Assembly: GCF_003614185.1 (NCBI RefSeq)
Contig: NZ_KZ987724.1
Span: 1,837,360-1,901,359 of the forward strand
Length of the DNA: 64,000 bases
From: Paenibacillus aceti
GTDB taxonomy: Bacteria > Bacillota > Bacilli > Paenibacillales > Paenibacillaceae
Reading direction: 5' to 3'
Made by a program: the position numbers and the translations under genes
Notes under the pieces: model-generated
What the model saw: only the letters and a program-made list of their open reading frames with translations
Database searches by the model: none
What the model was told of the DNA's origin: nothing
Part shown: positions 1-64,000 of the stretch, piece by piece
Layout: the number at the start of each line of letters is the position of its first letter
Numbering within the stretch: the first letter of the stretch is position 1

Positions 1-711
1 CCACACCTTTAAAACGATTTATCCATTGTTTCATACGAGAATGTAGACCATTTACATTTTGAAGGTGATATAAGCCCTTAATAACGTGTTTACCATCATT
101 TGATTTAATTCTTTAATGTTCAATACCCTTTTCTTTAGCGTAGGTTTTGTATGCTCTCCAAGCATCTGTAACAAGTACATTATCAGGTGTCAGTTTAGAG
201 CCAATCATAGTATCCACCTTAGTTTTCACAACACGCCCCATACAAGCAATTTTTGAAACAGTTGCTTTAGTGCGGTCTCTGGCAACAAGAAGACATACTT
301 GTTCGTGGCTAATGCCTCTATGTTTGGATTTGCCACCTCTTTTACGAGGTTTGCGTTCCGTTATACCACGTTGACCTTTTTGAGAGTACAGGAAATAGGT
401 CTCGTCAACTTCAACGATACCGTCAAATTGCTCAAAATCCATTTGTTTTAATGCACTTAACAATTGTGTCTCCAAGAAAAAAGCGTAACCCAAGTAACCC
501 CTATGATTTCGGCAGATTTTCGCAGAGAATAGCCTTTGAACATACAATCAACAAATATAATCCATTCGTCACCTTTTCGAGTGCGGTAAAGAACGGTATT
601 CGTTGTATCAGTAAATGTTTTACTACAACACTTGCAACGATAACGTTGGCGACCATTATACTTTCCAATCTGCCAGAGTAATTTGTCGCGGCATGTAGCA
701 CCTCTTTTTAT
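1..711 (-). pseudogene. IS1595-family (ISXO2-like) transposase remnant
   Basis: The translated pieces resemble an ISXO2-like DDE transposase: the second half of a zinc ribbon (RYRCKCCSKTF), then VEVDETYF, then VLVTDAWRAYKTY, then the conserved C-terminal stretch VNGLHSRMKQW. The gene is broken three ways. Its 5' end is lost: an in-frame stop at 712-714 precedes the half zinc ribbon. A one-base deletion near 465-472 shifts frame between SWRH and LLSALK. A TAA at 113-115 interrupts the reading frame after GIEH, although homologous sequence continues to the window edge. No terminal inverted repeats are visible on the right side. This is a dead insertion-sequence relic; no neighbouring gene depends on it. 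Confidence 0.85.
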
Positions 712-724
712 TTAATTTCCGTCA

Positions 725-910
725 CTATTCCACCTTCCTACTTATCTCCTCAAGCTTGCGGTTCATTTCAGATACGGATTCCTGTAGTAACTCCATCTTT
801 CTCAAGCCTGCATATTGGTTACCGATGATTCCTGAAAATCCAACAATTAATACAAAAGTGATTAGAATTAACAAGCAGACATCCCCTCTCGACTGTAGAT
901 GATTTTTCAC
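725..910 (-). CDS. Small single-pass membrane protein
   Basis: A 61-residue protein with one hydrophobic segment (about residues 12-29, LLILITFVLIVGFSGIIG) followed by a charged helical tail with heptad-like spacing (MELLQESVSEMNRKLEEISRKVE). The start is GTG, overlapping the stop of the upstream lipoprotein gene in a GTGA junction, so the two are probably translationally coupled. I recognise no family. The short coiled-coil tail suggests self-association or a partner at the membrane, but this is only inferred. It is the last gene of a two-gene unit and abuts the decayed transposase. Confidence 0.6.
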   Translation of the reverse strand: MKNHLQSRGDVCLLILITFVLIVGFSGIIGNQYAGLRKMELLQESVSEMNRKLEEISRKVE

Positions 911-1314
911 TCTGATTCGTAGATTAATTTCCTCAGCTTCTCGCTAGTCTTCTCTGAAATCGTATAGCCATGCTCCGTATCGGGTAAATGCACAAGCAGC
1001 CCTCTTTGCGAATCCGTATCTTCAATATTCAAGTGGTATTGCTTGCTACTTCCGTCCTTCATCTCCAATGTCATTAGAAAGATTGCACCATAATCAAGCA
1101 CGCCCTCCATCTGAGCAGCATGATTTAATGCCTCCACAAATAATCTAATGGACTCCTGATCCTCGAATACCTTCTCAGTAAAAGGCATGTTCTCCCTCTC
1201 TAAGCAAATCTGAATACACTCCAACGAGACGCTACTAATATCTTTCGCATTGAGGCGAGCGGCGACTTGTGTCGTGCAACCCGTATTCACGATCATCATG
1301 AGCAAGACGGGCAT
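907..1314 (-). CDS. Putative lipoprotein, start codon uncertain
   Basis: A 135-residue ORF whose N terminus carries a lipobox-like VNTGC (Cys at about residue 13 of the ATG-started form), so a diacylglyceryl-anchored extracellular protein is likely. The rest is soluble and mixed alpha/beta; I recognise no domain. The ATG used here (1312-1314) has no ribosome site. A strong AGGAGGA lies at about 1348-1355 beside an out-of-frame ATG at 1346-1348, and reading back in the lipoprotein frame adds a basic n-region (KFRNFLI) that would make a better signal peptide. Either a non-ATG start or a one-base frameshift is therefore possible. It is coupled to the downstream 61-residue membrane protein. Confidence 0.6.
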   Translation of the reverse strand: MPVLLMMIVNTGCTTQVAARLNAKDISSVSLECIQICLERENMPFTEKVFEDQESIRLFVEALNHAAQMEGVLDYGAIFLMTLEMKDGSSKQYHLNIEDTDSQRGLLVHLPDTEHGYTISEKTSEKLRKLIYESE

Positions 1315-1397
1315 AATCAGAAAATTTCTGAATTTTATGATACTTCATTCCTCCTTTTTTCTAACGCAACTAGATGCCTCTATTTCCACCTTTTCGA

Positions 1398-1841
1398 CTA
1401 AGCAGGTCCTAGCTGCCTCAATTTATCCTTGATAAACGGCTGAGTGCTCTCCGGCACTTCCGATAATCCGAAAAATTGGGCCTCCAACACTTCCTCGCCA
1501 TCTGGTGTAATCTCACCCGTAAACTGCGTACATATATAGTTGATGATGACATTATAGTATTCATGTCCATTTCTTAGCTTGGTAAAGAGCTCTTTTCCGG
1601 AGAATACGCCTTGAAGCTGGAGTCTCCCCAATTCCAAACCAATCTCTTCTTTTACTTCTCTCGCAATACACTCTTCAACGGATTCTCCAAGCTCCATCAG
1701 GCCTCCCGGAATTCCCCAGGTATGATCTTGATACTTCACTAACAATATCTGTCCATATTGATTAATGATTGCGACGCTAGGTCTTACCAAAATAAGCGGC
1801 TGATTACCCACCAACCGTCTCAAATCCTCTACATATCCCAT
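1398..1841 (-). CDS. NUDIX hydrolase
   Basis: About 147 residues from the ATG at 1841, chosen because GTGGAGG stands just in front of it; the longer reading frame from a GTG at 1853 would consume that ribosome site. The Nudix box is complete: GG-LMELGE-S-VEECIA-REVKEEIGLE fits the GX5EX7REUXEEXGU pattern, with the metal-binding REVKEE glutamates present. The substrate, a nucleoside diphosphate linked to some moiety, cannot be read from sequence; the preceding GIPGG and the length resemble ADP-ribose pyrophosphatase or MutT-like enzymes. The gene sits 12 bases downstream of the methyltransferase stop and is probably co-transcribed with it. Confidence 0.88.
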   Translation of the reverse strand: MGYVEDLRRLVGNQPLILVRPSVAIINQYGQILLVKYQDHTWGIPGGLMELGESVEECIAREVKEEIGLELGRLQLQGVFSGKELFTKLRNGHEYYNVIINYICTQFTGEITPDGEEVLEAQFFGLSEVPESTQPFIKDKLRQLGPA

Positions 1842-1853
1842 AGAAACCTCCAC

Positions 1854-2549
1854 TTATATATTGAAATGCCTCCACCAAACGCCGGCACATTCCGGTACAG
1901 TTGTCCATTGCTTCTCTTTAATCCTATCTGTGATTTCCTGACCAAAGAAAAAATCTGTTTTATCCACCGCTTCACTGACACTATTAAAACGATAGTCCAT
2001 TCTGATCCAGCGATAATCGAAACCATACCTCTCTTGTAATAAGGCATAATAAGGAGTCAAAAACTCGGGCGGGTTAGGTGCTTCAACCCCTGTCCCCATC
2101 GTCTCAAAAATGATGATGCTCCCTCCAGGCCTTAGCACTCTTTGAAGCTCTGTCATAATCAAATCGAGATTTTGTGGCCAATTCGTATTTTCCGTTCCGG
2201 TTAGATAGCAAATGCTCCAGCCTGAAACAATCAGATCGACGGAAGAGTCGGGCAAAGGAAGCTCTCTATGATCCGAGACCACCGTCTTCCAATTCAAAGG
2301 ATATTCACTTCTCCTTAATTTATGATCCAATCTATCGAGCATCGGTCGGGAAATATCTGTACATACCAGGGATTTGGCCGTTGGAGCGATTATAGTAGAT
2401 AGCCTCCCGCAACCTGCTCCTAGATCCAGTACATCCAGGCCTTCAAAAGGTCTTATTTCACGAATTACATCCGATAAATCGGGTTGACAGCTGACCATTG
2501 CATCATATAATTCCGCTTGTGCGATATAGACATCATCCTGATGTGACAT
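1854..2549 (-). CDS. Class I SAM-dependent methyltransferase
   Basis: 231 residues with the Rossmann-fold methyltransferase motif I (VLDLGAGCGRLS, about residues 35-46), an acidic motif II region (LVCTDIS) and a post-I block (PLPDSSVDLIVSGWSICYL) typical of UbiE/Methyltransf_11 enzymes. A conserved LQRVLRPGGSIIIFE follows at about residue 140. The acceptor substrate cannot be predicted. The start has a good ribosome site (AGAGGTGG). It leads a likely two-gene unit with the NUDIX hydrolase; the long upstream spacer holds a family A repeat element. Confidence 0.85.
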   Translation of the reverse strand: MSHQDDVYIAQAELYDAMVSCQPDLSDVIREIRPFEGLDVLDLGAGCGRLSTIIAPTAKSLVCTDISRPMLDRLDHKLRRSEYPLNWKTVVSDHRELPLPDSSVDLIVSGWSICYLTGTENTNWPQNLDLIMTELQRVLRPGGSIIIFETMGTGVEAPNPPEFLTPYYALLQERYGFDYRWIRMDYRFNSVSEAVDKTDFFFGQEITDRIKEKQWTTVPECAGVWWRHFNI

Positions 2550-2618
2550 TTGATCTTACCACCTCTTTACATGTTGTGCGTTAGCGATACTGCCGTTCGG
2601 TGCTGTGTATTACATTAA

Positions 2619-2804
2619 TAGATGCAAATATGCAATTATTCTCGGAAAATAGGACTGTGATTTAAGAATAGTTGCGAATATACAACTATTTCCTCACTTA
2701 GGCCTCGTTCGAGAGAAAAACCATCCGAATAGTTGTATAAAAGCAGCTATATCCTCAAAGGTGGGCATGGAGTCCCCATATAGTTGTATTTAAGCACTTA
2801 TATT
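2619..2804. repeat. Family A quartet element, copy 1
   Basis: Four imperfect dyads of 21-24 bp begin (at the TAGTTG-like left edge) at 2619, 2669, 2730 and 2781, that is 50, 61 and 51 bp apart. Examples are TAGTTGCGAATATACAACTA (2669) and TAGTTGTATAAAAGCAGCTA (2730). The 37-bp central linker ends in a GAAAAACCATCCGA block that recurs in other copies. The 557-bp spacer 2550-3106 otherwise holds only the terminator at 2964-3000. Function is unknown. Confidence 0.85.
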
Positions 2805-2963
2805 ATGTACGACGTCCCCTATACCACAAACGTTGCAGCAATGAGCTAAATACTTGCGACAATCAACAACTCATATTTGCAGTTTTCGAGCTTCTGCGGG
2901 AATGCCTAGGCAAGGGGCCCAAGGCTGTGCCGTTTAATACTTGCTTCCAGACACGCGGCAAAT

Positions 2964-3000
2964 AAAAAGACAAATCGTTATTAGTTCTAGCGATTTGTCT
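2964..3000 (-). terminator. Terminator behind the marR-type gene
   Basis: On the minus strand AGACAAATCG pairs with CGATTTGTCT across a 13-base loop (2968-2977 with 2991-3000) and is followed by TTTTTATTT. It lies about 110 bases beyond the stop of the MarR-family gene. Confidence 0.7.
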
Positions 3001-3106
3001 CGGGTGCTCCGCAATGCGTTAATTATTTATGTGATGTCTGTGCTGTAATAAGCTTTGTAAGCCTGATACCTTCTGATACCTGTTATTTTCCCCCTCTGCA
3101 GTCCCG

Positions 3107-3526
3107 TTAAGATTTTCCGCCCGATATCTTCCCTAGCAAATAAATCAGCAACTGTTGATTGTGGGTCGAAATGCGATCAAGAATACCGTTAAGATACGTA
3201 TTCCGGATAGAGACACCGCGCTCAAGCTCTTCCTTCCCTTTGTCCGTAATGGATACCCAGACGATCCGTCGATCCGTCTCATCACGGTCGCGGCGAATCA
3301 GCTCGCCACGTTCCATGCGATCCAGCAGCATCGTAACCGCAGCAGGTGTTGTGGACAGGAACGGAATAAGATCCGAAGGCTTCAAGCTCTGAAGCTCCTG
3401 CTGACTCATGACCTCCAGAACGCTCAATTGCGATGTCGTCAAAGAGGGCGCAAGATTATCCTCCATATGAGTCTGAAAATCTTTAACGATCTTTCCAAGC
3501 AATCTGGCAAATTCCTCTGTATGCAA
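3107..3526 (-). CDS. MarR-family transcriptional regulator
   Basis: 139 residues with the winged-helix pattern of MarR proteins: LTTSQLSVLEVMSQQE, then a recognition-helix region (LIPFLSTTPAAVTMLLDRMERGELIRR) and the wing with the hallmark DRDETDRRIVWVSITDKGKEEL. Start is TTG at 3524-3526, placed 7-8 bases after GGGGAGGG; no ATG fits. It is monocistronic, ended by the hairpin at 2964-3000. A 7-bp inverted repeat about 50-70 bases upstream (3578-3598) is a plausible autoregulatory operator. The ligand and any other targets are unknown. Confidence 0.88.
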   Translation of the reverse strand: MHTEEFARLLGKIVKDFQTHMEDNLAPSLTTSQLSVLEVMSQQELQSLKPSDLIPFLSTTPAAVTMLLDRMERGELIRRDRDETDRRIVWVSITDKGKEELERGVSIRNTYLNGILDRISTHNQQLLIYLLGKISGGKS

Positions 3527-3577
3527 TCAGATCCCTCCCCAGGTCGTGCATCAATAAATGGCCTTAAATTCCCTGGC

Positions 3578-3598
3578 TTAACTCTTTCTATGAGTTAA
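3578..3598. promoter_or_regulatory. Putative MarR operator
   Basis: TTAACTC (3578-3584) and GAGTTAA (3592-3598) form a perfect 7-bp inverted repeat with a 7-base spacer, upstream of the MarR gene's start. Size and position suit a MarR dimer site, but binding is inferred only. Confidence 0.5.
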
Positions 3599-3713
3599 CT
3601 AATCTAATCATGACCCACTCGCTAATAATATCAGGTGTAAGTAAATTTCGACATCCATTTTCAAAATCCTGCCATAGAAGTCCTCAACATCACTTATTAC
3701 CTATCAAAAACAC

Positions 3714-3741
3714 AAAAAAGGCCACCCATCCACGGGCAGCC
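3714..3741 (-). terminator. Terminator behind ilvE
   Basis: Minus-strand GGCTGCCC and GGGTGGCC pair (two G-U pairs) around a 6-base loop, followed by TTTTTTG. It lies about 85 bases after the ilvE stop. The rest of 3600-3826 shows nothing recognisable. Confidence 0.65.
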
Positions 3742-3826
3742 CCTCCAATATATCTATTGAAAATAAACCCCAAAATGCTCATGATACAAACAAACTCCAC
3801 CTAGCAGACAAAGCAGAATTCCTACA

Positions 3827-4900
3827 TTAAAGCTTACCGATCAAATGTCTCCAATTCAGAGGGTCAGCGAGTTTCCCCTGCTGAATTCCAGTGATCGTAT
3901 CATACAGTCTGCCGGAAATTTCGCCAGTATTGCCTCCGTTAATCTCGATGCTCTGTTCCTCCCATTTCATCGCGCCAATCGGAGAGATCACAGCAGCCGT
4001 TCCGGTGCCGAAGGCTTCCTCCAGTTTTCCTTGCTGATGCGCCTCGAACAGCTCCTCGACAGAGATCTTACGCTCCGTCACTGGAATCCCCCAATGCTTC
4101 AGCATCATAATTACCGAATCCCGGGTAACGCCGGGGAGAATGCTGCCATTTAGCTCCGGTGTAATCACTTCCCCAGCGACCTTGAAGAATACATTCATAC
4201 TACCGACTTCCTCAATATACCGCTGCTCCACGCCGTCCAGCCACAATACCTGTGAATAACCTTGACGCTTCGCTTCCTCCTGCGCCTTAATACTCGAAGC
4301 ATAGTTGATCGAGGTCTTGGCCTCGCCTGTCCCGCCGCGTACCGCCCGTACATATTGATCCTCTACATAGATCGATACAGGGGCCAGACCACTGGAATAA
4401 TAAGCTCCTACTGGCGACGTAATGATGATCAGCTTATATTCCTGCGATGCGCGTACGCCAAGACATGGCTCGGTGGCGATGATGAAGGGACGGATATACA
4501 GCGAGTTCTCTACCCGCTGCGGAATCCAGTCATGATCGATCTCTACGAGCTTGCTGATCGCCTGCAGCAGCCATTCAGGCTCCACCTGAGGAATTCCTAA
4601 TCGGTCACAAGACCGATTCATACGGCGGATATTCATGTCCGGCCTGAACAGAATAATGTCTCCCTCCGCTCCACGGTAAGCCTTCATGCCTTCGAACACT
4701 TCTTGTCCGTAATGAAGCACCATCGCTGATGGATCCAGGCTTATCGGCCCATAGGGAATAATTCTCGAATCATGCCAGCCCTTCTCCGACGAGTATTCCG
4801 CAACGAACATATGGTCACTAAAATATTTGCCGAAACCGAGTTCATCTTCATTCGGCTTATGCTTCGGCTGATTGGTTCGAATTACTTGTAGCTGTTCCAT
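3827..4900 (-). CDS. ilvE: Branched-chain amino acid aminotransferase
   Basis: 357 residues, the size of the class IV PLP aminotransferases of the long BCAT type (IlvK/YwaA of Bacillus). Diagnostic stretches: FGKYFSDHMFVAEY near the N terminus, LHYGQEVFEGMKAYR, the PLP-lysine segment GGTGEAKTSINYA (about residues 195-207) and GTGTAAVISPIG near the C terminus. It interconverts leucine, isoleucine and valine with their 2-oxo acids, using glutamate/2-oxoglutarate. It is monocistronic and divergent from a LysR gene, with both promoters built on one palindromic -35 sequence, so the LysR protein is a reasonable candidate regulator (inference). Confidence 0.93.
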   Translation of the reverse strand: MEQLQVIRTNQPKHKPNEDELGFGKYFSDHMFVAEYSSEKGWHDSRIIPYGPISLDPSAMVLHYGQEVFEGMKAYRGAEGDIILFRPDMNIRRMNRSCDRLGIPQVEPEWLLQAISKLVEIDHDWIPQRVENSLYIRPFIIATEPCLGVRASQEYKLIIITSPVGAYYSSGLAPVSIYVEDQYVRAVRGGTGEAKTSINYASSIKAQEEAKRQGYSQVLWLDGVEQRYIEEVGSMNVFFKVAGEVITPELNGSILPGVTRDSVIMMLKHWGIPVTERKISVEELFEAHQQGKLEEAFGTGTAAVISPIGAMKWEEQSIEINGGNTGEISGRLYDTITGIQQGKLADPLNWRHLIGKL

Positions 4901-4942
4901 TTCGGGCGCTTCCTTTCTTAGGTACGATAGTTATTGTTATTA

Positions 4943-4992
4943 ACTATAGCGATTAAATCTATATTGATCAATAATAGGGTATCGATTATAAT
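4943..4992. promoter_or_regulatory. Overlapping divergent promoters of ilvE and lysR
   Basis: The 12-bp palindrome TATTGATCAATA (4962-4973) supplies the -35 hexamer TTGATC on each strand. Rightward, TTGATC (4965-4970), 16 bp, then TATAAT (4987-4992). Leftward, TTGATC (complement of 4966-4971), 17 bp, then TATAGT (complement of 4943-4948). Polymerase cannot occupy both at once, and a regulator on the palindrome would control both. Confidence 0.65.
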
Positions 4993-5028
4993 CATAGAAA
5001 TTATCTATCAATAAAGGGGATCCTATCA

Positions 5029-5937
5029 ATGGAACATCGGTTACTGGAATATTTCCTGGCTGTTTGTGAGGAGCTTCATTTTACCAGGGCGGCTGAGAAA
5101 TTAGGCATTACCCAACCCACCTTAAGCCATCAGATTCGGCTGCTGGAACGTGAGCTGGGAGCCCCGTTATTTCACCGCAGCGGGAAGAAGATAACATTGA
5201 CACAGGCTGGTCAGATCCTGCTCGGTCATGCCCATCGCGTCATTAACGAGCTGAAGCTGGCCCGACAGGAAATCGATGAATTGTCCGGATTACAAAGAGG
5301 CAAGCTGCGCATCGGCTGCTCCGGCAATCATCTGTTGACCGATGCTCTCGTTGCCTTCCACCGCCTCTATCCGGGCATTGAACTGACGGTCACTGAACTG
5401 GCGACCGAAGAGACGAGAGAGGGATTGCTCCATAATTATTTGGATGTCGGCGTCGTCTTCCTCCCCTTATTCGATGAACAGCTAGCTTACCGCCCGCTTT
5501 ATGAGGAAGAGCTCGTCTTAGTGATATCAAGCCGCCATGAATATGCGGCCTGTCCCAGCATAAACATCCGACAACTGGCCGAGTTGCCGCTAGTGCTGTT
5601 CCCGCAGAAATTTCTAGTCCGGCAAATGATCGACTCCGCTTGCGCCGAGCTGGAAATTCAATTGAAGCCGGTCATGGAGCTGTCCACCCTGGAATCCCAA
5701 TTACATATGGCCGAGCAAAATGTGGGGGGCACGATTCTACCCAAATCCTATATTGCAACCATCGATCGCCGTCGTGTCGCCATCATCCCGTTATCCTCCC
5801 CCGCCCCGCGAAAAAAGGTAGGGCTTGTCTACCGCAAGGATACGTCGATGAATCCCATCATCAGTGCTTTTATCGATCATTTAATCCATTTCTGGCCTAG
5901 CAATAAAAAAGAACCTTCATCTCCACCCCTGCAATAG
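5029..5937 (+). CDS. LysR-family transcriptional regulator
   Basis: 302 residues. The N-terminal winged helix-turn-helix is canonical (LHFTRAAEKLGITQPTLSHQ at about 17-36, then LERELGAPLFHR), followed by the linker helix and a type 2 periplasmic-binding-like effector domain from about residue 90 (GKLRIGCSGNHLLTDALVAF). It resembles the CynR/CysL branch, but the effector cannot be assigned. AAGGGG precedes the ATG. It is divergent from ilvE; LysR proteins commonly regulate the divergently transcribed gene and themselves, which fits the shared promoter palindrome. Confidence 0.9.
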   Translation: MEHRLLEYFLAVCEELHFTRAAEKLGITQPTLSHQIRLLERELGAPLFHRSGKKITLTQAGQILLGHAHRVINELKLARQEIDELSGLQRGKLRIGCSGNHLLTDALVAFHRLYPGIELTVTELATEETREGLLHNYLDVGVVFLPLFDEQLAYRPLYEEELVLVISSRHEYAACPSINIRQLAELPLVLFPQKFLVRQMIDSACAELEIQLKPVMELSTLESQLHMAEQNVGGTILPKSYIATIDRRRVAIIPLSSPAPRKKVGLVYRKDTSMNPIISAFIDHLIHFWPSNKKEPSSPPLQ

Positions 5938-5955
5938 GACGGATTAGAAGGTTCT
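5910..5955. terminator. Convergent terminator between lysR and parC
   Basis: AGAACCTTC (5910-5918) pairs with GAAGGTTCT (5947-5955). A-tracts on the left and T-rich sequence on the right let it act for both converging genes. The 5' arm overlaps the last codons of lysR. Confidence 0.7.
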
Positions 5956-5964
5956 TCATTTTGA

Positions 5965-8400
5965 TTAAGGAGTAATTAGCAGATCGACGATCTCATCCTG
6001 CTTCTCCACATGAGCCATAATTCTGCCGATAGATTTGCGCTCAGCAAGCGGCGCCGACTCGGAGCTGAAGCTGTAGGTCTGGCCTTCCCGAGTTACGGCA
6101 AGCACTGTAATTGGCTCTTTGCAATGGAAGCCGCCTGCGATCCGGCTGCCGTTCGGCTTAACCCGCTTGCCTTCCTTGAACTCAAAGGTCTGGACGCCCT
6201 TACCTCCGCGGCTCTGCAGCGGATAATCAAGCAGCAGACTGCGCTTCGCATAACCCAAGTCAGAGACAACGAGCAGTTCGCCCTCATCGCCCTCAACCCA
6301 TAGCGCGCTGACGACTTCATCGTCTTCCTTGAGCCCGATTCCTTTCACACCAGCCGATACCCGGCCCATCGCATTCACTTCATTCTCAGCAAAGCGGATA
6401 GCCATGCCCTGCTTCGTCAGCAGTAATATATCCTGATTGCCCCGACTCACCTGGACAGTAACAATCTCATCCTCGCCCGCTACCTTACAGGCCGCTACCG
6501 CTGTCGAACGTTTTGTCTCATAATCCTTCAATTCCGTACGTTTCACTTGACCACGCTTCGTAACGAATACAAGACTTACCCCCGGTTCATCGAAGGACTT
6601 AAGCGGAATCGCATTCACGATGTAATCCTCTTTGGCTAATGGTATCACGTTCACGATCGCCGTTCCGTTGTCCTTCCATTTGAATTCTGGAATCTGATGC
6701 ACCGGCAGCAGGAAGTATTGACCTCGCTGGGTGAAGAGGAGGATATTCTGCAGCGTATCCACATCGAGCACATGCTTGATATAGTCGCCTTCCTTCACCC
6801 CGGAGCTATTCCGCTCACCGCCAGAGCGAGTGAACGAGAGCATGCTCGTCCGCTTGATATACCCTTCATTGGACAGGGTCACCAGCACATCCTCCTGCGC
6901 GACCATAACCTCAAGGTTCACCTTAAGCTCCTCTACCTTGCTCTGAATTTCACAGCGGCGGTCGATCCCGTATTTATCGCGGATCTCCAGCAATTCCTTC
7001 TTGATCAAGGCGACGAGCTTCTTATCGCTCTCCAGAATACCGCGAAGTACAGCGATTTTCTTAATAATATCATCAAGCTCTTTCTGCAGCGAAGTAATCT
7101 CCAGATTGGTTAAACGGTATAATTGCAGAGTCAGGATGGAGTCGGCTTGCCGCTCTGTGAATCCAAACATCCATTGCAGATTGTTCTGCGCATCCTGGCG
7201 ATTCTTCGAAGCCTTGATCGCCGCGATAACTTCATCAAGAATATTCAAGGCCTTCACCAGACCTTCGAGCACATGGGCCCGATCCTCCAGCTTCTCCAGC
7301 TCATACTGCGTCCGGAACGTCACTACCTCGCGCTGGTGAGCGATATAAGCCTCCAGAATCGCCTTTAGTCCAAGCTGACGCGGCGCCTTGTTCACAATCG
7401 CTACCATATTGAAATTATAAGTTACCTGCAGATCGGTCTTCTTCAGCAAATAAGCGAGAATCCCCTGAGCATCGGCATCCTTCTTCAGCTCGACGACGAT
7501 CCGCAGCCCGTTCCGTCCGCTCTCGTCGCGAACTTCAGCGATCCCGTCTACCTTCTTCTCCAGCCGGATATTCTCCATCGCCGTGACCAGACGGGATTTA
7601 ACAATCTGATACGGAATCTCTGTGACGATAATCTGTTGCTTACCACCGCGCAGATTCTCGATTTCTGTCTTGGAACGCAGATAGATACGGCCTTTCCCGG
7701 TGCGATAGGCATCACGGATGCCTTCCTCGCCCATAATAATCCCGCCGGTCGGGAAGTCCGGTCCCTTCATATAGGACATGATCTCCTCCAGGCTGAGCTC
7801 CGGCCGCTCCATCACAGCTATAGAAGCATCGATCACCTCGCGCAGATTATGCGGCGGAATCTCTGTCGCGAACCCCGCCGAAATCCCGCTTACCCCATTC
7901 ACGAGCAGATTAGGATAGCGGGAAGGCAACACAACAGGCTCCAATGCCGAGTTATCAAAATTGTCCTTGAACGGAACCGTCCGCTTCTCAATATCGCGCA
8001 GCAGCTCCATCGCGATCGGTGACAGCCGTGCTTCCGTATAACGCATCGCCGCCGCTGGATCATCATCCTGGGAGCCCCAGTTGCCGTGACCATCGACCAG
8101 CACATGCCCCATCTTCCACGGTTGAGCCATCCTGACCATGCCATCATAAATCGATGCATCGCCATGCGGATGGTAATTCCCCATCACATCGCCGACCGTC
8201 TTGGCCGACTTGCGATAAGATTTGTCTGGCGTATTGCCCGAATCATACATCGCGTACAATATCCGACGCTGAACCGGCTTGAGCCCATCGCGCACGTCAG
8301 GAATGGCGCGATCCTGAATTATATATTTGGAATACCGGCCGAAGCGATCGCCGACGACTTCTTCCAAATAAGCCGGTAAGAAATTCTCCAACATGCTCAA
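5965..8400 (-). CDS. parC: DNA topoisomerase IV subunit A
   Basis: 811 residues, within the usual 800-820 for Gram-positive ParC (GrlA). The breakage-reunion domain carries the catalytic tyrosine in RYTEARLS (about residue 118) and a quinolone-determining region [20 protein letters not shown] with Ala and Asp at the classical Ser80/Glu84 positions. The C terminus is a beta-pinwheel (repeats with [31 protein letters not shown]). The short GyrA-box-like segments and pairing with parE favour ParC over GyrA. Start is TTG at 8400 or the ATG six bases on. It lies 13 bases behind parE in one operon; together they decatenate replicated chromosomes. Confidence 0.93.
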
Positions 8401-8413
8401 ATCAAGTCACCCT

Positions 8414-10399
8414 CTATTCCTCATACTCCGTAAAATCGACGTTCTCTACGATCCAGCGTTTACGCGGATCAACCTTATCCCCCATCAAGGTGGATACACG
8501 CCGCTCCGCCTTAGCGGCATCGTCAATCCTCACCTGCAGCATCGTGCGGCTCTCCGGATTCATCGTCGTTTCCCACAGCTGTTCCGGATTCATTTCCCCA
8601 AGTCCTTTATAGCGCTGCAACTCGAAGTTTTTACCGAATTCCTTCAAATAATTCTGTAGCTGCTCATCGGTCCAAGCATATCGAACCGTCTCCAGCTTAC
8701 CAGAGCGCCTTGCGATCTTATACAGCGGAGGCTGGGCAATATAGACCCGGCCCGCATCGATCAGCGGCTTCATATAACGATAGAAGAACGTAAGCAGAAG
8801 CACCTGAATATGCGCTCCATCCGTATCGGCATCGGTCATAATAATGATCTTCGCATAATTGCTGTCCTCGACAGCGAATTCCGTGCCGATGCCCGCACCG
8901 ATCGCCGCAATAATCGACCGATACTCATCATTCTTCAGAATATCGGCCAGCTTGGCCTTCTCCGGATTCATCGGCTTCCCCTTCAACGGCAGAATCGCCT
9001 GATATTTAGAATCCCGGCCCTGCTTCGCCGAACCGCCAGCGGAGTCCCCTTCGACAATGAATAATTCATTGCGAGCATAATCCTTCGACTGCGCCGGAGA
9101 CAGCTTGCCGCCAAGATTCGTGCTCTCGCTGCGCTTCTTGCCGCTGCGCATCTCATCTCGCGCCTTACGGGCAGCTTCCCGCGCCTTGGAGGCTTGAACC
9201 GCCTTCTTGATCAGCACCTGAGCGATCTGCGGGTTCTCCTCCAGGAACAGCGCCATCTTCTCGGATACGACGGATTCCACCGCACCGCGCGCAGAAGCAC
9301 TACCGAGCTGATCCTTCGTCTGACCGACGAATTCCACCTCAGACATCTTCACGCTGATGATCGCCATCATCCCTTCGCGCAGATCATTACCGTCCAGATT
9401 TTTATCTTTTTCCTTCAGGATTGCAGTCTTCCTCGCATATTCGTTCATCGCGCGGGTGTACGCCGTCTTGAAGCCCGTCTCATGCGTACCGCCGCCGCGT
9501 GTTGGAATCGAGTTAACAAAGGACACCAAGGTCTCTGTGTAGCCTACATTGTATTGCAGCGCCACCTCGACCTCGATCTCATCCCGCTCCGCATAGAAAT
9601 GGACCACATCGTGCAGAACATCCTTGCCATCATTCAGAAATTCGACGAATTGACTCGCGCCGCCCTCGTAAAAAAACTCGTCGGAGCGGTCGGAACGCTC
9701 ATCCTTCAGAGTCACCTTCAGACCCGAGTTCAGAAAAGCGATTTCCTGTAAACGATCCGCGAGCGTATCATAATTAAGACCGATTCCATTCGGGAACACC
9801 CGAATATCCGGCTTGAACGTTACCTTCGTGCCGGTCTTGTTCGTATTGCCGATAATATCAAGGCCCGTCACCGGCTCCCCGACATGCTCAACTCCTTTTT
9901 TATCAACCCAATACTCGAAGCGCATACGATGTATCTTGCCATCACGGTAAATTTCCACTTCCAGCCACTCGGATAGAGCGTTCGTTACAGACGCGCCCAC
10001 ACCGTGCAGCCCTCCGGATTTCTTATAGCCAGAGCCGCCGAACTTCCCCCCGGCATGCAGGATCGTATATACCACCTGTGGGGTAGGAACACCGATCTTA
10101 TGCATCCCGGTCGGTATACCACGGCCGTTATCTACTATAGTTACAGAACCATCCTTGTTCAGTGTAATATCGATCTTGGAACAAAATTTGGCCAAATGCT
10201 CGTCGACAGCATTATCCACAATTTCCCAGACCAGATGATGAAGTCCCGACGAGCTCGTACTGCCAATATACATTCCTGGCCGTTTCCGTACTGCGACAAG
10301 CCCTTCGAGCACTTGAATGTCGTCCGCGTCGTATCCCGAAGTTTCACTTCCGGAAGTGATGCCGGAAGCTGCTTCGAATAAATCGATTTGTTCCGCCAT
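8414..10399 (-). CDS. parE: DNA topoisomerase IV subunit B
   Basis: 661 residues with the full GyrB/ParE order: GHKL ATPase (VRKRPGMYIGST, EIVDNAVDEHLA, DNGRGIPTGMH, GLHGVGASVTNALS), transducer domain, then TOPRIM (EGDSAGGSAKQGRD, ITDADTDGAHI-like MTDADTDGAHI) and the C-terminal RYKGLGEMNPEQLWETTMNP. The length and GGKFGGSGYKKSGGLHG loop match ParE of Firmicutes. It provides ATPase and DNA-gate metal binding for topoisomerase IV. GGGGGAG precedes the start. The 93-base upstream gap separates it from the ABC-2 permease and probably contains the operon promoter. Confidence 0.93.
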   Translation of the reverse strand: MAEQIDLFEAASGITSGSETSGYDADDIQVLEGLVAVRKRPGMYIGSTSSSGLHHLVWEIVDNAVDEHLAKFCSKIDITLNKDGSVTIVDNGRGIPTGMHKIGVPTPQVVYTILHAGGKFGGSGYKKSGGLHGVGASVTNALSEWLEVEIYRDGKIHRMRFEYWVDKKGVEHVGEPVTGLDIIGNTNKTGTKVTFKPDIRVFPNGIGLNYDTLADRLQEIAFLNSGLKVTLKDERSDRSDEFFYEGGASQFVEFLNDGKDVLHDVVHFYAERDEIEVEVALQYNVGYTETLVSFVNSIPTRGGGTHETGFKTAYTRAMNEYARKTAILKEKDKNLDGNDLREGMMAIISVKMSEVEFVGQTKDQLGSASARGAVESVVSEKMALFLEENPQIAQVLIKKAVQASKAREAARKARDEMRSGKKRSESTNLGGKLSPAQSKDYARNELFIVEGDSAGGSAKQGRDSKYQAILPLKGKPMNPEKAKLADILKNDEYRSIIAAIGAGIGTEFAVEDSNYAKIIIMTDADTDGAHIQVLLLTFFYRYMKPLIDAGRVYIAQPPLYKIARRSGKLETVRYAWTDEQLQNYLKEFGKNFELQRYKGLGEMNPEQLWETTMNPESRTMLQVRIDDAAKAERRVSTLMGDKVDPRKRWIVENVDFTEYEE

Positions 10400-10492
10400 T
10401 CATGCTCCCCCTTTTACTTTCGATATGTAGCCATTTGAACAACCTCTAATATACTACAAATGCAAACAAATGTTTTCTTATCCTTGTCCATT

Positions 10493-11494
10493 TTAATTCA
10501 AGATATCCTGTTTAGTAAAGACAAGGAACGAGACGATTGTAGAACAAGCTGCCCAAACCGCGAGAACAGCGAGTGAAAAGCCAAGCGTCATGCCCTCGAT
10601 CGGAGCCGGTGTTCCCGATAAATAGTTCGTAAGACCGAGATTGACCATGAACAGGTATTTGGCGCTCGTCCAGGCTGAAGCCATATTGCTGAGAATCGTG
10701 CCCGCGATCAGCGCCGCCATCATTATGACGATGCTCGCAGAGGTGCTGCGCACCAGCACGGACACCATGAACGCCAGCATTGCAACCGTGATGCCCACGA
10801 ACCAGATCAACCCCGCTTGCATACAGATATACTTCCACTGTGGAACGGCATGGACATTCGACATGTCTACCTCAGAGCCATTGAGCTGGAAGCCGCTGAA
10901 TACCGGAAGCTGAAAGCCGCCATAGCCAAAAAATAACCCGGACACCAAGTAACATACCAGCAGCGTAGATACAATGATCAGCGAGACGAACATAATTAGA
11001 GTGATCAATTTACTGAGTAATATTTTCCACCTTCGCACCGGTCGCGTCAGCAGCATCTTGATCGTTCCGGCCGTACGCTCTGAGGATACAATATCCGAGG
11101 CCACTCCCATGATCAACAGCGGAATGAACAAGGTGGAGGCATTATTCAAAAATTCGCGGGTAAAGGTTACCCCGCCCGACTGAATCGGATTTACATCATG
11201 CTCCAGATAGTATTTCATCTGCTCGATATATATTTTGCGATACTTCTTCCACTCTTCGGGGACGCGGTCGCTGCCCAAGGAATTCTGATTGTCCGTAATC
11301 GCCTGCTGGACCTCCCTGCGCCAATCGGCACCGAATTTCTCCCGCTTTGTGGTCGATTCCCGCATCTGGGCATAAGCGAACATCGGAACAAGTACGATCA
11401 GGACGAGCAGTACCACATAGAACCGCTTCTTCTTGATCATCTTAATCGTCTCATTCTTCACTAACAGCAGTAAACTATTCAACGCCTTCACCAT
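10493..11494 (-). CDS. ABC-2 type transporter permease
   Basis: 333 residues with an N-terminal transmembrane helix (about 24-42, FYVVLLVLIVLVPMFAYAQ), a long extracytoplasmic loop (about 45-130), then five hydrophobic segments (FIPLLIMGVASDIVSSE, LITLIMFVSLIIVSTLLVCYL and others). The segment IVSSERTAGTIKMLLTRPVRR is the hallmark of ABC-2 permeases of the NatB/CcmB/YxlG type. It overlaps the ATPase gene by 20 bases, so the two form one translationally coupled exporter. The substrate is unknown. There is no accessory membrane-fusion gene nearby. Confidence 0.88.
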   Translation of the reverse strand: MVKALNSLLLLVKNETIKMIKKKRFYVVLLVLIVLVPMFAYAQMRESTTKREKFGADWRREVQQAITDNQNSLGSDRVPEEWKKYRKIYIEQMKYYLEHDVNPIQSGGVTFTREFLNNASTLFIPLLIMGVASDIVSSERTAGTIKMLLTRPVRRWKILLSKLITLIMFVSLIIVSTLLVCYLVSGLFFGYGGFQLPVFSGFQLNGSEVDMSNVHAVPQWKYICMQAGLIWFVGITVAMLAFMVSVLVRSTSASIVIMMAALIAGTILSNMASAWTSAKYLFMVNLGLTNYLSGTPAPIEGMTLGFSLAVLAVWAACSTIVSFLVFTKQDILN

Positions 11495-12449
11495 CCGTCA
11501 TCTCAAGGAACAATTGTTCCAGTGTAGGGATTATCTTCTGAACTGAGCGGACCTGTAATCCAGAGTTTACTAGGCGAGGCACAATATCAGCGACGGCATC
11601 CGCCTGCATCTGCGTTACGATCGCCCTGCTGCCAAAACCGGCGATAATCGCATCGTCCAGCACCTCATCCGCATTCCTGATTATACTTATTCCCAATTCT
11701 TGCAGCATTTCTTCGCCTGCAGAGGAGGGTTCAAGCTCCCAGACCACATACCCTTTGCTGGTATCGATCAGTTCATTCACAGCTCCTACCGCAAGCACCC
11801 GGCCACGGCTAATAATTGCGACACGGTCGCATAGGACTTGAATTTCGCTGAGCAGATGGCTGGAGACGAACACTGCCAGTCCTTCCTTCGCCAAACGGCG
11901 GATGAAGCTGCGCATCTCCTTGATTCCCTTCGGGTCAAGCCCGTTCGTCGGTTCATCGAGAATCAGCAGCTTAGGTCTGCCGAGCAGAGCCTGAGCGATT
12001 CCAAGACGCTGCCGCATTCCTAGCGAATACGTCCGCACTCGATCATGGATGCGCTGGTCGAGACCGACCAGATCCACGACCTCCTGAAGCCGCCCGGCAT
12101 CAATCCCGGGCATCATCCGCGCGAATTGCTCCAGATTCTCCCATCCGGTCAGATACGTGTACACTTCCGGGTTCTCCACGATCGATCCCACTAGGCCGAG
12201 CGCCAGCTCCGGCTGCTTCTGCACATCGTATCCGCATATCGACACCTGTCCTTCCGTCGGCCGGATCAGATCGACCAGCATGCGGATCGTCGTCGTCTTC
12301 CCCGCTCCATTCGGGCCGAGGAAGCCGAAGATTTCCCCGGCTCGCACTTCGAACGAGACATCCTGGACAATCCAGCGCTTGCCGATCCGTTTCTTCAGAT
12401 GCTCCACCGACAGAATAATTTCATCATTTACCTGAGTTCCATGATGCAT
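11475..12449 (-). CDS. ABC transporter ATP-binding protein
   Basis: 324 residues. Walker A is GPNGAGKTT (about 43-51), the signature is YSLGMRQRLGIAQALL, Walker B with its catalytic glutamate is LLILDEPTNGLD, and the H-loop is VFVSSHLL. The C-terminal 90 residues are an extra regulatory or dimerising tail common in BcrA/NatA-type ATPases. AAGGAGGAG stands 10 bases before the ATG. It drives the permease encoded by the overlapping downstream gene. Multidrug or peptide-antibiotic self-protection exporters share this architecture, but no peptide gene is nearby. Confidence 0.9.
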   Translation of the reverse strand: MHHGTQVNDEIILSVEHLKKRIGKRWIVQDVSFEVRAGEIFGFLGPNGAGKTTTIRMLVDLIRPTEGQVSICGYDVQKQPELALGLVGSIVENPEVYTYLTGWENLEQFARMMPGIDAGRLQEVVDLVGLDQRIHDRVRTYSLGMRQRLGIAQALLGRPKLLILDEPTNGLDPKGIKEMRSFIRRLAKEGLAVFVSSHLLSEIQVLCDRVAIISRGRVLAVGAVNELIDTSKGYVVWELEPSSAGEEMLQELGISIIRNADEVLDDAIIAGFGSRAIVTQMQADAVADIVPRLVNSGLQVRSVQKIIPTLEQLFLEMTDGEGVE

Positions 12450-12471
12450 CGCTTATCTTCTCCTCCTTAGC

Positions 12472-13278
12472 CTAGTTCAGCGCGATGCTCTGCACAATCC
12501 GCTCTGCAATCATCTGATAGCCCTCGCCATTCGGGTGGAAGTGGTCACCGGATAAATAACGGTCCAGGTTATTCGTAAACAAATCATAGGTAGGGACGAC
12601 AATCGTACCTTGGTATTGATTCATTGTGTCCAATACATTCGTGTTCCAATGGGCAACAGCGCGGTCCCCGGCCTCTCTCATATCCTTCAGATCAGCAAAA
12701 GGATTATACAATCCAACATATACCAGTTGGGCATCCGGATTGATCTCCCTTAATTTCTTGACGATTTGCTTGAAATTCTCTCCTGATGCCGCCACCGCTG
12801 CATCCATCTCCGCCGCACTCGGAAGCTCCCCGCTGTTCTTATAGCCGTGCGCCCCGGCGAACAGATCATTGCCGCCGATGGACAGAATAATGATTCCGGC
12901 CTGCTTGAGGCCATATTGAACCCCCGATTCATCCAGCATAGGCAGTAGCGCTTTCGTCGTCAGTCCATTGATGCCAAGATTATTGATTAACTGGGACTCC
13001 TTGTCCTTTTTCGTTAATAGCTCTACCGTCCTGCGGGCAAAGCCCTTGCCAGTATCATCGCCAGTGCCCTTGGCGAGCGAATCACCGATCGCGGTCAAAT
13101 CATAAGGCGCCGCCGCTGCAACAGACATTTGCACACCGGTCTCGGGCTTGGCCTTGCTCGCCTGGTTTGCGGGAACCGTCATATCATAGACGGCATATAA
13201 GAAACCCAAGATAAGCAGCAGTGTTGACACCGCCGAGAGCAGGCCGGTGATGCGCCATATTCGCGACGATTTATTCAT
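12472..13278 (-). CDS. SGNH/GDSL-type esterase, secreted or membrane-anchored
   Basis: 268 residues. An N-terminal hydrophobic segment (about 10-30, ITGLLSAVSTLLLILGFLYAVYD) acts as a signal or anchor. The SGNH blocks follow: block I AIGDSLAKGTGD (nucleophile Ser), block III SIGGNDLF (Gly/Asn oxyanion hole), and block V DHFHPNGEGYQMIA (catalytic Asp and His). This is the lysophospholipase-like GDSL family found in Bacillus YpmR. It lies 22 bases upstream of the ABC ATPase gene, so the three may be one operon. AGGAGG precedes the start. Confidence 0.9.
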   Translation of the reverse strand: MNKSSRIWRITGLLSAVSTLLLILGFLYAVYDMTVPANQASKAKPETGVQMSVAAAAPYDLTAIGDSLAKGTGDDTGKGFARRTVELLTKKDKESQLINNLGINGLTTKALLPMLDESGVQYGLKQAGIIILSIGGNDLFAGAHGYKNSGELPSAAEMDAAVAASGENFKQIVKKLREINPDAQLVYVGLYNPFADLKDMREAGDRAVAHWNTNVLDTMNQYQGTIVVPTYDLFTNNLDRYLSGDHFHPNGEGYQMIAERIVQSIALN

Positions 13279-13394
13279 GATCGTATCCTCCTGTGTATGC
13301 CTGAATCTGTGTATCCTGAATCCAGGATCCCATCCCTTAATAATCTAACCAACTTATGTAAGATCTGTACATGCCAGTGACGGAAACCAGATCA

Positions 13395-13578
13395 TAAATG
13401 CAAATATACAACTATTTTCGGGCTATAAGCCCCCATCCGAGGATATAGCTGCTTTTATACAACTACCCGGACGGATTTTCCGCCAATTTCGAGTTTAACC
13501 AGGAATTAGTTGTACTTACGCATCTATTTTCTTGTTAGATCCCCTGTTACCGGCAAATAAGTGTTTTTCAGCAACTAT
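13395..13578. repeat. Family A quartet element, copy 2 (inverted)
   Basis: Units start at 13395, 13446, 13507 and 13558 (51, 61 and 51 bp). Read on the minus strand, the unit with GTTGTATAAAAGCAGCTATA follows a GAAAATCCGTCCGG block exactly as in copy 1, so this copy is inverted. It fills the spacer 13279-13692 upstream of the SGNH gene; apart from this and the terminator at 13645-13671 nothing else is visible there. Confidence 0.85.
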
Positions 13579-13644
13579 CTATAAACATAAAACTTCCTGA
13601 ACAAAGATGCAAATTCCATTCCCAATAAAATTCCAATTGGCAAA

Positions 13645-13671
13645 CAAAAAGCCCGGGAATCTGTCCCAGGC
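13645..13671 (-). terminator. Terminator behind the PspA-like gene
   Basis: Minus-strand GCCTGGGA and TCCCGGGC pair across a 5-base loop and run into TTTTTG, about 20 bases after the stop of the 106-residue gene. Confidence 0.75.
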
Positions 13672-13692
13672 AATCCGTTCCAAAAATGAAAT

Positions 13693-14013
13693 TTAAAGTT
13701 CCCCCTTCATCCCTTCCAATATAGCAGAGATCCTGCGGCGAAGCTCATCGACTGCCGCCTTATTCAGCTCATAGTTCTCCCGATACTGCTTCATTACGGC
13801 CTCAGCACTCTTCTTCTCGGACAGCGCGCGGAGAGCGAACTCTTCATTATGAGCCATGGCCGCCATTCGGGCCTGACGGATACGCCGGTTGACGAAGGCC
13901 TGCTGTTCTGCGAAGAGCCGCTTGAATTTCCGCTCCTGAGCGCTACGCTCCGCAAGCTCCCTCTCCATCTCGTCCAGCTCAGTCTGTAGCACATCGATAT
14001 ATTCTAATGCCAT
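13693..14013 (-). CDS. Short PspA/IM30-like coiled-coil protein
   Basis: 106 residues, almost entirely charged alpha-helix with heptad periodicity, no signal and no membrane segment. The pattern YIDVLQTELDEMERELAE, then about 30 residues on ARMAAMAHNEEFALRALSEKKSAEAVMKQYREN, follows the central hairpin of PspA/LiaH proteins, where a helix ends in ALQAGNExxARxxLxxK. It lacks the N-terminal amphipathic helix and the distal helices, so it is not a full PspA (about 220 residues). A cytoplasmic scaffold or membrane-stress role is only a guess. It is monocistronic with good GGGAGG and terminator. Confidence 0.65.
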   Translation of the reverse strand: MALEYIDVLQTELDEMERELAERSAQERKFKRLFAEQQAFVNRRIRQARMAAMAHNEEFALRALSEKKSAEAVMKQYRENYELNKAAVDELRRRISAILEGMKGEL

Positions 14014-14084
14014 TCAACAGTTCCTCCCTGCCATAATTTATTTCTGTACTGATATGTATGCATCATCGCAGCGTTAGATGGCAG

Positions 14085-14117
14085 TAAAAAAGAGCCACGG
14101 TCTTCCACCATAGCTCT
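14085..14117 (-). terminator. Terminator behind the CAP-domain gene
   Basis: Minus-strand AGAGCTATGG pairs with CCGTGGCTCT (two G-U pairs) and is followed by TTTTTTAC, about 30 bases after the stop. Confidence 0.75.
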
Positions 14118-14144
14118 TCTGTCTTCATATTCATATTGAGGGGA

Positions 14145-14660
14145 CTACTTGCCGATAAACTCTTGCACCCAATAGCCGTTATAATAGCCTACGCCGATCA
14201 ATTTGTATTTGGGATTGAGGATATTGGCACGATGACCGGGGCTGTCCATCCAATCTTCAACAGCCTCTTCCGCCGAGCGCTGTCCCTTGGCGATATTCTC
14301 ACCGGCGTAGAGATAAGTGATGTTATAAGCATCCATCATGTCGAATGGGGAGCCATATGTCGGCGAAGTATGCTCAAAATAATGGTTTCGATACATATCG
14401 ACTGCCTTATCCTTAGCCATCTTCGTTAAATTCGTGTGGACGATCAAGGGTTCCAGACCAGCCGCAGCCCGTTCTTTATTCACAAGCGCGACCACCTGGG
14501 CCGCTCGTTCCGCTTGAACCTGCGCGAATACCGCAGCCATGCTTTTTCCGGCCGCAGCAGCGCTCACCGTCTCATAACCAGCAGGTACTACCGCTAATGA
14601 TGCTGCCAGTACGGAGAATATCAAGCCCATTTTCGCAACCTTCAGCTTCATTTTTTTCAA
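14145..14660 (-). CDS. Secreted CAP (SCP/PR1) domain protein
   Basis: 171 residues. The signal peptide runs to about residue 35 (basic MKKMKLKVAK, then LIFSVLAASLAVVPA, AXA-type SAAAA). The CAP domain follows: VNKERAAAGLEPLIVHTNLTKMAKDKAVDM, YFEHTSPTYGSPFDMM, GENIAKGQRSAEEAVEDWMDSPGHRANILNPKYKLIGVGY. These are the helices and the His/Glu cavity of the YkwD family. Start is TTG, eight bases after GGAGGGG. Length is near the minimal domain, without LysM or SLH anchors, so it should be released. Bacterial CAP proteins have no settled activity; monocistronic. Confidence 0.9.
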   Translation of the reverse strand: MKKMKLKVAKMGLIFSVLAASLAVVPAGYETVSAAAAGKSMAAVFAQVQAERAAQVVALVNKERAAAGLEPLIVHTNLTKMAKDKAVDMYRNHYFEHTSPTYGSPFDMMDAYNITYLYAGENIAKGQRSAEEAVEDWMDSPGHRANILNPKYKLIGVGYYNGYWVQEFIGK

Positions 14661-14910
14661 TGATACATCCCCTCCTCAGCAGGTTAATCTTCTCTGGAAA
14701 ATAGTCTCTTTTATTCTAACATGCCTGCCCGTCACTTGCATGGGAATATGTTGGAAAAAATCGCGAACTTTGCCGCATATTCCCGCATCCTCTGTCTATG
14801 AACCTACTAGCCCTCCTGCAAGCTCATAAATTACTAGGATCAGCTTCTTATTACGACCTTAGTCTAGTTTAATTTCCGCCTTCGGACCATTTCGCTATTC
14901 CACGTGAACG

Positions 14911-14924
14911 ATTACCATGGTAAT
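14911..14924. promoter_or_regulatory. 14-bp perfect palindrome upstream of the papain-fold gene
   Basis: ATTACCATGGTAAT is fully self-complementary and lies about 60 bases before the start of the gene at 14986. Operator function is inferred from symmetry and position only. Nothing else is recognisable in 14661-14985. Confidence 0.35.
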
Positions 14925-14985
14925 ATCAAATGGAAACCTCATTTGTAAATACCTAACTTATCAATTAGAAAATGGCGGTTGAAAA

Positions 14986-15576
14986 ATGATGAATAACACG
15001 AAACAAATCTACATTCTATTAAGTAACCCAAAGACAATCATTACGAAAATGATCGGTGTATATACGAAAGCTCCTTTTAACCACGCTTCTATAGCTTTTG
15101 ACCCGCAATTGCGAGAAATGTACAGCTTCGGCAGGAAGCATCCTATGATTCCTCTGATCGGAGGATTTGTAAAGGAAGATATCTATTCGGGAATATTTGA
15201 ACGTGCTACATGCGCGGTATATAGCTGCACCGTCAGCGAAGCAACCTACAATAAAATGAGGAATTATGTCCGTAAGTTTGAAGAGAATAGCGAGCTATAC
15301 AGCTATAATTTTCTCGGTTGTCTGGGCGTCATGCTCAATATGGAATTCGGACGGAGAAACTCTTACTTCTGCTCACAATTTGTGAGCGCTGTCTTCGAGA
15401 TAGCAGGGCTTCAGCTTTGCGGCAAATCAGCGGCACTAACGACGCCGGATGACCTGTCCACCTGCTCTATGCTCAAGCTAGTCTTCCGCGGCTCGCTTGT
15501 CACCTACCGAAAGACCTGCTATGAACAGCCCGATAGATCTGCTCTAGAGCCCTCACATCTATATGCGGCCAATTGA
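14986..15576 (+). CDS. Permuted papain-fold (NlpC/P60-superfamily, YiiX/DUF830-like) protein
   Basis: 196 residues, no signal peptide. FNHASIAFDPQ (about residue 29) and NSYFCSQFVSAVFEIAG (about 124-140) give the His and Cys arrangement of circularly permuted NlpC/P60 enzymes, in which the His precedes the Cys. These act as cysteine hydrolases or acyltransferases; the substrate is unknown here. The N terminus (IYILLSNPKTIITKMIGVYT) suits a cytoplasmic protein. The C-terminal 30 residues are unremarkable. GGCGG-type weak ribosome site; flanked by a terminator and convergent with the GNAT gene. Confidence 0.7.
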   Translation: MMNNTKQIYILLSNPKTIITKMIGVYTKAPFNHASIAFDPQLREMYSFGRKHPMIPLIGGFVKEDIYSGIFERATCAVYSCTVSEATYNKMRNYVRKFEENSELYSYNFLGCLGVMLNMEFGRRNSYFCSQFVSAVFEIAGLQLCGKSAALTTPDDLSTCSMLKLVFRGSLVTYRKTCYEQPDRSALEPSHLYAAN

Positions 15577-15590
15577 TATCATCGACAAAT

Positions 15591-15620
15591 AACCCGGCTC
15601 TTACCTGAGCCGGGTTTCAT
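15591..15620 (+). terminator. Terminator after the papain-fold gene
   Basis: AACCCGGCTC (15591-15600) pairs perfectly with GAGCCGGGTT (15607-15616), followed by a short T-rich stretch. It may serve the convergent GNAT gene too. Confidence 0.7.
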
Positions 15621-15646
15621 TATGCTTGCACATAGCTAGTTTATTA

Positions 15647-16111
15647 TTATAATGTCTTGCTAAGTCTGCGATACCCGGAACATATGAAGCCCATACGTTC
15701 GTAGAATGATTTGGCAGACAGGCTGTTCTCACCCATGATGGACAGGAACAATTGGGAACTACCGCGATCCTTAGACCAGGATTCCGCTTCAGACATAAGC
15801 CGTTTACCGATTCCATTGCTTCGATGATTCTCATCTACGATCATCGCGATGATCTGGGTAATAGGTCGGTTCATATCATGCGTCTGATACTGCTTCAAGA
15901 AGATCGTACCGCGTACCACTCCATCCACCTCAGCTACCAAGCTATGATGCTGTTGATTGTTCTCCAACATACGCAGGCGCTCTTTGAGCACACTAAATGT
16001 TGTTGGATAACGAAGCTGTCGCATCAGCGGAAGCAAATGATGAACATCGTCAATGCAACCCTTCCGAATGATTAACGCAGGAGCACACACCTGACTACTC
16101 AATTTGACCAT
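15647..16111 (-). CDS. GNAT-family N-acetyltransferase
   Basis: 154 residues. The acetyl-CoA-binding motif A is complete: IAMIVDENHRSNGIGKRLMSEAESWSKDRG, matching V-x-x-x-x-R/Q-x-x-G-x-G/A. SAKSFYERMGFICSGYRR gives the C-terminal motif B. The acceptor substrate cannot be told. The start overlaps the purT stop by 13 bases with AAAGGTGG in front, so it is the second gene of a purT unit, although no functional link is apparent. Confidence 0.88.
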   Translation of the reverse strand: MVKLSSQVCAPALIIRKGCIDDVHHLLPLMRQLRYPTTFSVLKERLRMLENNQQHHSLVAEVDGVVRGTIFLKQYQTHDMNRPITQIIAMIVDENHRSNGIGKRLMSEAESWSKDRGSSQLFLSIMGENSLSAKSFYERMGFICSGYRRLSKTL

Positions 16112-17280
16112 ACCACCTTTAATAGACTTGCCGCTTGTTTGGCGCGGCTGCGGGCCGTTTCAACATCCTCTGCTGTGCTCAGGGCAACAGCCATACGTCT
16201 TCCCGGCTTGCTGAGCGGTTTACCGAATACTCGAATTTGGGTTCTCGGTAAAGCGAGCGCTTTCTCCATTCCTGCGATTTGGAAATCCTCACCTTCCCGG
16301 TCTGACTTCAACGTCGCCGATGCACCCGGCGCCAAGAGCTGAACTGCGGGAATCGGAAATCCGAGAATCGCCCGAACATGAAGCGCAAATTCTGACAGAT
16401 CCTGCGTTACCATCGTCACCATTCCCGTATCATGCGGTCTAGGCGACACTTCACTAAAGATTATGCCATTCTCTGTCACGAATAATTCTACACCAAATAG
16501 CCCATATCCGCCAAGCGCATCTGTCATTTTTTGTGCAATTTCCTGCGCTTCCAGAAGCTGAGCTTCATTCAAGAAATGAGGCTGCCAGGATTCAACATAG
16601 TCTCCATCCTTCTGAATATGCCCGATGGGCGGACAAAATAGAGTTCCGGACGCACAGCGGACGGTTAACATCGTAATTTCGCTAGTAAAAGGCACAAAAG
16701 CCTCGACAATAACGCGCATCTTCTTGGCACGCGCGCCTTCAAGCGCGGCATTCCAGCATGCCTCGACATCCTCCGCCCGGCGGCAGACGCTCTGTCCCTT
16801 CCCGGATGAGCTCATCAGCGGTTTAATCACGCAAGGGACACCGATCTCGGCGACAGCGGTCTGCAGTTGCTCCAGACTGTCGGCAAATTGATATCTCGCC
16901 GTCGGCAAGCCAAGCTCCTCAGCTGCCAATCTGCGAATTCCCTCGCGATCCATCGTCAGTAGAGCGGCTCTTGCGGTTGGAATCACCTTATAGCCCTGCT
17001 GCTCCAGCTCCACCAGCACAGGGGTTGCGATCGCCTCGATCTCCGGGACAATCAGATCCGGTCCGACTTGCACGATCAATGATCTAAGCGCTTCTCCATC
17101 CAGCATATCAAGCACATAAGATTCATGAGCAACCCCCATGGCAGGAGCATGGTCATACCTGTCAACGACGATCGTACGAACGCCGAGACGCTGCGCCTCA
17201 ATGACTACTTCCTTGCCCAATTCTCCTCCGCCAAGCAGCATGATGCTCTTGGCATGTTTAGATACTGGCGCACCCCACAT
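16099..17280 (-). CDS. purT: Formate-dependent phosphoribosylglycinamide formyltransferase
   Basis: 393 residues, the expected PurT length. N-terminal pre-ATP-grasp domain with IMLLGGGELGKEVVIEAQRLG; ATP-grasp domain with VIKPLMSSSGKGQSVCR, VEAFVPFTSEITMLTVR and the metal-site GVELFVTENGIIFSEVSPRPHDTGMVT. The C-terminal FGKPLSKPGRRMAVALS is diagnostic. It makes formyl-GAR from GAR, formate and ATP in purine synthesis without tetrahydrofolate. It stands apart from other pur genes, as in Bacillus subtilis. A GGGGGG-type ribosome site lies about 12 bases before the ATG. Confidence 0.93.
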   Translation of the reverse strand: MWGAPVSKHAKSIMLLGGGELGKEVVIEAQRLGVRTIVVDRYDHAPAMGVAHESYVLDMLDGEALRSLIVQVGPDLIVPEIEAIATPVLVELEQQGYKVIPTARAALLTMDREGIRRLAAEELGLPTARYQFADSLEQLQTAVAEIGVPCVIKPLMSSSGKGQSVCRRAEDVEACWNAALEGARAKKMRVIVEAFVPFTSEITMLTVRCASGTLFCPPIGHIQKDGDYVESWQPHFLNEAQLLEAQEIAQKMTDALGGYGLFGVELFVTENGIIFSEVSPRPHDTGMVTMVTQDLSEFALHVRAILGFPIPAVQLLAPGASATLKSDREGEDFQIAGMEKALALPRTQIRVFGKPLSKPGRRMAVALSTAEDVETARSRAKQAASLLKVVWSN

Positions 17281-17406
17281 GAGTCCAGAATCCCCCCTGA
17301 AAATTTGAAAGTTATTATTACCATTCTATTTTCAGGTTTTCAAACTCATAATGCAATAGCTAGAGCCGTAGTCCAGGTATGATTTTTGAATAAGTTCGAC
17401 AAATTT

Positions 17407-19263
17407 CTACATATAGCGGAATTGAGCCTCGACCAATCCGCAATAAATTCCCTTACGTTCCATTAATTGTTCGTGGTTCCCGACTTCCTGAATTTCACCA
17501 TGATCCAGCACGATGATTTTGTCCGCGCTGCGGATCGTTGACAGACGGTGCGCGACCATGAAGGAGGTTCTCCCCTTCAACAGCACCTTCAGCGCATTCT
17601 GGATCTTCACTTCCGTCTCCGTATCGATGCTCGCGGTCGCTTCGTCAAGGATAAGAATGCGCGGATCGGCCAGCAGCGCCCTTGCGAAGGACAGCAGCTG
17701 CCGCTGTCCCATCGACAGCGCGTTGCCCCGCTCCTCGACCTCGGTATTGTAGCCTTTAGGCAGCTTCATGATGAAATCATGGGCGTCCACCGCCTTCGCT
17801 GCCGCTTCAATCTCTTCATCGGTCGCATCCAGACGGCCAAAGCGGATATTGTCGCGGATCGTGCCGGAGAAGATGAACGTATCCTGGAGCACGATCCCGA
17901 TCTGTTTACGCAGGCTCTTCACCTTAACATCACGGATATCATAGCCGTCAATCAGGATCTCCCCTTGATTGATGTCATAGAAGCGGCTGAGCAGATTGAT
18001 GATCGTACTCTTGCCTGAGCCGGTATGACCGACCAACGCGATCGATTGACCCGGTTCCGCTTGTAAATCGATGCCTTTGAGCGCCGGGCGCCCCTCCTCA
18101 TATTCGAAGACGACATGTTTGAAGCGGATGTCTCCCTTAATCGTCGGAAGCTCAACTGCCCCCGGTTTATCCGCGATATCCGGCTCCTCGTCCATGAATT
18201 CAAAGATACGCTCTGAGGAAGCCATCGCCACGAGCAGCTGATTATACATTTGTCCCATACGGTTGATCGGCTCCCAGAAGTTGCCGACATAGTTACTGAA
18301 GGCAACGAGCAGACCGATGGTCAGCTGTCCCTGCTGGATCAGATGCACACCGAGGATGAACAGAATGAATGTACCGACTCCGCCGGTGATATCGATGAGC
18401 GGTCCGAACATCTGGTTCATCGCCGAGGCCTTATCCCATGATTTTTTGCTATCGCCGTTCATCACATCGAAGTACTGAATATTCTCATGCTCTTGCGTAT
18501 AAGCCTGGGTAACCCGGATGCCCTGAATCGACTCATTCAAGTGGGAGTTGATGCGCGAGTTCTTCATCCGTACTTCCTGCCAGGCGATACGAATCTTGCG
18601 CCGCAGTCGGGTCGAGATCAGGAACATCACCGGCACCGTGATCATCACGGCCAGGCCGAGCTTCCAGTTAATCAACAGCAGGATGACGACGATCCCGGCC
18701 AATTGAACGCAGTCGATCATCAGATTGACGACCCCGTTCGTGAACAGATCCTGCAGGGAGTTGACGTCATTCGTCACCCGAACCATGACAGAGCCGGCTG
18801 GACGCTTATCATAGAAATTGAACGACAGCTTCTGAATATGACGGAACAGATCTGAACGGAGGTCGTAAATGACCCGCTGCCCGATCACATTCGTGTACTT
18901 GATGCGATAGACCCCTGAAGCCCATTGAACGATATATAGAACAACGACGAGAGCTGTTAAAATATATAATAGCGTTAGACTGGTCGGTCCATCCTCGGGA
19001 GCGATCGCTTTATCGATCGCCAGACTCGTTAAGAACGGTACGGTCAGCTTCGTCACCGTTCCGAGAATCGTCATCAGAATGACGGGTGGCAGCATTTTCC
19101 GGGCATAGGGCTTCATATAGCTGAACAAGCGGCGGAACTGCTGCCAATCAAATGCTTTATCGATAATCTCGTCGTCCTGGTATACAAATCGATCCTCGAT
19201 CTTCGTCTTAACCTTGCCCTTCGACTGAGGCTTTTGCTTCCATGTCTGTGTCTCGGTACCCAT
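17407..19263 (-). CDS. ABC exporter half-transporter, canonical-glutamate subunit with LSMGQ signature
   Basis: 618 residues: six-helix type I exporter membrane domain (about 60-350), then nucleotide-binding domain with Walker A GHTGSGKST, signature LSMGQRQLLSFARALL and Walker B ILILDEATASID. The catalytic Glu is present but the signature has Met instead of the second Gly. With its partner it matches heterodimeric exporters of the YfiC/BmrD/TM288 type. The first 45 residues are a Lys/Gln-rich cytoplasmic extension. The gene begins three bases after the stop of its partner, with GGGGAGG in front. Likely multidrug or lipid export. Confidence 0.9.
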   Translation of the reverse strand: MGTETQTWKQKPQSKGKVKTKIEDRFVYQDDEIIDKAFDWQQFRRLFSYMKPYARKMLPPVILMTILGTVTKLTVPFLTSLAIDKAIAPEDGPTSLTLLYILTALVVVLYIVQWASGVYRIKYTNVIGQRVIYDLRSDLFRHIQKLSFNFYDKRPAGSVMVRVTNDVNSLQDLFTNGVVNLMIDCVQLAGIVVILLLINWKLGLAVMITVPVMFLISTRLRRKIRIAWQEVRMKNSRINSHLNESIQGIRVTQAYTQEHENIQYFDVMNGDSKKSWDKASAMNQMFGPLIDITGGVGTFILFILGVHLIQQGQLTIGLLVAFSNYVGNFWEPINRMGQMYNQLLVAMASSERIFEFMDEEPDIADKPGAVELPTIKGDIRFKHVVFEYEEGRPALKGIDLQAEPGQSIALVGHTGSGKSTIINLLSRFYDINQGEILIDGYDIRDVKVKSLRKQIGIVLQDTFIFSGTIRDNIRFGRLDATDEEIEAAAKAVDAHDFIMKLPKGYNTEVEERGNALSMGQRQLLSFARALLADPRILILDEATASIDTETEVKIQNALKVLLKGRTSFMVAHRLSTIRSADKIIVLDHGEIQEVGNHEQLMERKGIYCGLVEAQFRYM

Positions 19264-19266
19264 GTG

Positions 19267-21036
19267 TTATGCCTCCCCTCTCTTCGTGCTGGACTCTTCT
19301 CTTGCCAAATGATCGGCATATTGAATCCGGTATACATCCTGATAAGGGCCGGGAACCTTAATTAATTCATCATGCGTTCCCTGTTGAACAACTGAGCCTT
19401 CATCCAATACGAGGATCTCATCGGCATGCCGTAGTGAAGAGATCCGATGGGCGATAATGAAGGTCGTACGCCCGCGCATAACCTCCTGGAAGCCAGCCTG
19501 AATCTCCTGCTCGGTCTCCATATCGACCGCACTGGTCGCATCATCGAGGATGAGGATCTTCGGATTCTTCAGCAGCGCACGTGCGATCGCTATCCGCTGC
19601 TTCTGTCCGCCCGACAGCCCCATGCCTCTCTCGCCGACGACCGTATCATAACCGTCCGGCAGCTCCATAATGAATTCATGTGCCTTGGCCAGCTTGGCGA
19701 CCCGAATCACTTCATCCATGGACACCTCACTCATTCCGTAGCAAATATTGTTACGGATCGATGAGGAGAACAAGAAGGTCTCCTGGAACACCGTAGCGAT
19801 CTGATGACGCAAGCTCTGCACACTCAACGTACGGATGTCATGACCATCCAGCTCGATGCTGCCTTCATTAACATCGTAGGCGCGCATCAGCAGCTGTATG
19901 ATCGTCGATTTACCGGACCCCGTCCCGCCGAGGAAACCGACCACCTTGCCCGGAGGCGCCTCGAAGTTGATATCTCTGACCGCCGGAAGCTTGTTGCCAT
20001 AGGCGAAGGTGACATGCTCGAACTTCACTTCACCCTTCACCTCATCGGCAGACAGCTCGATCGCGTTTTCCATATCCTTTACATCGATTTTATGATTGAG
20101 AATCTCAAGCACCCGTTCCCCGGAAGCCTTGGACTGGGTATAGTTGTTAATGTGGAACCCGAGTCCCCACATCGGCCCGATAATGAACCAGATCAGGCTG
20201 AAGAAGGCGACCAGATCACCGAGAGACAATTGCTCCTTGACGACAAGCGTACCGCCCACCGCTAGCAGAACGGCCACGCTGATCGAAGCGAGCAGCTCCA
20301 TCGCCGGGAAGAATTTGCTCCACAGCGTGGCGGCGAAGATCTGGTTGTTCTTGTAGCGCTCATTGCGATGTGAGAATTTCTCTACCTCATACGGTTCGCG
20401 GGCGAACGCCTTCACAGTCCGCACTCCGGTAATATTCTCCTGGACCGCTGTCGTCAGCGAGCTCAAGGCCAGCCGCATTTCCTGGAAGGCCGGGTGAATC
20501 TTCGATTCAAATTTCAGGGCGATCCCCGCCAGGAACGGAATCGTGATCATCGTGACCAAGGTAAGCTGCCAATGAATAGACATCATGACAGCCATACCGA
20601 AGGTAACCATCAAGACCAGATTCAGTAATTGCGCGAAGCCGAAGCCGACGAAGTTGCGGATCGCCTCAAGATCACCGGTCAGCCGGGACATCAGGTCCCC
20701 GGTCTTCGCCCGGTCATAATAACGGAATGATAGAAATTGCAGCTTCTCATAGCAGGCATTGCGCAGCCGATAGGCCAGATAATTGCCCAGCCTGCCGCCG
20801 AAGAAGCCATGCAGGAACTGCAGGAATGCTTTGACGATAACTACACCTAGTGCAGTGAGGGCAATGCCTAGTACGAGATCATATTGCTGCTTACGAATTA
20901 CATCATCAATCAGCTTCCTCAATAGAAGCGGATAGACGAGCCCTAACGCTGTTGCAGCCGCCAGGCATAGCATCGATAATATTAAATAGTGACGCTTCTC
21001 ACGATAATAGATCGAGAGTTGCTTCAGAATGTCCAT
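19267..21036 (-). CDS. ABC exporter half-transporter, degenerate-site subunit
   Basis: 589 residues from the ATG at 21036, which has GGAGG seven bases ahead; a TTG 18 bases further upstream would overlap that site. Type I exporter membrane domain (about 15-310) and nucleotide-binding domain with Walker A GGTGSGKST, signature LSGGQKQRIAIARALL, and Walker B ILILDDATSAVD. The catalytic Glu is replaced by Asp, as in BmrC/TM287/YfiB. Paired with the downstream subunit's LSMGQ, this Asp sits in the degenerate composite ATP site, exactly the arrangement expected for a heterodimer. The 250-base region upstream of the start has no gene. Confidence 0.9.
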   Translation of the reverse strand: MDILKQLSIYYREKRHYLILSMLCLAAATALGLVYPLLLRKLIDDVIRKQQYDLVLGIALTALGVVIVKAFLQFLHGFFGGRLGNYLAYRLRNACYEKLQFLSFRYYDRAKTGDLMSRLTGDLEAIRNFVGFGFAQLLNLVLMVTFGMAVMMSIHWQLTLVTMITIPFLAGIALKFESKIHPAFQEMRLALSSLTTAVQENITGVRTVKAFAREPYEVEKFSHRNERYKNNQIFAATLWSKFFPAMELLASISVAVLLAVGGTLVVKEQLSLGDLVAFFSLIWFIIGPMWGLGFHINNYTQSKASGERVLEILNHKIDVKDMENAIELSADEVKGEVKFEHVTFAYGNKLPAVRDINFEAPPGKVVGFLGGTGSGKSTIIQLLMRAYDVNEGSIELDGHDIRTLSVQSLRHQIATVFQETFLFSSSIRNNICYGMSEVSMDEVIRVAKLAKAHEFIMELPDGYDTVVGERGMGLSGGQKQRIAIARALLKNPKILILDDATSAVDMETEQEIQAGFQEVMRGRTTFIIAHRISSLRHADEILVLDEGSVVQQGTHDELIKVPGPYQDVYRIQYADHLAREESSTKRGEA

Positions 21037-21290
21037 GTCATTACCTCCAAGCAACTTAGGACATCATTGTAAAAGATCGTTCCGAAAAAATCGCTCAAGC
21101 CCTTCTCTTCTTACGGCTTATATCCGCCGCCGCATATTCGAGCAGCCCTAGTGAATTTCCCGAACAATACTATAAAGAATACGCCTAAGTCTTTAGCCCA
21201 TTTGAAATTTTATTGATCTGCTCTTTGTCTCTGTTCTCTCTTTCTCTACATTTCTATTGGCTTTTCGACAGTTGCTATCTCTTACATTTT

Positions 21291-24200
21291 CTAATCCTGC
21301 TTGAGGTCATTACTTAAGGCTTGCAGCTCTGCTGTCATTTTGCGCCAGATCGCTGCCTCCTCTTCTCCTTCACCTTCTGTTAAACCAGCCAGTCCTTGCT
21401 CCCATTCCTCCCATTGCAGATTAAATCTTGCCGCTAATGCTGTAATGTTCCGAACCATTTGCAGACAGTAATCATCGCTTAAGCCTTCCTCGATTCTGTC
21501 TACAGCCTCCTTCAATATGCCTGCCAAAGGTTCTTCGACCGCTTCACGCAGCCGCTTTCTTCCTCCACCCTCAAAAAAGGATTTTGGATTTTTAAAATAG
21601 GGCCAGAATTCAGCCGTATTTAACTGTAGTTCATGCTCTCCCCGAGCCGCTTCAGGAGTAATCCATTCCGAATGCGACTCCCTATTCAATGCCGGTAACA
21701 GTGCCAATTGCTGCTGCAGCTGTTCAATCCAGCCCTCGCCGGCCTCTTGAAGCCAGGCAGTGCATTTATTCTCCATACGCAAGCAAGTGACCTGAATCTC
21801 CCGCTTCAGCTCAAGCGACAGAGAGGATAACCATTCATGCATCGAAGCCGCAAATTTCCGCTTCATATCGCCGCCATCCTCCTGCAGCAGCACCGGATGG
21901 AAGAACTCGGTGAATAGATCTCCGGCAAGCAGGCGCAATCTTTGCCGGACATGGTAGAGCAACTCCGATACCTCCTGACGGATCTCCGCCGCCTTATCCT
22001 TGGCAGTCAGAGCAGCGAGCTGTTCCTGGAACACCTGCTTATCCTGACGCAATCTCTGCTGCTGCAATTGGCGTTCTTCCCGGCCCTGCGCCAGAGTCGC
22101 CGACCATTGCTCGGCCTGAAGGATCACCTGCTTCAATTCGCGTTTAGCCGTCTGTACGGCCAAGCCTGCCAGGTCATTTCCTAGAAAATGAAAGAATACC
22201 CGTTCAAATTCCAAGAATCCGGAGGCAGTGAATTGCTCTGTATCTCCCGAGCCTTTGGCGGTGAGCGCCTTCAGGCTGGATAGCGGATAAATCTGCGGCG
22301 CTTCCACACCAGCACCGCGCAGACCGTCCTCCACATGCTCCACCACGGACGCAAGCTCTGCGGACGTAGCCGCCAGGTCGGCGGCGTTGACGATAAAGAA
22401 CATTTTATCCAGGGCGAAGCTGCCTTTGACCCGGCCCAGATGGGCCAGAAATTGCCGGTCAGCCCGCGAGAAAGCATGATTATAATAGGTCACATAGATC
22501 AATGCATCACAATTCTTCATATATTGAAAGGTTACGCCGGTATGGCGGGCGTGAATCGAATCCGCGCCAGGCGTATCCACAATGACAATTCCCTGTTCTG
22601 TCAGCGGGCAGGAATAGTACAGATCCATGCGCTCCACGAAGCAGGCCTTGCTCTCCACCGACACATAGGAAGCGAATTGCTCCAGGCTGGCGATCTCAGC
22701 GCTGCCCAGCTTGGAGGAGCTATGCTCCCAGCCCGCGGCCGCAGCCTTCAGGAAGCTGTAGTGGGCTCTCCCCGGCGCCGGGACATCCAGCGCCTTCAGC
22801 TTGCTGACCTCCGCGATCCAGGTCCGCTCCTTCCACGCTCCTAATTGCAGCGCTTCGAAGGAAGCGGCCAAATCCTGCTGCATCGCCTCCAGGGTCTTGA
22901 ACCTAATCCTGCCGGTCCCATGCTCCATCCCGTCCTCGGGTGCGAGGATGCGATTGATCGCCGCGGTCGTCGGATGCGGCGATACCGGCAGGACGCTGGC
23001 GCCGAGCAAGGCGTTGGCGAAGGAGGATTTGCCGGCGCTGAACGCTCCGAACAGCGCCACCGTGAAGCAGCCGCGCGCCAGCCCTGTAGCGCGGCTGCGC
23101 AGCTCCCGTACCCATGAGCCGAAGGCCGGGTACGGAGCCAGCTTGGCCGCGGCGGCTTCTAGCGTAGCCGCGGCCTGGGTCAACCGCTGCAGGCCTGTGG
23201 CCGCAGCAGCGGGAGCCACCGCCCGCGCGGCCGCAGGCGCGCCAGGCGGTGCCGGCGGCACCGCTCGCGCGGGCAGCTCCTGGTCCCTCACCTCCGGCAG
23301 AATGCCCGGAGGGAGGGACGGGGCGGCACCGCACAGCGCTATGAGCTGTGCGGTGCGCTCGCTGGCGGCGCTACGCTGCGCCTCTAGCTGCGCAGCGGCC
23401 GCGGCCCGCGCCAGCAGCGTCTCGCGCTGCGCGGCCAGGCTCTGCCGCGCCTCAGCCAGGCGCGGCGCCAGTTCCGCCAGCAGCCCGTCGGCGAGGCCGA
23501 GGGCTGCCCTCTTGTAGCGGCCGCATATTCCGGCCGCCACCTCGGTAGCGTAGCGCAGCGTGTACTCGCCAGAGAGCAGCGCGCCCTCCTTCACTGCCTC
23601 CGTAATCCACGCTTCCTCCGGCTGCGGCAAGCGCTCGCCGAGCTGCTGCTCCCATCTCGCATCCCAGGCGTCAAACTGACGGCCCAGCTTGCGAAGCAGA
23701 TCGCGCACATGCCAGTCTACCTGCGCAGCCGTCTGCTCCGTCAGCTTCTCCATGAAGAAGGCCTTGCGCCGTTCCTGCTCGCGCTGCGTCTTGCCACGCT
23801 GGAACAGAAGCCCTGTCTTGAAGCCCGGCTGGCGGCTCTCCAGATACGCTTCTGCCGCGCTGCGCAAGGACGGATTCATAATATAGGAATTATTCAGTAG
23901 CGAGTCGAGCTCGGCGGCCCACTGCTGATGAATCCTCTCCTCATCGCTGCGCTCCGCCTCCTGCTCAAGCGTGGACAGCTCCACCGAAATCGATTGCAAG
24001 CCTTCCTCACCGCCCGCCAGTTCCAGCAGCTCTTGCTCCTGCTCTTCTCCGTCCGCCTTCCTCCGCGCGATGAACTGCTCCGCGCCGTGCCGGATCGAGC
24101 AGTTAATGCTGTATTCCAGCAGCTCCGTACGATGCTGCTGCAGCTCGATAATCGTCTCTTGCAGGCGATCCAGCATATTCAGAGGATGATCCAGTTCCTT

Positions 24201-24926
24201 CAATGAAATATGGAACACCCCGGCCGGAGCTATGCCCCATAGCTGGAAGGCCTGCTCAACCGAACGATAGTAATCGGCGAAGGATAATTCATTCTCCTGA
24301 TGCTTATCGATTTGATTGACCACCAAATAGAGCGGTTTTCCCCAATCAGCCAAGCGTCTGGCAAAAGAAAGATTACTCTCGGACAGCACATGATTATAAT
24401 CCATTACATAGAATACGACATCCGCCAGATGCAGCGCGGAATTCGTAGCTACCGTATGAGCAGCTTCTCCCGAATCGACACCGGGGGTATCGAGCAGCAC
24501 CGCGCCATTCTCCAGCAGCTTCATTTCATCCCATATTTCAATGAGTGCATATGTACTTCCATCTCGGCAATACTCGTCTAGTCCGGCCGGTGAGAGCGTT
24601 ATGACTTCCTTACTGCCACCCGCTTCGCTCGCGGCCTTGGTGAGCCTGATCCTCGGCGCTCCGTCTCGAAGTGCGGCTATATTCGCCGTCGTCGGAATCG
24701 GCCCTGATGACAGTACCTGCTTGCCACAGAGCATATTGATCAAGCTCGATTTACCGGCAGAGAAATGGCCGCAGAAGGCCAGTGTCAATTCATCCGCTGC
24801 CAGCTTATGCAGGAGATCTTCGATTTCTCCGGAGGCTACTCCATCAGCTTGGCTCGCATACCACTCACCAAGTCGGACAAGGCGTTCTTGCAGGCCGCGG
24901 CCCTGTCTATCTGTAATCGTTTCCAT
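21291..24926 (-). CDS. dynA: Fused double-dynamin membrane-fusion GTPase
   Basis: 1211 residues, like Bacillus DynA (YpbR, 1193). Two complete dynamin-like GTPase modules lie in tandem. Module 1: G1 GHFSAGKSSLI (about 56-66), G2 PTTAN, G3 LLDTPGVDS, G4 VNQIDKH. Module 2 begins near residue 630: G1 FGAFSAGKSSFANALL, G2 HPTTAAIN, G3 IVDTPGADS. Each is followed by long helical stalk regions. The family tethers and fuses membranes and protects against pore-forming agents and phage. The inter-module stretch coded by about 23.1-23.65 kb is Ala/Arg-rich with markedly higher GC than its surroundings. Monocistronic, AAGGAGAG before the ATG. Confidence 0.92.
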   Translation of the reverse strand: METITDRQGRGLQERLVRLGEWYASQADGVASGEIEDLLHKLAADELTLAFCGHFSAGKSSLINMLCGKQVLSSGPIPTTANIAALRDGAPRIRLTKAASEAGGSKEVITLSPAGLDEYCRDGSTYALIEIWDEMKLLENGAVLLDTPGVDSGEAAHTVATNSALHLADVVFYVMDYNHVLSESNLSFARRLADWGKPLYLVVNQIDKHQENELSFADYYRSVEQAFQLWGIAPAGVFHISLKELDHPLNMLDRLQETIIELQQHRTELLEYSINCSIRHGAEQFIARRKADGEEQEQELLELAGGEEGLQSISVELSTLEQEAERSDEERIHQQWAAELDSLLNNSYIMNPSLRSAAEAYLESRQPGFKTGLLFQRGKTQREQERRKAFFMEKLTEQTAAQVDWHVRDLLRKLGRQFDAWDARWEQQLGERLPQPEEAWITEAVKEGALLSGEYTLRYATEVAAGICGRYKRAALGLADGLLAELAPRLAEARQSLAAQRETLLARAAAAAQLEAQRSAASERTAQLIALCGAAPSLPPGILPEVRDQELPARAVPPAPPGAPAAARAVAPAAAATGLQRLTQAAATLEAAAAKLAPYPAFGSWVRELRSRATGLARGCFTVALFGAFSAGKSSFANALLGASVLPVSPHPTTAAINRILAPEDGMEHGTGRIRFKTLEAMQQDLAASFEALQLGAWKERTWIAEVSKLKALDVPAPGRAHYSFLKAAAAGWEHSSSKLGSAEIASLEQFASYVSVESKACFVERMDLYYSCPLTEQGIVIVDTPGADSIHARHTGVTFQYMKNCDALIYVTYYNHAFSRADRQFLAHLGRVKGSFALDKMFFIVNAADLAATSAELASVVEHVEDGLRGAGVEAPQIYPLSSLKALTAKGSGDTEQFTASGFLEFERVFFHFLGNDLAGLAVQTAKRELKQVILQAEQWSATLAQGREERQLQQQRLRQDKQVFQEQLAALTAKDKAAEIRQEVSELLYHVRQRLRLLAGDLFTEFFHPVLLQEDGGDMKRKFAASMHEWLSSLSLELKREIQVTCLRMENKCTAWLQEAGEGWIEQLQQQLALLPALNRESHSEWITPEAARGEHELQLNTAEFWPYFKNPKSFFEGGGRKRLREAVEEPLAGILKEAVDRIEEGLSDDYCLQMVRNITALAARFNLQWEEWEQGLAGLTEGEGEEEAAIWRKMTAELQALSNDLKQD

Positions 24927-25187
24927 TGAAAACTCTCCTTAGTTATTGAAAGTTCGCAGAAGAGCCGCTTCTCACTCCCTGTTCATCCAACCTTCCCGGT
25001 ACTGGAAACCCGCTTTCTCGAACTCTCATCATTTATCCATTTGACTCTATCCCTTTCGAAATACATACATTTTACCCTACCTGCTCAGTACATGGAAGCC
25101 TTCATTTGCAATTGATCTAATTTATATATGAGTTTCTTCGTTTATCCGTATAAATTGAATAGGTTACCGTCCAAGCAAGCTCCAAAG

Positions 25188-25365
25188 CTGCAAATATGCA
25201 GGTTTTTACATGTGAAATCCTCTATTCTTAGGAAATTCCTGCAAATCTGCAGGCTTTCCCACCCTTTTCTAAGAAATCAGGACTGCCTGGAGAAAATAAC
25301 TGCATTATCGCAGGAATATACTCTCCCGGAACGAAATAGTTGCGAAATTCCTGCATTTTTGCAGG
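25188..25365. repeat. Family C quartet element
   Basis: Four palindromes of the form CCTGCAAATCTGCAGG begin (at CTGCA) at 25188, 25239, 25300 and 25351, that is 51, 61 and 51 bp apart, the same architecture as families A and B with different sequence. The plus-strand reading frame across it (25128-25505) is repeat-derived and not a gene. The rest of 24927-25187 and 25366-25618 is featureless. Confidence 0.8.
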
Positions 25366-25618
25366 CATTGTCGAAACCAGGACTGCTCAGCAAACGAACT
25401 ACCGTCTCCTCCTCTAGCTCCCTAACCCTAACTGACCCTATTATCGTGACAATGCCGCTCCTATGTTCCGCTAGACTCGATCAGCCCATGTTTTACAGTA
25501 ACTAGCTCTCTGTTGTTTCTTTAGCAATTAGGTAGAATTGTTAGTTCAATGCAAGTAACTGGCTCGTTGATGTAACGCTGGTGGTATATGGAGGCAATCT
25601 GCGGGTTGTACGGTGACT

Positions 25619-25802
25619 TAAGTGCATATATGCAGCTATATTGGGGCTTCATGACCTCGATATGGGAAATAAGTGTTTTTGTGCAACTATTTAGGGAGAT
25701 TTCCGCTCCCAACGGGCTAAAATGAACATTTAGGTGTATATTTGCAGTTATTCTCTAGCTACAGCTCAATTCCCCGGGAATAGTTGTATTTATGCAGTTA
25801 TC
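25619..25802. repeat. Family A quartet element, copy 3
   Basis: Units start at 25619, 25670, 25731 and 25781 (51, 61 and 50 bp), for example TAAGTGCATATATGCAGCTA (25619) and TAGTTGTATTTATGCAGTTA (25781). It lies in the 1.2-kb gene-free spacer upstream of dynA, 250 bp from the family C element. Confidence 0.85.
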
Positions 25803-26050
25803 TAGGGCTTCTACCCACGGCCCTCGACCTCCAGCTTCTGGATTCTAGCCCACGGTTTCCGTCTTCCAGCTTCTGACTTCTGCTTCCGCCTTCTAGCTCC
25901 TGATTCCCAGTTTCCAGCTCACCGCTCATCGATCCCGTCCTCCTGGCTCCCAGCTCCCGGCCCATAGCTCATCCCTTCCACCTTCCGCCCGCCACCTCCT
26001 AACTCCTAACTCGTGGCTCCCAGCCTCCTTCGTCCCGCCCCTACACCACC
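25803..26050. repeat. Pyrimidine-rich degenerate microrepeat tract
   Basis: About 240 bp strongly biased to C and T on the plus strand, made of drifting 6-8-bp words such as CCAGCTTCTGA, CTCCTAACTCCTAACTC, GGCTCCCAGCTCCC. There is no ORF. It directly abuts the family A element and ends at the terminator of the next gene. Confidence 0.7.
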
Positions 26051-26067
26051 ACAACTCCCAATTCCAC

Positions 26068-26110
26068 AAAAAAAGGCCGACGGGCGTTTTTACCCGTACA
26101 GCCTTTTTTC
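26068..26110 (-). terminator. Terminator behind the 26118 gene
   Basis: Minus-strand GGCTGTACGGG pairs with CCCGTCGGCC across TAAAAACG, with A/T runs on both sides (TTTTTTT after the stem). It ends the nth-proximal hypothetical gene. Confidence 0.8.
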
Positions 26111-26117
26111 GACATTA

Positions 26118-26414
26118 TTAAAGAGCGGCGCTCTCGGTGCTAGTTTCTAGCGTGTCCGTTTCAGTTGGAATCAGGATTTCGAACACTTTGCCGTGTTGCA
26201 GAATCATAACTCCTTTGTGGCGGTCCTTCATCACGACAACCTCAGGCTTTACAGCCATACGCTCCAAATAATGTGCCGGAACCTCGCCGGAATCGCTCAC
26301 CGTAAGTCCTTCGAGCTCTAATTCATCATTTTCCTGCAGATTCATTTCCATCACTTGTTCGAATACATCGGAAAATTGCTCAAAGTTATCGGTATAGACA
26401 GAAATACACTTCAT
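26118..26414 (-). CDS. Conserved-looking hypothetical protein, 98 residues
   Basis: A small acidic soluble protein beginning MKCISVYTDNFEQFSDVFEQV. Compact alpha/beta pattern ending in an acidic, Thr/Ser-rich tail (PTETDTLETSTESAAL). I do not recognise a named family. The start at 26414 is chosen because GTGAGG lies 12 bases before it; starting at the upstream GTG (26432) or ATG (26426) would place that site inside or against the gene. It follows nth by about 38 bases and has its own terminator, so it is probably the second gene of an nth unit. Confidence 0.65.
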   Translation of the reverse strand: MKCISVYTDNFEQFSDVFEQVMEMNLQENDELELEGLTVSDSGEVPAHYLERMAVKPEVVVMKDRHKGVMILQHGKVFEILIPTETDTLETSTESAAL

Positions 26415-26451
26415 CTTGGTTCTCATCCTCACTATCTTAATCTTATTAGCG

Positions 26452-27120
26452 TCACTTATCTCTATCCTTGCTAAGTTGAGACTTTTTCATACGCTTTTTT
26501 CCTTCGCGGCATACATCCAGCAATGGGCAGTCCGCACAAGCCGGATTCTGGGCTTTACAGTGATATCTGCCGAAGAAGATCAGACGGTGATGCGTCAAGG
26601 TCCACTCATCCTCAGGAACCTGCTTCATCAATTTCTTCTCGACCTCGAGTACAGAATCATTCCACCCCGCCAGGCCCAGTCTTTTGCTGACGCGCTCCAC
26701 ATGGGTGTCCACCGCAATGGCAGGTACGCCAAAAGCATTCGAAATGACAACGTTCGCCGTCTTTCTCCCAACACCGGGCAATTGAACAAGCTTATTATAG
26801 TCACTCGGTACTTTGCTATTGTACTGCTCAATCAATATTTTGCACAAGCTCTGAATATGCTTGGCTTTACTGCGGAACAGACCAATCCGCCGGATATCCT
26901 GCTCCAGCTCCTCAGGCGGGACAGAGACATAGTCTTCAGGTGTCTTGTATTTCTGAAACAAATCAGCCGTTACTTTATTGACGGAAGCGTCCGTGCTTTG
27001 CGCGGACAACAGAACGGCAATCGTCAGCTCAAACGGATTACGATGGTTCAATTCGCAATGGGCGTCCGGGAACATAACAGCGATACTGTCCAAAATATGC
27101 CTAACAACCGCAGCCTTCAT
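26452..27120 (-). CDS. nth: Endonuclease III
   Basis: 222 residues from the ATG at 27120, preceded by AGGTGAAG; an ATG 36 bases upstream lacks a ribosome site. The fold signatures are complete: helix-hairpin-helix LPGVGRKTANVV with catalytic Lys in the LPGVGRKTA segment, GPD aspartate in IAVDTHVERVSKRLGL, and the C-terminal [4Fe-4S] loop C-X6-C-X2-C-X5-C (CKAQNPACADCPLLDVC). It is a DNA glycosylase/AP lyase removing oxidised pyrimidines. In Bacillus nth follows dnaD; here dnaD is 36 kb away, so that linkage is broken. Confidence 0.93.
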   Translation of the reverse strand: MKAAVVRHILDSIAVMFPDAHCELNHRNPFELTIAVLLSAQSTDASVNKVTADLFQKYKTPEDYVSVPPEELEQDIRRIGLFRSKAKHIQSLCKILIEQYNSKVPSDYNKLVQLPGVGRKTANVVISNAFGVPAIAVDTHVERVSKRLGLAGWNDSVLEVEKKLMKQVPEDEWTLTHHRLIFFGRYHCKAQNPACADCPLLDVCREGKKRMKKSQLSKDRDK

Positions 27121-27164
27121 CTCTTCACCTGCTTTCCTAAGGGGATTCTCGCTCATTAACGGTT

Positions 27165-27208
27165 AAAAAACCGTCCTGATCCGGGAAACATCCCGCATCA
27201 AGACGGTT
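27165..27208 (-). terminator. Terminator behind the SLH protein gene
   Basis: Minus-strand AACCGTCTTGATGCGGGA pairs with TCCCGGATCAGGACGGTT (two mismatches) and runs into TTTTTTAACC, just beyond the 27225 stop. Confidence 0.8.
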
Positions 27209-27224
27209 ATTCTCACGAAAACGA

Positions 27225-29981
27225 TTATTGTTTTTCGATTTCAATCAGCTTGTCACCATTGAAATACAGAACAATTTTATCATTTTCCTTCAATGATTGC
27301 ACGGACAAAGTCGTGTCACCTTGGTGAATATATATGTCATCGTTAATCGGGAAGCGGAAATTATTATCCGCTACACTCGATCTAAGCACCGACAGCTCCT
27401 TCGTCAAGCTGTTATAACGGGATACCTGACGCTCCATCGAGGTCAGAACCTTGACCAGCAATGAGCCGTCCGTATCCTTGCGCACCTCTACATGATCCTT
27501 GTCGCTAAGGTTAGAGATACCCGCGCTCACCGAGCCGTTACGAACGACCTTCACGCCGTTAACAAGCTGGAAGCTCTCCGACGTACCGTCGAATTTCTTC
27601 AGCTTCAGCACGGAGCCATCCACCTGCTCGACCTTACCGAGTGTCAATTTCACAACCTGCACCGATGACGCCGTGTAGCCACTAAAGGTAACATTGATCG
27701 TCTGGCCGACCTTAAGATCATGGACCTTAATGCCCGCGCCATTATCTCCGAACAAGGTTGCCTGATCTACGTAGAACTCTCTGGAAACATTATCGCCCAG
27801 TGCTCTGATCCGGCTGTTATTGATATTCACATTCGTAATTTCAAACTGCATCGTCTTCTTGACAGCGAGCGTCTGCAACGCGTCCTGATTCGTGCTCAGA
27901 ATCGCAGTCACTGGATCGCCAACCTTCAGATCCGTATAGCTGGCACTTGTCTTGCCATAGATGGAAACCGCAGGTGAAGTTCCTTGATAAGGCACTTCAA
28001 TCTTGCTGCCATCAGCCTGCAGAATCGTTACCTTCTTCTTGACGGTGTCTGTCGATACATAGGTGCCTTCATATTTATAGATCACCTGCAAGGAGAGCAC
28101 CCGGTCTCCAATCGAGGTCAGACTGATCCTTCTGCCCTCGGTCAGCAGAGACTCTGCTCCTTCAAGCGTCGGGTTAGAAGAATTGTATTCTACCTTGGTC
28201 TTTTCATCCAGCGTAAAGGCATGAACCTTCTTCGCTGAGTCAACAACCGTCAGCGCTTTATACTTCGGTACATAATTCACGACAGATACCGCGCCGACCG
28301 CTTCCGACTGCCGTCCGGTCACTTCAATCTTCGTAACCTGCTCTTCCGGATTAATCGTCAGCTTCACCTTGTCTCCGCCCTTGACGTCAGCGATCAGATC
28401 GTCCAGAGTCGGCTCGGCGATCCCGTCGATGAAGATGTACGGCTTCTCAGCCAGGCGTTTGATTTCATCCTTGCCATTCGTATTCGTGAAGCTGATCAGT
28501 GATTTACCTTCAATACTGAGCAGGGTTCCAGTTACCGTCCGTTCGATGCCTTGAGTCACCTCGAGCTTGGTCAAGACATTATTCTTCACGGTAAATTCAG
28601 CCAAAGCCCCTTTTTGCAATTCACCCAGGTTGTTCAATACCTGATCTTGATACACAATCATCGTATTATCATCGTATTTGAACGTCTCTTCTGCACCGGA
28701 AGCCTCTCTGATCTTGATCGTCTTCTTGGTCAGATCGAAGTCTTCAATGACGCCATTGCCGCTCTTATTCACGATGGCAGATTTGATCTGTACAATAACA
28801 GGCTTCTTCTCAACAGAATAAGTCTCACGCTGAATTTCAATCGTACTGTCCGGCGTCAGGCTATCTGGTTGAACCTTATTACCGTTTTGATCAAGGAACA
28901 CCGTATTATCATCATAAGTATAAGTAACAGAATCATTATTCACCAACAACAGGATCTTATGGTTGCTGCTAAGTACTTTTAAAAGGGTCCCTTCCGTCTT
29001 CTCCAGCTGCTGGTTGGCATCCCGCACTTCAACATAAGCGGCAGAGCCAATCTTATCTACGACCAGCACCTTCGTATATAATTGAAGCACTGACTTGGAA
29101 GCTTTGGTCTCCGAGTCCTTAGTGAAGTATACCGAGCGATTATCCAGCTTGAAGCTTCTCGCCCCCCCGTTCACGAACAGGGTCATGGTATCATCCTTCA
29201 GCGATGTAACGATCCCTTCGAATACATTATCATAGCCCGGGTTGACATGCTCACCGCCACGGCTGAAGAAGGTAGCGAGCTGTGCGCGCGTTACATTGCC
29301 GCGTGGATTGAATTTATTGCCTTCCACACCCTTGGTGAGATCCAGTTGAACTGCTACATTCACGTAACCGCGAGCCGCCGTGGAAATATTGTTCTCATCA
29401 GCGAATCCAGTAGAGGTTCCTGCCGCAGCCTTGGCATCTGCTTCCTTCCCGAGTGCACGTACCAGAATTTTGGCGATCCATTCACGTGATGCCGGCTTCT
29501 TGCCCCATTCTTCCTTCTCGCCCGTGCTGGCGATTTCCTCCGTCTTGTCGATCAGCTTCTGCTCCAGAGCCAATTCAACATAAGGTTTAAAATAATTGCC
29601 GATGACCAGCTCTTTTGGCGCGTTCTCCCCACTGCTCAGTTTGGAATTCAAATTCATGAAACGAATCGCCATCGTGATCGCTTCTTGCTGGGTTACACTA
29701 TCCCCTGGACGGAATTTTCCGGCTTCGCCAAGAATAATCCCTTCAGAGGCCAATTTATAAATATGCTTCTCTGCCCAGAAGCCGCTCTTCACATCACTGA
29801 ATAATTGGAATGAGGACGTATCCTGATTTTGAACCGGAGTCTGTGTCTGTGGCTGGGAAGCTCCTTCCTGAGCTTGATCTGCGAAAACAGCGGTACCTCC
29901 GCTTAAGCATAATGCTGTTACCAGCATGGTAGATACTGCTCTGTTCATGTTACGTTGAATCTTGCGCTTATATGATGACAT
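27225..29981 (-). CDS. S-layer homology (SLH) domain surface protein
   Basis: 918 residues. Signal peptide to about residue 35 (AVFADQA cleavage region). SLH repeats follow at about 57-240: FSDVKSGFWAEKHIYKLASEGIILGEAGKFRPGDSVTQQEAI, a middle degenerate repeat, and FADENNISTAARGYVNVAVQLDLTKGVEGNKFNPRGNVTRAQLATFF. The remaining 660 residues are a series of short beta-rich repeats with alternating KxxVxGTVxxxxxxxLTL-type strands and many Val/Lys/Asp. It should attach non-covalently to pyruvylated wall polymer. Function beyond the wall is unknown. Monocistronic, with AAAGGGAG before the start. Confidence 0.88.
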   Translation of the reverse strand: MSSYKRKIQRNMNRAVSTMLVTALCLSGGTAVFADQAQEGASQPQTQTPVQNQDTSSFQLFSDVKSGFWAEKHIYKLASEGIILGEAGKFRPGDSVTQQEAITMAIRFMNLNSKLSSGENAPKELVIGNYFKPYVELALEQKLIDKTEEIASTGEKEEWGKKPASREWIAKILVRALGKEADAKAAAGTSTGFADENNISTAARGYVNVAVQLDLTKGVEGNKFNPRGNVTRAQLATFFSRGGEHVNPGYDNVFEGIVTSLKDDTMTLFVNGGARSFKLDNRSVYFTKDSETKASKSVLQLYTKVLVVDKIGSAAYVEVRDANQQLEKTEGTLLKVLSSNHKILLLVNNDSVTYTYDDNTVFLDQNGNKVQPDSLTPDSTIEIQRETYSVEKKPVIVQIKSAIVNKSGNGVIEDFDLTKKTIKIREASGAEETFKYDDNTMIVYQDQVLNNLGELQKGALAEFTVKNNVLTKLEVTQGIERTVTGTLLSIEGKSLISFTNTNGKDEIKRLAEKPYIFIDGIAEPTLDDLIADVKGGDKVKLTINPEEQVTKIEVTGRQSEAVGAVSVVNYVPKYKALTVVDSAKKVHAFTLDEKTKVEYNSSNPTLEGAESLLTEGRRISLTSIGDRVLSLQVIYKYEGTYVSTDTVKKKVTILQADGSKIEVPYQGTSPAVSIYGKTSASYTDLKVGDPVTAILSTNQDALQTLAVKKTMQFEITNVNINNSRIRALGDNVSREFYVDQATLFGDNGAGIKVHDLKVGQTINVTFSGYTASSVQVVKLTLGKVEQVDGSVLKLKKFDGTSESFQLVNGVKVVRNGSVSAGISNLSDKDHVEVRKDTDGSLLVKVLTSMERQVSRYNSLTKELSVLRSSVADNNFRFPINDDIYIHQGDTTLSVQSLKENDKIVLYFNGDKLIEIEKQ

Positions 29982-30012
29982 TCAATTCTCCCTTTCTACA
30001 AAATAATCCCCT

Positions 30013-30221
30013 AGAGGTTGTTCAAAAAGTCAAAAAGCAACTTAACATCGTATTTTGACATTTCAGCCGGGCTGAGCCGGAGCGAAAGTTCCATAGGTCT
30101 GATGCCCAAACGATCGAAAACCTCTCAAATCCACCTTGAAGACATACTCGCTCCGCTCTAATGCCCCAGCTTCATTCAGCCTTTTTGGCGCTAACTACCG
30201 ATCTTTTTGAACTTGCACTCT
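30013..30221. repeat. MITE-like element
   Basis: About 209 non-coding bases bounded by imperfect inverted ends: AGAGGTTGTTCAAAAAGT at 30013-30030 and, on the other strand, AGAGTGCAAGTTCAAAAAGA ending at 30221. No transposase gene. Size and ends suggest a miniature inverted-repeat element, but the matching parent IS is not in this window. Confidence 0.4.
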
Positions 30222-30263
30222 AAGTCTATTCGACAGAAGAGGTCTAAGTTCCTCCAATCGCGA

Positions 30264-30899
30264 CTAATTTCTTGTCAGCGGTTGTTCTAATTCTACGTGG
30301 CCCATCAATGTATCTATTTCCTGGCCGTCGACAAGCAAGCGGATCGATTGCACCTCTGAAAATTGAAAGAGAGTCTGTTTGACCGCATCCAGAGCGAGGG
30401 TCTCGCCACCCGCACCAAGACGCGCTTCATCCGGCAGCGACAGATCGACGGTGACCTCGCCGCTTTGAATTTTGGCAGAGTTGAAGATCGCTTTTCCCCA
30501 TAGCGGGAACAATTTCTGATCTGAAGTGCTCTGTAGAGCCTTCAAGGCTGCCAGATACTTGTCGTCTTCGCTTTTATAGGTGATCTCCTGTTCTACCTTT
30601 TGCAATTCTAGCATTTGGTCATCTGTAAAATAAGTCTCGATCTTTGCTGTGTTTTGATCTTTTACAGCGTCCTTGTTTTCTGTGTCCGGTTGATCAGCGT
30701 TACCTTCCTTGGCTGTGTTATCTTTAGGCTGGTCAGCGTCATTGGCCTGACCGCCATTTGAAGAATTATGGTCGCCGTTTGCTCCCGTCTCATCCTGAGT
30801 AACTCCATTTGATGGGGAAATCTGCGGCTTTTGTCCACATCCGGTACTCAGCACGAGCAGAAGCACCAGCATGCCTGATACGAATAGCTTTCTGTTCAT
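30264..30899 (-). CDS. GerMN-domain spore/germination-type lipoprotein
   Basis: 211 residues. Lipoprotein signal MNRKLFVSGMLVLLLVLSTGC, then a low-complexity Asp/Asn/Gly/Gln linker (about 25-85), then a GerMN domain: YFTDDQMLELQKVEQEITYKSED, SGEVTVDLSLPDEARLGAGGETLALDAVKQTLFQFSEVQSIRLLVDGQEIDTLMGHVELEQPL. GerM-type domains are found in sporulation and germination lipoproteins. It follows the amidase gene by 32 bases and probably works with it at the envelope. The pair is duplicated immediately upstream. Confidence 0.85.
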   Translation of the reverse strand: MNRKLFVSGMLVLLLVLSTGCGQKPQISPSNGVTQDETGANGDHNSSNGGQANDADQPKDNTAKEGNADQPDTENKDAVKDQNTAKIETYFTDDQMLELQKVEQEITYKSEDDKYLAALKALQSTSDQKLFPLWGKAIFNSAKIQSGEVTVDLSLPDEARLGAGGETLALDAVKQTLFQFSEVQSIRLLVDGQEIDTLMGHVELEQPLTRN

Positions 30900-30931
30900 T
30901 ATCTGACCTCCTTAAGCAAGAACATGAACGA

Positions 30932-32353
30932 TTACATTCTGAAATAATCTTTAATCCCTTTTACAATGCCCTCTGCTACACTATCCTGAAATTGCTCAGT
31001 ATACATCTTGGACTCATCCCCGCTATTGCTCAGGAATCCGCATTCCAGCAGCACAGCTGGCATCTTCGTCTCCCTCGTCACATGCAGGCTCTTCGTACGA
31101 ACCTTGCGATCGGCGAGTCCAGTAGACTGAACGAGATACTTGTGCATAATATTAGCCAGTTCAACGCTATCCGAACGGGTATAATACGTCTCTACCCCTG
31201 TCGCGGATGACGGGCCGGAGTTGCCGTGAATCGATATGAAAATATCGGCATTCAAATTGTTAGCCAGACTGGAGCGATCCTTCAATGTCGGATAAGTATC
31301 CCCATCCCGGGTCATGACCACTTCAATGTCCGGTTCATGCTTGAGCAATTCCTCCACCTTGAGCGCGACCGCTAGATTGAAGTCCTTCTCATTCTTCTTC
31401 GTAATGCTGATCGCCCCAGGGTCGCTGCCCCCATGGCCAGCATCGATGATGACAAGCTTCTTGCCATCGCCACCCGGCGTAGAACCGGATGAGGAATCAT
31501 CCACATTAAGATCGATAATCACCAGGCCGTCATTGTTGTTCACTAGCTTATATTTCTTGGCGCTGTGCATATCCAGTACAACCCGGATTGTCGAAGGATT
31601 ATCACTGAACAATGCATAACGCACTTTGGAAATATCGGGGTAATCCGTCACTTCAAGCGAGCCGCTCTTGTGGGCGTCCAAGCTCTGTCCGGCCGCAAAA
31701 TCATCGGCAAAACGGGCATTCGGCACATCGATCACGATCCGCTCAGGTCCCGACATCGTGAACACGCTCGGCTTCACATTTTTGTCCACCGCGATCATCA
31801 GCTGATTGTTATTGAAGCTAATTCCTGTTACATTAGCCAAATTCTCGACCGTTCCTGGCTGGGATGATTCACCGCCGCTATTGGCGTTTCCACCGCTACC
31901 CGAGCCTGACCCCGAATGTGGTGAGACGAGATAAGCCGTCTTCGTCTTATTATCCCAATCTACATCCAGGCCCATCTGTTCTCCTACGAAGCGCAGCGGC
32001 ACGATTACCGTATCGCTCATCAATTTAGGGGCCAATGGTAAGCTAACGCTAGCTCCATTTACGAGAGCCGTGCTCTGATCCACGACCAGTTTCAATACAG
32101 TATCTGGTTGCTGTATAGTTACCGTGCGCGTCTTTTTCTCCCAATTGACGTCAAAACCAAGCTCCTCCGAGACGACACGAATTGGAATCATCACATTACC
32201 TTTCAGATTCTGAACCTGCCCATTCGCTGGCAAGGTCAGCGCTTTCCCGTCGAGCACGATACTAGTGCCGCTAGATGCGGCTTGTCCGGTCTGAGGGAAA
32301 ACTAGCAAAAACATAGCAAAAAACATCAACACACCTAAGCCAATTTTTTTCAT
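30932..32353 (-). CDS. N-acetylmuramoyl-L-alanine amidase (Cu-amine-oxidase-N, AMIN, Amidase_3)
   Basis: 473 residues: signal peptide (to about 25), copper-amine-oxidase N-terminal-like domain (about 30-145, NGQVQNLKGNVMIPIRVVSEELGFDVNWEKKT and a second half), Gly/Ser linker, AMIN domain (about 170-280), then Amidase_3 (about 300-470). Zinc-site and catalytic motifs: IDAGHGGSDPGA (His), FISIHGNS (His), PAVLLECGFLSN (Glu). It cleaves the amide between muramic acid and L-alanine in peptidoglycan. It shares one transcription direction with the GerMN gene and resembles the 33193 gene throughout. Confidence 0.9.
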   Translation of the reverse strand: MKKIGLGVLMFFAMFLLVFPQTGQAASSGTSIVLDGKALTLPANGQVQNLKGNVMIPIRVVSEELGFDVNWEKKTRTVTIQQPDTVLKLVVDQSTALVNGASVSLPLAPKLMSDTVIVPLRFVGEQMGLDVDWDNKTKTAYLVSPHSGSGSGSGGNANSGGESSQPGTVENLANVTGISFNNNQLMIAVDKNVKPSVFTMSGPERIVIDVPNARFADDFAAGQSLDAHKSGSLEVTDYPDISKVRYALFSDNPSTIRVVLDMHSAKKYKLVNNNDGLVIIDLNVDDSSSGSTPGGDGKKLVIIDAGHGGSDPGAISITKKNEKDFNLAVALKVEELLKHEPDIEVVMTRDGDTYPTLKDRSSLANNLNADIFISIHGNSGPSSATGVETYYTRSDSVELANIMHKYLVQSTGLADRKVRTKSLHVTRETKMPAVLLECGFLSNSGDESKMYTEQFQDSVAEGIVKGIKDYFRM

Positions 32354-32492
32354 CCTTCACCCCTACCATTCAATTTTTTGGCCTGATGATGTCCGTAAAC
32401 TACCAACAACTCCGACCATCATCAGACGAAGTATTAGACGTCCAAAACTCACAAAAGTTGCGATAATATGCCAATTTTCTTGTTTTGCAAAC

Positions 32493-32529
32493 CGAAAAAA
32501 AATAGTTTCCGAGAATCTCGGAAACTATT
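32493..32529 (-). terminator. Terminator between the two amidase/GerMN pairs
   Basis: A perfect 13-bp stem (AATAGTTTCCGAG with CTCGGAAACTATT, 3-base loop, 32501-32529) followed on the minus strand by eight T. It separates the two duplicated gene pairs into independent transcripts. Confidence 0.85.
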
Positions 32530-32549
32530 CCTATCAGCATTTAGGACGA

Positions 32550-33143
32550 TCATCTAGTTATTGGATGTTCCAGATCGACATGCCCCATTAATGATTCGAG
32601 CTGCTCTCCATCGACCGTCAATTCTATACTGTCCACTTCAGTAAATTGGAACATCGTCTTCTTCAAAGCCTCGATCGCCAGCGATTCTCCGCCAGCCCCC
32701 AGCCGCGCCTCCGCCGGAAGCGAAATATCGATCACGACCTGCCCTTCCGAGAAATCCAACGCATTCAGCACTGCCTTGTTCCATAAGGAGATCCATCCTG
32801 AATCTGCCGTCTGCAGTGCCTTAAAAGCAGCCTCATACTTGCTGTTGTCATCCGCATAAGTAATCTCACGCTGGACAGGCTTCAAATCCATAATATCTTC
32901 ATCCGTAAAATATACGGTGATATCCGTCTTCGTCTGTTCGGAAGCCGCCGGGTCGGTCACCCCGGTCTGTCCGTTGTTCTCTCCATCTGGAGCAGCATTA
33001 TTGCTGTCCCCATTCTGCGGAGCCGCTGTCACCGGGTCCTGAATTGATGAGGAATCGCCATTCCCCAATTCCGGCTTCTGACCGCAGCCAACCGCCAGGA
33101 TGATCAATACAGCCAGCAATCCTGAGAGCCATATTTTCTTCAT
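32550..33143 (-). CDS. GerMN-domain lipoprotein, paralogue 2
   Basis: 197 residues. Lipobox LAVGC at about residue 20, then an Asn/Asp/Gly/Gln-rich linker, then a GerMN domain close to that of the 30264 gene (ITVYFTDEDIMDLKPVQREITYADDN, SLPAEARLGAGGESLAIEALKKTMFQFTEVDSIELTVDGEQLESLMGHVDLEHPI). Good GGGGGA ribosome site. It lies 49 bases behind the second amidase gene, the same order as in the downstream pair. Confidence 0.85.
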   Translation of the reverse strand: MKKIWLSGLLAVLIILAVGCGQKPELGNGDSSSIQDPVTAAPQNGDSNNAAPDGENNGQTGVTDPAASEQTKTDITVYFTDEDIMDLKPVQREITYADDNSKYEAAFKALQTADSGWISLWNKAVLNALDFSEGQVVIDISLPAEARLGAGGESLAIEALKKTMFQFTEVDSIELTVDGEQLESLMGHVDLEHPITR

Positions 33144-33192
33144 ATTTCATTCCCCCTTGGGATTTTCGCATATTCAAGCGTGTAATGATGAA

Positions 33193-34713
33193 TCACAATC
33201 CTAAATATTCCTTGATACCCGCCACGATGCCTTCGGCTACCCTTTGTTGGAATACCTCGGTATACATCAGATAATCATCGTTCTCATTACTCAAATAACC
33301 GACCTCCAGCAATACGGCCGGCATCTTCGTCTCTCTCGTCACATGCAGACTGCTATAGCGCACCTTACGATCAGCCAGTCCAGTCGCAGCTACCAGATGC
33401 TTTTGCATCACATCCGCTAATGGAACGCTCTCGTCTCTCGTATAGTAGGTCTCTGAGCCGCTAGGATTGGCTGGCGGATCTATACTATTACCGTGAATGG
33501 ATATGAACACATCTGCATTCAGATCATTCGCCAGTTTGGCGCGATCTTGCAGACTGACCGTCACGTCAGTCGTTCTTGTAAATGTAAAATCAATATCCGT
33601 CTCTTGCTCAAGCAAGGCTTGTACCTTAAGTCCCACCGCCAGTGTGAAATCCTTCTCCGCCTTTTTACTCTTGCTTGTAGCTCCAGGCTGGGTGCCTCCA
33701 TGACCCGGATCAATGACGACCAGTCTCTTTCCATCGGCTTTCGGAGGAAGCGGTGTAACAGCTGTCGATTCCGTCAAATCTATAGTGATCAAGCCCAGAC
33801 CATCTCTGGTCACCGAATATTGGCTTGGTTCATTCAAATCGAGCACGATCCGAACGGTATCTGGATTGCGGGTGAACAATGCGTACCGTACCTGAGAAAC
33901 CCCCGGCGCATCTTCAATCGCGAATTGTCCCCGCATCGTCTCATCTAGCGGCAGTATGCTGGCAAAATGCTCTGAAAAAGAAGTTTGCGGCAGATCGACA
34001 ACGATCCGCTCAGGCGCATCCATCTTGAACACTTTTGGCTCTATATCTGCAGAGGCCGAAATCTGCAAGCGATTGTCGCTGAAGCTGATCCCATTGAGCC
34101 AGGTCTGCTGCTGAGCTGGAGTGGAATCTCCCCCGTTATTGGTAGAGTCAGGCTGCGGTATACCTTCCTGGGACTTATCGTTTTCTTTTGGACCCGAGGT
34201 AGTCTTGCCTCCTCCTGTACCCGAACCTGACCCGCCGTCAGGACTAATTAAATATGCAGACTTCGTCTTATTATCCCAGCTTACCTTCAAGCCCATCTCT
34301 TCACTAACGAAGCGCAGCGGAATAAGTGTGGTGCTATTCTTCAGGAACGGCGCGGCATTTAGCGCAACTTCACGATCCCCGACCATAGCCTTCTTCTCAC
34401 CGATAATGAACTTCAGTGATTTATCCGCCTGAGAGACCGTTACACTTCCGCTCTCCTTCTCCCATTTTACATCATAACCGAGACCTTCACCCACGACGCG
34501 CAGGGGTACCATCACATTCCCCTTGACGATCCCGGCCTGTGCCTTCTCCGGCTGTACTAATTCATGGCCATCCAGATAAATATGGGTACCCGCCGGGTTA
34601 ACCTTACCCGCAGAGTCAACTGCGCCTGCCGAACCGGCAGCATGTCCGATTCCGGGGACAACTAATAAACATAACATGAACAGTATTACGAAGCTCAATT
34701 TCTTCATCATCAT
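33193..34713 (-). CDS. N-acetylmuramoyl-L-alanine amidase, paralogue 2
   Basis: 506 residues with the same domain order as the 30932 product: signal peptide, copper-amine-oxidase-N-like domain (GIVKGNVMVPLRVVGEGLGYDVKW), Gly/Ser/Thr linker, AMIN, Amidase_3 with IDPGHGGTQPGA, FISIHGNS and PAVLLEVGYLSN. Differences are mainly the longer linker (about 160-205). With its GerMN gene it is one half of a tandem segmental duplication; the two copies have diverged, so they may act at different stages, for example vegetative versus sporulating cells (inference). Confidence 0.9.
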   Translation of the reverse strand: MMMKKLSFVILFMLCLLVVPGIGHAAGSAGAVDSAGKVNPAGTHIYLDGHELVQPEKAQAGIVKGNVMVPLRVVGEGLGYDVKWEKESGSVTVSQADKSLKFIIGEKKAMVGDREVALNAAPFLKNSTTLIPLRFVSEEMGLKVSWDNKTKSAYLISPDGGSGSGTGGGKTTSGPKENDKSQEGIPQPDSTNNGGDSTPAQQQTWLNGISFSDNRLQISASADIEPKVFKMDAPERIVVDLPQTSFSEHFASILPLDETMRGQFAIEDAPGVSQVRYALFTRNPDTVRIVLDLNEPSQYSVTRDGLGLITIDLTESTAVTPLPPKADGKRLVVIDPGHGGTQPGATSKSKKAEKDFTLAVGLKVQALLEQETDIDFTFTRTTDVTVSLQDRAKLANDLNADVFISIHGNSIDPPANPSGSETYYTRDESVPLADVMQKHLVAATGLADRKVRYSSLHVTRETKMPAVLLEVGYLSNENDDYLMYTEVFQQRVAEGIVAGIKEYLGL

Positions 34714-35196
34714 ATCCCTACCATTCTCGTAATTTTACCGCGAGATTGCAGCGTATGCTAACAGAACCGACGACCTTTACAAATAAGCCTGAACCTGACA
34801 GCAAAATTCCGACATCCGACAATACCCCGATCTGCAGCATTCAACAGCACATGACATCTCAAAATATGTAAGCCGAAACGTCTGACCGTAAACCTATCTT
34901 TCGACAATCATGGTTTGAACCGCCGCACAGATTGCTAATAACTTCCATGATATCAGATAATAGCATTTCCTGATAGACCCGATAGACTTATATTCTCATA
35001 GAATGACAAGTTGGTACAAATTTCATTAGAGTTAGGAGACAATTCCTGGTGGGAGATAATAATCCCTGGTAGATGAAGATAATTCCTGCAAAAGTGTCAG
35101 GCTTCTATCCAGGATTGCGGACCCAAAATTGAAATTTTCGGCGATAATTCCTGATAATGCCCGGTAATGCAGACGGCTTAGACGACTCCAAATTTG

Positions 35197-35328
35197 TAAC
35201 GAAACTAGGCATCGCTATTCGCCTCAAAAGAAGCGATTTCAAAAACTAACGAAACAGGGTATCGCTATCCGGGCTAGTAAGGGGGAAATGGCGGATTTTC
35301 ACCCAAATAACGATATGGAGTTTCGTTA
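35197..35328. repeat. Family B element, three-unit version
   Basis: Units TAACGAAACTAGGCATCGCT (35197, plus), TAACGAAACAGGGTATCGCT (35247, plus) and its inverted form AATAACGATATGGAGTTTCG (35306). Left edges are 50 and 59 bp apart, matching the first three positions of the complete copy at 43675; the fourth unit is not visible. The spacer 34714-35468 also holds AATTCCTG-like fragments (35041-35163) resembling degenerate family C units. Confidence 0.75.
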
Positions 35329-35394
35329 GAACAGGGAATCCCTTCACCGGACCAATCGGAACCACAACTATTGCACACGCGCCCTCCCAAACAC

Positions 35395-35439
35395 AAAAAA
35401 CCGATCCACCTCCCCCTCCATAGGCGGCAGATGAATCGG
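35395..35439 (-). terminator. Terminator behind leuD
   Basis: Minus-strand CCGAT...GGCGGAGGTGG-type hairpin closing CCGAT with ATCGG (35401-35405 with 35435-35439) and followed by TTTTTTGTG, about 30 bases after the leuD stop. Confidence 0.6.
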
Positions 35440-35468
35440 CACTCATGATCAACTATAAAATAGATAGC

Positions 35469-36059
35469 TTAAGCGAACTTGCGCTTCTCATAAGCGGTAA
35501 TTAATTCCTCATGCTGCAGGGTCAACCCGATGTCGTCCAGGCCTTGCAGCAGGAATTGACGGCGATGCTCATCAAGATCAAAGGAGATGCTCAGTCCGAA
35601 CTCATCCACAATCGTCTTGCTCTCCAGATCGACGATCAGCTTGTAGCCTTCATGCTGCGCTGTACGCTGGAACAGCTCTTCAACCTGCTCCTCCGTCAGT
35701 TTAATCGGCAGAATCCCGTTCTTGAAGCAATTGTTATAGAAAATATCGGCAAAGGAAGGCGCGATCACACAGCGGAACCCGTAGTCAAGGATCGACCATG
35801 GCGCATGCTCCCGGGAGGAGCCGCAGCCAAAGTTGGCGCGGGAGATCAGAACCGATGCTCCTTCATAGCGCGGTTTATTCAATTCGAACTCCGGATTCAC
35901 CTTGCCTTCTGTATCGAAACGCCATTCATAGAACAGAAATTGCCCAAATCCGGTACGCTCAATTCGCTTCAGAAACTGCTTCGGAATAATCGCATCCGTA
36001 TCCACATTAACCCGGTCTACAGGACCGACGATCCCTGTTATTTTTTTAAATGCTTCCAT
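35469..36059 (-). CDS. leuD: 3-isopropylmalate dehydratase small subunit
   Basis: 196 residues, usual for the long LeuD form. Aconitase swivel domain: [35 protein letters not shown] at the start and the diagnostic [46 protein letters not shown]. With LeuC it isomerises 2- to 3-isopropylmalate in leucine biosynthesis. It follows leuC by 46 bases with AGAGGGGAG before the start. No other leu gene is in the window, but ilvE lies 31 kb away. Confidence 0.95.
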
Positions 36060-36105
36060 GATAATGCTCCCCTCTTTCCTAAATAGTGCGTGATCAAAAG
36101 CGGAC

Positions 36106-37533
36106 TTAGCTTACGATTTCGCTCTTCACATTCCATTCACGCACGTCTACGAAGCGGCCCTTGATGGCAGCTGCCGCAGCCATAGCCGGAGAGACGAGGT
36201 GAGTTCTGCCGCCACGGCCCTGACGACCCTCGAAATTACGGTTCGAGGTTGACGCACAGCGTTGACCTGGCTCTAGTACATCCGGATTCATCGCCAGGCA
36301 CATGCTGCATCCAGCTTCGCGCCATTCAAAACCGGCTTCAGTGAAGACCTTGTCAAGCCCTTCCTTCTCCGCTTGCAGCTTCACACGACCCGAGCCCGGT
36401 ACAACAATCGCGGTTACTTGATCCGACACCTTATATCCACGGGCGATTTCCGCCGCCGCACGCAAATCCTCGATCCGACCGTTCGTGCATGAGCCGATAA
36501 ATACATAATCGATCGCGATCTCCGTCATCGGCGTGCCTGGCTTAAGCCCCATATATTCAAGCGCCTTCTCGGCTGCCTTCCGTTCATTTTCTGTCGTAAA
36601 ATCAGCCGGATTCGGCACCGCAGCACTTACACTCGTACCCATCCCAGGACTCGTGCCCCAGGTAACTTGCGGAACCAGCGAATCCACATCGAATTCTACG
36701 ACACGGTCATAAGCTGCTCCTTCATCCGTCTTCAAGGCTGACCATTCCACTACAGCGCGGTCAAAATCTGCCCCTTGCGGCACATGCTCACGTCCGCGCA
36801 AATAATTGAAGGTCGTCTCGTCTGGCGCAATCAATCCCGCCCTTGCCCCAGCTTCGATCGACATATTGCAGACTGTCATCCGCTCTTCCATCGTCAATTC
36901 ACGGATCGCTTCGCCCGTATACTCGATGACATAGCCGGTCGCGAAATCCGTGCCATACTGGGCAATCACGCCGAGAATAAGATCTTTGGCTGTGACGCCC
37001 GGCTTACGCTTGCCTACGAAGCGCACCTCCAGCGTCTTCGCCTTCGCCTGCTGCAGACATTGCGTAGCCATCACATGCTCAACCTCGCTCGTACCTATGC
37101 CGAAGGCCAATGCCCCGAAAGCACCATGCGTGGAGGTATGGCTGTCCCCGCATACGATCGTCTTGCCCGGATGCGTCAAGCCAAGCTCCGGCCCCATCAC
37201 ATGCACGACCCCTTGATCGATCGTGTCCAGATCATACAGCGTAACGCCGAAATCCTTACAGTTCTGCGACAGCGTATCGATCTGCTGCTTGGAGATCGGA
37301 TCTGTGATATTGTAACGGTCCTTCGTCGGAACGTTATGATCCATCGTCGCGAACGTCAAATCCGGACGACGCACCTTGCGTCCGTTCAATCTCAGGCCCT
37401 CGAAGGCTTGCGGCGACGTTACCTCATGAACGAGATGCAGATCGATATACAAAATACTCGGCTTGCCTTCCTCTTGATAAATTACGTGATTGTCCCAAAT
37501 TTTCTCATACAAAGTTTTCTTTTGGTTACTCAT
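36106..37533 (-). CDS. leuC: 3-isopropylmalate dehydratase large subunit
   Basis: 475 residues from the ATG at 37533; GAGGGGTG lies nine bases before it, whereas the upstream GTG (37542) would overlap that site. Aconitase-family hallmarks: [28 protein letters not shown], the [4Fe-4S] cysteine in [16 protein letters not shown], and the paired cysteines in [15 protein letters not shown]-terminal [26 protein letters not shown]. First gene of the leuCD operon. An interrupted palindrome at 37671-37685 may sit in its promoter. Confidence 0.95.
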
Positions 37534-37670
37534 AAAATTCACCCCTCATCAGGATTCGAACATTGGAAAAGTCAGCTACGGCGCTCCCGCCGCCAACCAT
37601 TGACTTGTATATTGGAATCAATATATCACTTCACTCTTCATTGTTCCAAGATATAATAACTATAATGGTG

Positions 37671-37685
37671 ATAGGTTAATCCTAT
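37671..37685. promoter_or_regulatory. Inverted repeat in the leuC promoter region
   Basis: ATAGG-TTAAT-CCTAT, an interrupted palindrome about 140 bases upstream of leuC beside AT-rich promoter-like sequence. A similar word (ATAGTTATAGGTA) lies upstream of the lysR gene at 38478. Regulatory role is inferred. Confidence 0.35.
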
Positions 37686-37701
37686 AAGCCAAAAGTAAGC
37701 T

Positions 37702-37727
37702 AAAAAAGGCACCCCCGACGGATGCCT
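37702..37727 (-). terminator. Terminator behind lepB
   Basis: Minus-strand AGGCATCC pairs with GGGTGCCT across GTCGG and runs into TTTTTTAG, about 30 bases after the lepB stop. Confidence 0.75.
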
Positions 37728-37754
37728 CCTACTATTATTCAATATTCTAATCTA

Positions 37755-38306
37755 CTAAAAGTCTATCCCCATCACATGATCCAGCGGAACGGGACCGATG
37801 CTGCGGCTGTCATTGCTATTGTTGCGATTATCGCCCATCACAAAGATGGAGCCCTGCGGAACCTCCCAGGACTGGGCGGGTCCATGATTCATTTGTTCTT
37901 TTATGTAAGGCTCAGTTAACTGTTCTCCGTTACGGTATACATGGCCATCTCTTACCTCTACCCTATCTCCCGGAAGCCCGATCACTCTTTTGACATAGAA
38001 AATCTCATCATCCGACTTGCCCGATATCAGATTAATGATAGGATGCTCTAATAGATCGTCCATGAAAGTGCGGGACCGGTCTACTCTACTATCCACGATA
38101 ACGATATCCCCATAATTCGGCAGTTTATAGAGCGTGTGTTTGATCTTCCATGCATAGATCCGCTGCTTATCCTTGAGCGTCGGTTCCATGGAATGACCAT
38201 CCACTTTATACGGCTGGATCACGAATACGCCAATCAATATGCTGAGCACAAATCCAATGATGATTGAAATGCCCCAGCCTTGAACCTCTTTCCATACTTT
38301 TCGCAC
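37755..38306 (-). CDS. lepB: Type I signal peptidase
   Basis: 183 residues. One N-terminal transmembrane segment (about 12-30), then the catalytic serine in VDGHSMEPT (Ser39) and the general-base lysine in FYVKRVIGLPGD (Lys106), then GSIFVMGDNRNNSNDSR. This is the P-type (Bacillus Sip-like) single-anchor enzyme that removes signal peptides outside the membrane. Start is GTG, eight bases after GGGAGG. The C terminus ends at MGIDF, shorter than SipS, which usually continues through a GKA-FRYWP segment; the motif core is intact. Monocistronic and divergent from a lysR gene. Confidence 0.92.
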   Translation of the reverse strand: MRKVWKEVQGWGISIIIGFVLSILIGVFVIQPYKVDGHSMEPTLKDKQRIYAWKIKHTLYKLPNYGDIVIVDSRVDRSRTFMDDLLEHPIINLISGKSDDEIFYVKRVIGLPGDRVEVRDGHVYRNGEQLTEPYIKEQMNHGPAQSWEVPQGSIFVMGDNRNNSNDSRSIGPVPLDHVMGIDF

Positions 38307-38477
38307 ACAAAATACCTCCCATGATTTCTACTGTTTTTATTATACATAGAATGAATCGCCTATAACAAACATGTTCGACATATATTACCGGAACAGGATA
38401 TTCTATCTGACTAAGCTGGCCTATATATCATATAATAGTTATAGGTAAAACAAATAAGAGAGGTGTACTAATAACTA

Positions 38478-39389
38478 ATGGAACTCAGACAGCTACAATA
38501 TACCCTGCAAATCGCTGAGGAGAGGAATTTCTCACGGGCAGCCGACAAGCTGCATATCGCCCAGCCTTCATTAAGCCAGCAGCTATCCAAGCTGGAGCAG
38601 GAGCTCGGTGTCAAGCTGTTTCAACGCAATACGAGCACCGTCGAGCTGACCTATGCCGGCGAGAGCTTTATCGAACACGCTCAGAAGATTATGGACGCCG
38701 TCAAGGAGCTGCGTCAGGAAATGGATGACATCTCCCAGCTTCGGGCTGGACGTGTCGTGATCGGAAGTATGCCGATTACCGGCTCCCACCTGCTTCCCTA
38801 CGTTCTGCCTGCCTTCAAAGCGGCTTACCCAGAGATCGAGATTATACTGCGTGAGGATACCTCGCTGAATCTGGAGAAGCTCACGGCTGGCGGAGGCACC
38901 GATCTGAGCCTGCTCTCCTTGCCGCTGCAAGAACCGACGCTTACCTACGAACCGATCGGCGAAGAACCGATTGATCTGGCCGTTCCGCCCCAGCATCCCC
39001 TGGCCAGCAAGGACACTGATCAGAGCGGTGTCTCATTGAAGCTGTTAAAGGACGAACCGTTCATCGTACTGAAAAAAGGGCAAGGTTTCCGGAAAATAAC
39101 GATCGACCTGTGCCGTCAGGCTGGCTTTGAGCCCAATGTCGTATTCGAGAGCAACAATATCGAGACTGTCCAATCGTTGGTGGCCGCCGGGATGGGGGTT
39201 ACATTAGTGCCCCATTTTATCGCAAGAGCCAAACGCAGCGAGCTGATCCCGGCCTACCTTCCGCTCACCGATCCCGCGCCGAGCCGGACGCTCGTGATCG
39301 CCTACCGCAAGGGTCGCTATTTATCGAAGGCCGCCGAAGCCTTTATCGAGACATTCAAGCGGACGCTGGCGGAGCGCTACAGCTCATAA
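38478..39389 (+). CDS. LysR-family transcriptional regulator
   Basis: 303 residues. DNA-binding domain EERNFSRAADKLHIAQPSLSQQLSKLEQELGVKLFQRN, linker helix to about residue 90, and a substrate-binding domain (GRVVIGSMPITGSHLLPYVLPAF onward). It resembles the CynR/GltC/YybE branch without allowing a precise call. An AT-rich TATAAT-like promoter lies about 45 bases ahead. It is divergent from lepB and its 3' end overlaps a truncated nitrilase gene by 13 bases, which may mark what it once regulated. Confidence 0.9.
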   Translation: MELRQLQYTLQIAEERNFSRAADKLHIAQPSLSQQLSKLEQELGVKLFQRNTSTVELTYAGESFIEHAQKIMDAVKELRQEMDDISQLRAGRVVIGSMPITGSHLLPYVLPAFKAAYPEIEIILREDTSLNLEKLTAGGGTDLSLLSLPLQEPTLTYEPIGEEPIDLAVPPQHPLASKDTDQSGVSLKLLKDEPFIVLKKGQGFRKITIDLCRQAGFEPNVVFESNNIETVQSLVAAGMGVTLVPHFIARAKRSELIPAYLPLTDPAPSRTLVIAYRKGRYLSKAAEAFIETFKRTLAERYSS

Positions 39390-39703
39390 AGCTCCGGACG
39401 GCGGTCCTTGAAGACCGGAATCCGCTGGCGCACCTGCTGGACGAGAGCCAAATCGATGCAGCCGGTAATAATCTCTTCGCTCTCCCCGCCCTCGGCGATC
39501 CACTCTCCCCACGGGTCAATGATCGCCAAATGGCCGAAGAAATGATCATCTCCCGTGCGGCCGGTCGCATTGCAGGCGATCACATACATCTGATTCTCGA
39601 TGGCCCGGGCGGTCAGTAGCGCGTGCGCCAGTGCTGCAGCCGCGGATGCGGCCATTGGGCCGGAAATCGTTATGCCATAGGTGACGACTCGGTCACCCGC
39701 TGC
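39377..39703 (-). pseudogene. Truncated carbon-nitrogen hydrolase (nitrilase superfamily)
   Basis: Only the last quarter of a roughly 270-residue carbon-nitrogen hydrolase survives: LLTARAIENQMYVIACNATGRTGDDHFFGHLAIIDPWGEW...IDLALVQQVRQRIPVFKDRRPELY. The catalytic Cys and upstream Glu/Lys region is absent. The open frame reaches back only to a TAG at about 39704, and the preceding residues (AAGDRVVTYGITISGP) do not look like the family. No convincing ribosome site is present. It overlaps the convergent lysR gene end by 13 bases. Confidence 0.7.
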
Positions 39704-39854
39704 CTAGAGTAAGCCGCTGTCTCTTTTCAGGTACGGTCAAAGCATATGTAAATGACTTATCAAGTCTATCACGGGTCAGACTCAATCACTCTTCTCTGGG
39801 CGAATGCATAGAATACTCCATCAATCCCAAGCGAAAGGATGGGGAGAACAGCAT

Positions 39855-40841
39855 ATGTCGATCTCCTACATGGATTATACCTCACCCAAGACGAAGTTTA
39901 CTTATGATTTGAAGAACAATTTATTTTACAAAAAAGACAGCCAGAACTATATTAACGCTCTTTCGATCAATCAATTGAACACCCTGGGCAACTATTCTCT
40001 GCTTGATATCTTCCTTAGTAATGGCGGAACAATAGAGCCACATTATCATCAGAATGCTTCTGAATTAGTGTATTGTATCACTGGCTCGGCGGTCGTTTCC
40101 CTGATTAACCCTTTTACGAACCAATTGCTGAACTTCACGATCACCCCGGGACAGGTGGCGAATGTACCACAGGGCTGGTGGCATTATGAAATCGCGACGG
40201 CGGAGAATACACATCTGCTGGCCGTATTCGATGCGCCGATTCCAGAGGTTATTTTTGGCTCCGATATTTTGCGATTAACTCCGACCTCTGTGTGGGCTAA
40301 TACGTATTGCCTGAATGAAGCTGAGGTCAAGCAAACCCTCGCCCCCATCACTTCAACCGTAATTATTGGACCACCCAAGAACTGTGGATCAGCGGGATCG
40401 GCAAACAATGAGAAGCGCAATCCCCAGCAGGCTCAGATTCATCAGTTGCCAGGGGCAGCACAACACGAACGGCCGCAGCGAGAACTGACCCCGTCTTTTG
40501 ATTATCAATCTGCTCAGCAGCCTGCAGAGCCTGGGTATGCCCCGCCATTTCCTCCTATGTCTCAATTTATGCAGGAAAATCCGATGACAGCCAAGCCGCA
40601 GTGGGCACCGATGACCAGCGCTCATCCCGTGTATGGAGTTCCGCAAGCAGGACAACAAGTTCAGCAGGCTCCTCCATGGATGCACCCCACCCATGAACGT
40701 CCATATCCGGTACAAATGCAAGCCCCGGCTAATCACGCAAACTATCCGCCCCAGTTCTCCCGGCCCAACCAAGCACCCGCACAGCCATATCCGGCTTATT
40801 CCGGCTATTCAAATCAAACGCGCCCCATGTTCGGAGTGTAG
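39855..40841 (+). CDS. Cupin protein with a Pro/Gln-rich tail
   Basis: 328 residues from the ATG at 39855, which has GGGGAG eight bases ahead; an ATG at 39804 lacks one. The single cupin barrel occupies about residues 10-150: motif 1 GGTIEPHYHQNASELVYCITG and motif 2 PGQVANVPQGWWHYEIA hold the His-His-Glu-His metal set. The last 130 residues are disordered, rich in Pro, Gln and Ala with MHPTHERPY- and YPAYSGYSN-like stretches. Such tails occur on spore-coat cupins (OxdD-like), so a coat-associated protein is possible but not shown. Confidence 0.8.
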   Translation: MSISYMDYTSPKTKFTYDLKNNLFYKKDSQNYINALSINQLNTLGNYSLLDIFLSNGGTIEPHYHQNASELVYCITGSAVVSLINPFTNQLLNFTITPGQVANVPQGWWHYEIATAENTHLLAVFDAPIPEVIFGSDILRLTPTSVWANTYCLNEAEVKQTLAPITSTVIIGPPKNCGSAGSANNEKRNPQQAQIHQLPGAAQHERPQRELTPSFDYQSAQQPAEPGYAPPFPPMSQFMQENPMTAKPQWAPMTSAHPVYGVPQAGQQVQQAPPWMHPTHERPYPVQMQAPANHANYPPQFSRPNQAPAQPYPAYSGYSNQTRPMFGV

Positions 40842-40898
40842 TTTTGACCATCACTTCTTTTCAAGCCCGGCGACACATGGTATTCTAGCATTATAAAC

Positions 40899-41131
40899 GT
40901 GATGACGGGACCAAGTACAGGAGCACTGCGGACCACAGAGAGCAGATTCCATGGCTGTAAGAATTTGCACTTCGCACCTCTTCGAAACCTCCCCCCGAGC
41001 GGCCGCTCGCCAAGAGTGGACAGTGCCCCTGTTACCGGGTTTTCAAGTTGGATGAGTAAATCATCAATAAAGGTGGTACCGCGGAAGTGAAACTTTCGTC
41101 CTTTGCGAGCAAAGGCGAAAGTTTTTTTGTT
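40899..41131 (+). ncRNA. T-box leader upstream of proBA
   Basis: The order of T-box elements is present: GACCAAGTA (AGTA side of the specifier loop, 40909-40917 region), AGAGAGC, a GGCTGTAAG apical loop, the conserved T-box AAAGGTGGTACCGCGG (41069-41084), and a terminator whose stem AACTTTCG/CGAAAGTT plus CCTTTGC/GCAAAGG (41091-41123) runs into TTTTTTT. The T-box sequence can pair with the terminator's 5' side as antiterminator. The specifier is probably CCT (40988-40990, GAAACCTCC), which would read uncharged tRNA-Pro and fits the proline genes downstream; its assignment by eye is uncertain. Confidence 0.9.
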
Positions 41132-41160
41132 TTAATAAATTAATGCTAGGAGTGAACTCC

Positions 41161-42267
41161 ATGCTAAGACGCATCGTTGTCAAAATAGGCAGCAGCTCAT
41201 TAACCTCACCGGAAGGTGGGTTACACCGGGAGGCTATCGACTTCTTCTCCGCAGAGCTTGCCGCCCTGAAGGCTGAAAATTATCAAATCCTACTCGTTAC
41301 CTCCGGAGCGGTCGCAGCGGGATTCCGCGAGATCGGCTATACGGAGCGACCGAAGCTGCTGCACGAGAAGCAGGCCTCTGCTGCCGTCGGCCAGGCCCTG
41401 CTGATGCAGAACTATCGTGAAGCGCTGACAGTACATGGCGTGTCCGCAGCTCAGGTGCTGCTAACGCGCTCCGACTTCCAGAACCGCAAGCGGATGGGCA
41501 ATGCCAGTATGACGCTGGAGGAATTGCTCGGCCGGGGCATCCTGCCGATCATTAATGAGAATGACACCGTCTCGCTCGATGAATTGAAATTCGGCGATAA
41601 TGACACTTTATCCGCGCTTGTGGCCAATCTGATTAAGGCCGATCAGCTCGTCATCCTGACAGATATGGACGGATTGTATACGAAGGACCCGCGCATTGAT
41701 CCTAACGCCCGGCGGATCGACCAGGTGCAGGAGATCAATGATGATATATATCGCATCGCTGGTGGAGCTGGCTCCTCTGTAGGCACCGGTGGCATGCGCT
41801 CCAAGATCGATGCAGCCAAGATCGCTGCGCGCGGCGGGGTTCCCGTCTTCGTCGGCAAGATCACCCAGTCCGGGCAGCTGACGCAAATCTTGAAGGGACA
41901 AGGGCAGGGCACCTACTTCGAGGCGAATGATACCGCCCTGCCGCGCAAGAAGCAATGGCTCGGCTTCCTGTCGATTCCGATCGGCACGCTGACGGTGGAC
42001 GGCGGCGCTGAAGAAGCGCTGCTCCATGGCGGGCGAAGCTTGCTTCCTGTCGGCGTGCGTGAAGCGACCGGGCATTTCCAGGCTGGCGATGTCGTTGAGG
42101 TCATCAACGCGGACGGAGAAATTCTGGGGCGTGGCATCGTGAATTATGATGCTGAGCAGATGCAAGAGATCATAGGGCTACCGAGCTCCGAAGTCGTGAA
42201 GAAGATGAACAGCGTCCATCGTCTGGAGGTTATCCACCGCGACGAATGGATTTCATTGAAGGCTTGA
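41161..42267 (+). CDS. proB: Glutamate 5-kinase
   Basis: 368 residues from the ATG at 41161 (AGGAGTG eight bases ahead); an earlier ATG at 41143 has no ribosome site. Amino-acid kinase domain: RIVVKIGSSSLTS, LLVTSGAVAAGFREIGY, ILPIINENDTVSLDELKFGDNDTLSALVA, LTDMDGLYTKDPR, GTGGMRSKIDAAKIAARGGVPVFVG. A C-terminal PUA domain (about 275-368) follows. It phosphorylates glutamate, the first step to proline. First gene after the T-box, so expression should rise when tRNA-Pro is uncharged. Confidence 0.95.
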   Translation: MLRRIVVKIGSSSLTSPEGGLHREAIDFFSAELAALKAENYQILLVTSGAVAAGFREIGYTERPKLLHEKQASAAVGQALLMQNYREALTVHGVSAAQVLLTRSDFQNRKRMGNASMTLEELLGRGILPIINENDTVSLDELKFGDNDTLSALVANLIKADQLVILTDMDGLYTKDPRIDPNARRIDQVQEINDDIYRIAGGAGSSVGTGGMRSKIDAAKIAARGGVPVFVGKITQSGQLTQILKGQGQGTYFEANDTALPRKKQWLGFLSIPIGTLTVDGGAEEALLHGGRSLLPVGVREATGHFQAGDVVEVINADGEILGRGIVNYDAEQMQEIIGLPSSEVVKKMNSVHRLEVIHRDEWISLKA

Positions 42268-42334
42268 GACAAGCTTGATTGGACACGCTGAATCTAGTTG
42301 AACATTTATTAATTTTAATGAGGGGGTATTTCTA

Positions 42335-43582
42335 ATGAGTGAAGTAAGACAAAAAGCACAGCTCGCGGGCGTTGCCTGCGCGATTCTCGGCGGGCTGACC
42401 ACCGCACAGAAGAATGAAGCTCTGCTGGCTGCTGCCCAAGCGCTGGAGGATCATCAGGAGGCGATCATCACCTCTAATCAGGAGGATCTTGCTCGCGGCC
42501 ACAGCAATGGAACGAGCGAATCCCTGCTAGATCGGTTGGCGCTAAATGAACAGCGCATCCTCGGTATTGCCGAAGGGCTGAGACAAATCGTCGCTTTGCC
42601 TGATCCAATCGGCGAAGTGCTGGAGACCATCGAGCGGCCGAATGGACTAAATATCGTGAAGCGCCGCGTGCCGCTCGGCGTCGTCGGGATGATCTATGAA
42701 GCGCGGCCGAATGTAACGGTCGATGCCCTCGGCCTATGTCTTAAGACCGGCAATGCCGTTGTACTGCGTGGCGGCTCCGCGGCGATCGAATCCAACCGCA
42801 AAATCGTTGAGATTATTCACAATGCCCTCGATTCGACCTCCATTCCGCGCGACGCTGTGCAGTTGATCGAGGATTCCAACCGTTCCTCGGTGAATGAGAT
42901 GCTGAAGCTGAACGGCTTGCTTGATGTCGTCATTCCGCGTGGCGGCAGCTCGCTCATCCAGAATGTCGTCAACAATGCCACCGTCCCGGTCATCGAGACA
43001 GGCGCCGGAATCTGCCACACTTATCTCGATGCCAGCGCTGATGCTAAGATGGCGACGGATATCGCTCTCAATGCCAAGGTGCAGCGCCCTTCTGTCTGCA
43101 ACGCGATGGAGACACTGCTCGTTCATCAGGATTTCGCTGCCGCGCATCTGTCAGCTCTGGCTGAGCGCTTCAAGGAAGCGCATGTCGAGCTCAGAGGGTG
43201 TGAGCGGACGAGGAAGCTGGTGGATTGGGCCGTCCTGGCAACGGATGAGGATTACGCTACCGAATATAATGATTATATTCTTAACGTCAAGATCGTGGAT
43301 GATCTGGATGAGGCGCTGGCCCATATCGCCCGCTTCAGCACGAAGCATTCCGAGTGCATCGTGACCGAGGAGCTGCATAATGCTGAGCGCTTCCTGCAGG
43401 AAGTAGACGCTGCTGCCGTCTATCATAATGCCTCTACCCGCTTCACGGATGGCTTCGAGTTCGGCTTCGGCGCTGAAATCGGCATCAGCACGCAGAAGCT
43501 GCATGCGCGCGGACCTATGGGCTTGCCAGCACTGACCTCAACTAAATATATAATTCACGGCAGCGGTCAGATCCGTGGTTAA
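42335..43582 (+). CDS. proA: Gamma-glutamyl phosphate reductase
   Basis: 415 residues, typical ProA. Aldehyde-dehydrogenase fold with VPLGVVGMIYEARPNVTVDALGLCLKTGNAVVLRGGSAA, PRGGSSLIQNVVNNATVPVIETGAGICHTYLDASAD (catalytic-loop region), the active-site cysteine in RPSVCNAMETLLVH, and GLPALTSTKYIIHGSGQIRG at the end. It reduces glutamyl phosphate to the semialdehyde. It follows proB by 67 bases under the same T-box, with GAGGGGG in front, and is closed by a terminator, leaving proC separate. Confidence 0.95.
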   Translation: MSEVRQKAQLAGVACAILGGLTTAQKNEALLAAAQALEDHQEAIITSNQEDLARGHSNGTSESLLDRLALNEQRILGIAEGLRQIVALPDPIGEVLETIERPNGLNIVKRRVPLGVVGMIYEARPNVTVDALGLCLKTGNAVVLRGGSAAIESNRKIVEIIHNALDSTSIPRDAVQLIEDSNRSSVNEMLKLNGLLDVVIPRGGSSLIQNVVNNATVPVIETGAGICHTYLDASADAKMATDIALNAKVQRPSVCNAMETLLVHQDFAAAHLSALAERFKEAHVELRGCERTRKLVDWAVLATDEDYATEYNDYILNVKIVDDLDEALAHIARFSTKHSECIVTEELHNAERFLQEVDAAAVYHNASTRFTDGFEFGFGAEIGISTQKLHARGPMGLPALTSTKYIIHGSGQIRG

Positions 43583-43593
43583 ATTCTTGGCAG

Positions 43594-43627
43594 AAGCCTG
43601 CAAATTTGCCAAATGTGCAGGCTTTTG
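43594..43627 (+). terminator. Terminator behind proBA
   Basis: AAGCCTGCA (43594-43602) pairs with TGCAGGCTT and runs into TTTT. It closes the proBA transcript, so proC is transcribed independently. The stem resembles a family C unit. Confidence 0.7.
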
Positions 43628-43674
43628 ATAAACACATTGCTTAACAAAACGTCAAACCGCGCTTGCTCTAATTG

Positions 43675-43857
43675 TAACGAAACTAGGTAACGCTATTTGC
43701 CTCAAAAAGAGGGATTTAAAAGTCTAATGAAACTGGGTATCGCTATTGGAGTAATTTTCTGCCTTAAACCGTGGTTTTCTTCAAAATAGCGATATGGTGT
43801 TTCGTTAGTTTCCCACTCCCCTCATTTTCGCGGAAATAACGATATGGTGTTTCGTTA
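43675..43857. repeat. Family B quartet element, complete
   Basis: Units start at 43675 (plus, TAACGAAACTAGGTAACGCT), 43725 (plus, TAATGAAACTGGGTATCGCT), 43785 (minus, AATAGCGATATGGTGTTTCG) and 43835 (minus, AATAACGATATGGTGTTTCG), that is 50, 60 and 50 bp apart, so the whole element is a symmetric inverted repeat. It fills the proA-proC spacer (43583-44011). Confidence 0.85.
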
Positions 43858-43949
43858 GAGATCCGTGGGACTTGCTTGCGCTTGTTCAACAGTCCCAAAT
43901 GTGCTTAAAAATGCAGGAATTCACCATTCCTGGGTCGAAATACTTGTCG

Positions 43950-43972
43950 AATAGCGATATCTAGTTCCGTTA
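43950..43972. repeat. Solitary family B unit before proC
   Basis: AATAGCGATATCTAGTTCCG... (23 bp) in minus orientation, 115 bp beyond the last unit of the complete element and ending 39 bases before the proC start codon. It may overlap the proC promoter or 5' leader. Confidence 0.6.
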
Positions 43973-44011
43973 GAGATAATAAATGAACTCAAACCTCAGG
44001 AGGTAATATAG

Positions 44012-44881
44012 ATGGTCACTAAAGAGAACAATTACGTACCCCATCCCGGTACGATCTGCTTTTACGGCGCTGGTTCCATGGCGGAAGCGATGGTTCGCGG
44101 GCTGATTCATAAGCAGGTTGCCAGCCCTGGCTCCATCTCCATGCTGAACCGCAGCAATCAAGAGCGGCTAGTCTTTCTGACGCAGCAATACGGCGTTGTA
44201 ACCAGCAATCAGCCGGAGCAGAAGAATAAGCTGCTAAGCGAAGCTTCTATTATCGTACTGGCGATGAAACCAAAGGATGTCAAAGAAGCGATCACGTCCA
44301 TCGCGCCCTATCTAACAGATAAGCAGCTTATCGTGTCCGTCATCACCGGCTTGTCCATCGCGACGATTCAGAAGCTGCTCGGCTTCCAGGCCCCGATTGC
44401 CAGAACGATGCCGAACACATCCAGCTCGATCGGCTATGGTGCAACCGGAATTTCCTTCTCTGATGAAGTTAGCTCTGAGCAGCAGCAGCAGGTACTGACA
44501 ATGTTCGAAGCGGTCGGCACGGTGTCAGTTATTCCGGAAGAGAAGCTGGAGATTCTGACCGGCGTATCAGGCAGCGGCCCAGCCTACATCTACTTCATGA
44601 TGGAAGCGATGATCGCCGCTGGTATGGAAGGCGGTCTGTCCGCACAGCAGGCGCGGGACTTGACCGTACAGACCGTGCTTGGAGCGGCTGTGATGATGCG
44701 CGAGACGGGCGAGGACCCGGCTAAGCTGCGCGCCGCTATTACCTCGCCGAACGGCACGACACAGGCGGCGCTCGATGTGCTGCGTGAAGGCAATTTCACG
44801 GAGACAGTGAAGGCCGCCGTGCGCAGAGCCGAGGAGCGCTCGAATGAATTGGGACAAGCTGTGAAAGAAGCGTTGCAGTAA
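44012..44881 (+). CDS. proC: Pyrroline-5-carboxylate reductase
   Basis: 289 residues, slightly longer than the usual 265-280 because of an N-terminal extension (MVTKENNYVPHPG). Rossmann NAD(P) site ICFYGAGSMAEAMVRGL; AMKPKDVKEAI; the ProC signature GVSGSGPAYIYFMMEAMIAAGMEGGLSAQQARDLTVQTVLGAA; and TSPNGTTQAALDVL. It completes proline synthesis by reducing pyrroline-5-carboxylate. Strong AGGAGG before the ATG. It is separated from proBA by a terminator and family B repeats, so the T-box should not govern it. Confidence 0.94.
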   Translation: MVTKENNYVPHPGTICFYGAGSMAEAMVRGLIHKQVASPGSISMLNRSNQERLVFLTQQYGVVTSNQPEQKNKLLSEASIIVLAMKPKDVKEAITSIAPYLTDKQLIVSVITGLSIATIQKLLGFQAPIARTMPNTSSSIGYGATGISFSDEVSSEQQQQVLTMFEAVGTVSVIPEEKLEILTGVSGSGPAYIYFMMEAMIAAGMEGGLSAQQARDLTVQTVLGAAVMMRETGEDPAKLRAAITSPNGTTQAALDVLREGNFTETVKAAVRRAEERSNELGQAVKEALQ

Positions 44882-44968
44882 TAAACGAATAATTCCCGAA
44901 CAGTTCTACTGAACACGAAGCAACTAAACGGCGACTCACCAGATGAACGACCCTACGACGAATGTCGC

Positions 44969-45070
44969 CCATACCATAGTGCTGGATCGCTCACTGCTGT
45001 AGCGGTATGGACAGAGCAATGAGCCAGTCATACTGAGTTATACTGGGCTGATCGCAGCCCGGTATGACTG
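44969..45070 (+). ncRNA. Two-hairpin leader upstream of mtnB
   Basis: CCATACC (44969-44975) pairs with GGTATGG (45004-45010). Then CAGTCATAC (45024-45032) pairs with GTATGACTG (45062-45070) around an inner GGGCT/AGCCC stem. The shared CCATAC/GTATG words would let the 5' arm of hairpin 1 pair with the 3' arm of hairpin 2 instead, so alternative folds are possible. No S-box core is visible. Could also be proC's terminator; a T-run (TTTTT) follows about nine bases later. Confidence 0.4.
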
Positions 45071-45120
45071 ATCGACACTTTTTAGTGATGATATCATTCA
45101 AAAGGGGGACGTAAGTCAAT

Positions 45121-45765
45121 ATGGCCTTCGCACAAATTGCCTGGGAAGAGAAGCAGGCCACAATCGCCGAGCTTAAGCACATACAGGAACAGTTCGCTGC
45201 CAGAGGCTGGCTCCCCGGAGCTAGCGGCAGTTTATCGGCCCGTGTTGGTGCCTATACTCCAGATACGTATTATTTCGCGATGACTTCGAGCTGCAAGGAC
45301 AAATCCGTGCATACCTCGGAGAATTTCCTGTTTGTCGATGCCTCAGGCGAGCCTTGCGAGACTACCTCGCTCATGCCAAGTGCAGACACCTCAATTCACG
45401 CCAAAATTTACCGGATGACCGGGTGCGGTGCTATTTTCCATGTACATACGGTATTTAGCAGCTTGATTAGTGAATATTACGGAGATCATGGCTTCATACC
45501 GACGCAGAGCAACGAGCTGCTCAAGGAGCTCGGTCTTTGGGAAAAGAATGCGAAAATTGCCATTCCCATCCTGCCCAACTATGCAGATATCCCTTCCATC
45601 GCCAAGCTAGTACCCGAAGCCATTCATCCCGATATCCCCGGAATCGTATTGCGCAACCACGGCGTATATGCCTGGGGCAGTAATCCCCCTGAAGCCAAGC
45701 GGCGTCTGGAAGCCTTTGAATTCATTTTTGAGCTGGAGTACAGGTGGCTCGCTTTGCTTCGATAA
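45121..45765 (+). CDS. mtnB: Methylthioribulose-1-phosphate dehydratase
   Basis: 214 residues of the class II aldolase/adducin fold. Diagnostic: ARGWLPGASGSLSARV, YYFAMTSSCKDKSVHTSENFLFVD, the zinc ligands in FHVHTVFSS, and PGIVLRNHGVYAWGSNPPEAKRRLEAFEF (third His). It dehydrates methylthioribulose-1-phosphate in methionine salvage. The usual partners (mtnK, A, C, D, W) are not next to it, so here it stands alone behind an unusual structured leader. GGGGG ribosome site. Confidence 0.88.
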   Translation: MAFAQIAWEEKQATIAELKHIQEQFAARGWLPGASGSLSARVGAYTPDTYYFAMTSSCKDKSVHTSENFLFVDASGEPCETTSLMPSADTSIHAKIYRMTGCGAIFHVHTVFSSLISEYYGDHGFIPTQSNELLKELGLWEKNAKIAIPILPNYADIPSIAKLVPEAIHPDIPGIVLRNHGVYAWGSNPPEAKRRLEAFEFIFELEYRWLALLR

Positions 45766-45780
45766 CATGGGAGTCTGTCT

Positions 45781-45803
45781 AAACGAAACTACGTATCGCT
45801 ATT
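45781..45803. repeat. Solitary family B unit after mtnB
   Basis: AAACGAAACTACGTATCGCT... (23 bp, plus orientation) immediately before the mtnB/dhaK convergent terminator. Confidence 0.55.
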
Positions 45804-45809
45804 TGCTAC

Positions 45810-45857
45810 AAAACCCATCCTCTCGCCAGGATATTATCCAGCGAGGGATGGGTTTTG
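45810..45857. terminator. Convergent terminator between mtnB and dhaK
   Basis: AAAACCCATCC (45810-45820) pairs with GGATGGGTTTT (45846-45856/7) with a further CTCGC/GCGAG inner stem. Usable on both strands. Confidence 0.8.
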
Positions 45858-45869
45858 ATAGACACAAGC

Positions 45870-47630
45870 TTACTTCAACACCTTAGCCAGCTCTGTGAAA
45901 ATTACCCCGAGTGCATAAGCCCCTGCATCCGGGTAACCGATGCTGCGTTCGCCGACGGTGCCGGCGCGGCCCATACGAGCTACGATTTCCGCCGTCTTCT
46001 GCGCGCCCTGAACCGCTGCTGCGGCCGCTTTGTCCGCCGCCTGCTTCAGATCATCGCCCTGCTCGGCGCTCTTCGTCCACGCATCCGCGAATGGTACGAG
46101 CGCATCGATCAAGGTCTTGTCGCCGACGACAGCTCCCCGGCCGAAGGAGCGCTCGCCCGTGTCCTGAATTCCTGTGACGACGGCCTGCATCATTCCCGCC
46201 ACTTCATCTATCGATAACTCCTGCTTCTGCTGAACATATTTGCTTGCGGCGCGGAAGCCCGAGCCCCAGATCGGTCCAGACGCCCCGCCGCAGTGTTCCA
46301 TAATAATCAGTGAGCAAGCGTCCAGGAAATCCCCAATGTCATGCTGATGGTGAGTGAGAAGATCATGCCATTCTACTTTGAGCTGCTTGAAGCCCTTCGC
46401 TACGCTCATCCCGAAATCACCGTCTCCGGCGTGGGCATCAAGCTCGCAGAACGGAACCTCATTTTCGATAATAACTTCGCTCATTTGGTCGATCAGATAG
46501 ACGATATTGGACAGCGAGAGCCGATTATTTTTTATGACCGCTGCTGCTGGGTCCGTCTCATTTTTATAGGATACTTTGCCAGCCGTCTGCTCTTCCCGAA
46601 TGACCTCGGTATAATTCACCGGCTCGAACGAGCCCTTGATGGCCAAGGCCGGAGTATCACAGGGAGCGGATAACCATTTCTTCAACGTATCGTCGAGCTT
46701 CATCATCGTCACCGAAGCGCCAGCCATATCGATACTCGTCATATAGTTGCCGACAAAAGTTTTGAACACCCGCTTGTTCTTCGCCGTCAATTCACGGATT
46801 ACCGAATTGTTCAGCAAATACAGCTCCTGCAGCGGTGTCGCACCAAAACCGTTGATCAATACGGCAACCTCTTGCTCCGTCTGATCATTCATTTGCAGAT
46901 TATCGAGCAGCGACGTGACCATACGCTGGGCCAATTCATCCGCCGATACGACCTCTTCCCTGCGAATCCCCGGTTCGCCATGAATCCCGACTCCATACTC
47001 CATCTCATGATCCTCGATCTGGAAGGTAGGTGTCCCCTTGGCAGGCACCGTACAGGAAGTAAAAGCGAAGCCCAGGCTGCGCACATTATCAATCGCGTGT
47101 TGAGCAGCCTGCTTCACTTCCGGCAATGACAGCCCGGCTTCGGCCGCTGCTCCAGCAACTTTATGGACAAGGATCGTGCCAGCGACGCCCCTCCTACCTA
47201 CTGTATATAGGCTGTCCTCGACGGCGATATCATCGTCCACCTTGACATAATCCACCTCAATCCCGTCTTCGCTGGCAAGGTGGGCGGCATTTTTGAAATT
47301 CATAATATCGCCGCTGTAATTTTTGATGATCAACAGAGTTCCCTGGCTACTAGCAGTATTGCGGATCGCTTGATACACCTGAATTTGCGATGGCGAGGCG
47401 AATACGTCGCCGCATACTGCCGCATCCAGCATTCCCGTGCCTACGAAGCCGGCGTGGGCCGGTTCATGCCCGCTCCCACCGCCGCTGATCAGCGTAACTT
47501 TATCGGTATTGATTTTCTTTTTGGTAATAATCTTGAACTTAGGATTGAACTCCAGCTCAGGATGCGCGAGCACTAGCCCATTGCACATTTCCCGAACCAA
47601 GGTTTCAGGCTTGTTCATTATTTTCTTCAT
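45870..47630 (-). CDS. dhaK: ATP-dependent dihydroxyacetone kinase (DhaK-DhaL fusion)
   Basis: 586 residues. DhaK domain (about 1-335): ISGGGSGHEPAHAGFVG, GTLLIIKNYSGDIMNF, and the substrate-binding histidine in YGVGIHGEPGI, which forms a hemiaminal with dihydroxyacetone. DhaL domain (about 375-586): ELDAHAGDGDFGMSVAKGF with the Mg-ATP aspartates and HCGGASGPIWGSGFRAA. The fusion of both domains marks the ATP-using form rather than the PTS-dependent three-subunit form. It starts one base after the gldA stop. Glycerol oxidised by GldA would be phosphorylated here to dihydroxyacetone phosphate. Confidence 0.93.
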   Translation of the reverse strand: MKKIMNKPETLVREMCNGLVLAHPELEFNPKFKIITKKKINTDKVTLISGGGSGHEPAHAGFVGTGMLDAAVCGDVFASPSQIQVYQAIRNTASSQGTLLIIKNYSGDIMNFKNAAHLASEDGIEVDYVKVDDDIAVEDSLYTVGRRGVAGTILVHKVAGAAAEAGLSLPEVKQAAQHAIDNVRSLGFAFTSCTVPAKGTPTFQIEDHEMEYGVGIHGEPGIRREEVVSADELAQRMVTSLLDNLQMNDQTEQEVAVLINGFGATPLQELYLLNNSVIRELTAKNKRVFKTFVGNYMTSIDMAGASVTMMKLDDTLKKWLSAPCDTPALAIKGSFEPVNYTEVIREEQTAGKVSYKNETDPAAAVIKNNRLSLSNIVYLIDQMSEVIIENEVPFCELDAHAGDGDFGMSVAKGFKQLKVEWHDLLTHHQHDIGDFLDACSLIIMEHCGGASGPIWGSGFRAASKYVQQKQELSIDEVAGMMQAVVTGIQDTGERSFGRGAVVGDKTLIDALVPFADAWTKSAEQGDDLKQAADKAAAAAVQGAQKTAEIVARMGRAGTVGERSIGYPDAGAYALGVIFTELAKVLK

Positions 47631-47631
47631 C

Positions 47632-48768
47632 TTAAATCTCCTTGGTTAATTTATATTGACGGCCCAAATGATCTGCCGCCATAATCGCCGACGCAACCGC
47701 CTCCTCCGAGATCGGGAATGGCATCGAATGTATGGATTCCTCAGCGATGCAAGCTTTCTTCGCAACCTCAAGCAGCTCCTCATAAGTCACCTGCTCCACG
47801 CCGATATCGGCCAGACAGATCGGAAGACCAATCGATAGGGAGAAATCAAGCACCTGCTTCATTTCAGCCCGATCGGCATTTTCCAGAACCAATTGGGCAA
47901 TGGTGCTGAAGGCTACCTTTTCCCCATGATAATAATGATGTGTGCCTTCCAGCGCGGTCAAGCCGTTATGAATCGCATGTATGGCAGCCAGACCACCGCT
48001 TTCAAAGCCTAGTCCCGACAGCAGAATATTCGTCTCGATTATATTCTCCAAGGCTGGTGTTACAATATTCTGATCACAGGCCAGCTTCGCCTTGTACCCA
48101 TTCTCCAGCAACGTCTCATAGCAGAGCTTGGCCAGGCCGAGAGCCGTAATCGTCCCTTTGGCATCACCGCACACCCCTTCGTGAACGCCGCATGGCAAGC
48201 CCGCATTTACATTGGAATAGGAATTCGCCGTTGCTCTCGCCTCAAAATAGGTGGACAGCGCATCCCCCATCCCGGCGACGAGAAATCTCGTCGGTGCTTG
48301 AGCGATCACTGTCGTATCGATCATAACTACGCTTGGGCTTTGTTTAAAATACGCATAATCATCAAATTCACCTTCCGGCGTATAGAGAACCGCAGAGTGG
48401 CTTGTCGGCGCATCGGTCGCTGCAATCGTCGGTACGATAATCAGTGCTTCCCCTTCTGCTACGCATTTGGCCGTATCAATCGCTTTGCCGCCGCCAAGGC
48501 CGACCGTACATGAGCAGTTATGCTCCTTGGCCAGTGCCTGCAATCGAGCTACTTCCTGCCGGGAGCATTCCCCCTGGAAACCGCTTTCTACAAATGTAAC
48601 GTTAAATTTATGTGTTGTTGCCTCAAGCTTGTCCTTCACGCGAGCTACGTCATCAGGATGCGCAATCAGCAGTGCAGAATCACCAAATGTCCTCACAAAA
48701 TACCCCAAATTCAACAATTCATTTTCACCTTGCACATATTTCGTTGGACTGATAAACGCTCTTCTCAT
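47632..48768 (-). CDS. gldA: Glycerol dehydrogenase
   Basis: 378 residues from the ATG at 48768 (GAGGAGG eight bases ahead); the longer frame to 48801 lacks one. Iron-containing alcohol dehydrogenase fold of the GldA type: VGLGGGKAIDTAKCVAEG (NAD site), PTIAATDAPTSHSAVLYT, GMGDALSTYFEARA (metal Asp), GGLAAIHAIHNGLTALEGTHHYYHGEKVAF (metal His residues). It oxidises glycerol to dihydroxyacetone with NAD and is coupled to dhaK. A cre-like site at 48846 suggests carbon catabolite control. Confidence 0.92.
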   Translation of the reverse strand: MRRAFISPTKYVQGENELLNLGYFVRTFGDSALLIAHPDDVARVKDKLEATTHKFNVTFVESGFQGECSRQEVARLQALAKEHNCSCTVGLGGGKAIDTAKCVAEGEALIIVPTIAATDAPTSHSAVLYTPEGEFDDYAYFKQSPSVVMIDTTVIAQAPTRFLVAGMGDALSTYFEARATANSYSNVNAGLPCGVHEGVCGDAKGTITALGLAKLCYETLLENGYKAKLACDQNIVTPALENIIETNILLSGLGFESGGLAAIHAIHNGLTALEGTHHYYHGEKVAFSTIAQLVLENADRAEMKQVLDFSLSIGLPICLADIGVEQVTYEELLEVAKKACIAEESIHSMPFPISEEAVASAIMAADHLGRQYKLTKEI

Positions 48769-48845
48769 CTTACATTCCTCCTCAGACTGAATATATTTCA
48801 ATTATAGAATGCTTCAATTTGAGAAGCATGAAACAATAAAGCTGA

Positions 48846-48860
48846 TTTAAAGCGTTTTCT
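48846..48860. promoter_or_regulatory. cre-like site upstream of gldA-dhaK
   Basis: TTTAAAGCGTTTTCT fits the CcpA cre consensus WTGNAANCGNWNNCW with one mismatch (T for G at position 3). It lies 78 bases before gldA in the gldA/pocR divergent spacer. Confidence 0.45.
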
Positions 48861-48901
48861 TATCGAATTTTTTTGTCATTATGCTGTTAAATTGTACTTT
48901 C

Positions 48902-48931
48902 TTGTTCTCAGGTGCAATATATCGCTATAAT
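48902..48931 (+). promoter_or_regulatory. Promoter of the PocR-AraC regulator
   Basis: TTGTTC (48902-48907), an 18-bp spacer and TATAAT (48926-48931), about 50 bases before the regulator gene. Confidence 0.5.
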
Positions 48932-48981
48932 ATAAATAGGATTTATCTTACTTGCTTAACATCTCATAACGACTGGAGAAT

Positions 48982-50034
48982 ATGACGATGACCAAATCCC
49001 GATTTGATCTGGAGGAAATTATTGATTTGCAGAAATGGGAGAAGCTGCAGGATTCTCTGTCGCTCGTCACCAAGATGGCCATCCTTACGGTCGATTACAA
49101 GGGCGTTCCTGTGACCAAGCACAGCTACTGTCAGCCTTTCTGCCAAGGGGTGCGCCAGGATGCCCACCTCTCTCAGTATTGTCAGAAATGCGATGCCCGC
49201 GGCGGGCTTGAAGCCGTTCGGCAGAACAAGCCTTATATCTATTTATGCCATTTCAATATTATCGATATCGCGATTCCCATTATTATCGACAATCAATATC
49301 TGGGTGCGATTATGGCTGGCCAGCTTAAGCTGCGTGAATCTGATATCCCACTCCTGGAGCAGGTCGTATCGAGGCCTCCTAATGTGGAGACCAACCGGAA
49401 GTTCCAGGCGCTGGAGGAACATTATCATGCCCTGCCGCTCTTATCCTATGATGAGGTCACGAAATGCGTCGATCTACTGCTGCAGCTAAGTACCTATATT
49501 GTAGAAGAAGCGATCCAGAAGCACAGGAGCATCGATTTATACAAAAAAGTGCTGACCACGAACCTGGACGCCCCCGCTTCGGTCGAGACCCTGGATGGAT
49601 CAGAGCGCACCTATCGCAAAATCCAATCGATCCAGCAGGAGCTATCGGATGCCTTGATCAGCACTAAATTAAAGAATGGCGCAGATAAATTCATAGCTGC
49701 AAATTCCGTGCTTCAGCCCGCGTTCGACCATATCTATGCCCATAAGAATGAGAATTTCAGCCTGAAGGATATGGCCAAGCTCTGTCATATCAGCCCCAGC
49801 TACTTCAGCCGGATCTTCACGAAGGAGACGGGAGAGAACTTCTCCGCATTCGTAGCCAGATTGAAGATCGAATGGGCCAAGCAGCTGCTTGAATCGACCG
49901 ACTTGCCAGTCAATCAGGTGAGCGATGAGTTAGGCTTTTGTGACGCGGGCTATTTCATCAAGACATTCAAGAAATTCGAGAGCCTGACCCCGGCCGCGTA
50001 CCGCAGTATGTATAAGGGGCTATCTGGAAAATGA
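48982..50034 (+). CDS. PocR-domain AraC-family regulator
   Basis: 350 residues. The N-terminal PocR ligand-binding domain (about 10-170) is recognisable by SLSLVTKMAILTVDYKGVPVT, SQYCQKCDARGGLEAVRQNKPYIYLCHFNIIDIAIPI and YLGAIMAGQL. It ends in a two-HTH AraC domain (about 245-345): FSLKDMAKLCHISPSYFSRIFTKETGENFSAFVARLKIEWAKQLLESTD, CDAGYFIKTFKKFESLTPAAYR. PocR domains bind small diols or related carbon compounds (propanediol, glycerol). Divergent from gldA-dhaK, it most likely activates them in response to glycerol or dihydroxyacetone. ATG at 48982 or 48988. Confidence 0.88.
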   Translation: MTMTKSRFDLEEIIDLQKWEKLQDSLSLVTKMAILTVDYKGVPVTKHSYCQPFCQGVRQDAHLSQYCQKCDARGGLEAVRQNKPYIYLCHFNIIDIAIPIIIDNQYLGAIMAGQLKLRESDIPLLEQVVSRPPNVETNRKFQALEEHYHALPLLSYDEVTKCVDLLLQLSTYIVEEAIQKHRSIDLYKKVLTTNLDAPASVETLDGSERTYRKIQSIQQELSDALISTKLKNGADKFIAANSVLQPAFDHIYAHKNENFSLKDMAKLCHISPSYFSRIFTKETGENFSAFVARLKIEWAKQLLESTDLPVNQVSDELGFCDAGYFIKTFKKFESLTPAAYRSMYKGLSGK

Positions 50035-50062
50035 TCGCTGTACCGTCTTTTCACACTATAAG

Positions 50063-50106
50063 GGCCGTCTCCAAGTCAGAAATTCGACTTATGAGACGGC
50101 CCCTTT
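50063..50106 (+). terminator. Terminator behind the PocR-AraC gene
   Basis: GGGCCGTCTC pairs with GAGACGGCCC and is followed by CTTTTTG. It may also serve the converging YheO-type gene. Confidence 0.8.
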
Positions 50107-50133
50107 TTGCCGCTATGCTTATGTTTCTGCTGT

Positions 50134-50808
50134 TTACTTGATGGCCTTCTCAGCTTTGGATGTAATATTGCGCAAATGCAAATATACCGTATGTTTGGAA
50201 ATCTTCAATGCATTGGCCACGATCGTGACCGCATCCCGCATATTGAACACACCCCGCTCATGTAGCAGACCGATAATATGCTTGTTGCGGTTGGCATAGG
50301 TGATCTCCTGAGAAGCGTCAACCTCTTCAATCGTCCTCTCGATCGTCTCCTGAATCATCTCCTCCACAGATGAGGCAAAATGCTCAGCCTGCCCTCTCGA
50401 CTCCATATCCGGCTGGGGCAGGAAGGTCTGCAGCACGTCTGCAAAAGATTCATCAATATTCATGTTGATGCACAACAAGCCGATAATCTTGCCGTCATCC
50501 CCCCAAATCGCAATCGTGCTGGATTTCATCAGGCGGTTATTCTTGCTTCTGGTGAAATAACTTAACGATTTTTTCACTTTGGACTGTTCAATTTCCTGCA
50601 GCATTTGCAGAGCAATATTCGTAATAGGCGCCCCAATCTCCCTGCCTGTATGATGTCCATTGGCGATTTTGATAACTGAATGCTGGTAATCCTCTAAGCT
50701 ATGAAGCACAATTTCGGAAGCAGACCCCAAATATTCGGCCAACCCTTCCACAACGGCTTCGTAGGATTGCAAAATCAGATGATCGCGTTCTGTAAATCTC
50801 GTATTCAT
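50134..50808 (-). CDS. YheO-type PAS/HTH_22 transcriptional regulator
   Basis: 224 residues from the ATG at 50808 (GGGAAGG about 11 bases ahead). YheO-like PAS domain (about 10-120, LQSYEAVVEGLAEYLGSASEIVLHSLED...SSTIAIWGDDGKIIGLLCINMNIDE) and C-terminal HTH_22 (HIIGLLHERGVFNMRDAVTIVANALKISKHTVYLHLR). DauR-like proteins of this type control amino-acid catabolic genes. It is divergent from the EIIC-like permease and sdaAB, with two near-identical TTGAT...ATCAA elements flanking the divergent promoters as candidate operators, so regulation of the serine unit is the natural hypothesis. Confidence 0.85.
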   Translation of the reverse strand: MNTRFTERDHLILQSYEAVVEGLAEYLGSASEIVLHSLEDYQHSVIKIANGHHTGREIGAPITNIALQMLQEIEQSKVKKSLSYFTRSKNNRLMKSSTIAIWGDDGKIIGLLCINMNIDESFADVLQTFLPQPDMESRGQAEHFASSVEEMIQETIERTIEEVDASQEITYANRNKHIIGLLHERGVFNMRDAVTIVANALKISKHTVYLHLRNITSKAEKAIK

Positions 50809-50896
50809 GGCATGAAGTCCTTCCCTAGACAATATGAATTTTGACCAGAAGATCTCATCTCATTGCTATTACATTTCAATTGATAATTAAAAATAG

Positions 50897-50909
50897 TTGA
50901 TTAAATCAA
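50897..50909. promoter_or_regulatory. Operator-like palindrome, regulator-proximal
   Basis: TTGATTAAATCAA is a perfect 13-bp palindrome (6+1+6) followed by AATTAAGTTGA. A close copy lies at 51075. Candidate site for the adjacent YheO-type regulator. Confidence 0.5.
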
Positions 50910-51074
50910 ATTAAGTTGAGTATATAAACATTTTGTGATTACTACTCATATCATAACTCGAACTTTCCTCTCTATCAATCCCCTTCTGTTTTCCCTGACA
51001 AAACTATCCACTCCTTATTTTTTGTTACAGTTTTCGAAAAATAGCTATAAAACAATTGTACACTTTAAAAAAAG

Positions 51075-51087
51075 TTGATACAATCAA
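51075..51087. promoter_or_regulatory. Operator-like palindrome, permease-proximal
   Basis: TTGATACAATCAA followed by ATTAAAGTTAA, repeating the arrangement at 50897 in the same orientation. Between and around them, 50809-51243 is AT-rich with no gene. Confidence 0.5.
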
Positions 51088-51195
51088 ATTAAAGTTAACA
51101 ACTCAATTATTTTTGAGTAGGTTAACGATTAATCAATGATTAAAATAAATTTGATCATTGATGGTTGTGCAATAAAGATGTGTATTTTGTATTTT

Positions 51196-51210
51196 TTGTA
51201 AGCGATTACT
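51196..51210. promoter_or_regulatory. cre site upstream of the EIIC-like gene
   Basis: TTGTAAGCGATTACT matches the CcpA consensus WTGNAANCGNWNNCW at every fixed position, 34 bases before the start codon. Its downstream position suggests repression by glucose. Confidence 0.65.
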
Positions 51211-51243
51211 ACACGATGTACTCACCAAGGAGGATCTTCACGT

Positions 51244-52314
51244 ATGGACATTCTTATCGGTACTGCCCTGTTATTACTCGTATTGTCACTATTCTCCCTC
51301 TTCAGCTTCAAGGCACCTAACGGTATGAAAGCGATGGGGGCCTTGGCAAACGCGGCGGTCGCCAGCTTTCTAGTAGAAGCATTTCAAAGCTATGTAGGCG
51401 GCGACCTGTTCGGCTTCAGTCTTGCTAAGGAGGTCGGACTCGCTTCCGGCAGTATGGGTGGTGTAGCAGCCGCAGCACTGGTTTCACTCGCTATGGGCGT
51501 CTCCCCGGTCTACGCTCTGCTGCTCGGAGCAGCTTGTGCGGGAACTGGCTTGCTTCCCGGCTTCATCGCCGGCTATCTCGTATCCTTCCTCGTCAAGCTG
51601 ATCGAGAAGAAGGTGCCGGATGGACTTGATCTTATCGTCTGCATCATCGTCGCTGCACCGCTCGTCAGATTTGTTGCGAATATGGCAACGCCAGTCGTTA
51701 ACGCTACACTCATGAATATCGGTGGCATTATTACAACAGCGGCCAACAATAATCCGATTATTATGGGGATTGTTCTCGGCGGAGTTATCACCGTCGTGGC
51801 GACCGCACCGCTCAGTTCCATGGCGCTTACCGCGATGCTGGGTCTGACCGGTCTGCCGATGGCGATCGGGGCCCTGTCTGTCATGGGATCATCCTTCATG
51901 AACTTCGTCTTCTTCCATCGTATGAAGTTCGGTGACCGCAGCTCTACTATTGCTGTTGCGATCGAACCATTAACACAAGCCGACGTCATATCCGCCAACC
52001 CGATTCCGGTCTATGTGACCAATTTCCTGGGCGGAGCTATGGCCGGGGTCGTTGTCGCCCTCTTTAACCTGACTAACAATGCGACAGGTACGGCTACACC
52101 GATCGCTGGACTCATGGTTATGTACGGCTTCAATGATGCGAAGACGGTGACCATTGCGGCGGCATTATGCGCATTATGCGGTATCCTAGCTGGCTTCATC
52201 GGTTCAGTCGTGTTCAAGAACTATAAGATCCGCACAGTCGCTGAGATCCGCGGAACTAAACCCGAGCCAACTGCTGCACCTGCTGCAACCCCGGCCAGCA
52301 TTGAAATCGCCTAA
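51244..52314 (+). CDS. PTS EIIC-like permease (PTS_EIIC_2 type)
   Basis: 356 residues with nine or ten hydrophobic segments rich in Gly/Ala and a short hydrophilic tail (RGTKPEPTAAPAATPASIEIA). Pattern such as FKAPNGMKAMGALANAAVASFLVEAF, NNNPIIMGIVLGGVITVVATAPLSSMALTAMLGLTG and MGSSFMNFVFFHRMKFGDR suits the EIIC_2 family of orphan permeases that occur without EIIA/EIIB and may not phosphorylate. It is 75 bases upstream of sdaAB in one transcription unit, so transport of serine or a related compound is plausible but unproven. AGGAGG before the ATG; cre site upstream. Confidence 0.8.
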   Translation: MDILIGTALLLLVLSLFSLFSFKAPNGMKAMGALANAAVASFLVEAFQSYVGGDLFGFSLAKEVGLASGSMGGVAAAALVSLAMGVSPVYALLLGAACAGTGLLPGFIAGYLVSFLVKLIEKKVPDGLDLIVCIIVAAPLVRFVANMATPVVNATLMNIGGIITTAANNNPIIMGIVLGGVITVVATAPLSSMALTAMLGLTGLPMAIGALSVMGSSFMNFVFFHRMKFGDRSSTIAVAIEPLTQADVISANPIPVYVTNFLGGAMAGVVVALFNLTNNATGTATPIAGLMVMYGFNDAKTVTIAAALCALCGILAGFIGSVVFKNYKIRTVAEIRGTKPEPTAAPAATPASIEIA

Positions 52315-52388
52315 ATAAATGTCAAATCTAAAATTATTCATTAGATCACTGGATCATTCTCAATATTAATCCAGGAGGAGAATTATAT

Positions 52389-53096
52389 ATGCCGTTTACA
52401 TCTGTATTTGATATTATCGGCCCTGTTATGATCGGCCCGTCCAGCTCGCATACGGCAGGAGCCAACCGCATCGGCCGGGCAGCACGCAGGCTGTTCGGAC
52501 GAGTACCCGAATCTGTTACCGTTACCCTATACGGTTCCTTCGCCAAGACATATAAAGGACATGGAAGCGATCTGGCCATCGTGAGCGGAATCCTCGATTT
52601 CGATACCTCCGACGCACGGATACCGAAGGCGCTTGAAATCGCTAAGGAGCAAGGGGTTGACATTACTTTCGTAACAGCCGAGGAAGAGACCGACCATCCG
52701 AATACAGCTCGCCTCACCCTGCATGACAAGCGTGGAGCCATTGAAGTGATCGGCGTCTCGATCGGTGGCGGCAGTATAGAAATCCGCGAAGTGATCCAAT
52801 TGAACCCGAATCCTGCCGGCAGCACTCCGGCCATGCTTATCCTTCATGAGGACAAGCATGGTGCCGTGGCTCATGTCACTACCTTGCTCGCCAACCATCA
52901 TATCAACATCGGGTATATGGAAGTATCGCGTACAGGCAAGGGAGAAGATGCCTTAATGGCGATCGAGCTCGATCAAGCGGTCGATCAGACCGTGATTAAT
53001 CGCATGCACACCCTCCCCCATATTAAGGAAATATGGCAAGTGCAGACCTATCATCGCTCAAGCGCCGAAGGGGGAGTCCCATGTTCCATAGCATAG
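52389..53096 (+). CDS. sdaAB: L-serine ammonia-lyase, iron-sulfur type, beta subunit
   Basis: 235 residues. SDH beta domain beginning SVFDIIGPVMIGPSSSHTAGANRIGRAARRLFG, then GHGSDLAIVSGILDFD, and a C-terminal ACT domain (about 150-220, LILHEDKHGAVAHVTTLLANHHINIGYMEVSRTGKGEDALMAIELD). It normally pairs with SdaAA, which carries the [4Fe-4S] site, to deaminate serine to pyruvate. Here the alpha gene immediately downstream is deleted to a stub, so this subunit has no local partner. AGGAGGAG before the start. Confidence 0.93.
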   Translation: MPFTSVFDIIGPVMIGPSSSHTAGANRIGRAARRLFGRVPESVTVTLYGSFAKTYKGHGSDLAIVSGILDFDTSDARIPKALEIAKEQGVDITFVTAEEETDHPNTARLTLHDKRGAIEVIGVSIGGGSIEIREVIQLNPNPAGSTPAMLILHEDKHGAVAHVTTLLANHHINIGYMEVSRTGKGEDALMAIELDQAVDQTVINRMHTLPHIKEIWQVQTYHRSSAEGGVPCSIA

Positions 53097-53155
53097 CCGA
53101 GCTGGCGAATACACCTACCGGTCGTAAGCTGGAAGAGCAAGTGCTAGGTAAATAA
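53081..53155 (+). pseudogene. sdaAA: sdaAA stub with internal deletion
   Basis: A 24-codon ORF overlapping the end of sdaAB by 16 bases reads MFHSIAEL followed by ANTPTGRKLEEQVLGK. The first eight residues match the N terminus of SdaAA and the rest matches its C terminus (the LAATPTGRELEKK-like ending known from Bacillus). The roughly 265 intervening codons, including the iron-sulfur cysteines, are absent, and the junction is in frame. A terminator follows at once. I read this as a clean internal deletion rather than a new small gene; an assembly collapse is the other explanation. Confidence 0.75.
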
Positions 53156-53165
53156 TACGGAATTT

Positions 53166-53209
53166 AAAATCCCCGGAAGATGCTTGATAGGCATCCTCCG
53201 GGGATTTTG
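53166..53209. terminator. Convergent terminator after sdaAB/sdaAA stub
   Basis: AAAATCCCCGG (53166-53176) pairs with CCGGGGATTTT (53198-53208) around an inner GATGC/GCATC stem. It serves both the serine unit and ppsR. Confidence 0.85.
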
Positions 53210-53226
53210 TGGTAATGAAGTGTCTT

Positions 53227-54036
53227 CTAAGTAGTTGTAATCATATCCATCACAAGTCCGGCCGTCTCCTCGATCGCCCGATCTGTCACGTCAATGACAG
53301 GGCAGCCCAGCCGATCGAATAAGGATTGTGCATATTCCAATTCCTCAACAATGCGTTCTAAAGAGGCATATCGCGATAGTACAGGCAACCCCATCGTCTT
53401 CAATCTCCCAGAGCGGATCTTTAATAAATGCTCGGCATCCATAGTCAGACCGATGATCTGGCCTAGGGATTTTCGATATAGCTGCTCCGGCGGCTGGATT
53501 TCCGGCACGACCGGGTAATTAACCACTTTCTTGCCCTTATGGGCCAGATATACACTAAGTGGCGTCTTGGATGTACGGGACACTCCCAGCAATATAATAT
53601 CCGCCTTCAGGATCGCACTCAGATCCTTGCCATCATCACATTTTACGGCAAATTCCACAGCCTCAACACGCTGGAAATAATCCGCATCCAAGCGATATTG
53701 CAAGCCAGGCTTGCTCTTTGGCTGATCCGCAAATGTGTCCACAATCGCTTGAATCATCGGCCCCATAATATCCACCACCCGCACATTCAGGCGAATGGCA
53801 TGCTCCTTGATCGACGCCCGTAATTCCGGTTGTACCAAGGTGTAGGCTACGAATCCCCCGGTCTTGGAGGTCTCCTCCATGAGCAGGCGCAGCTCTTCTT
53901 CATTCCTTATATTGATATAGCGTTTAATCTTGATTTCCGATGCTTCAAATTGCCGAACAGCCGCCCGTGTCACTGCGTCCGCTGTCTCACCGACGGAGTC
54001 GGAACATATGGTTATCGTATACGCCGTTGTACTCAT
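53227..54036 (-). CDS. ppsR: Pyruvate, phosphate dikinase regulatory protein (kinase/pyrophosphorylase)
   Basis: 269 residues of the DUF299 family (Bacillus YqfL). N-terminal TITICSDSVGETADAVTRAA; P-loop-like LGVSRTSKTPLSVYLAHKG; C-terminal VIDVTDRAIEETAGLVMDM. It both phosphorylates PpdK on a threonine using ADP and removes that phosphate with inorganic phosphate, switching PpdK off and on. It follows ccpN by 18 bases and lies just beyond ppdK, its likely target. GGGGGA ribosome site. Confidence 0.92.
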   Translation of the reverse strand: MSTTAYTITICSDSVGETADAVTRAAVRQFEASEIKIKRYINIRNEEELRLLMEETSKTGGFVAYTLVQPELRASIKEHAIRLNVRVVDIMGPMIQAIVDTFADQPKSKPGLQYRLDADYFQRVEAVEFAVKCDDGKDLSAILKADIILLGVSRTSKTPLSVYLAHKGKKVVNYPVVPEIQPPEQLYRKSLGQIIGLTMDAEHLLKIRSGRLKTMGLPVLSRYASLERIVEELEYAQSLFDRLGCPVIDVTDRAIEETAGLVMDMITTT

Positions 54037-54054
54037 GCTTGTTTGTCCCCCTGC

Positions 54055-54699
54055 TTATTCCTGCTCCATTTGATCGAACAGCAGCTTGATAATGGTTGTC
54101 TTCGTAATCCGACCTACGACATTGAACTCCGAATCAGAGGAAGGCTCCTGATCCGTATAGGATATGACGGGCAGACTATCCACCTGATGATGAATCATTT
54201 TACGTGCCGCTTCATAGACCGATTCGTCTGGAGTAATGGTTATAATATTAGGCTGTCTGGTCATCACCATGCTGACCGGCATTGACGCCGCATTCGAATT
54301 TCCTAGCGTCACTTTGAGTAGATCCTTGCGGGAGAGAACCCCCGCCAGCTTTCCATTCTCATCTGCAACCACAAGACTTCCGATATTCTCCAGGAATAAG
54401 GTGACCACCGCATCCTGTACCGTCGTCTTCACATCTACAACGATCGGTATACCTTGAACTTGTCCGACCTTCATCTTGCGTAGAATATAGGATTCCGACT
54501 GCTCTCGTTCGGCCCTTTTTCCAGGAAAATAGCCTACCTTGGGCTTGGCGGAGATATAGTCCAGCATCACCAGGAGCGATAAATCCGCGCGGATCGTCGG
54601 ACGAGTCACGGTCAGCATTTCTGCGATTTGCTCTCCTGTAATAGGCGCATGCTTCTTGACGATATTAATAATCTCCAATTGCCTGGCTGTTAGTTCGAT
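54055..54699 (-). CDS. ccpN: CcpN-type transcriptional repressor, probable AUC start
   Basis: About 214 residues. Winged helix (ITGEQIAEMLTVTRPTIRADLSLLVMLDYISAKPKVGYF) followed by two CBS domains (about 75-205, VVDVKTTVQDAVVTLFLENIGSLVVADENGKLAGVLSRKDLLK and VSMVMTRQPNIITITPDESVYEAARKMIHHQVDSLPVI). CcpN represses gluconeogenic genes in the presence of glucose. The only upstream Met-type codon in frame is TTG at 54678, 27 bases from the ribosome site. AGGAGGAG lies six bases before ATC (54697-54699), at the point where homologues begin with an IEL-like segment, so ATC is the best-placed start. Confidence 0.88.
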   Translation of the reverse strand: MELTARQLEIINIVKKHAPITGEQIAEMLTVTRPTIRADLSLLVMLDYISAKPKVGYFPGKRAEREQSESYILRKMKVGQVQGIPIVVDVKTTVQDAVVTLFLENIGSLVVADENGKLAGVLSRKDLLKVTLGNSNAASMPVSMVMTRQPNIITITPDESVYEAARKMIHHQVDSLPVISYTDQEPSSDSEFNVVGRITKTTIIKLLFDQMEQE

Positions 54700-54780
54700 G
54701 GCGCTCTCCTCCTGCTCCTGTCCGTATGATTTGCCTTAAGCATACACTGCCAGCAAGCAATATATTCAGATTATAGCATT

Positions 54781-54832
54781 CCGGGTGGAAAGCTCACAGC
54801 TCCCCCCTATATGAGCTTGAACCTCCACCCGG
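54781..54832. other. Long hairpin between ccpN and ppdK
   Basis: CCGGGTGGA pairs with TCCACCCGG and AAGCTCA with TGAGCTT inside it. It follows the ppdK stop by about 45 bases, but no T-run is adjacent, so it may be a terminator needing a factor, or an RNA-stabilising or processing structure. Confidence 0.5.
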
Positions 54833-54874
54833 ATTCATCGTTCTATACCTATTCTAATTTATAATTCCCTTGAA

Positions 54875-57574
54875 TCAGACAGCCGTCTGTTCTTCATCCA
54901 AACCAGCTTCCACCTGTTGGGCCAGCTCAGATTGCATGATGATCTGCGCTTGTGCTGCGGCGATCCGGCTCACAGGCAATCTGTAAGGCGAGCAGCTGAT
55001 ATAGTCCAGTCCGATCCGAGCACAGAACATGATCGATTCATAATCACCGCCATGCTCCCCGCAGATGCTCGTAGTAAGCATCGGATTACGTGCCCGTCCC
55101 TGGGTAATCGCCATTTCGATCAGCTTGCCGACCCCTTCCGTATCTAATACCTGGAATGGATTATTCGGCAGCAGCTTATGCTCGATATAATGCGCCAGGA
55201 ATTTGCCCTCCGCATCATCCCGGCTATAGCCGAAGGTCATCTGTGTCAAGTCATTCGTCCCGAAGGAGAAGAAGTCAGCGGAGCGGGCTATCTCCCCAGC
55301 GGTCAGCGCTGCCCGCGGCACCTCGATCATCGTGCCGACTTTGTACAGGCAATAGCGTTTCTCTTCACCTAACACTTGCTCGGCTACCTGATCTACCATG
55401 CAGCGCAGCAGATGCAGTTCATTCACATGCCCGACGAGCGGGATCATGACCTGCGGCAGTACGATGACTCCATCCCATAGACAACGCAGCACAGCCTGGA
55501 AGATCGCTTCCACTTGCATTTCGTAAATCTCTGGGAACATAATGCCTAGGCGACAGCCGCGTTGACCCAGCATCGGGTTGGATTCATGCAGATCACGGAC
55601 CCGGCGGATCATCTGTTCCAGCTTCAACCGCTCAGCCGCAGCTCCCTCGCCTTGGGATGGCAGCGCTGCCAAGCGCTCTGTCAGCTCCTCCATATTCGGG
55701 AGGAATTCATGCAGCGGCGGGTCAAGCAGCCGGATCGTCACCGGATGTCCATCCATCTCCCGGAAGATATCCTCGAAATCCGATCTTTGCATCGGCAGCA
55801 ATCGATTCAATGCCACCTGCCGGTCGCTCTCGGTCTCCGCCATGATCATCTGCTGCACAATCGGCACACGCGCCGGAGAGAGGAACATATGCTCCGTTCT
55901 GCACAAACCGATGCCTTCCGCACCAAATTCTCTAGCCTTACGAGCGTCGAGTGGTGAATCGGCATTAGCCAGCACCTTCATTGTGCGCACTTCATCGGCC
56001 CAGCTGAGGATCATCATCAGCTCTGGCGGCAGATCAGCTTCCTGCAATTCCAGTCTGCCTGGAATGACTTGACCGGTACTGCCATCGATGGTAACCCAAT
56101 CTCCCTCGAGGATGATGATTCCGCCTCCGGTCAGTTGCTTATGCTCTTCATCCATCTGCATCGTCTCGCAGCCGCAGACGCAAGGCTTACCCATCCCGCG
56201 GGCTATAACAGCAGCGTGACTGGTCATTCCCCCGCGCAGCGTAATGACGCCTTCCGCTGCAATGACGCCGTGTATATCCTCTGGGGTCGTCTCCATACGC
56301 ACAAGAACGACCTGTCTACCTTCCTTCTTCCATTCATCCGCGGTATCCGCAGTGAATACAACCTGACCACAGGCTGCCCCCGGAGAAGCCGGAAGACCTG
56401 TTGCCATAACCGTATGCTCCGCATCCGTTGCAATCGAACGATGCAGCAGATGATTCAAATGCTGCAGATCGATCCGCATCAAGGCTTCTTCCTTGGAGAT
56501 AAGACCTTCCTCGACCAGATCCGTCGCTACCTTGAGCGCCGCCTTAGCGTTCCGCTTCGCATTACGGGTTTGCAGCAAATACAGCTTCCCGTTCTCAATC
56601 GTGAACTCAATATCCTGCATATCGCGATACTGCATTTCCAGCTGCTTGGCACATTGGGAGAGCTCTTCATAGGCTTGAGGCATCGTCTCTTTCAGCTCAG
56701 CAATCTGACATGGCGTTCTAGTACCGCCTACAACATCTTCCCCTTGTGCATTCATAAGAAATTCACCGAACATCACGGGTTCACCAGTCGATGGATTTCG
56801 TGTGAACAGAACGCCCGTTCCGCTCGTCTCGCCCATATTACCAAACACCATGGACTGTACGTTGACGGCTGTACCCTGGTCGTCCGGGATAAGATGCACT
56901 TTACGATACACCTTCGCTCTTGGACTAGACCAGGATTGGAACACCGCTTCAATCGCCCCTTTAAGCTGCTGCTTCACATCCTGCGGGAAGGAGCGCCCCG
57001 TCTTCGTCTCGATCAATTTCTTGAATTGATCTACAAGTGAAATCAACGACTCTTCGGACAGCTGCTGATCCTCCAGACAGCCTACGAGCTGCTTCTCCTG
57101 TTGAATCAGACGCTCAAAATGAACTCCTTCAATGTTGTACACAACCGAGCCATACATTTGGATCAAGCGGCGGTAACAATCATAAGCGAAGCGACGATGA
57201 TTCGTCAGCTTAGCCAATCCTTCTACCGTTTCATCATTCAATCCGAGATTCAGAATCGTATCCATCATCCCTGGCATCGAGGTGACTGCGCCTGAACGTA
57301 CAGACACAAGCAATGGATGCTCTGCATGGCCGAATTCCCGATCCTGCTCCTTTTCCAGCTCAACCAAAGCAGCGAGCACTTCCTCCATTAATCCTTCTGG
57401 CAATCGGCAGCCGATACGATAGAACTCTCTGCAGACCTCTGTCGTAATCGTGAAACCGAGCGGAACCGGAAGTCCCACTTTAGTCATCTCTGCAAGGTTG
57501 CCACCCTTGCCGCCCAGAAGCCCCACATTCTCCTTACCACCATTTCGAAATGAATTTACTCTTTGTATACTCAT
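54875..57574 (-). CDS. ppdK: Pyruvate, phosphate dikinase
   Basis: 899 residues from the ATG at 57574 (GGAAGGGAG eight bases ahead); the frame open to 57691 is untranslated leader. PEP/pyruvate-binding ATP-grasp domain (LLGGKGGNLAEMTKVGLPVPLGFTITTEVC; SGAVTSMPGMMDTILNLGLND), swivelling phosphohistidine domain (ITLRGGMTSHAAVIARGMGKPCVCG, catalytic His) and PEP-utilising TIM barrel (FSFGTNDLTQMTFGYSRDD; CGEHGGD with catalytic Cys). It interconverts pyruvate, ATP and phosphate with PEP, AMP and pyrophosphate. Beside ccpN and ppsR it makes a self-contained control unit: transcription by CcpN, activity by PpsR. Confidence 0.95.
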   Translation of the reverse strand: MSIQRVNSFRNGGKENVGLLGGKGGNLAEMTKVGLPVPLGFTITTEVCREFYRIGCRLPEGLMEEVLAALVELEKEQDREFGHAEHPLLVSVRSGAVTSMPGMMDTILNLGLNDETVEGLAKLTNHRRFAYDCYRRLIQMYGSVVYNIEGVHFERLIQQEKQLVGCLEDQQLSEESLISLVDQFKKLIETKTGRSFPQDVKQQLKGAIEAVFQSWSSPRAKVYRKVHLIPDDQGTAVNVQSMVFGNMGETSGTGVLFTRNPSTGEPVMFGEFLMNAQGEDVVGGTRTPCQIAELKETMPQAYEELSQCAKQLEMQYRDMQDIEFTIENGKLYLLQTRNAKRNAKAALKVATDLVEEGLISKEEALMRIDLQHLNHLLHRSIATDAEHTVMATGLPASPGAACGQVVFTADTADEWKKEGRQVVLVRMETTPEDIHGVIAAEGVITLRGGMTSHAAVIARGMGKPCVCGCETMQMDEEHKQLTGGGIIILEGDWVTIDGSTGQVIPGRLELQEADLPPELMMILSWADEVRTMKVLANADSPLDARKAREFGAEGIGLCRTEHMFLSPARVPIVQQMIMAETESDRQVALNRLLPMQRSDFEDIFREMDGHPVTIRLLDPPLHEFLPNMEELTERLAALPSQGEGAAAERLKLEQMIRRVRDLHESNPMLGQRGCRLGIMFPEIYEMQVEAIFQAVLRCLWDGVIVLPQVMIPLVGHVNELHLLRCMVDQVAEQVLGEEKRYCLYKVGTMIEVPRAALTAGEIARSADFFSFGTNDLTQMTFGYSRDDAEGKFLAHYIEHKLLPNNPFQVLDTEGVGKLIEMAITQGRARNPMLTTSICGEHGGDYESIMFCARIGLDYISCSPYRLPVSRIAAAQAQIIMQSELAQQVEAGLDEEQTAV

Positions 57575-57644
57575 GTTGAAGCTCCCTTCCTGTTTTCGGC
57601 ACTTTGGTTTTTGTAGTTTGTAGCAGGCCCTTTTTCGCCCACCT

Positions 57645-57755
57645 ATATAATACGTCATATTTATCGTAAATTCAATAATTAATACGCACAATAAATAATT
57701 TTCCAGTTATATATGCGTTATAAATAAATTTTTAAATATATATTACGTATTATAT
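57645..57755. promoter_or_regulatory. Four phased CGTATTA-like motifs upstream of ppdK
   Basis: Similar words lie at 31-bp intervals: TAATACGTCATA (CG at 57653), TAATACGCACAA (57685), TATGCGTTATAA (57716) and TTACGTATTATA (57746); the first two are inverted relative to the last two. The region is otherwise very AT-rich. CcpN of Bacillus binds TRTGHYATAYW-like sites, so these may be its operators in this genus (inference). Confidence 0.5.
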
Positions 57756-57795
57756 ATCTACACAAATCTGATTAGTACCTATTAATTGCTGCAAC

Positions 57796-57832
57796 ACAAA
57801 ACCCCTCCGCCGGATTATCCAGCAGAGGGGTT
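57796..57832 (-). terminator. Terminator behind the 57842 membrane protein gene
   Basis: Minus-strand AACCCCTCTGC pairs with GCGGAGGGGTT around GGATAATCC and ends in TTTTGTG. Confidence 0.8.
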
Positions 57833-57841
57833 CAACTATTT

Positions 57842-58957
57842 TTATAGCGTCGATTTATTGCGTGTACCGTTTACCAGCTTCAATCCTCCCCCGATCAACA
57901 GGAAGGCGATGAGCACCGGACGCAGATAATGATGAATGAAATAGGTAAGCTTAATCCCCGGGAAATACCTCTCCACCATCGGGACTAGTAAATCCATAGA
58001 TACATAATATATTCCAAGCACAATCAGAATGATGCCGAGCCAGTGCTGGTAATTACGCTTGCCATCGATCAATGGGCGATCCTCCAGCGGCAGAATGCCA
58101 TAGCGGCTAATCTGCTGCAGACCATCGAACAGACTGAAGAACCAGATGATAGGGATGATGAACAGGAACACCTTCAGTCGTAGTACATCGATGATGTAGA
58201 AGCTCCCCAAGAACATCACCATTAACTGCAGACCGCGCTTCTGCAAGCCCAGATACATTTGCCCTGCCCCTGGAAAAGCTGATAGCAGCGTGGCGAGAAC
58301 CTTACTGCGTCTGCCTTCGCCTCGTCCGGATTCCCACTCATCGAACAAGGTCCGGTCCTGAATACTCATTCCGGCCTGCTTGCGATGGACAAGCCCGACC
58401 GCATCGAACATCGAGTAGAGCCAAATGATCGGCAAGAGACCGAGGAACAGAAGGAAGACCGACTCATGGGTAATCCCGGTCACGAACAGCAGCATCGTGA
58501 ACAGACCGAAGAAGGAAATCAGAAACGAAAGCCCTCTTTGCATCAATCCCATCTGAAAATGACCGAGCCCGGGCACGAATGACAGCAGAATGATATAGAA
58601 GCGCTCTCTGTCCTGGTCTTTCTTGCTCATAGGCGGAGGCATAATGCCCAAGGGGTCAAGCGGATCAATCGGTGGTGCTTGCTGCTGAACGGATGGATAT
58701 ACCTGTGTAGGTTCTCGTAACAGCACAATGATCAGATCTAGCATGGAAATACACCAGAGAATAAATGCCGCCACCACCGTAATTCCCAGAAAAACTTCAT
58801 CGCTTGAAGCTACCGACAGCAGGAATCCAAATAAGATTCCGCCGAAGAAGAACATCGGATAGAGCACCCCTCTTACCTTTTTCCCCCAATATAGATGCCC
58901 CAAACCAGGAATCAGGTTCAAAATGAGCGCAAGCAATCTATTGCGATATTGTGTCAA
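57842..58957 (-). CDS. Multipass membrane protein with three internal repeats
   Basis: 371 residues, about eight hydrophobic segments. A motif is repeated three times: LNLIPGLGHLYWGKKVRGV (about 12-30), LSFVPGLGHFQMGLMQRGL (about 125-143) and LSAFPGAGQMYLGLQKRGL (about 225-243), each followed by two hydrophobic segments and a P-I-I-W-x-x-S-x-x-D-like end. The motif resembles that of TM2/DUF5683-type proteins. No enzymatic residues are evident. Start is TTG after GGAAGG. It lies 20 bases behind the anti-sigma gene, so it may be the third gene of the sigma operon and linked to envelope stress. Confidence 0.75.
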   Translation of the reverse strand: MTQYRNRLLALILNLIPGLGHLYWGKKVRGVLYPMFFFGGILFGFLLSVASSDEVFLGITVVAAFILWCISMLDLIIVLLREPTQVYPSVQQQAPPIDPLDPLGIMPPPMSKKDQDRERFYIILLSFVPGLGHFQMGLMQRGLSFLISFFGLFTMLLFVTGITHESVFLLFLGLLPIIWLYSMFDAVGLVHRKQAGMSIQDRTLFDEWESGRGEGRRSKVLATLLSAFPGAGQMYLGLQKRGLQLMVMFLGSFYIIDVLRLKVFLFIIPIIWFFSLFDGLQQISRYGILPLEDRPLIDGKRNYQHWLGIILIVLGIYYVSMDLLVPMVERYFPGIKLTYFIHHYLRPVLIAFLLIGGGLKLVNGTRNKSTL

Positions 58958-58976
58958 TATAATCCTTCCTTTCTGT

Positions 58977-59429
58977 TCATTTTTTCATTTTGTCGAACCA
59001 GCTTGTAGCTGTATCCATTAACTGATCACTCACCGAAATATCGTTAGAATGATGCATCGCCTCATTAGCCCGTGAGAATAAAGCATCGAAAAATCCGCTA
59101 GTCATCAGCAATAAAGTAATCGAAGCCGCGATGACGTACTGCAGCCAAGGCTGGGCGAACCATTGGGCGACCTTGCCTAGTTCCTTCGCACGATCCGAGG
59201 ATGGCTCCGGAACCGCTGGCAGCGCGGACATCAACTCATCAAGCCATAATTCCTCTTCACTCATCAACGGCATTTCATTCTCTAGTAGAGAGAGGGCCTC
59301 AGCATAGAGCTGTACGGATTCTTCATCTTCAAGCAGCATTTTCTCCAGCCGCTGTTCTTCCTCCAGGGGAAGCTGCCCCTGAATATACGCCTTCCATACC
59401 TGTAGAGATGCATGAGTATGTGATTCCAT
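58977..59429 (-). CDS. Putative anti-sigma factor, zinc-free
   Basis: 150 residues from the ATG at 59429, overlapping the sigma stop in a TAATG junction with GGAGGAGGA ahead. The N-terminal cytoplasmic part (HASLQVWKAYIQGQLPLEEEQRLEKMLLEDEES) is like the helical anti-sigma domain but has no cysteine at all, so the usual zinc site is missing. One transmembrane segment (about 95-112, WLQYVIAASITLLLMTSGFF). It should hold the upstream ECF sigma at the membrane. A short extracytoplasmic C terminus (about 38 residues). Confidence 0.75.
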   Translation of the reverse strand: MESHTHASLQVWKAYIQGQLPLEEEQRLEKMLLEDEESVQLYAEALSLLENEMPLMSEEELWLDELMSALPAVPEPSSDRAKELGKVAQWFAQPWLQYVIAASITLLLMTSGFFDALFSRANEAMHHSNDISVSDQLMDTATSWFDKMKK

Positions 59430-60004
59430 TACCAATCCTCCTCCTTCCAGTGCTCTCTCATCCACATCCTGGCGCGATATAACTTCGATTCCACGGTCTT
59501 CTCGGCGATATTAAGCTCCATCGCAATCTGTCCGTAACTCTTCCCTTGCAAATAAAAAGCAGTAATAATCGTCTGATGTCCAGCCGGAAGCTCCTCGATC
59601 TTCTGTCTAAGCTCCTGTCTTTGCTCTTCGTCCAGCAGTCCCTTAAGCACATGCTCGGATGGAGCCGACATATAGGATGCGATTTCCATCACGTCCCCTT
59701 GCTGTTCCTTGCGGCGCTCGCGCTTACGCTTCAAATCAATCGCTTTATGTAGAGCAATCCGGGTTAGCCATGTCTTGAAGCCTTGCTCACGGTATTCAGA
59801 GAGAGATTTATAGATTTGCAGAAAGGTTTCCTGGGCCGCATCCTCCGCTTCCTGCTCATCATGCAGTACGGAGTACGCTACCCGATAGACATGATTCCGG
59901 TAAGTCTGTACGAGCTCGCGGAACGCTTCCCGGTCTCCTTGTCTAAGCTGTTGAATAAAGTGCAATTCGTCCTTTTCGCCAATCTTTCTCCCCTCCTTCT
60001 CCAT
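59429..60004 (-). CDS. ECF-type sigma factor, SigW-like
   Basis: 191 residues from the ATG at 60004, matching SigW-type lengths. Region 2 (EAFRELVQTYRNHVYRVAYSVLHDEQEAEDAAQETFLQIYKSLSEYREQGFKTWLTRIALHKAIDLKRK) and region 4 (ELPAGHQTIITAFYLQGKSYGQIAMELNIAEKTVESKLYRARMWMRE) are complete. The ATG lacks a separate ribosome site; AGGAGGGG lies just inside it, so translation could begin a few codons on. Another ATG-started frame extends to 60103 without support. The next two genes look like its anti-sigma and a membrane target. Confidence 0.88.
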   Translation of the reverse strand: MEKEGRKIGEKDELHFIQQLRQGDREAFRELVQTYRNHVYRVAYSVLHDEQEAEDAAQETFLQIYKSLSEYREQGFKTWLTRIALHKAIDLKRKRERRKEQQGDVMEIASYMSAPSEHVLKGLLDEEQRQELRQKIEELPAGHQTIITAFYLQGKSYGQIAMELNIAEKTVESKLYRARMWMREHWKEEDW

Positions 60005-60129
60005 ATAATAGACGTAAGCAACACAGGCCACCCCTGCATATTTTTCAAACAAATTTATTTTTTCTAGAAAATCAATTCGATTCGCCGTATTCCACAGAGC
60101 CACTTATTCCACAGAGCGCACGAACATAA

Positions 60130-60151
60130 TAGCTGCAGAAATACACTTATT
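60130..60151. repeat. Family A quartet element, copy 4, left part (unit 1)
   Basis: TAGCTGCAGAAATACACTTA at 60130 is the first unit of a family A element. The IS256-family insertion separates it from units 2-4. Confidence 0.8.
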
Positions 60152-60228
60152 CTAAATAAACCAGCCTGAATCAGATGACGTAAAATAAGTTGTGTACCAT
60201 GATTTGGAGTCTATCCAAAACATAAAAA

Positions 60229-60276
60229 AGTAGGGTATCCTCGAGATTGCGAAATCACCAAGAAAGGAACCCTACT
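60229..60276 (+). promoter_or_regulatory. Hairpin sequestering the transposase ribosome site
   Basis: AGTAGGGT-a-TCCT (60229-60241) pairs with AGGAACCCTACT (60265-60276), 12 bp with one bulged A. The 3' arm contains the AGGA ribosome site and ends two bases before the transposase ATG. Transcripts entering from outside would be translationally blocked. Confidence 0.75.
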
Positions 60277-60278
60277 CG

Positions 60279-61469
60279 ATGACTATGATACCCGAAAATT
60301 CAATCAAAAATCTATTTGAAAATCTTGTCACTCAATTTATAAAAGAAAATCTGGAATCCATCATGAAAGCAGAGATTAAGCACTTCATGGCAGATGATAA
60401 GAATGAACATAACAGCCGAAACGGCTACTACAAACGTGCGTTGCACACGAAATACGGACACATTACCGATTTGGAAGTCCCACGGGATCGCAACGGTGTG
60501 TTTCAAACCCAGGTATTTGAGCCCTACCAGCGTCGAGATGGCTGGCTAGAGGAGGCCGTTATTCAAATGTACAAAAGCGGCATGGGTACGCGTGATGTCG
60601 CTCGATTTATTGAAAGTATGTTTGGCAGCCACTACTCACCAACGACGGTTAGCAACATTACGGCCACCGTTCTGGAGGATATCCAGAATTGGCAAAAGCG
60701 TTCGTTAAAGAAACGCTACAGCGTCATCTACCTGGATGGCCTATACGTCAAGCTCAAACGCAGTACGGTAAGCGGAGAGGTCATCTACTTTGCCATGGGA
60801 ATCGATGACGAAGGACATCGTCAGATTCTAGGTTTTTACGTAGGCGGTCAAGAGAGCTCAAATGGCTGGAAGAGTGTCCTTACGGACCTGTACAGCCGTG
60901 GTGTTCACGAAGTGCTGCTGGGCGTGTTTGATGGGCTACCGGGACTGGAGCAAGCCTTTAAAGAAGTCTATCCCCAAGCTGATGTTCAGCACTGTGTGGT
61001 GCATAAGGTGCGTTCCACTTTTCCGAAAGTTCGTGTCCAGCACAAGACCGATTTCATTGAAGATCTCAAAACGATCTACAACGCTCTTGACCATGACTGT
61101 GCTCTTGCTGCCTTTGATACCTTTAAAAGCAAATGGAACAGATTGTACCCCAAGGAAGTGAAGTCGTGGGAAGAACAACTGTCGACGCTTCTGACGTTCT
61201 ATCACTATCCCGCTTTAATCAAGGAGGCGATCTATACATCCAATCCGATTGAACGAATGAACAAAGAGATTCGTAAGCGCCTGAAACCGATGAACAGCTT
61301 AACGAATATGGATGCGGCTGAGAAGATTGTCTACTTGGATGTGATCGCCTACAACGAGCGTTTTGAGAGCCGTGTGATTCGTGGTTTCGGTGATCCACGA
61401 GTACGGGAGGAGCTGAACCAAATGTTTGAAGAACGTTATCCGAGCTCAGACGCACTGAACGAAAACTAA
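60279..61469 (+). CDS. IS256-family transposase
   Basis: 396 residues, normal for the family (Transposase_mut). N-terminal NSRNGYYKRALHTKYGHITDLEVPRDRNGVFQTQVFEPYQRR; DDE residues in SVIYLDGLYVKLKR (Asp), GVFDGLPGLEQAF (Asp) and IYTSNPIERMNKEIRKRLKPM (Glu); QHCVVHKVR and C-terminal region intact. No frameshift or stop, so it is probably active. Ribosome site AAAGGA lies in a stem. Inserted between the sigma gene and the LPMO gene. Confidence 0.95.
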   Translation: MTMIPENSIKNLFENLVTQFIKENLESIMKAEIKHFMADDKNEHNSRNGYYKRALHTKYGHITDLEVPRDRNGVFQTQVFEPYQRRDGWLEEAVIQMYKSGMGTRDVARFIESMFGSHYSPTTVSNITATVLEDIQNWQKRSLKKRYSVIYLDGLYVKLKRSTVSGEVIYFAMGIDDEGHRQILGFYVGGQESSNGWKSVLTDLYSRGVHEVLLGVFDGLPGLEQAFKEVYPQADVQHCVVHKVRSTFPKVRVQHKTDFIEDLKTIYNALDHDCALAAFDTFKSKWNRLYPKEVKSWEEQLSTLLTFYHYPALIKEAIYTSNPIERMNKEIRKRLKPMNSLTNMDAAEKIVYLDVIAYNERFESRVIRGFGDPRVREELNQMFEERYPSSDALNEN

Positions 61470-61487
61470 CCAAATACTGTACGGCCT

Positions 61488-61527
61488 GGGTTGGGTGGGG
61501 GCGGAGGCCTCCGCCCCCACCCAACCC
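61488..61527. terminator. Perfect 40-bp palindrome behind the transposase
   Basis: Twenty-base arms without spacer: the left begins GGGTTGGGTGGGG and ends CGGAGG, the right is its exact complement. It is GC-rich, lies inside the IS 18 bases after the transposase stop, and has no U-tract. It could stop transcription in either direction by hairpin or cruciform. Confidence 0.7.
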
Positions 61528-61601
61528 TCTCGCAACTCCATCTCAGATGGATACTTTACTGGCTTACACAAACTTCTTGACGCTACCCTGAATCAAGAAA
61601 A

Positions 61602-61735
61602 TAACTGCGGATGTACAACTATTTCTTTATTTTAGCCGCCTTCAACAGAAAATCCGACCAAGTAAGTGTATAAAAGCAGCTATTTCCCATATAGTGAGCC
61701 AAATCCGCCAAAATAGTTGCATATATGCACTTATC
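61602..61735. repeat. Family A quartet element, copy 4, right part (units 2-4)
   Basis: Units start at 61602, 61663 and 61714. After subtracting 1422 bp (IS plus one 9-bp repeat) the four starts are 50, 61 and 51 bp apart, identical to copy 1. The linker AGAAAATCCGACCA before unit 3 is the conserved block. Confidence 0.85.
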
Positions 61736-61838
61736 ATCCTCACCTAACCGCACTTGCTAACTCCGACTCAGCCCCAAAACAGAGGTATGATTTGCAATTA
61801 TACTAGCGGGCGCTAACTATTTAAATTTAATAATATAG

Positions 61839-61867
61839 TTGACAATACCATTTTTTAGAAATAAAAT
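61839..61867 (+). promoter_or_regulatory. Sigma-A-like promoter in the LPMO upstream region
   Basis: TTGACA (61839-61844), 17 bp, TAAAAT (61862-61867). It is 280 bases before the LPMO gene, so a long leader or another promoter nearer the cre site is possible. The rest of 61736-62147 has no gene. Confidence 0.5.
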
Positions 61868-62078
61868 AATAGCAAAATTTACTAATCAATCCATGATCTC
61901 CAATGATGATGCTCTATCCTGTCATCAATTCCCGGAGAATTCGCCGCAGGAGATGAAGCTACTTACTATAGTAAATAATATAGCCCTCTTCAGGATTTGA
62001 TAATAATACCAGAATGAAGGGAGGATCGCTGTTTAAAAAGGGACCCCGTGCACTTTTCAGACAGAAGCAATCAGTCAT

Positions 62079-62093
62079 ATGTAAGCGCTGACT
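62079..62093. promoter_or_regulatory. cre site upstream of the LPMO gene
   Basis: ATGTAAGCGCTGACT matches WTGNAANCGNWNNCW at all fixed positions, 55 bases before the start codon. Carbon catabolite repression of chitin use is expected. Confidence 0.65.
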
Positions 62094-62147
62094 TTGTATT
62101 AACTAGAATAAACAGATTTTTATTTTATTTAAACGAAGGAGGAGTAC

Positions 62148-62975
62148 ATGATGACGAACCAAGCTTTTGCCAGCGCCAGAACTCATTTCTCAAGACTGAA
62201 AATGCTCTATGTCACCGCAGGTAGCTTATTCCTCATTTTTGCCTGTTCCCTCATCTTTGCCAACAGCGCATCAGCCCATGGCTATGTTGTCGATAGCCGG
62301 GCTCATCTATGCTCAACTGGACAAAATACGAACTGCGGAGCTGTCGTGTATGAGCCATACAGTGTAGAAGGCCGCGGCGACTTCCCGGAAATCGGTGTAC
62401 CTGATGGTAAAATCGCCAGCGCCGGAGTATTCCTGGAGCTCGATGAGCAAAGCTCAACTCGCTGGTCCAAGGTGAATATGACGGGCGGCGAGCATACTTT
62501 CCATTGGAAGCTCGTAGCTAACCACAGCACGAATACCTGGGACTACTATATTACCAAAAAAGGCTGGGACCCTAATTCACCACTGAAGCGCTCCGATCTG
62601 GAGCTGTTCTGCAGATACGTCGATGACGGAGCCATCCCGCCAGATGATGTCTATCACGATTGCTTCGTACCAAATGACCGCGAAGGCTATTATGTCATCG
62701 TAGCTGTGTGGGATATCGCGGATACGGATAATGCCTTCTATCAAGTGATCGATGTAAATCTATCCAAGAATCCTGCGGCACCCACTTATCCAGAGCCTGG
62801 ATACCCAGGGGACCCAAATCACTTGGGTGAATACTTCCCTTGGAACAGCAACAAGGTGTACGACGAAGGTGATATCGTGCTCTTTAACGGGCAACTCTGG
62901 AAAGCGCTCTGGTGGACACAAGGCGAAGAGCCTGGCAGCCCTTGGGGCTCCTGGGAGCTGATAGGTGACGCATAA
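62148..62975 (+). CDS. AA10 lytic polysaccharide monooxygenase with CBM5/12
   Basis: 275 residues. Signal peptide to residue 43 (ANSASA), so the mature protein begins with His44 (HGYV), the N-terminal ligand of the copper histidine brace; the second ligand is His126 in ANHSTNTW. AA10 core through about residue 213 (conserved HTFHWKLVANHSTNTWDYYITK, FYQVIDVNL), a Pro-rich linker (AAPTYPEPGYPGDP), then a CBM5/12 module (WNSNKVYDEGDIVLFNGQLWKALWWTQGEEPGS) for chitin or cellulose. It oxidatively cleaves crystalline polysaccharide outside the cell. AGGAGGAG before the ATG; followed by its own terminator. Confidence 0.93.
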   Translation: MMTNQAFASARTHFSRLKMLYVTAGSLFLIFACSLIFANSASAHGYVVDSRAHLCSTGQNTNCGAVVYEPYSVEGRGDFPEIGVPDGKIASAGVFLELDEQSSTRWSKVNMTGGEHTFHWKLVANHSTNTWDYYITKKGWDPNSPLKRSDLELFCRYVDDGAIPPDDVYHDCFVPNDREGYYVIVAVWDIADTDNAFYQVIDVNLSKNPAAPTYPEPGYPGDPNHLGEYFPWNSNKVYDEGDIVLFNGQLWKALWWTQGEEPGSPWGSWELIGDA

Positions 62976-62993
62976 TACTCATTAATTAGCAAT

Positions 62994-63030
62994 AAGAGCC
63001 AGGCCCCCTATTGGAGCCTGGCTCTTATAC
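62994..63030. terminator. Terminator between LPMO and dnaD
   Basis: AAGAGCCAGGC (62994-63004) pairs with GCCTGGCTCTT (63016-63026). It separates the convergent LPMO and dnaD genes. Confidence 0.85.
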
Positions 63031-63054
63031 TATTATACTATTACCCCATACAGC

Positions 63055-63747
63055 TTAACGCGCACCGGTCCGGAACTTCTGAATATGAGCCTTGGCGTCT
63101 TCAACCGTCTTGACGCGATTACGGCTCCATTCCAGCAGAATACGGTCGATATAGCGAAAATGAACCTTGCCAGCGAATACCGCTTCCTTCAAAGCCAGCA
63201 GAATCAAATCCTCGGGATATCCATCCTGATCTACCCAGCCGGAGATCGTCTCACATTCCATCGGCGATAAAGGGCGAGCAAATTCCCGTTCGAAAATGAC
63301 GAATATGTTCTGCGCTTGCCCTTCCTTCGGCTTGGGAACAGGGACTTCCTCTTCCGCTGGCCGTCCTGCGGCTGCGCGCTGCTCAGCCAGGCATTGCCCC
63401 AGCTTCTCATACATCCCCGACAGATTATACCGTTCAGACCGAATCCCCGTAGACTCGTCTACCAACTCATCGATGCTGAACCAGCCCTCCTTCATCAAGC
63501 GCCTGATGACAGGAGATAATTCGCCGGGAGCTGTACCCATGCGCAGCTCCAGTTGATCGATAGAAGGAAAATCATTATGCTCCACCTGTTTGAAAGAAAG
63601 CAGCTGAACGAGCAGCATCACTTCCATTTCATCCAAATGCAGCCGCCGGTAATGGACGAATAGAGCATGCGGAATATTCACCATCGCCGCCTCTAGCCCG
63701 AAGGAGATTCCCTTCGACCATACTTTCCAGCTATCGTTCATAGCCAT
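63055..63747 (-). CDS. dnaD: DnaD replication-initiation protein
   Basis: 230 residues, near Bacillus DnaD (232). N-terminal winged-helix DDBH1 domain (about 1-105, IPHALFVHYRRLHLDEMEVMLLVQLLSFKQ and RRLMKEGWFSIDEL) and C-terminal DDBH2 domain with the YxxxIxxxW-type end (VHFRYIDRILLEWSRNRVKTVEDAKAH). It remodels origin DNA and helps load the helicase via DnaB/DnaI. It follows asnS by 14 bases, the classic asnS-dnaD order; nth, usually third, is elsewhere in this window. Confidence 0.92.
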   Translation of the reverse strand: MAMNDSWKVWSKGISFGLEAAMVNIPHALFVHYRRLHLDEMEVMLLVQLLSFKQVEHNDFPSIDQLELRMGTAPGELSPVIRRLMKEGWFSIDELVDESTGIRSERYNLSGMYEKLGQCLAEQRAAAGRPAEEEVPVPKPKEGQAQNIFVIFEREFARPLSPMECETISGWVDQDGYPEDLILLALKEAVFAGKVHFRYIDRILLEWSRNRVKTVEDAKAHIQKFRTGAR

Positions 63748-63761
63748 GTCCTCTCACCTGC

Positions 63762-64000
63762 TTATGGATATAGGCGATACAGCATCCGTGGGAATGGAAT
63801 CGTCTCACGAACATGCTCAATTCCACAGATCCAGGCTACTGTACGTTCCAGACCTAGACCGAAACCGGAATGCGGTACAGATCCGTATTTGCGCAGATCC
63901 ATATACCATTGATAGGTCTCTGGGGACAGATTATGCTCCTTGAAGCGTTCCTCCATCAATTCAGGATCATCGATACGCTGCGATCCTCCGATAATCTCGC
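63762..64000 (-). CDS. asnS: Asparaginyl-tRNA synthetase, C-terminal part
   Basis: The last 78 codons, truncated by the window edge. [60 protein letters not shown] is motif 3 of class IIb aminoacyl-tRNA synthetases, with GFGLGLER and the end [12 protein letters not shown]. The [12 protein letters not shown] spacing and following dnaD favour asnS over aspS/lysS. The product charges tRNA-Asn. Confidence 0.9.

Follow-up and report, generated by a model that had tools for sequence, protein, structure and literature searches.

The closest described counterparts of the elements reported here are REPINs and the RAYT genes that accompany them. REPINs are described as short, palindromic, intergenic and non-autonomous repeats, many per genome, with families tied to an adjacent gene, and the RAYT gene is not, or hardly ever, observed on plasmids (PMC8049555, PMC3116915). 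We studied a stretch of 64,000 nucleotides (the window) from the genome of Paenibacillus aceti (the home genome), in which an earlier note, made from the letters alone, had described three repeat families, each forming quartets of short units spaced by about 50, 60 and 50 bp. The family C and family A quartets of that note were confirmed together with their spacings (Table 1), and the phenomenon proved larger than first described. We consider it probable that the quartet belongs to a two-part genetic system as its DNA component, with a protein that has a nuclease domain and a winged helix as the other component; paralogues of this protein differ in their palindromic word. That quartet and gene form one system at all is, in our judgment, very likely. 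At the level of sequence, this view is supported by the association of gene and quartet, the correlation of word and protein, the phased geometry and the intergenic location of the elements.

Quartets in the home genome

Table 1. Quartets, quartet remnants and the interrupting transposase gene in the 64-kb window
Feature	Position	Strand	Remarks
Family A quartet	2618..2801	+	spacing 50/61/51
Family A quartet	13394..13578	-	spacing 51/61/51
Family C quartet	25184..25368	.	22-bp palindromes at 25184, 25235, 25296, 25347 (51/61/51)
Family A quartet	25618..25801	-	units 25618, 25669, 25730, 25780 (51/61/50)
Family B remnant, three units (35197, 35247, 35307)	35197..35328	+	downstream of leuD-like gene
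Family B quartet	43675..43857	+	between Aldedh-family gene and P5CR gene (proC-like)
Single B-type unit, remnant	43951..43972	-	position counted from sequence
Single B-type unit, remnant	45782..45803	+	
IS-split family A quartet, unit 1	60129..60150	+	insertion element separates it from units 2-4
Transposase gene, PF00872 (Mutator family)	60279..61469	+	belongs to quartet-splitting element; outside quartet system
IS-split family A quartet, units 2-4	61601..61734	+	units 61601, 61662, 61713

At least five word families of quartets, A to E, are present in the home genome instead of the three first proposed. Their words begin TAACTGC (A), TAACGAAAC (B), CCTGCA (C), TAACGGACA (D) and TAATTGCA (E). 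The claim that the families have no common sequence is right only in part: a TGCA core is common to A and C, and TAAC is a frequent start of the words. The units are 22 bp long in A to D; units of 23 bp occur in at least some relatives. The A copy that had been read as divided by an insertion sequence is indeed divided, by an element whose transposase gene lies between its first and second units; we take this element to be IS256-like. A perfect 40-bp palindrome (61488-61527) lies immediately right of the transposase gene. The Aldedh-family gene beside the B quartet is presumably proA-like.

To count quartets without regard to word, we scanned 464 kb of the home genome (the window and 20 stretches picked around A hits) for four mutually similar 22-mers at 50-51/60-62/50-51 bp, scoring at least 76 of 132. 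The 65 quartets found, one of them a run of N (L015) that we discount, show that the pattern extends beyond the window. At the same threshold, control spacings of 45/55/45, 33/44/33 and 57/61/57 gave 2, 2 and 4 quartets, the N run being counted in each, and 65/75/65 gave 0. Spacings of 40/70/40 and 60/51/60 gave 36 and 33, counts that we infer to be shifted views of real elements because the printed top hits coincide with the same elements. Markov-shuffled sequence gave none.

Genome-wide, family A has 68 loci scoring at least 74 bits, of which three lie within one repeated segment, family B at least 101 distinct loci (150 candidates scored) and family D at least 38 matches of 170 nt or longer (40 of 59 candidates scored). 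In 180 kb of home stretches chosen for synteny and not for quartets we found 11, which would extrapolate to about 340 per 5.6-Mb genome. Lone A, B and C units in 644 kb resemble remnants, and no D or E unit was found outside quartets in the same 644 kb at up to three mismatches from the typed consensus; on these grounds we set aside the idea that the units are single autoregulated operators. One segment (L065, 5425-16000), comprising the end of a peptidase gene, presumably M13-like, with A and E quartets, occurs in three copies beside a CRISPR-like array, part of which is masked as N; either a true duplication or a fault of the assembly could account for this.

A nuclease-winged-helix gene family accompanies the quartets

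The genome-wide search with the D word also returned four near-perfect D units 111 bp apart, outside D elements. They belong to an eight-unit array (L216:9680-10083) with spacing 50/61/50/61/50/61/50 and a 111-bp period, apparently a tandem expansion of a quartet beside its gene. The array abuts a gene of 218 aa, which has no Pfam match at E 0.001. Together with two paralogues it makes up the three family genes found in the home genome; one paralogue has E quartets on both sides, and the other lies 416 bp from a C quartet.

The protein has about 220 aa and matches DUF559 and wHTH families; its N-terminal domain is a nuclease of Vsr/DUF559/EDxHD-like type, and its C-terminal domain is a winged helix. 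The catalytic fold is Vsr-like, acidic residues and His are conserved in it, and the core catalytic positions hardly vary; the E-x-K motif has its lysine in only 30 of 102 cases. Among the fold matches listed, the best for the nuclease domain is the homing endonuclease I-Bth0305I. NCBIfam, PHROGs and PADLOC gave weak or no matches, and sequence searches of the PDB found no nuclease relative, returning nothing, one weak match or, with a profile, mainly winged-helix and ribosomal eS25 chains.

A profile built from the three home proteins detected the family in 23 of 29 genomes, home included, and these 23 supplied a set of 111 genes, two duplicate loci and about ten fragmentary matches having been left out. 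A quartet lies within 1.5 kb of 92/111 genes at a score of at least 80 (81/111 at 88), as against 5/136 (4/136 at 88) three-kilobase control windows. The control windows were mostly from Paenibacillaceae, were picked without regard to quartets and stem from genomes other than those of most of the genes. Shuffled flank sets gave 0/333. The element usually stands just 3' of the gene (at a score of at least 86, median distance 111 bp on the 3' side for 73 genes and 222 bp on the 5' side for 28), and 14 of the 111 genes have quartets on both sides at that score. No quartet was detected for 19/111 genes, and some of the listed hits resemble GC-rich artefacts (e.g. L305, L279). In a draw across the class, 28 of 250 genomes were positive for the gene; 24 of these 28 loci have a quartet at a score of at least 80, three of the 24 resembling low-complexity or GC-rich artefacts, and 13 at 88. 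Two more loci combine the gene with quartets, one of them from a 2.7-Mb P. cellulosilyticus plasmid record. At E 1e-10 the gene is nearly absent from phage (0/50,697) and plasmid (1/72,556) records.

Eight genomes of one genus (L341, L343-L345, L347, L350, L353, L354) each carry one conserved copy of the nuclease gene, with unit 1 of the quartet overlapping or abutting the stop codon. The units beside this gene are conserved in situ across the 8 species. Sequence comparison shows purifying selection on one conserved nuclease gene and its quartet.

Geometry and helical phasing

Alignment of 29 A copies shows an element bounded sharply by units 1 and 4, with a mean identity of 81% in units and 47% in spacers. 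In family B the TAACGAAAC half of the units points outwards, so that the element is a two-fold inverted repeat, as the earlier note had described. Units 1 and 4 are inverted repeats in both B and D. Family D quartets sit within a longer element bearing GGGGCTGTC/GACAGCCCC inverted repeats; at the D-family loci (L183-L212) this element measures about 380-480 bp where both ends were located. In some D copies the flanks lengthen the palindrome outward (e.g. acaa/ttgt, cgaa/ttcg), as if terminator stems were targets. Insertion into terminator stems is known from IS1182-family elements.

Strict palindrome criteria, applied after centring on palindromes and with middle spacings of 38-89 scanned, retained 30 of the 111 genes and gave zero matches on the shuffled flanks of half the genes. 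In these 30, outer spacings are 49-52 and middle spacings either 51-52 (7 genes) or 60-63 (23 genes). One of the seven, L226, reads 51/51/52 in the strict set and 51/62/52 in a looser set, and is probably misregistered in the former. The looser set of 89 has a wider spread of middle spacings, some near 72 among others; a class at about 72 bp was not accepted, being absent from the strict set. The 51/52/51 cases cluster for the most part on the protein tree, with L323 standing apart. Among relatives, L304, L310, L314-L316 and L323 carry equally spaced quartets of about 51/52/51, several with words unlike TAAC, such as TTTGTACGA. The spacing of about 50/61/50 holds at many loci and in families A to E, but its middle interval is not universal. 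The two spacing classes lie one helical turn apart, which argues for proteins on one face of double-stranded DNA and supports the helical phasing proposed in the note.

Words and proteins vary together

Among 62 genes that passed quality cuts, word similarity is correlated with protein identity (Mantel Spearman 0.32; 0/999 permutations reached this value): it averages 0.36 where proteins are less than 25% identical and 0.53 where they are more than 60% identical. Combined with the proximity of genes and quartets, this correlation supports the suggestion of cognate protein-element pairs.

We also compared 36 dispersed quartets from nine relatives, all located away from the collected genes, with the gene-adjacent words of 22 genomes. 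The genome of origin ranked first for 20/36 and among the top three for 25/36, where 1.6 and 4.9 would be expected by naive chance; these words are a non-random sample, since many loci were fetched with the A model. There were no top-three matches for G013 and G020, and one of four for G006. At home, own words reached the top three for only 17/68 quartets, as expected if A and B have no gene there, and indeed no cognate gene for A (68 loci) or B (at least 101) is among the three home genes. Apparent cognates occur in relatives: L283 and L285 (G008 and G003) are B-word genes with B quartets on both sides, and L252 in G008 is an A-type gene. The notion that a family with its gene present is a young one was dropped as inconsistent with mean pairwise identities of 0.87 (D), 0.70 (B), 0.63 (A), 0.61 (C) and 0.54 (E, from a set picked by a loose rule).

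Genomic context and dispersal

With a simple gene caller, all of the 59 quartets that have a called gene on both sides (5 more lacked such genes) lie between genes, and their overlap with called genes never exceeds 3 bp. Many stand tens of bases past a stop codon, and divergent gaps are under-used (6/59 quartets, compared with 44/194 gaps of at least 100 bp).

Orthologous sites in relatives can be empty. Over the best segment, LeuC of Paenibacillus vini and of Fontibacillus phaseoli shares 92-93% identity with the home protein. In neither of the two does the site downstream of leuD show a quartet, and the proA-proC interval between conserved blocks, which at home measures about 480 bp with its B quartet, has 75 bp in the former and 63 bp in the latter. 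The home genome and G008 are colinear over about 45 kb, with 30.7 kb aligned at 86.6% identity, and a same-word orthologue was found in G008 for 0/5 home quartets. One gap common to both holds E and A quartets at home and another word in G008. Such comparisons of sequence show lineage-specific gain of quartets at orthologous sites, in keeping with the spreading non-autonomous element that the note had offered as one possibility. Spacers are homologous among copies, and quartets within a family therefore arose by copying. The flanks of 29 A and 13 B copies have no excess of direct repeats indicative of target-site duplication, and we saw no insertion or excision event.

The A element had no blastn match in phage or plasmid records. 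An exact-pattern scan of viral contigs found B pairs in two, both with a B quartet beside phage tail-type genes, the C pattern in one, without a quartet there, and the D pattern in none. A prophage-like contig (L213:3382-3566) carries a second quartet with the word GCCGATTTTATCGGC and spacing 52/59/52.

Alternative explanations

The explanation that best survives beside a copied element, unlikely as we think it, is that quartets are regulatory or nucleoid sites that serve the host, kept for a function such as chromosome folding or the ending of transcripts, with the nuclease-like protein now an architectural factor or autorepressor. It would accommodate the sharp phasing, the gene-adjacent units conserved in situ in 8 species, the placement often just past gene ends and seldom in divergent gaps, and the variable E-x-K lysine. 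Against it, none of five dispersed home quartets has a same-word orthologue in G008, the core catalytic positions hardly vary, and the homologous spacers point to an origin by copying.

An improbable reading is homing or gene drive, in which empty allelic sites, once cut by the nuclease, receive a copy of the gene together with its flanking quartets, the dispersed quartets being by-products or decoys. Here the common word lies inside the element and not in the empty site, home quartets far outnumber home genes, and phage and plasmid records contain hardly any of the genes, even though I-Bth0305I heads the listed fold matches and some genes are flanked on both sides.

It is more improbable again that quartets are MITEs of ordinary DDE transposons, with units as IS ends or subterminal sites and the nuclease gene a bystander or target-site effect. 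The GGGGCTGTC...GACAGCCCC repeats around D quartets and the inverted units 1 and 4 of B and D are what this reading has to offer. Against it stand the lack of target-site duplication in A and B, a similar geometry across many words, a constant middle spacing that would be odd for internal deletion derivatives, a nuclease association far above control, and the A matches listed, among which gene-flanking half-elements are not evident.

A family of structured RNAs or transcription terminators, the former suggested in the note, is highly improbable: the units are palindromic, capable of hairpins and often downstream of genes, but the RNAalifold consensus is almost without energy for A (-2.84 kcal/mol, covariation term -0.62) and lacks net covariation support for B (-9.67, with an unfavourable +0.64), Rfam has no match in the window at gathering thresholds, and the spacing classes differ by one turn of DNA.

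A proposed mechanism

We infer that the nuclease-winged-helix protein binds, cuts and copies by way of the palindromes. The most economical mechanism is that it drives element copying in the way RAYTs act on REPINs, and we give this about an even chance. A protein dimer would sit on each palindrome via its winged helices, and four dimers 5/6/5 (or 5/5/5) helical turns apart on one DNA face would form a two-fold symmetric complex, within which the nuclease domains may nick or cut. The break could then initiate copying, by which the 185-bp element would reach new intergenic sites; a gene-linked quartet would be a likely source. The gene itself would remain chromosomal and mostly vertically inherited, as with RAYT genes and their REPINs.

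More tentatively, and with slightly less than even confidence, we suggest that these short elements represent a class of mobile DNA that is new. Its members would be defined by their geometry and not by their sequence and be copied by lineages of dedicated nuclease-winged-helix proteins, acting as transposases without a DDE, HUH, serine or tyrosine core, and word and protein would have co-diversified into many specificity pairs across Bacilli. Our searches of titles and abstracts of open-licence PMC papers found no description of such a system. If right, it would account for many intergenic repeats in Paenibacillaceae, predict binding, spacing and mobility, and offer a natural collection of nuclease-word pairs in which to study the evolution of DNA specificity.

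Comparison with known systems

Like MITEs, quartets are small, non-coding and dispersed, with an inverted-repeat architecture, and terminal inverted repeats bound the element that holds D. Unlike MITEs, A and B lack a target-site duplication, the geometry is fixed across unrelated words and the gene is not a DDE transposase; the combination of terminal inverted repeats and target-site duplication expected of an IS-derived MITE was not found, D having the inverted repeats. Compared with the EDxHD homing endonuclease I-Bth0305I, the quartet protein has a winged-helix DNA-binding domain and its word recurs in many dispersed elements, and we noticed no intron or intein beside the three home genes in the stretches viewed.

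In TnsA of Tn7, a nuclease domain of restriction-like type is followed by a winged helix at the C terminus, and the ends of Tn7 carry several 22-bp sites. The quartet system resembles TnsA/TnsB in both respects, with the difference that its units are palindromic. We noticed no TnsB-like partner gene in the stretches viewed around the three home genes; TnsA is absent among the fold matches listed, with which kinship is compatible.

The nearest likeness is to REPINs and RAYTs. Quartets too are many, short, palindromic, intergenic and non-autonomous, with word families tied to adjacent genes, and several word-gene pairs coexist in a genome with repeats beside the cognate gene. A RAYT can be rejected as the quartet enzyme, as PF01797 yields only 14 equally scoring IS200-like genes in the home genome (157 aa open frame, L021-L034) and the associated protein matches DUF559 and wHTH families. 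The quartet enzyme joins a Vsr/DUF559-like nuclease to a winged helix, whereas RAYT is a Y1 HUH tyrosine transposase; the quartet has four helically phased units at about 50/61/50 without a covarying hairpin, whereas the REPIN has two units forming one hairpin. The system therefore works like REPIN/RAYT yet fails the defining tests of that family, enzyme type and unit number, and its best reading is a REPIN/RAYT-like pair of element and enzyme built on an unrelated nuclease. If so, it would be a second, independent solution to the same problem, in which hundreds of tiny repeats are maintained by a chromosomal enzyme, here a nuclease of the restriction or homing type acting on a phased four-site DNA scaffold.
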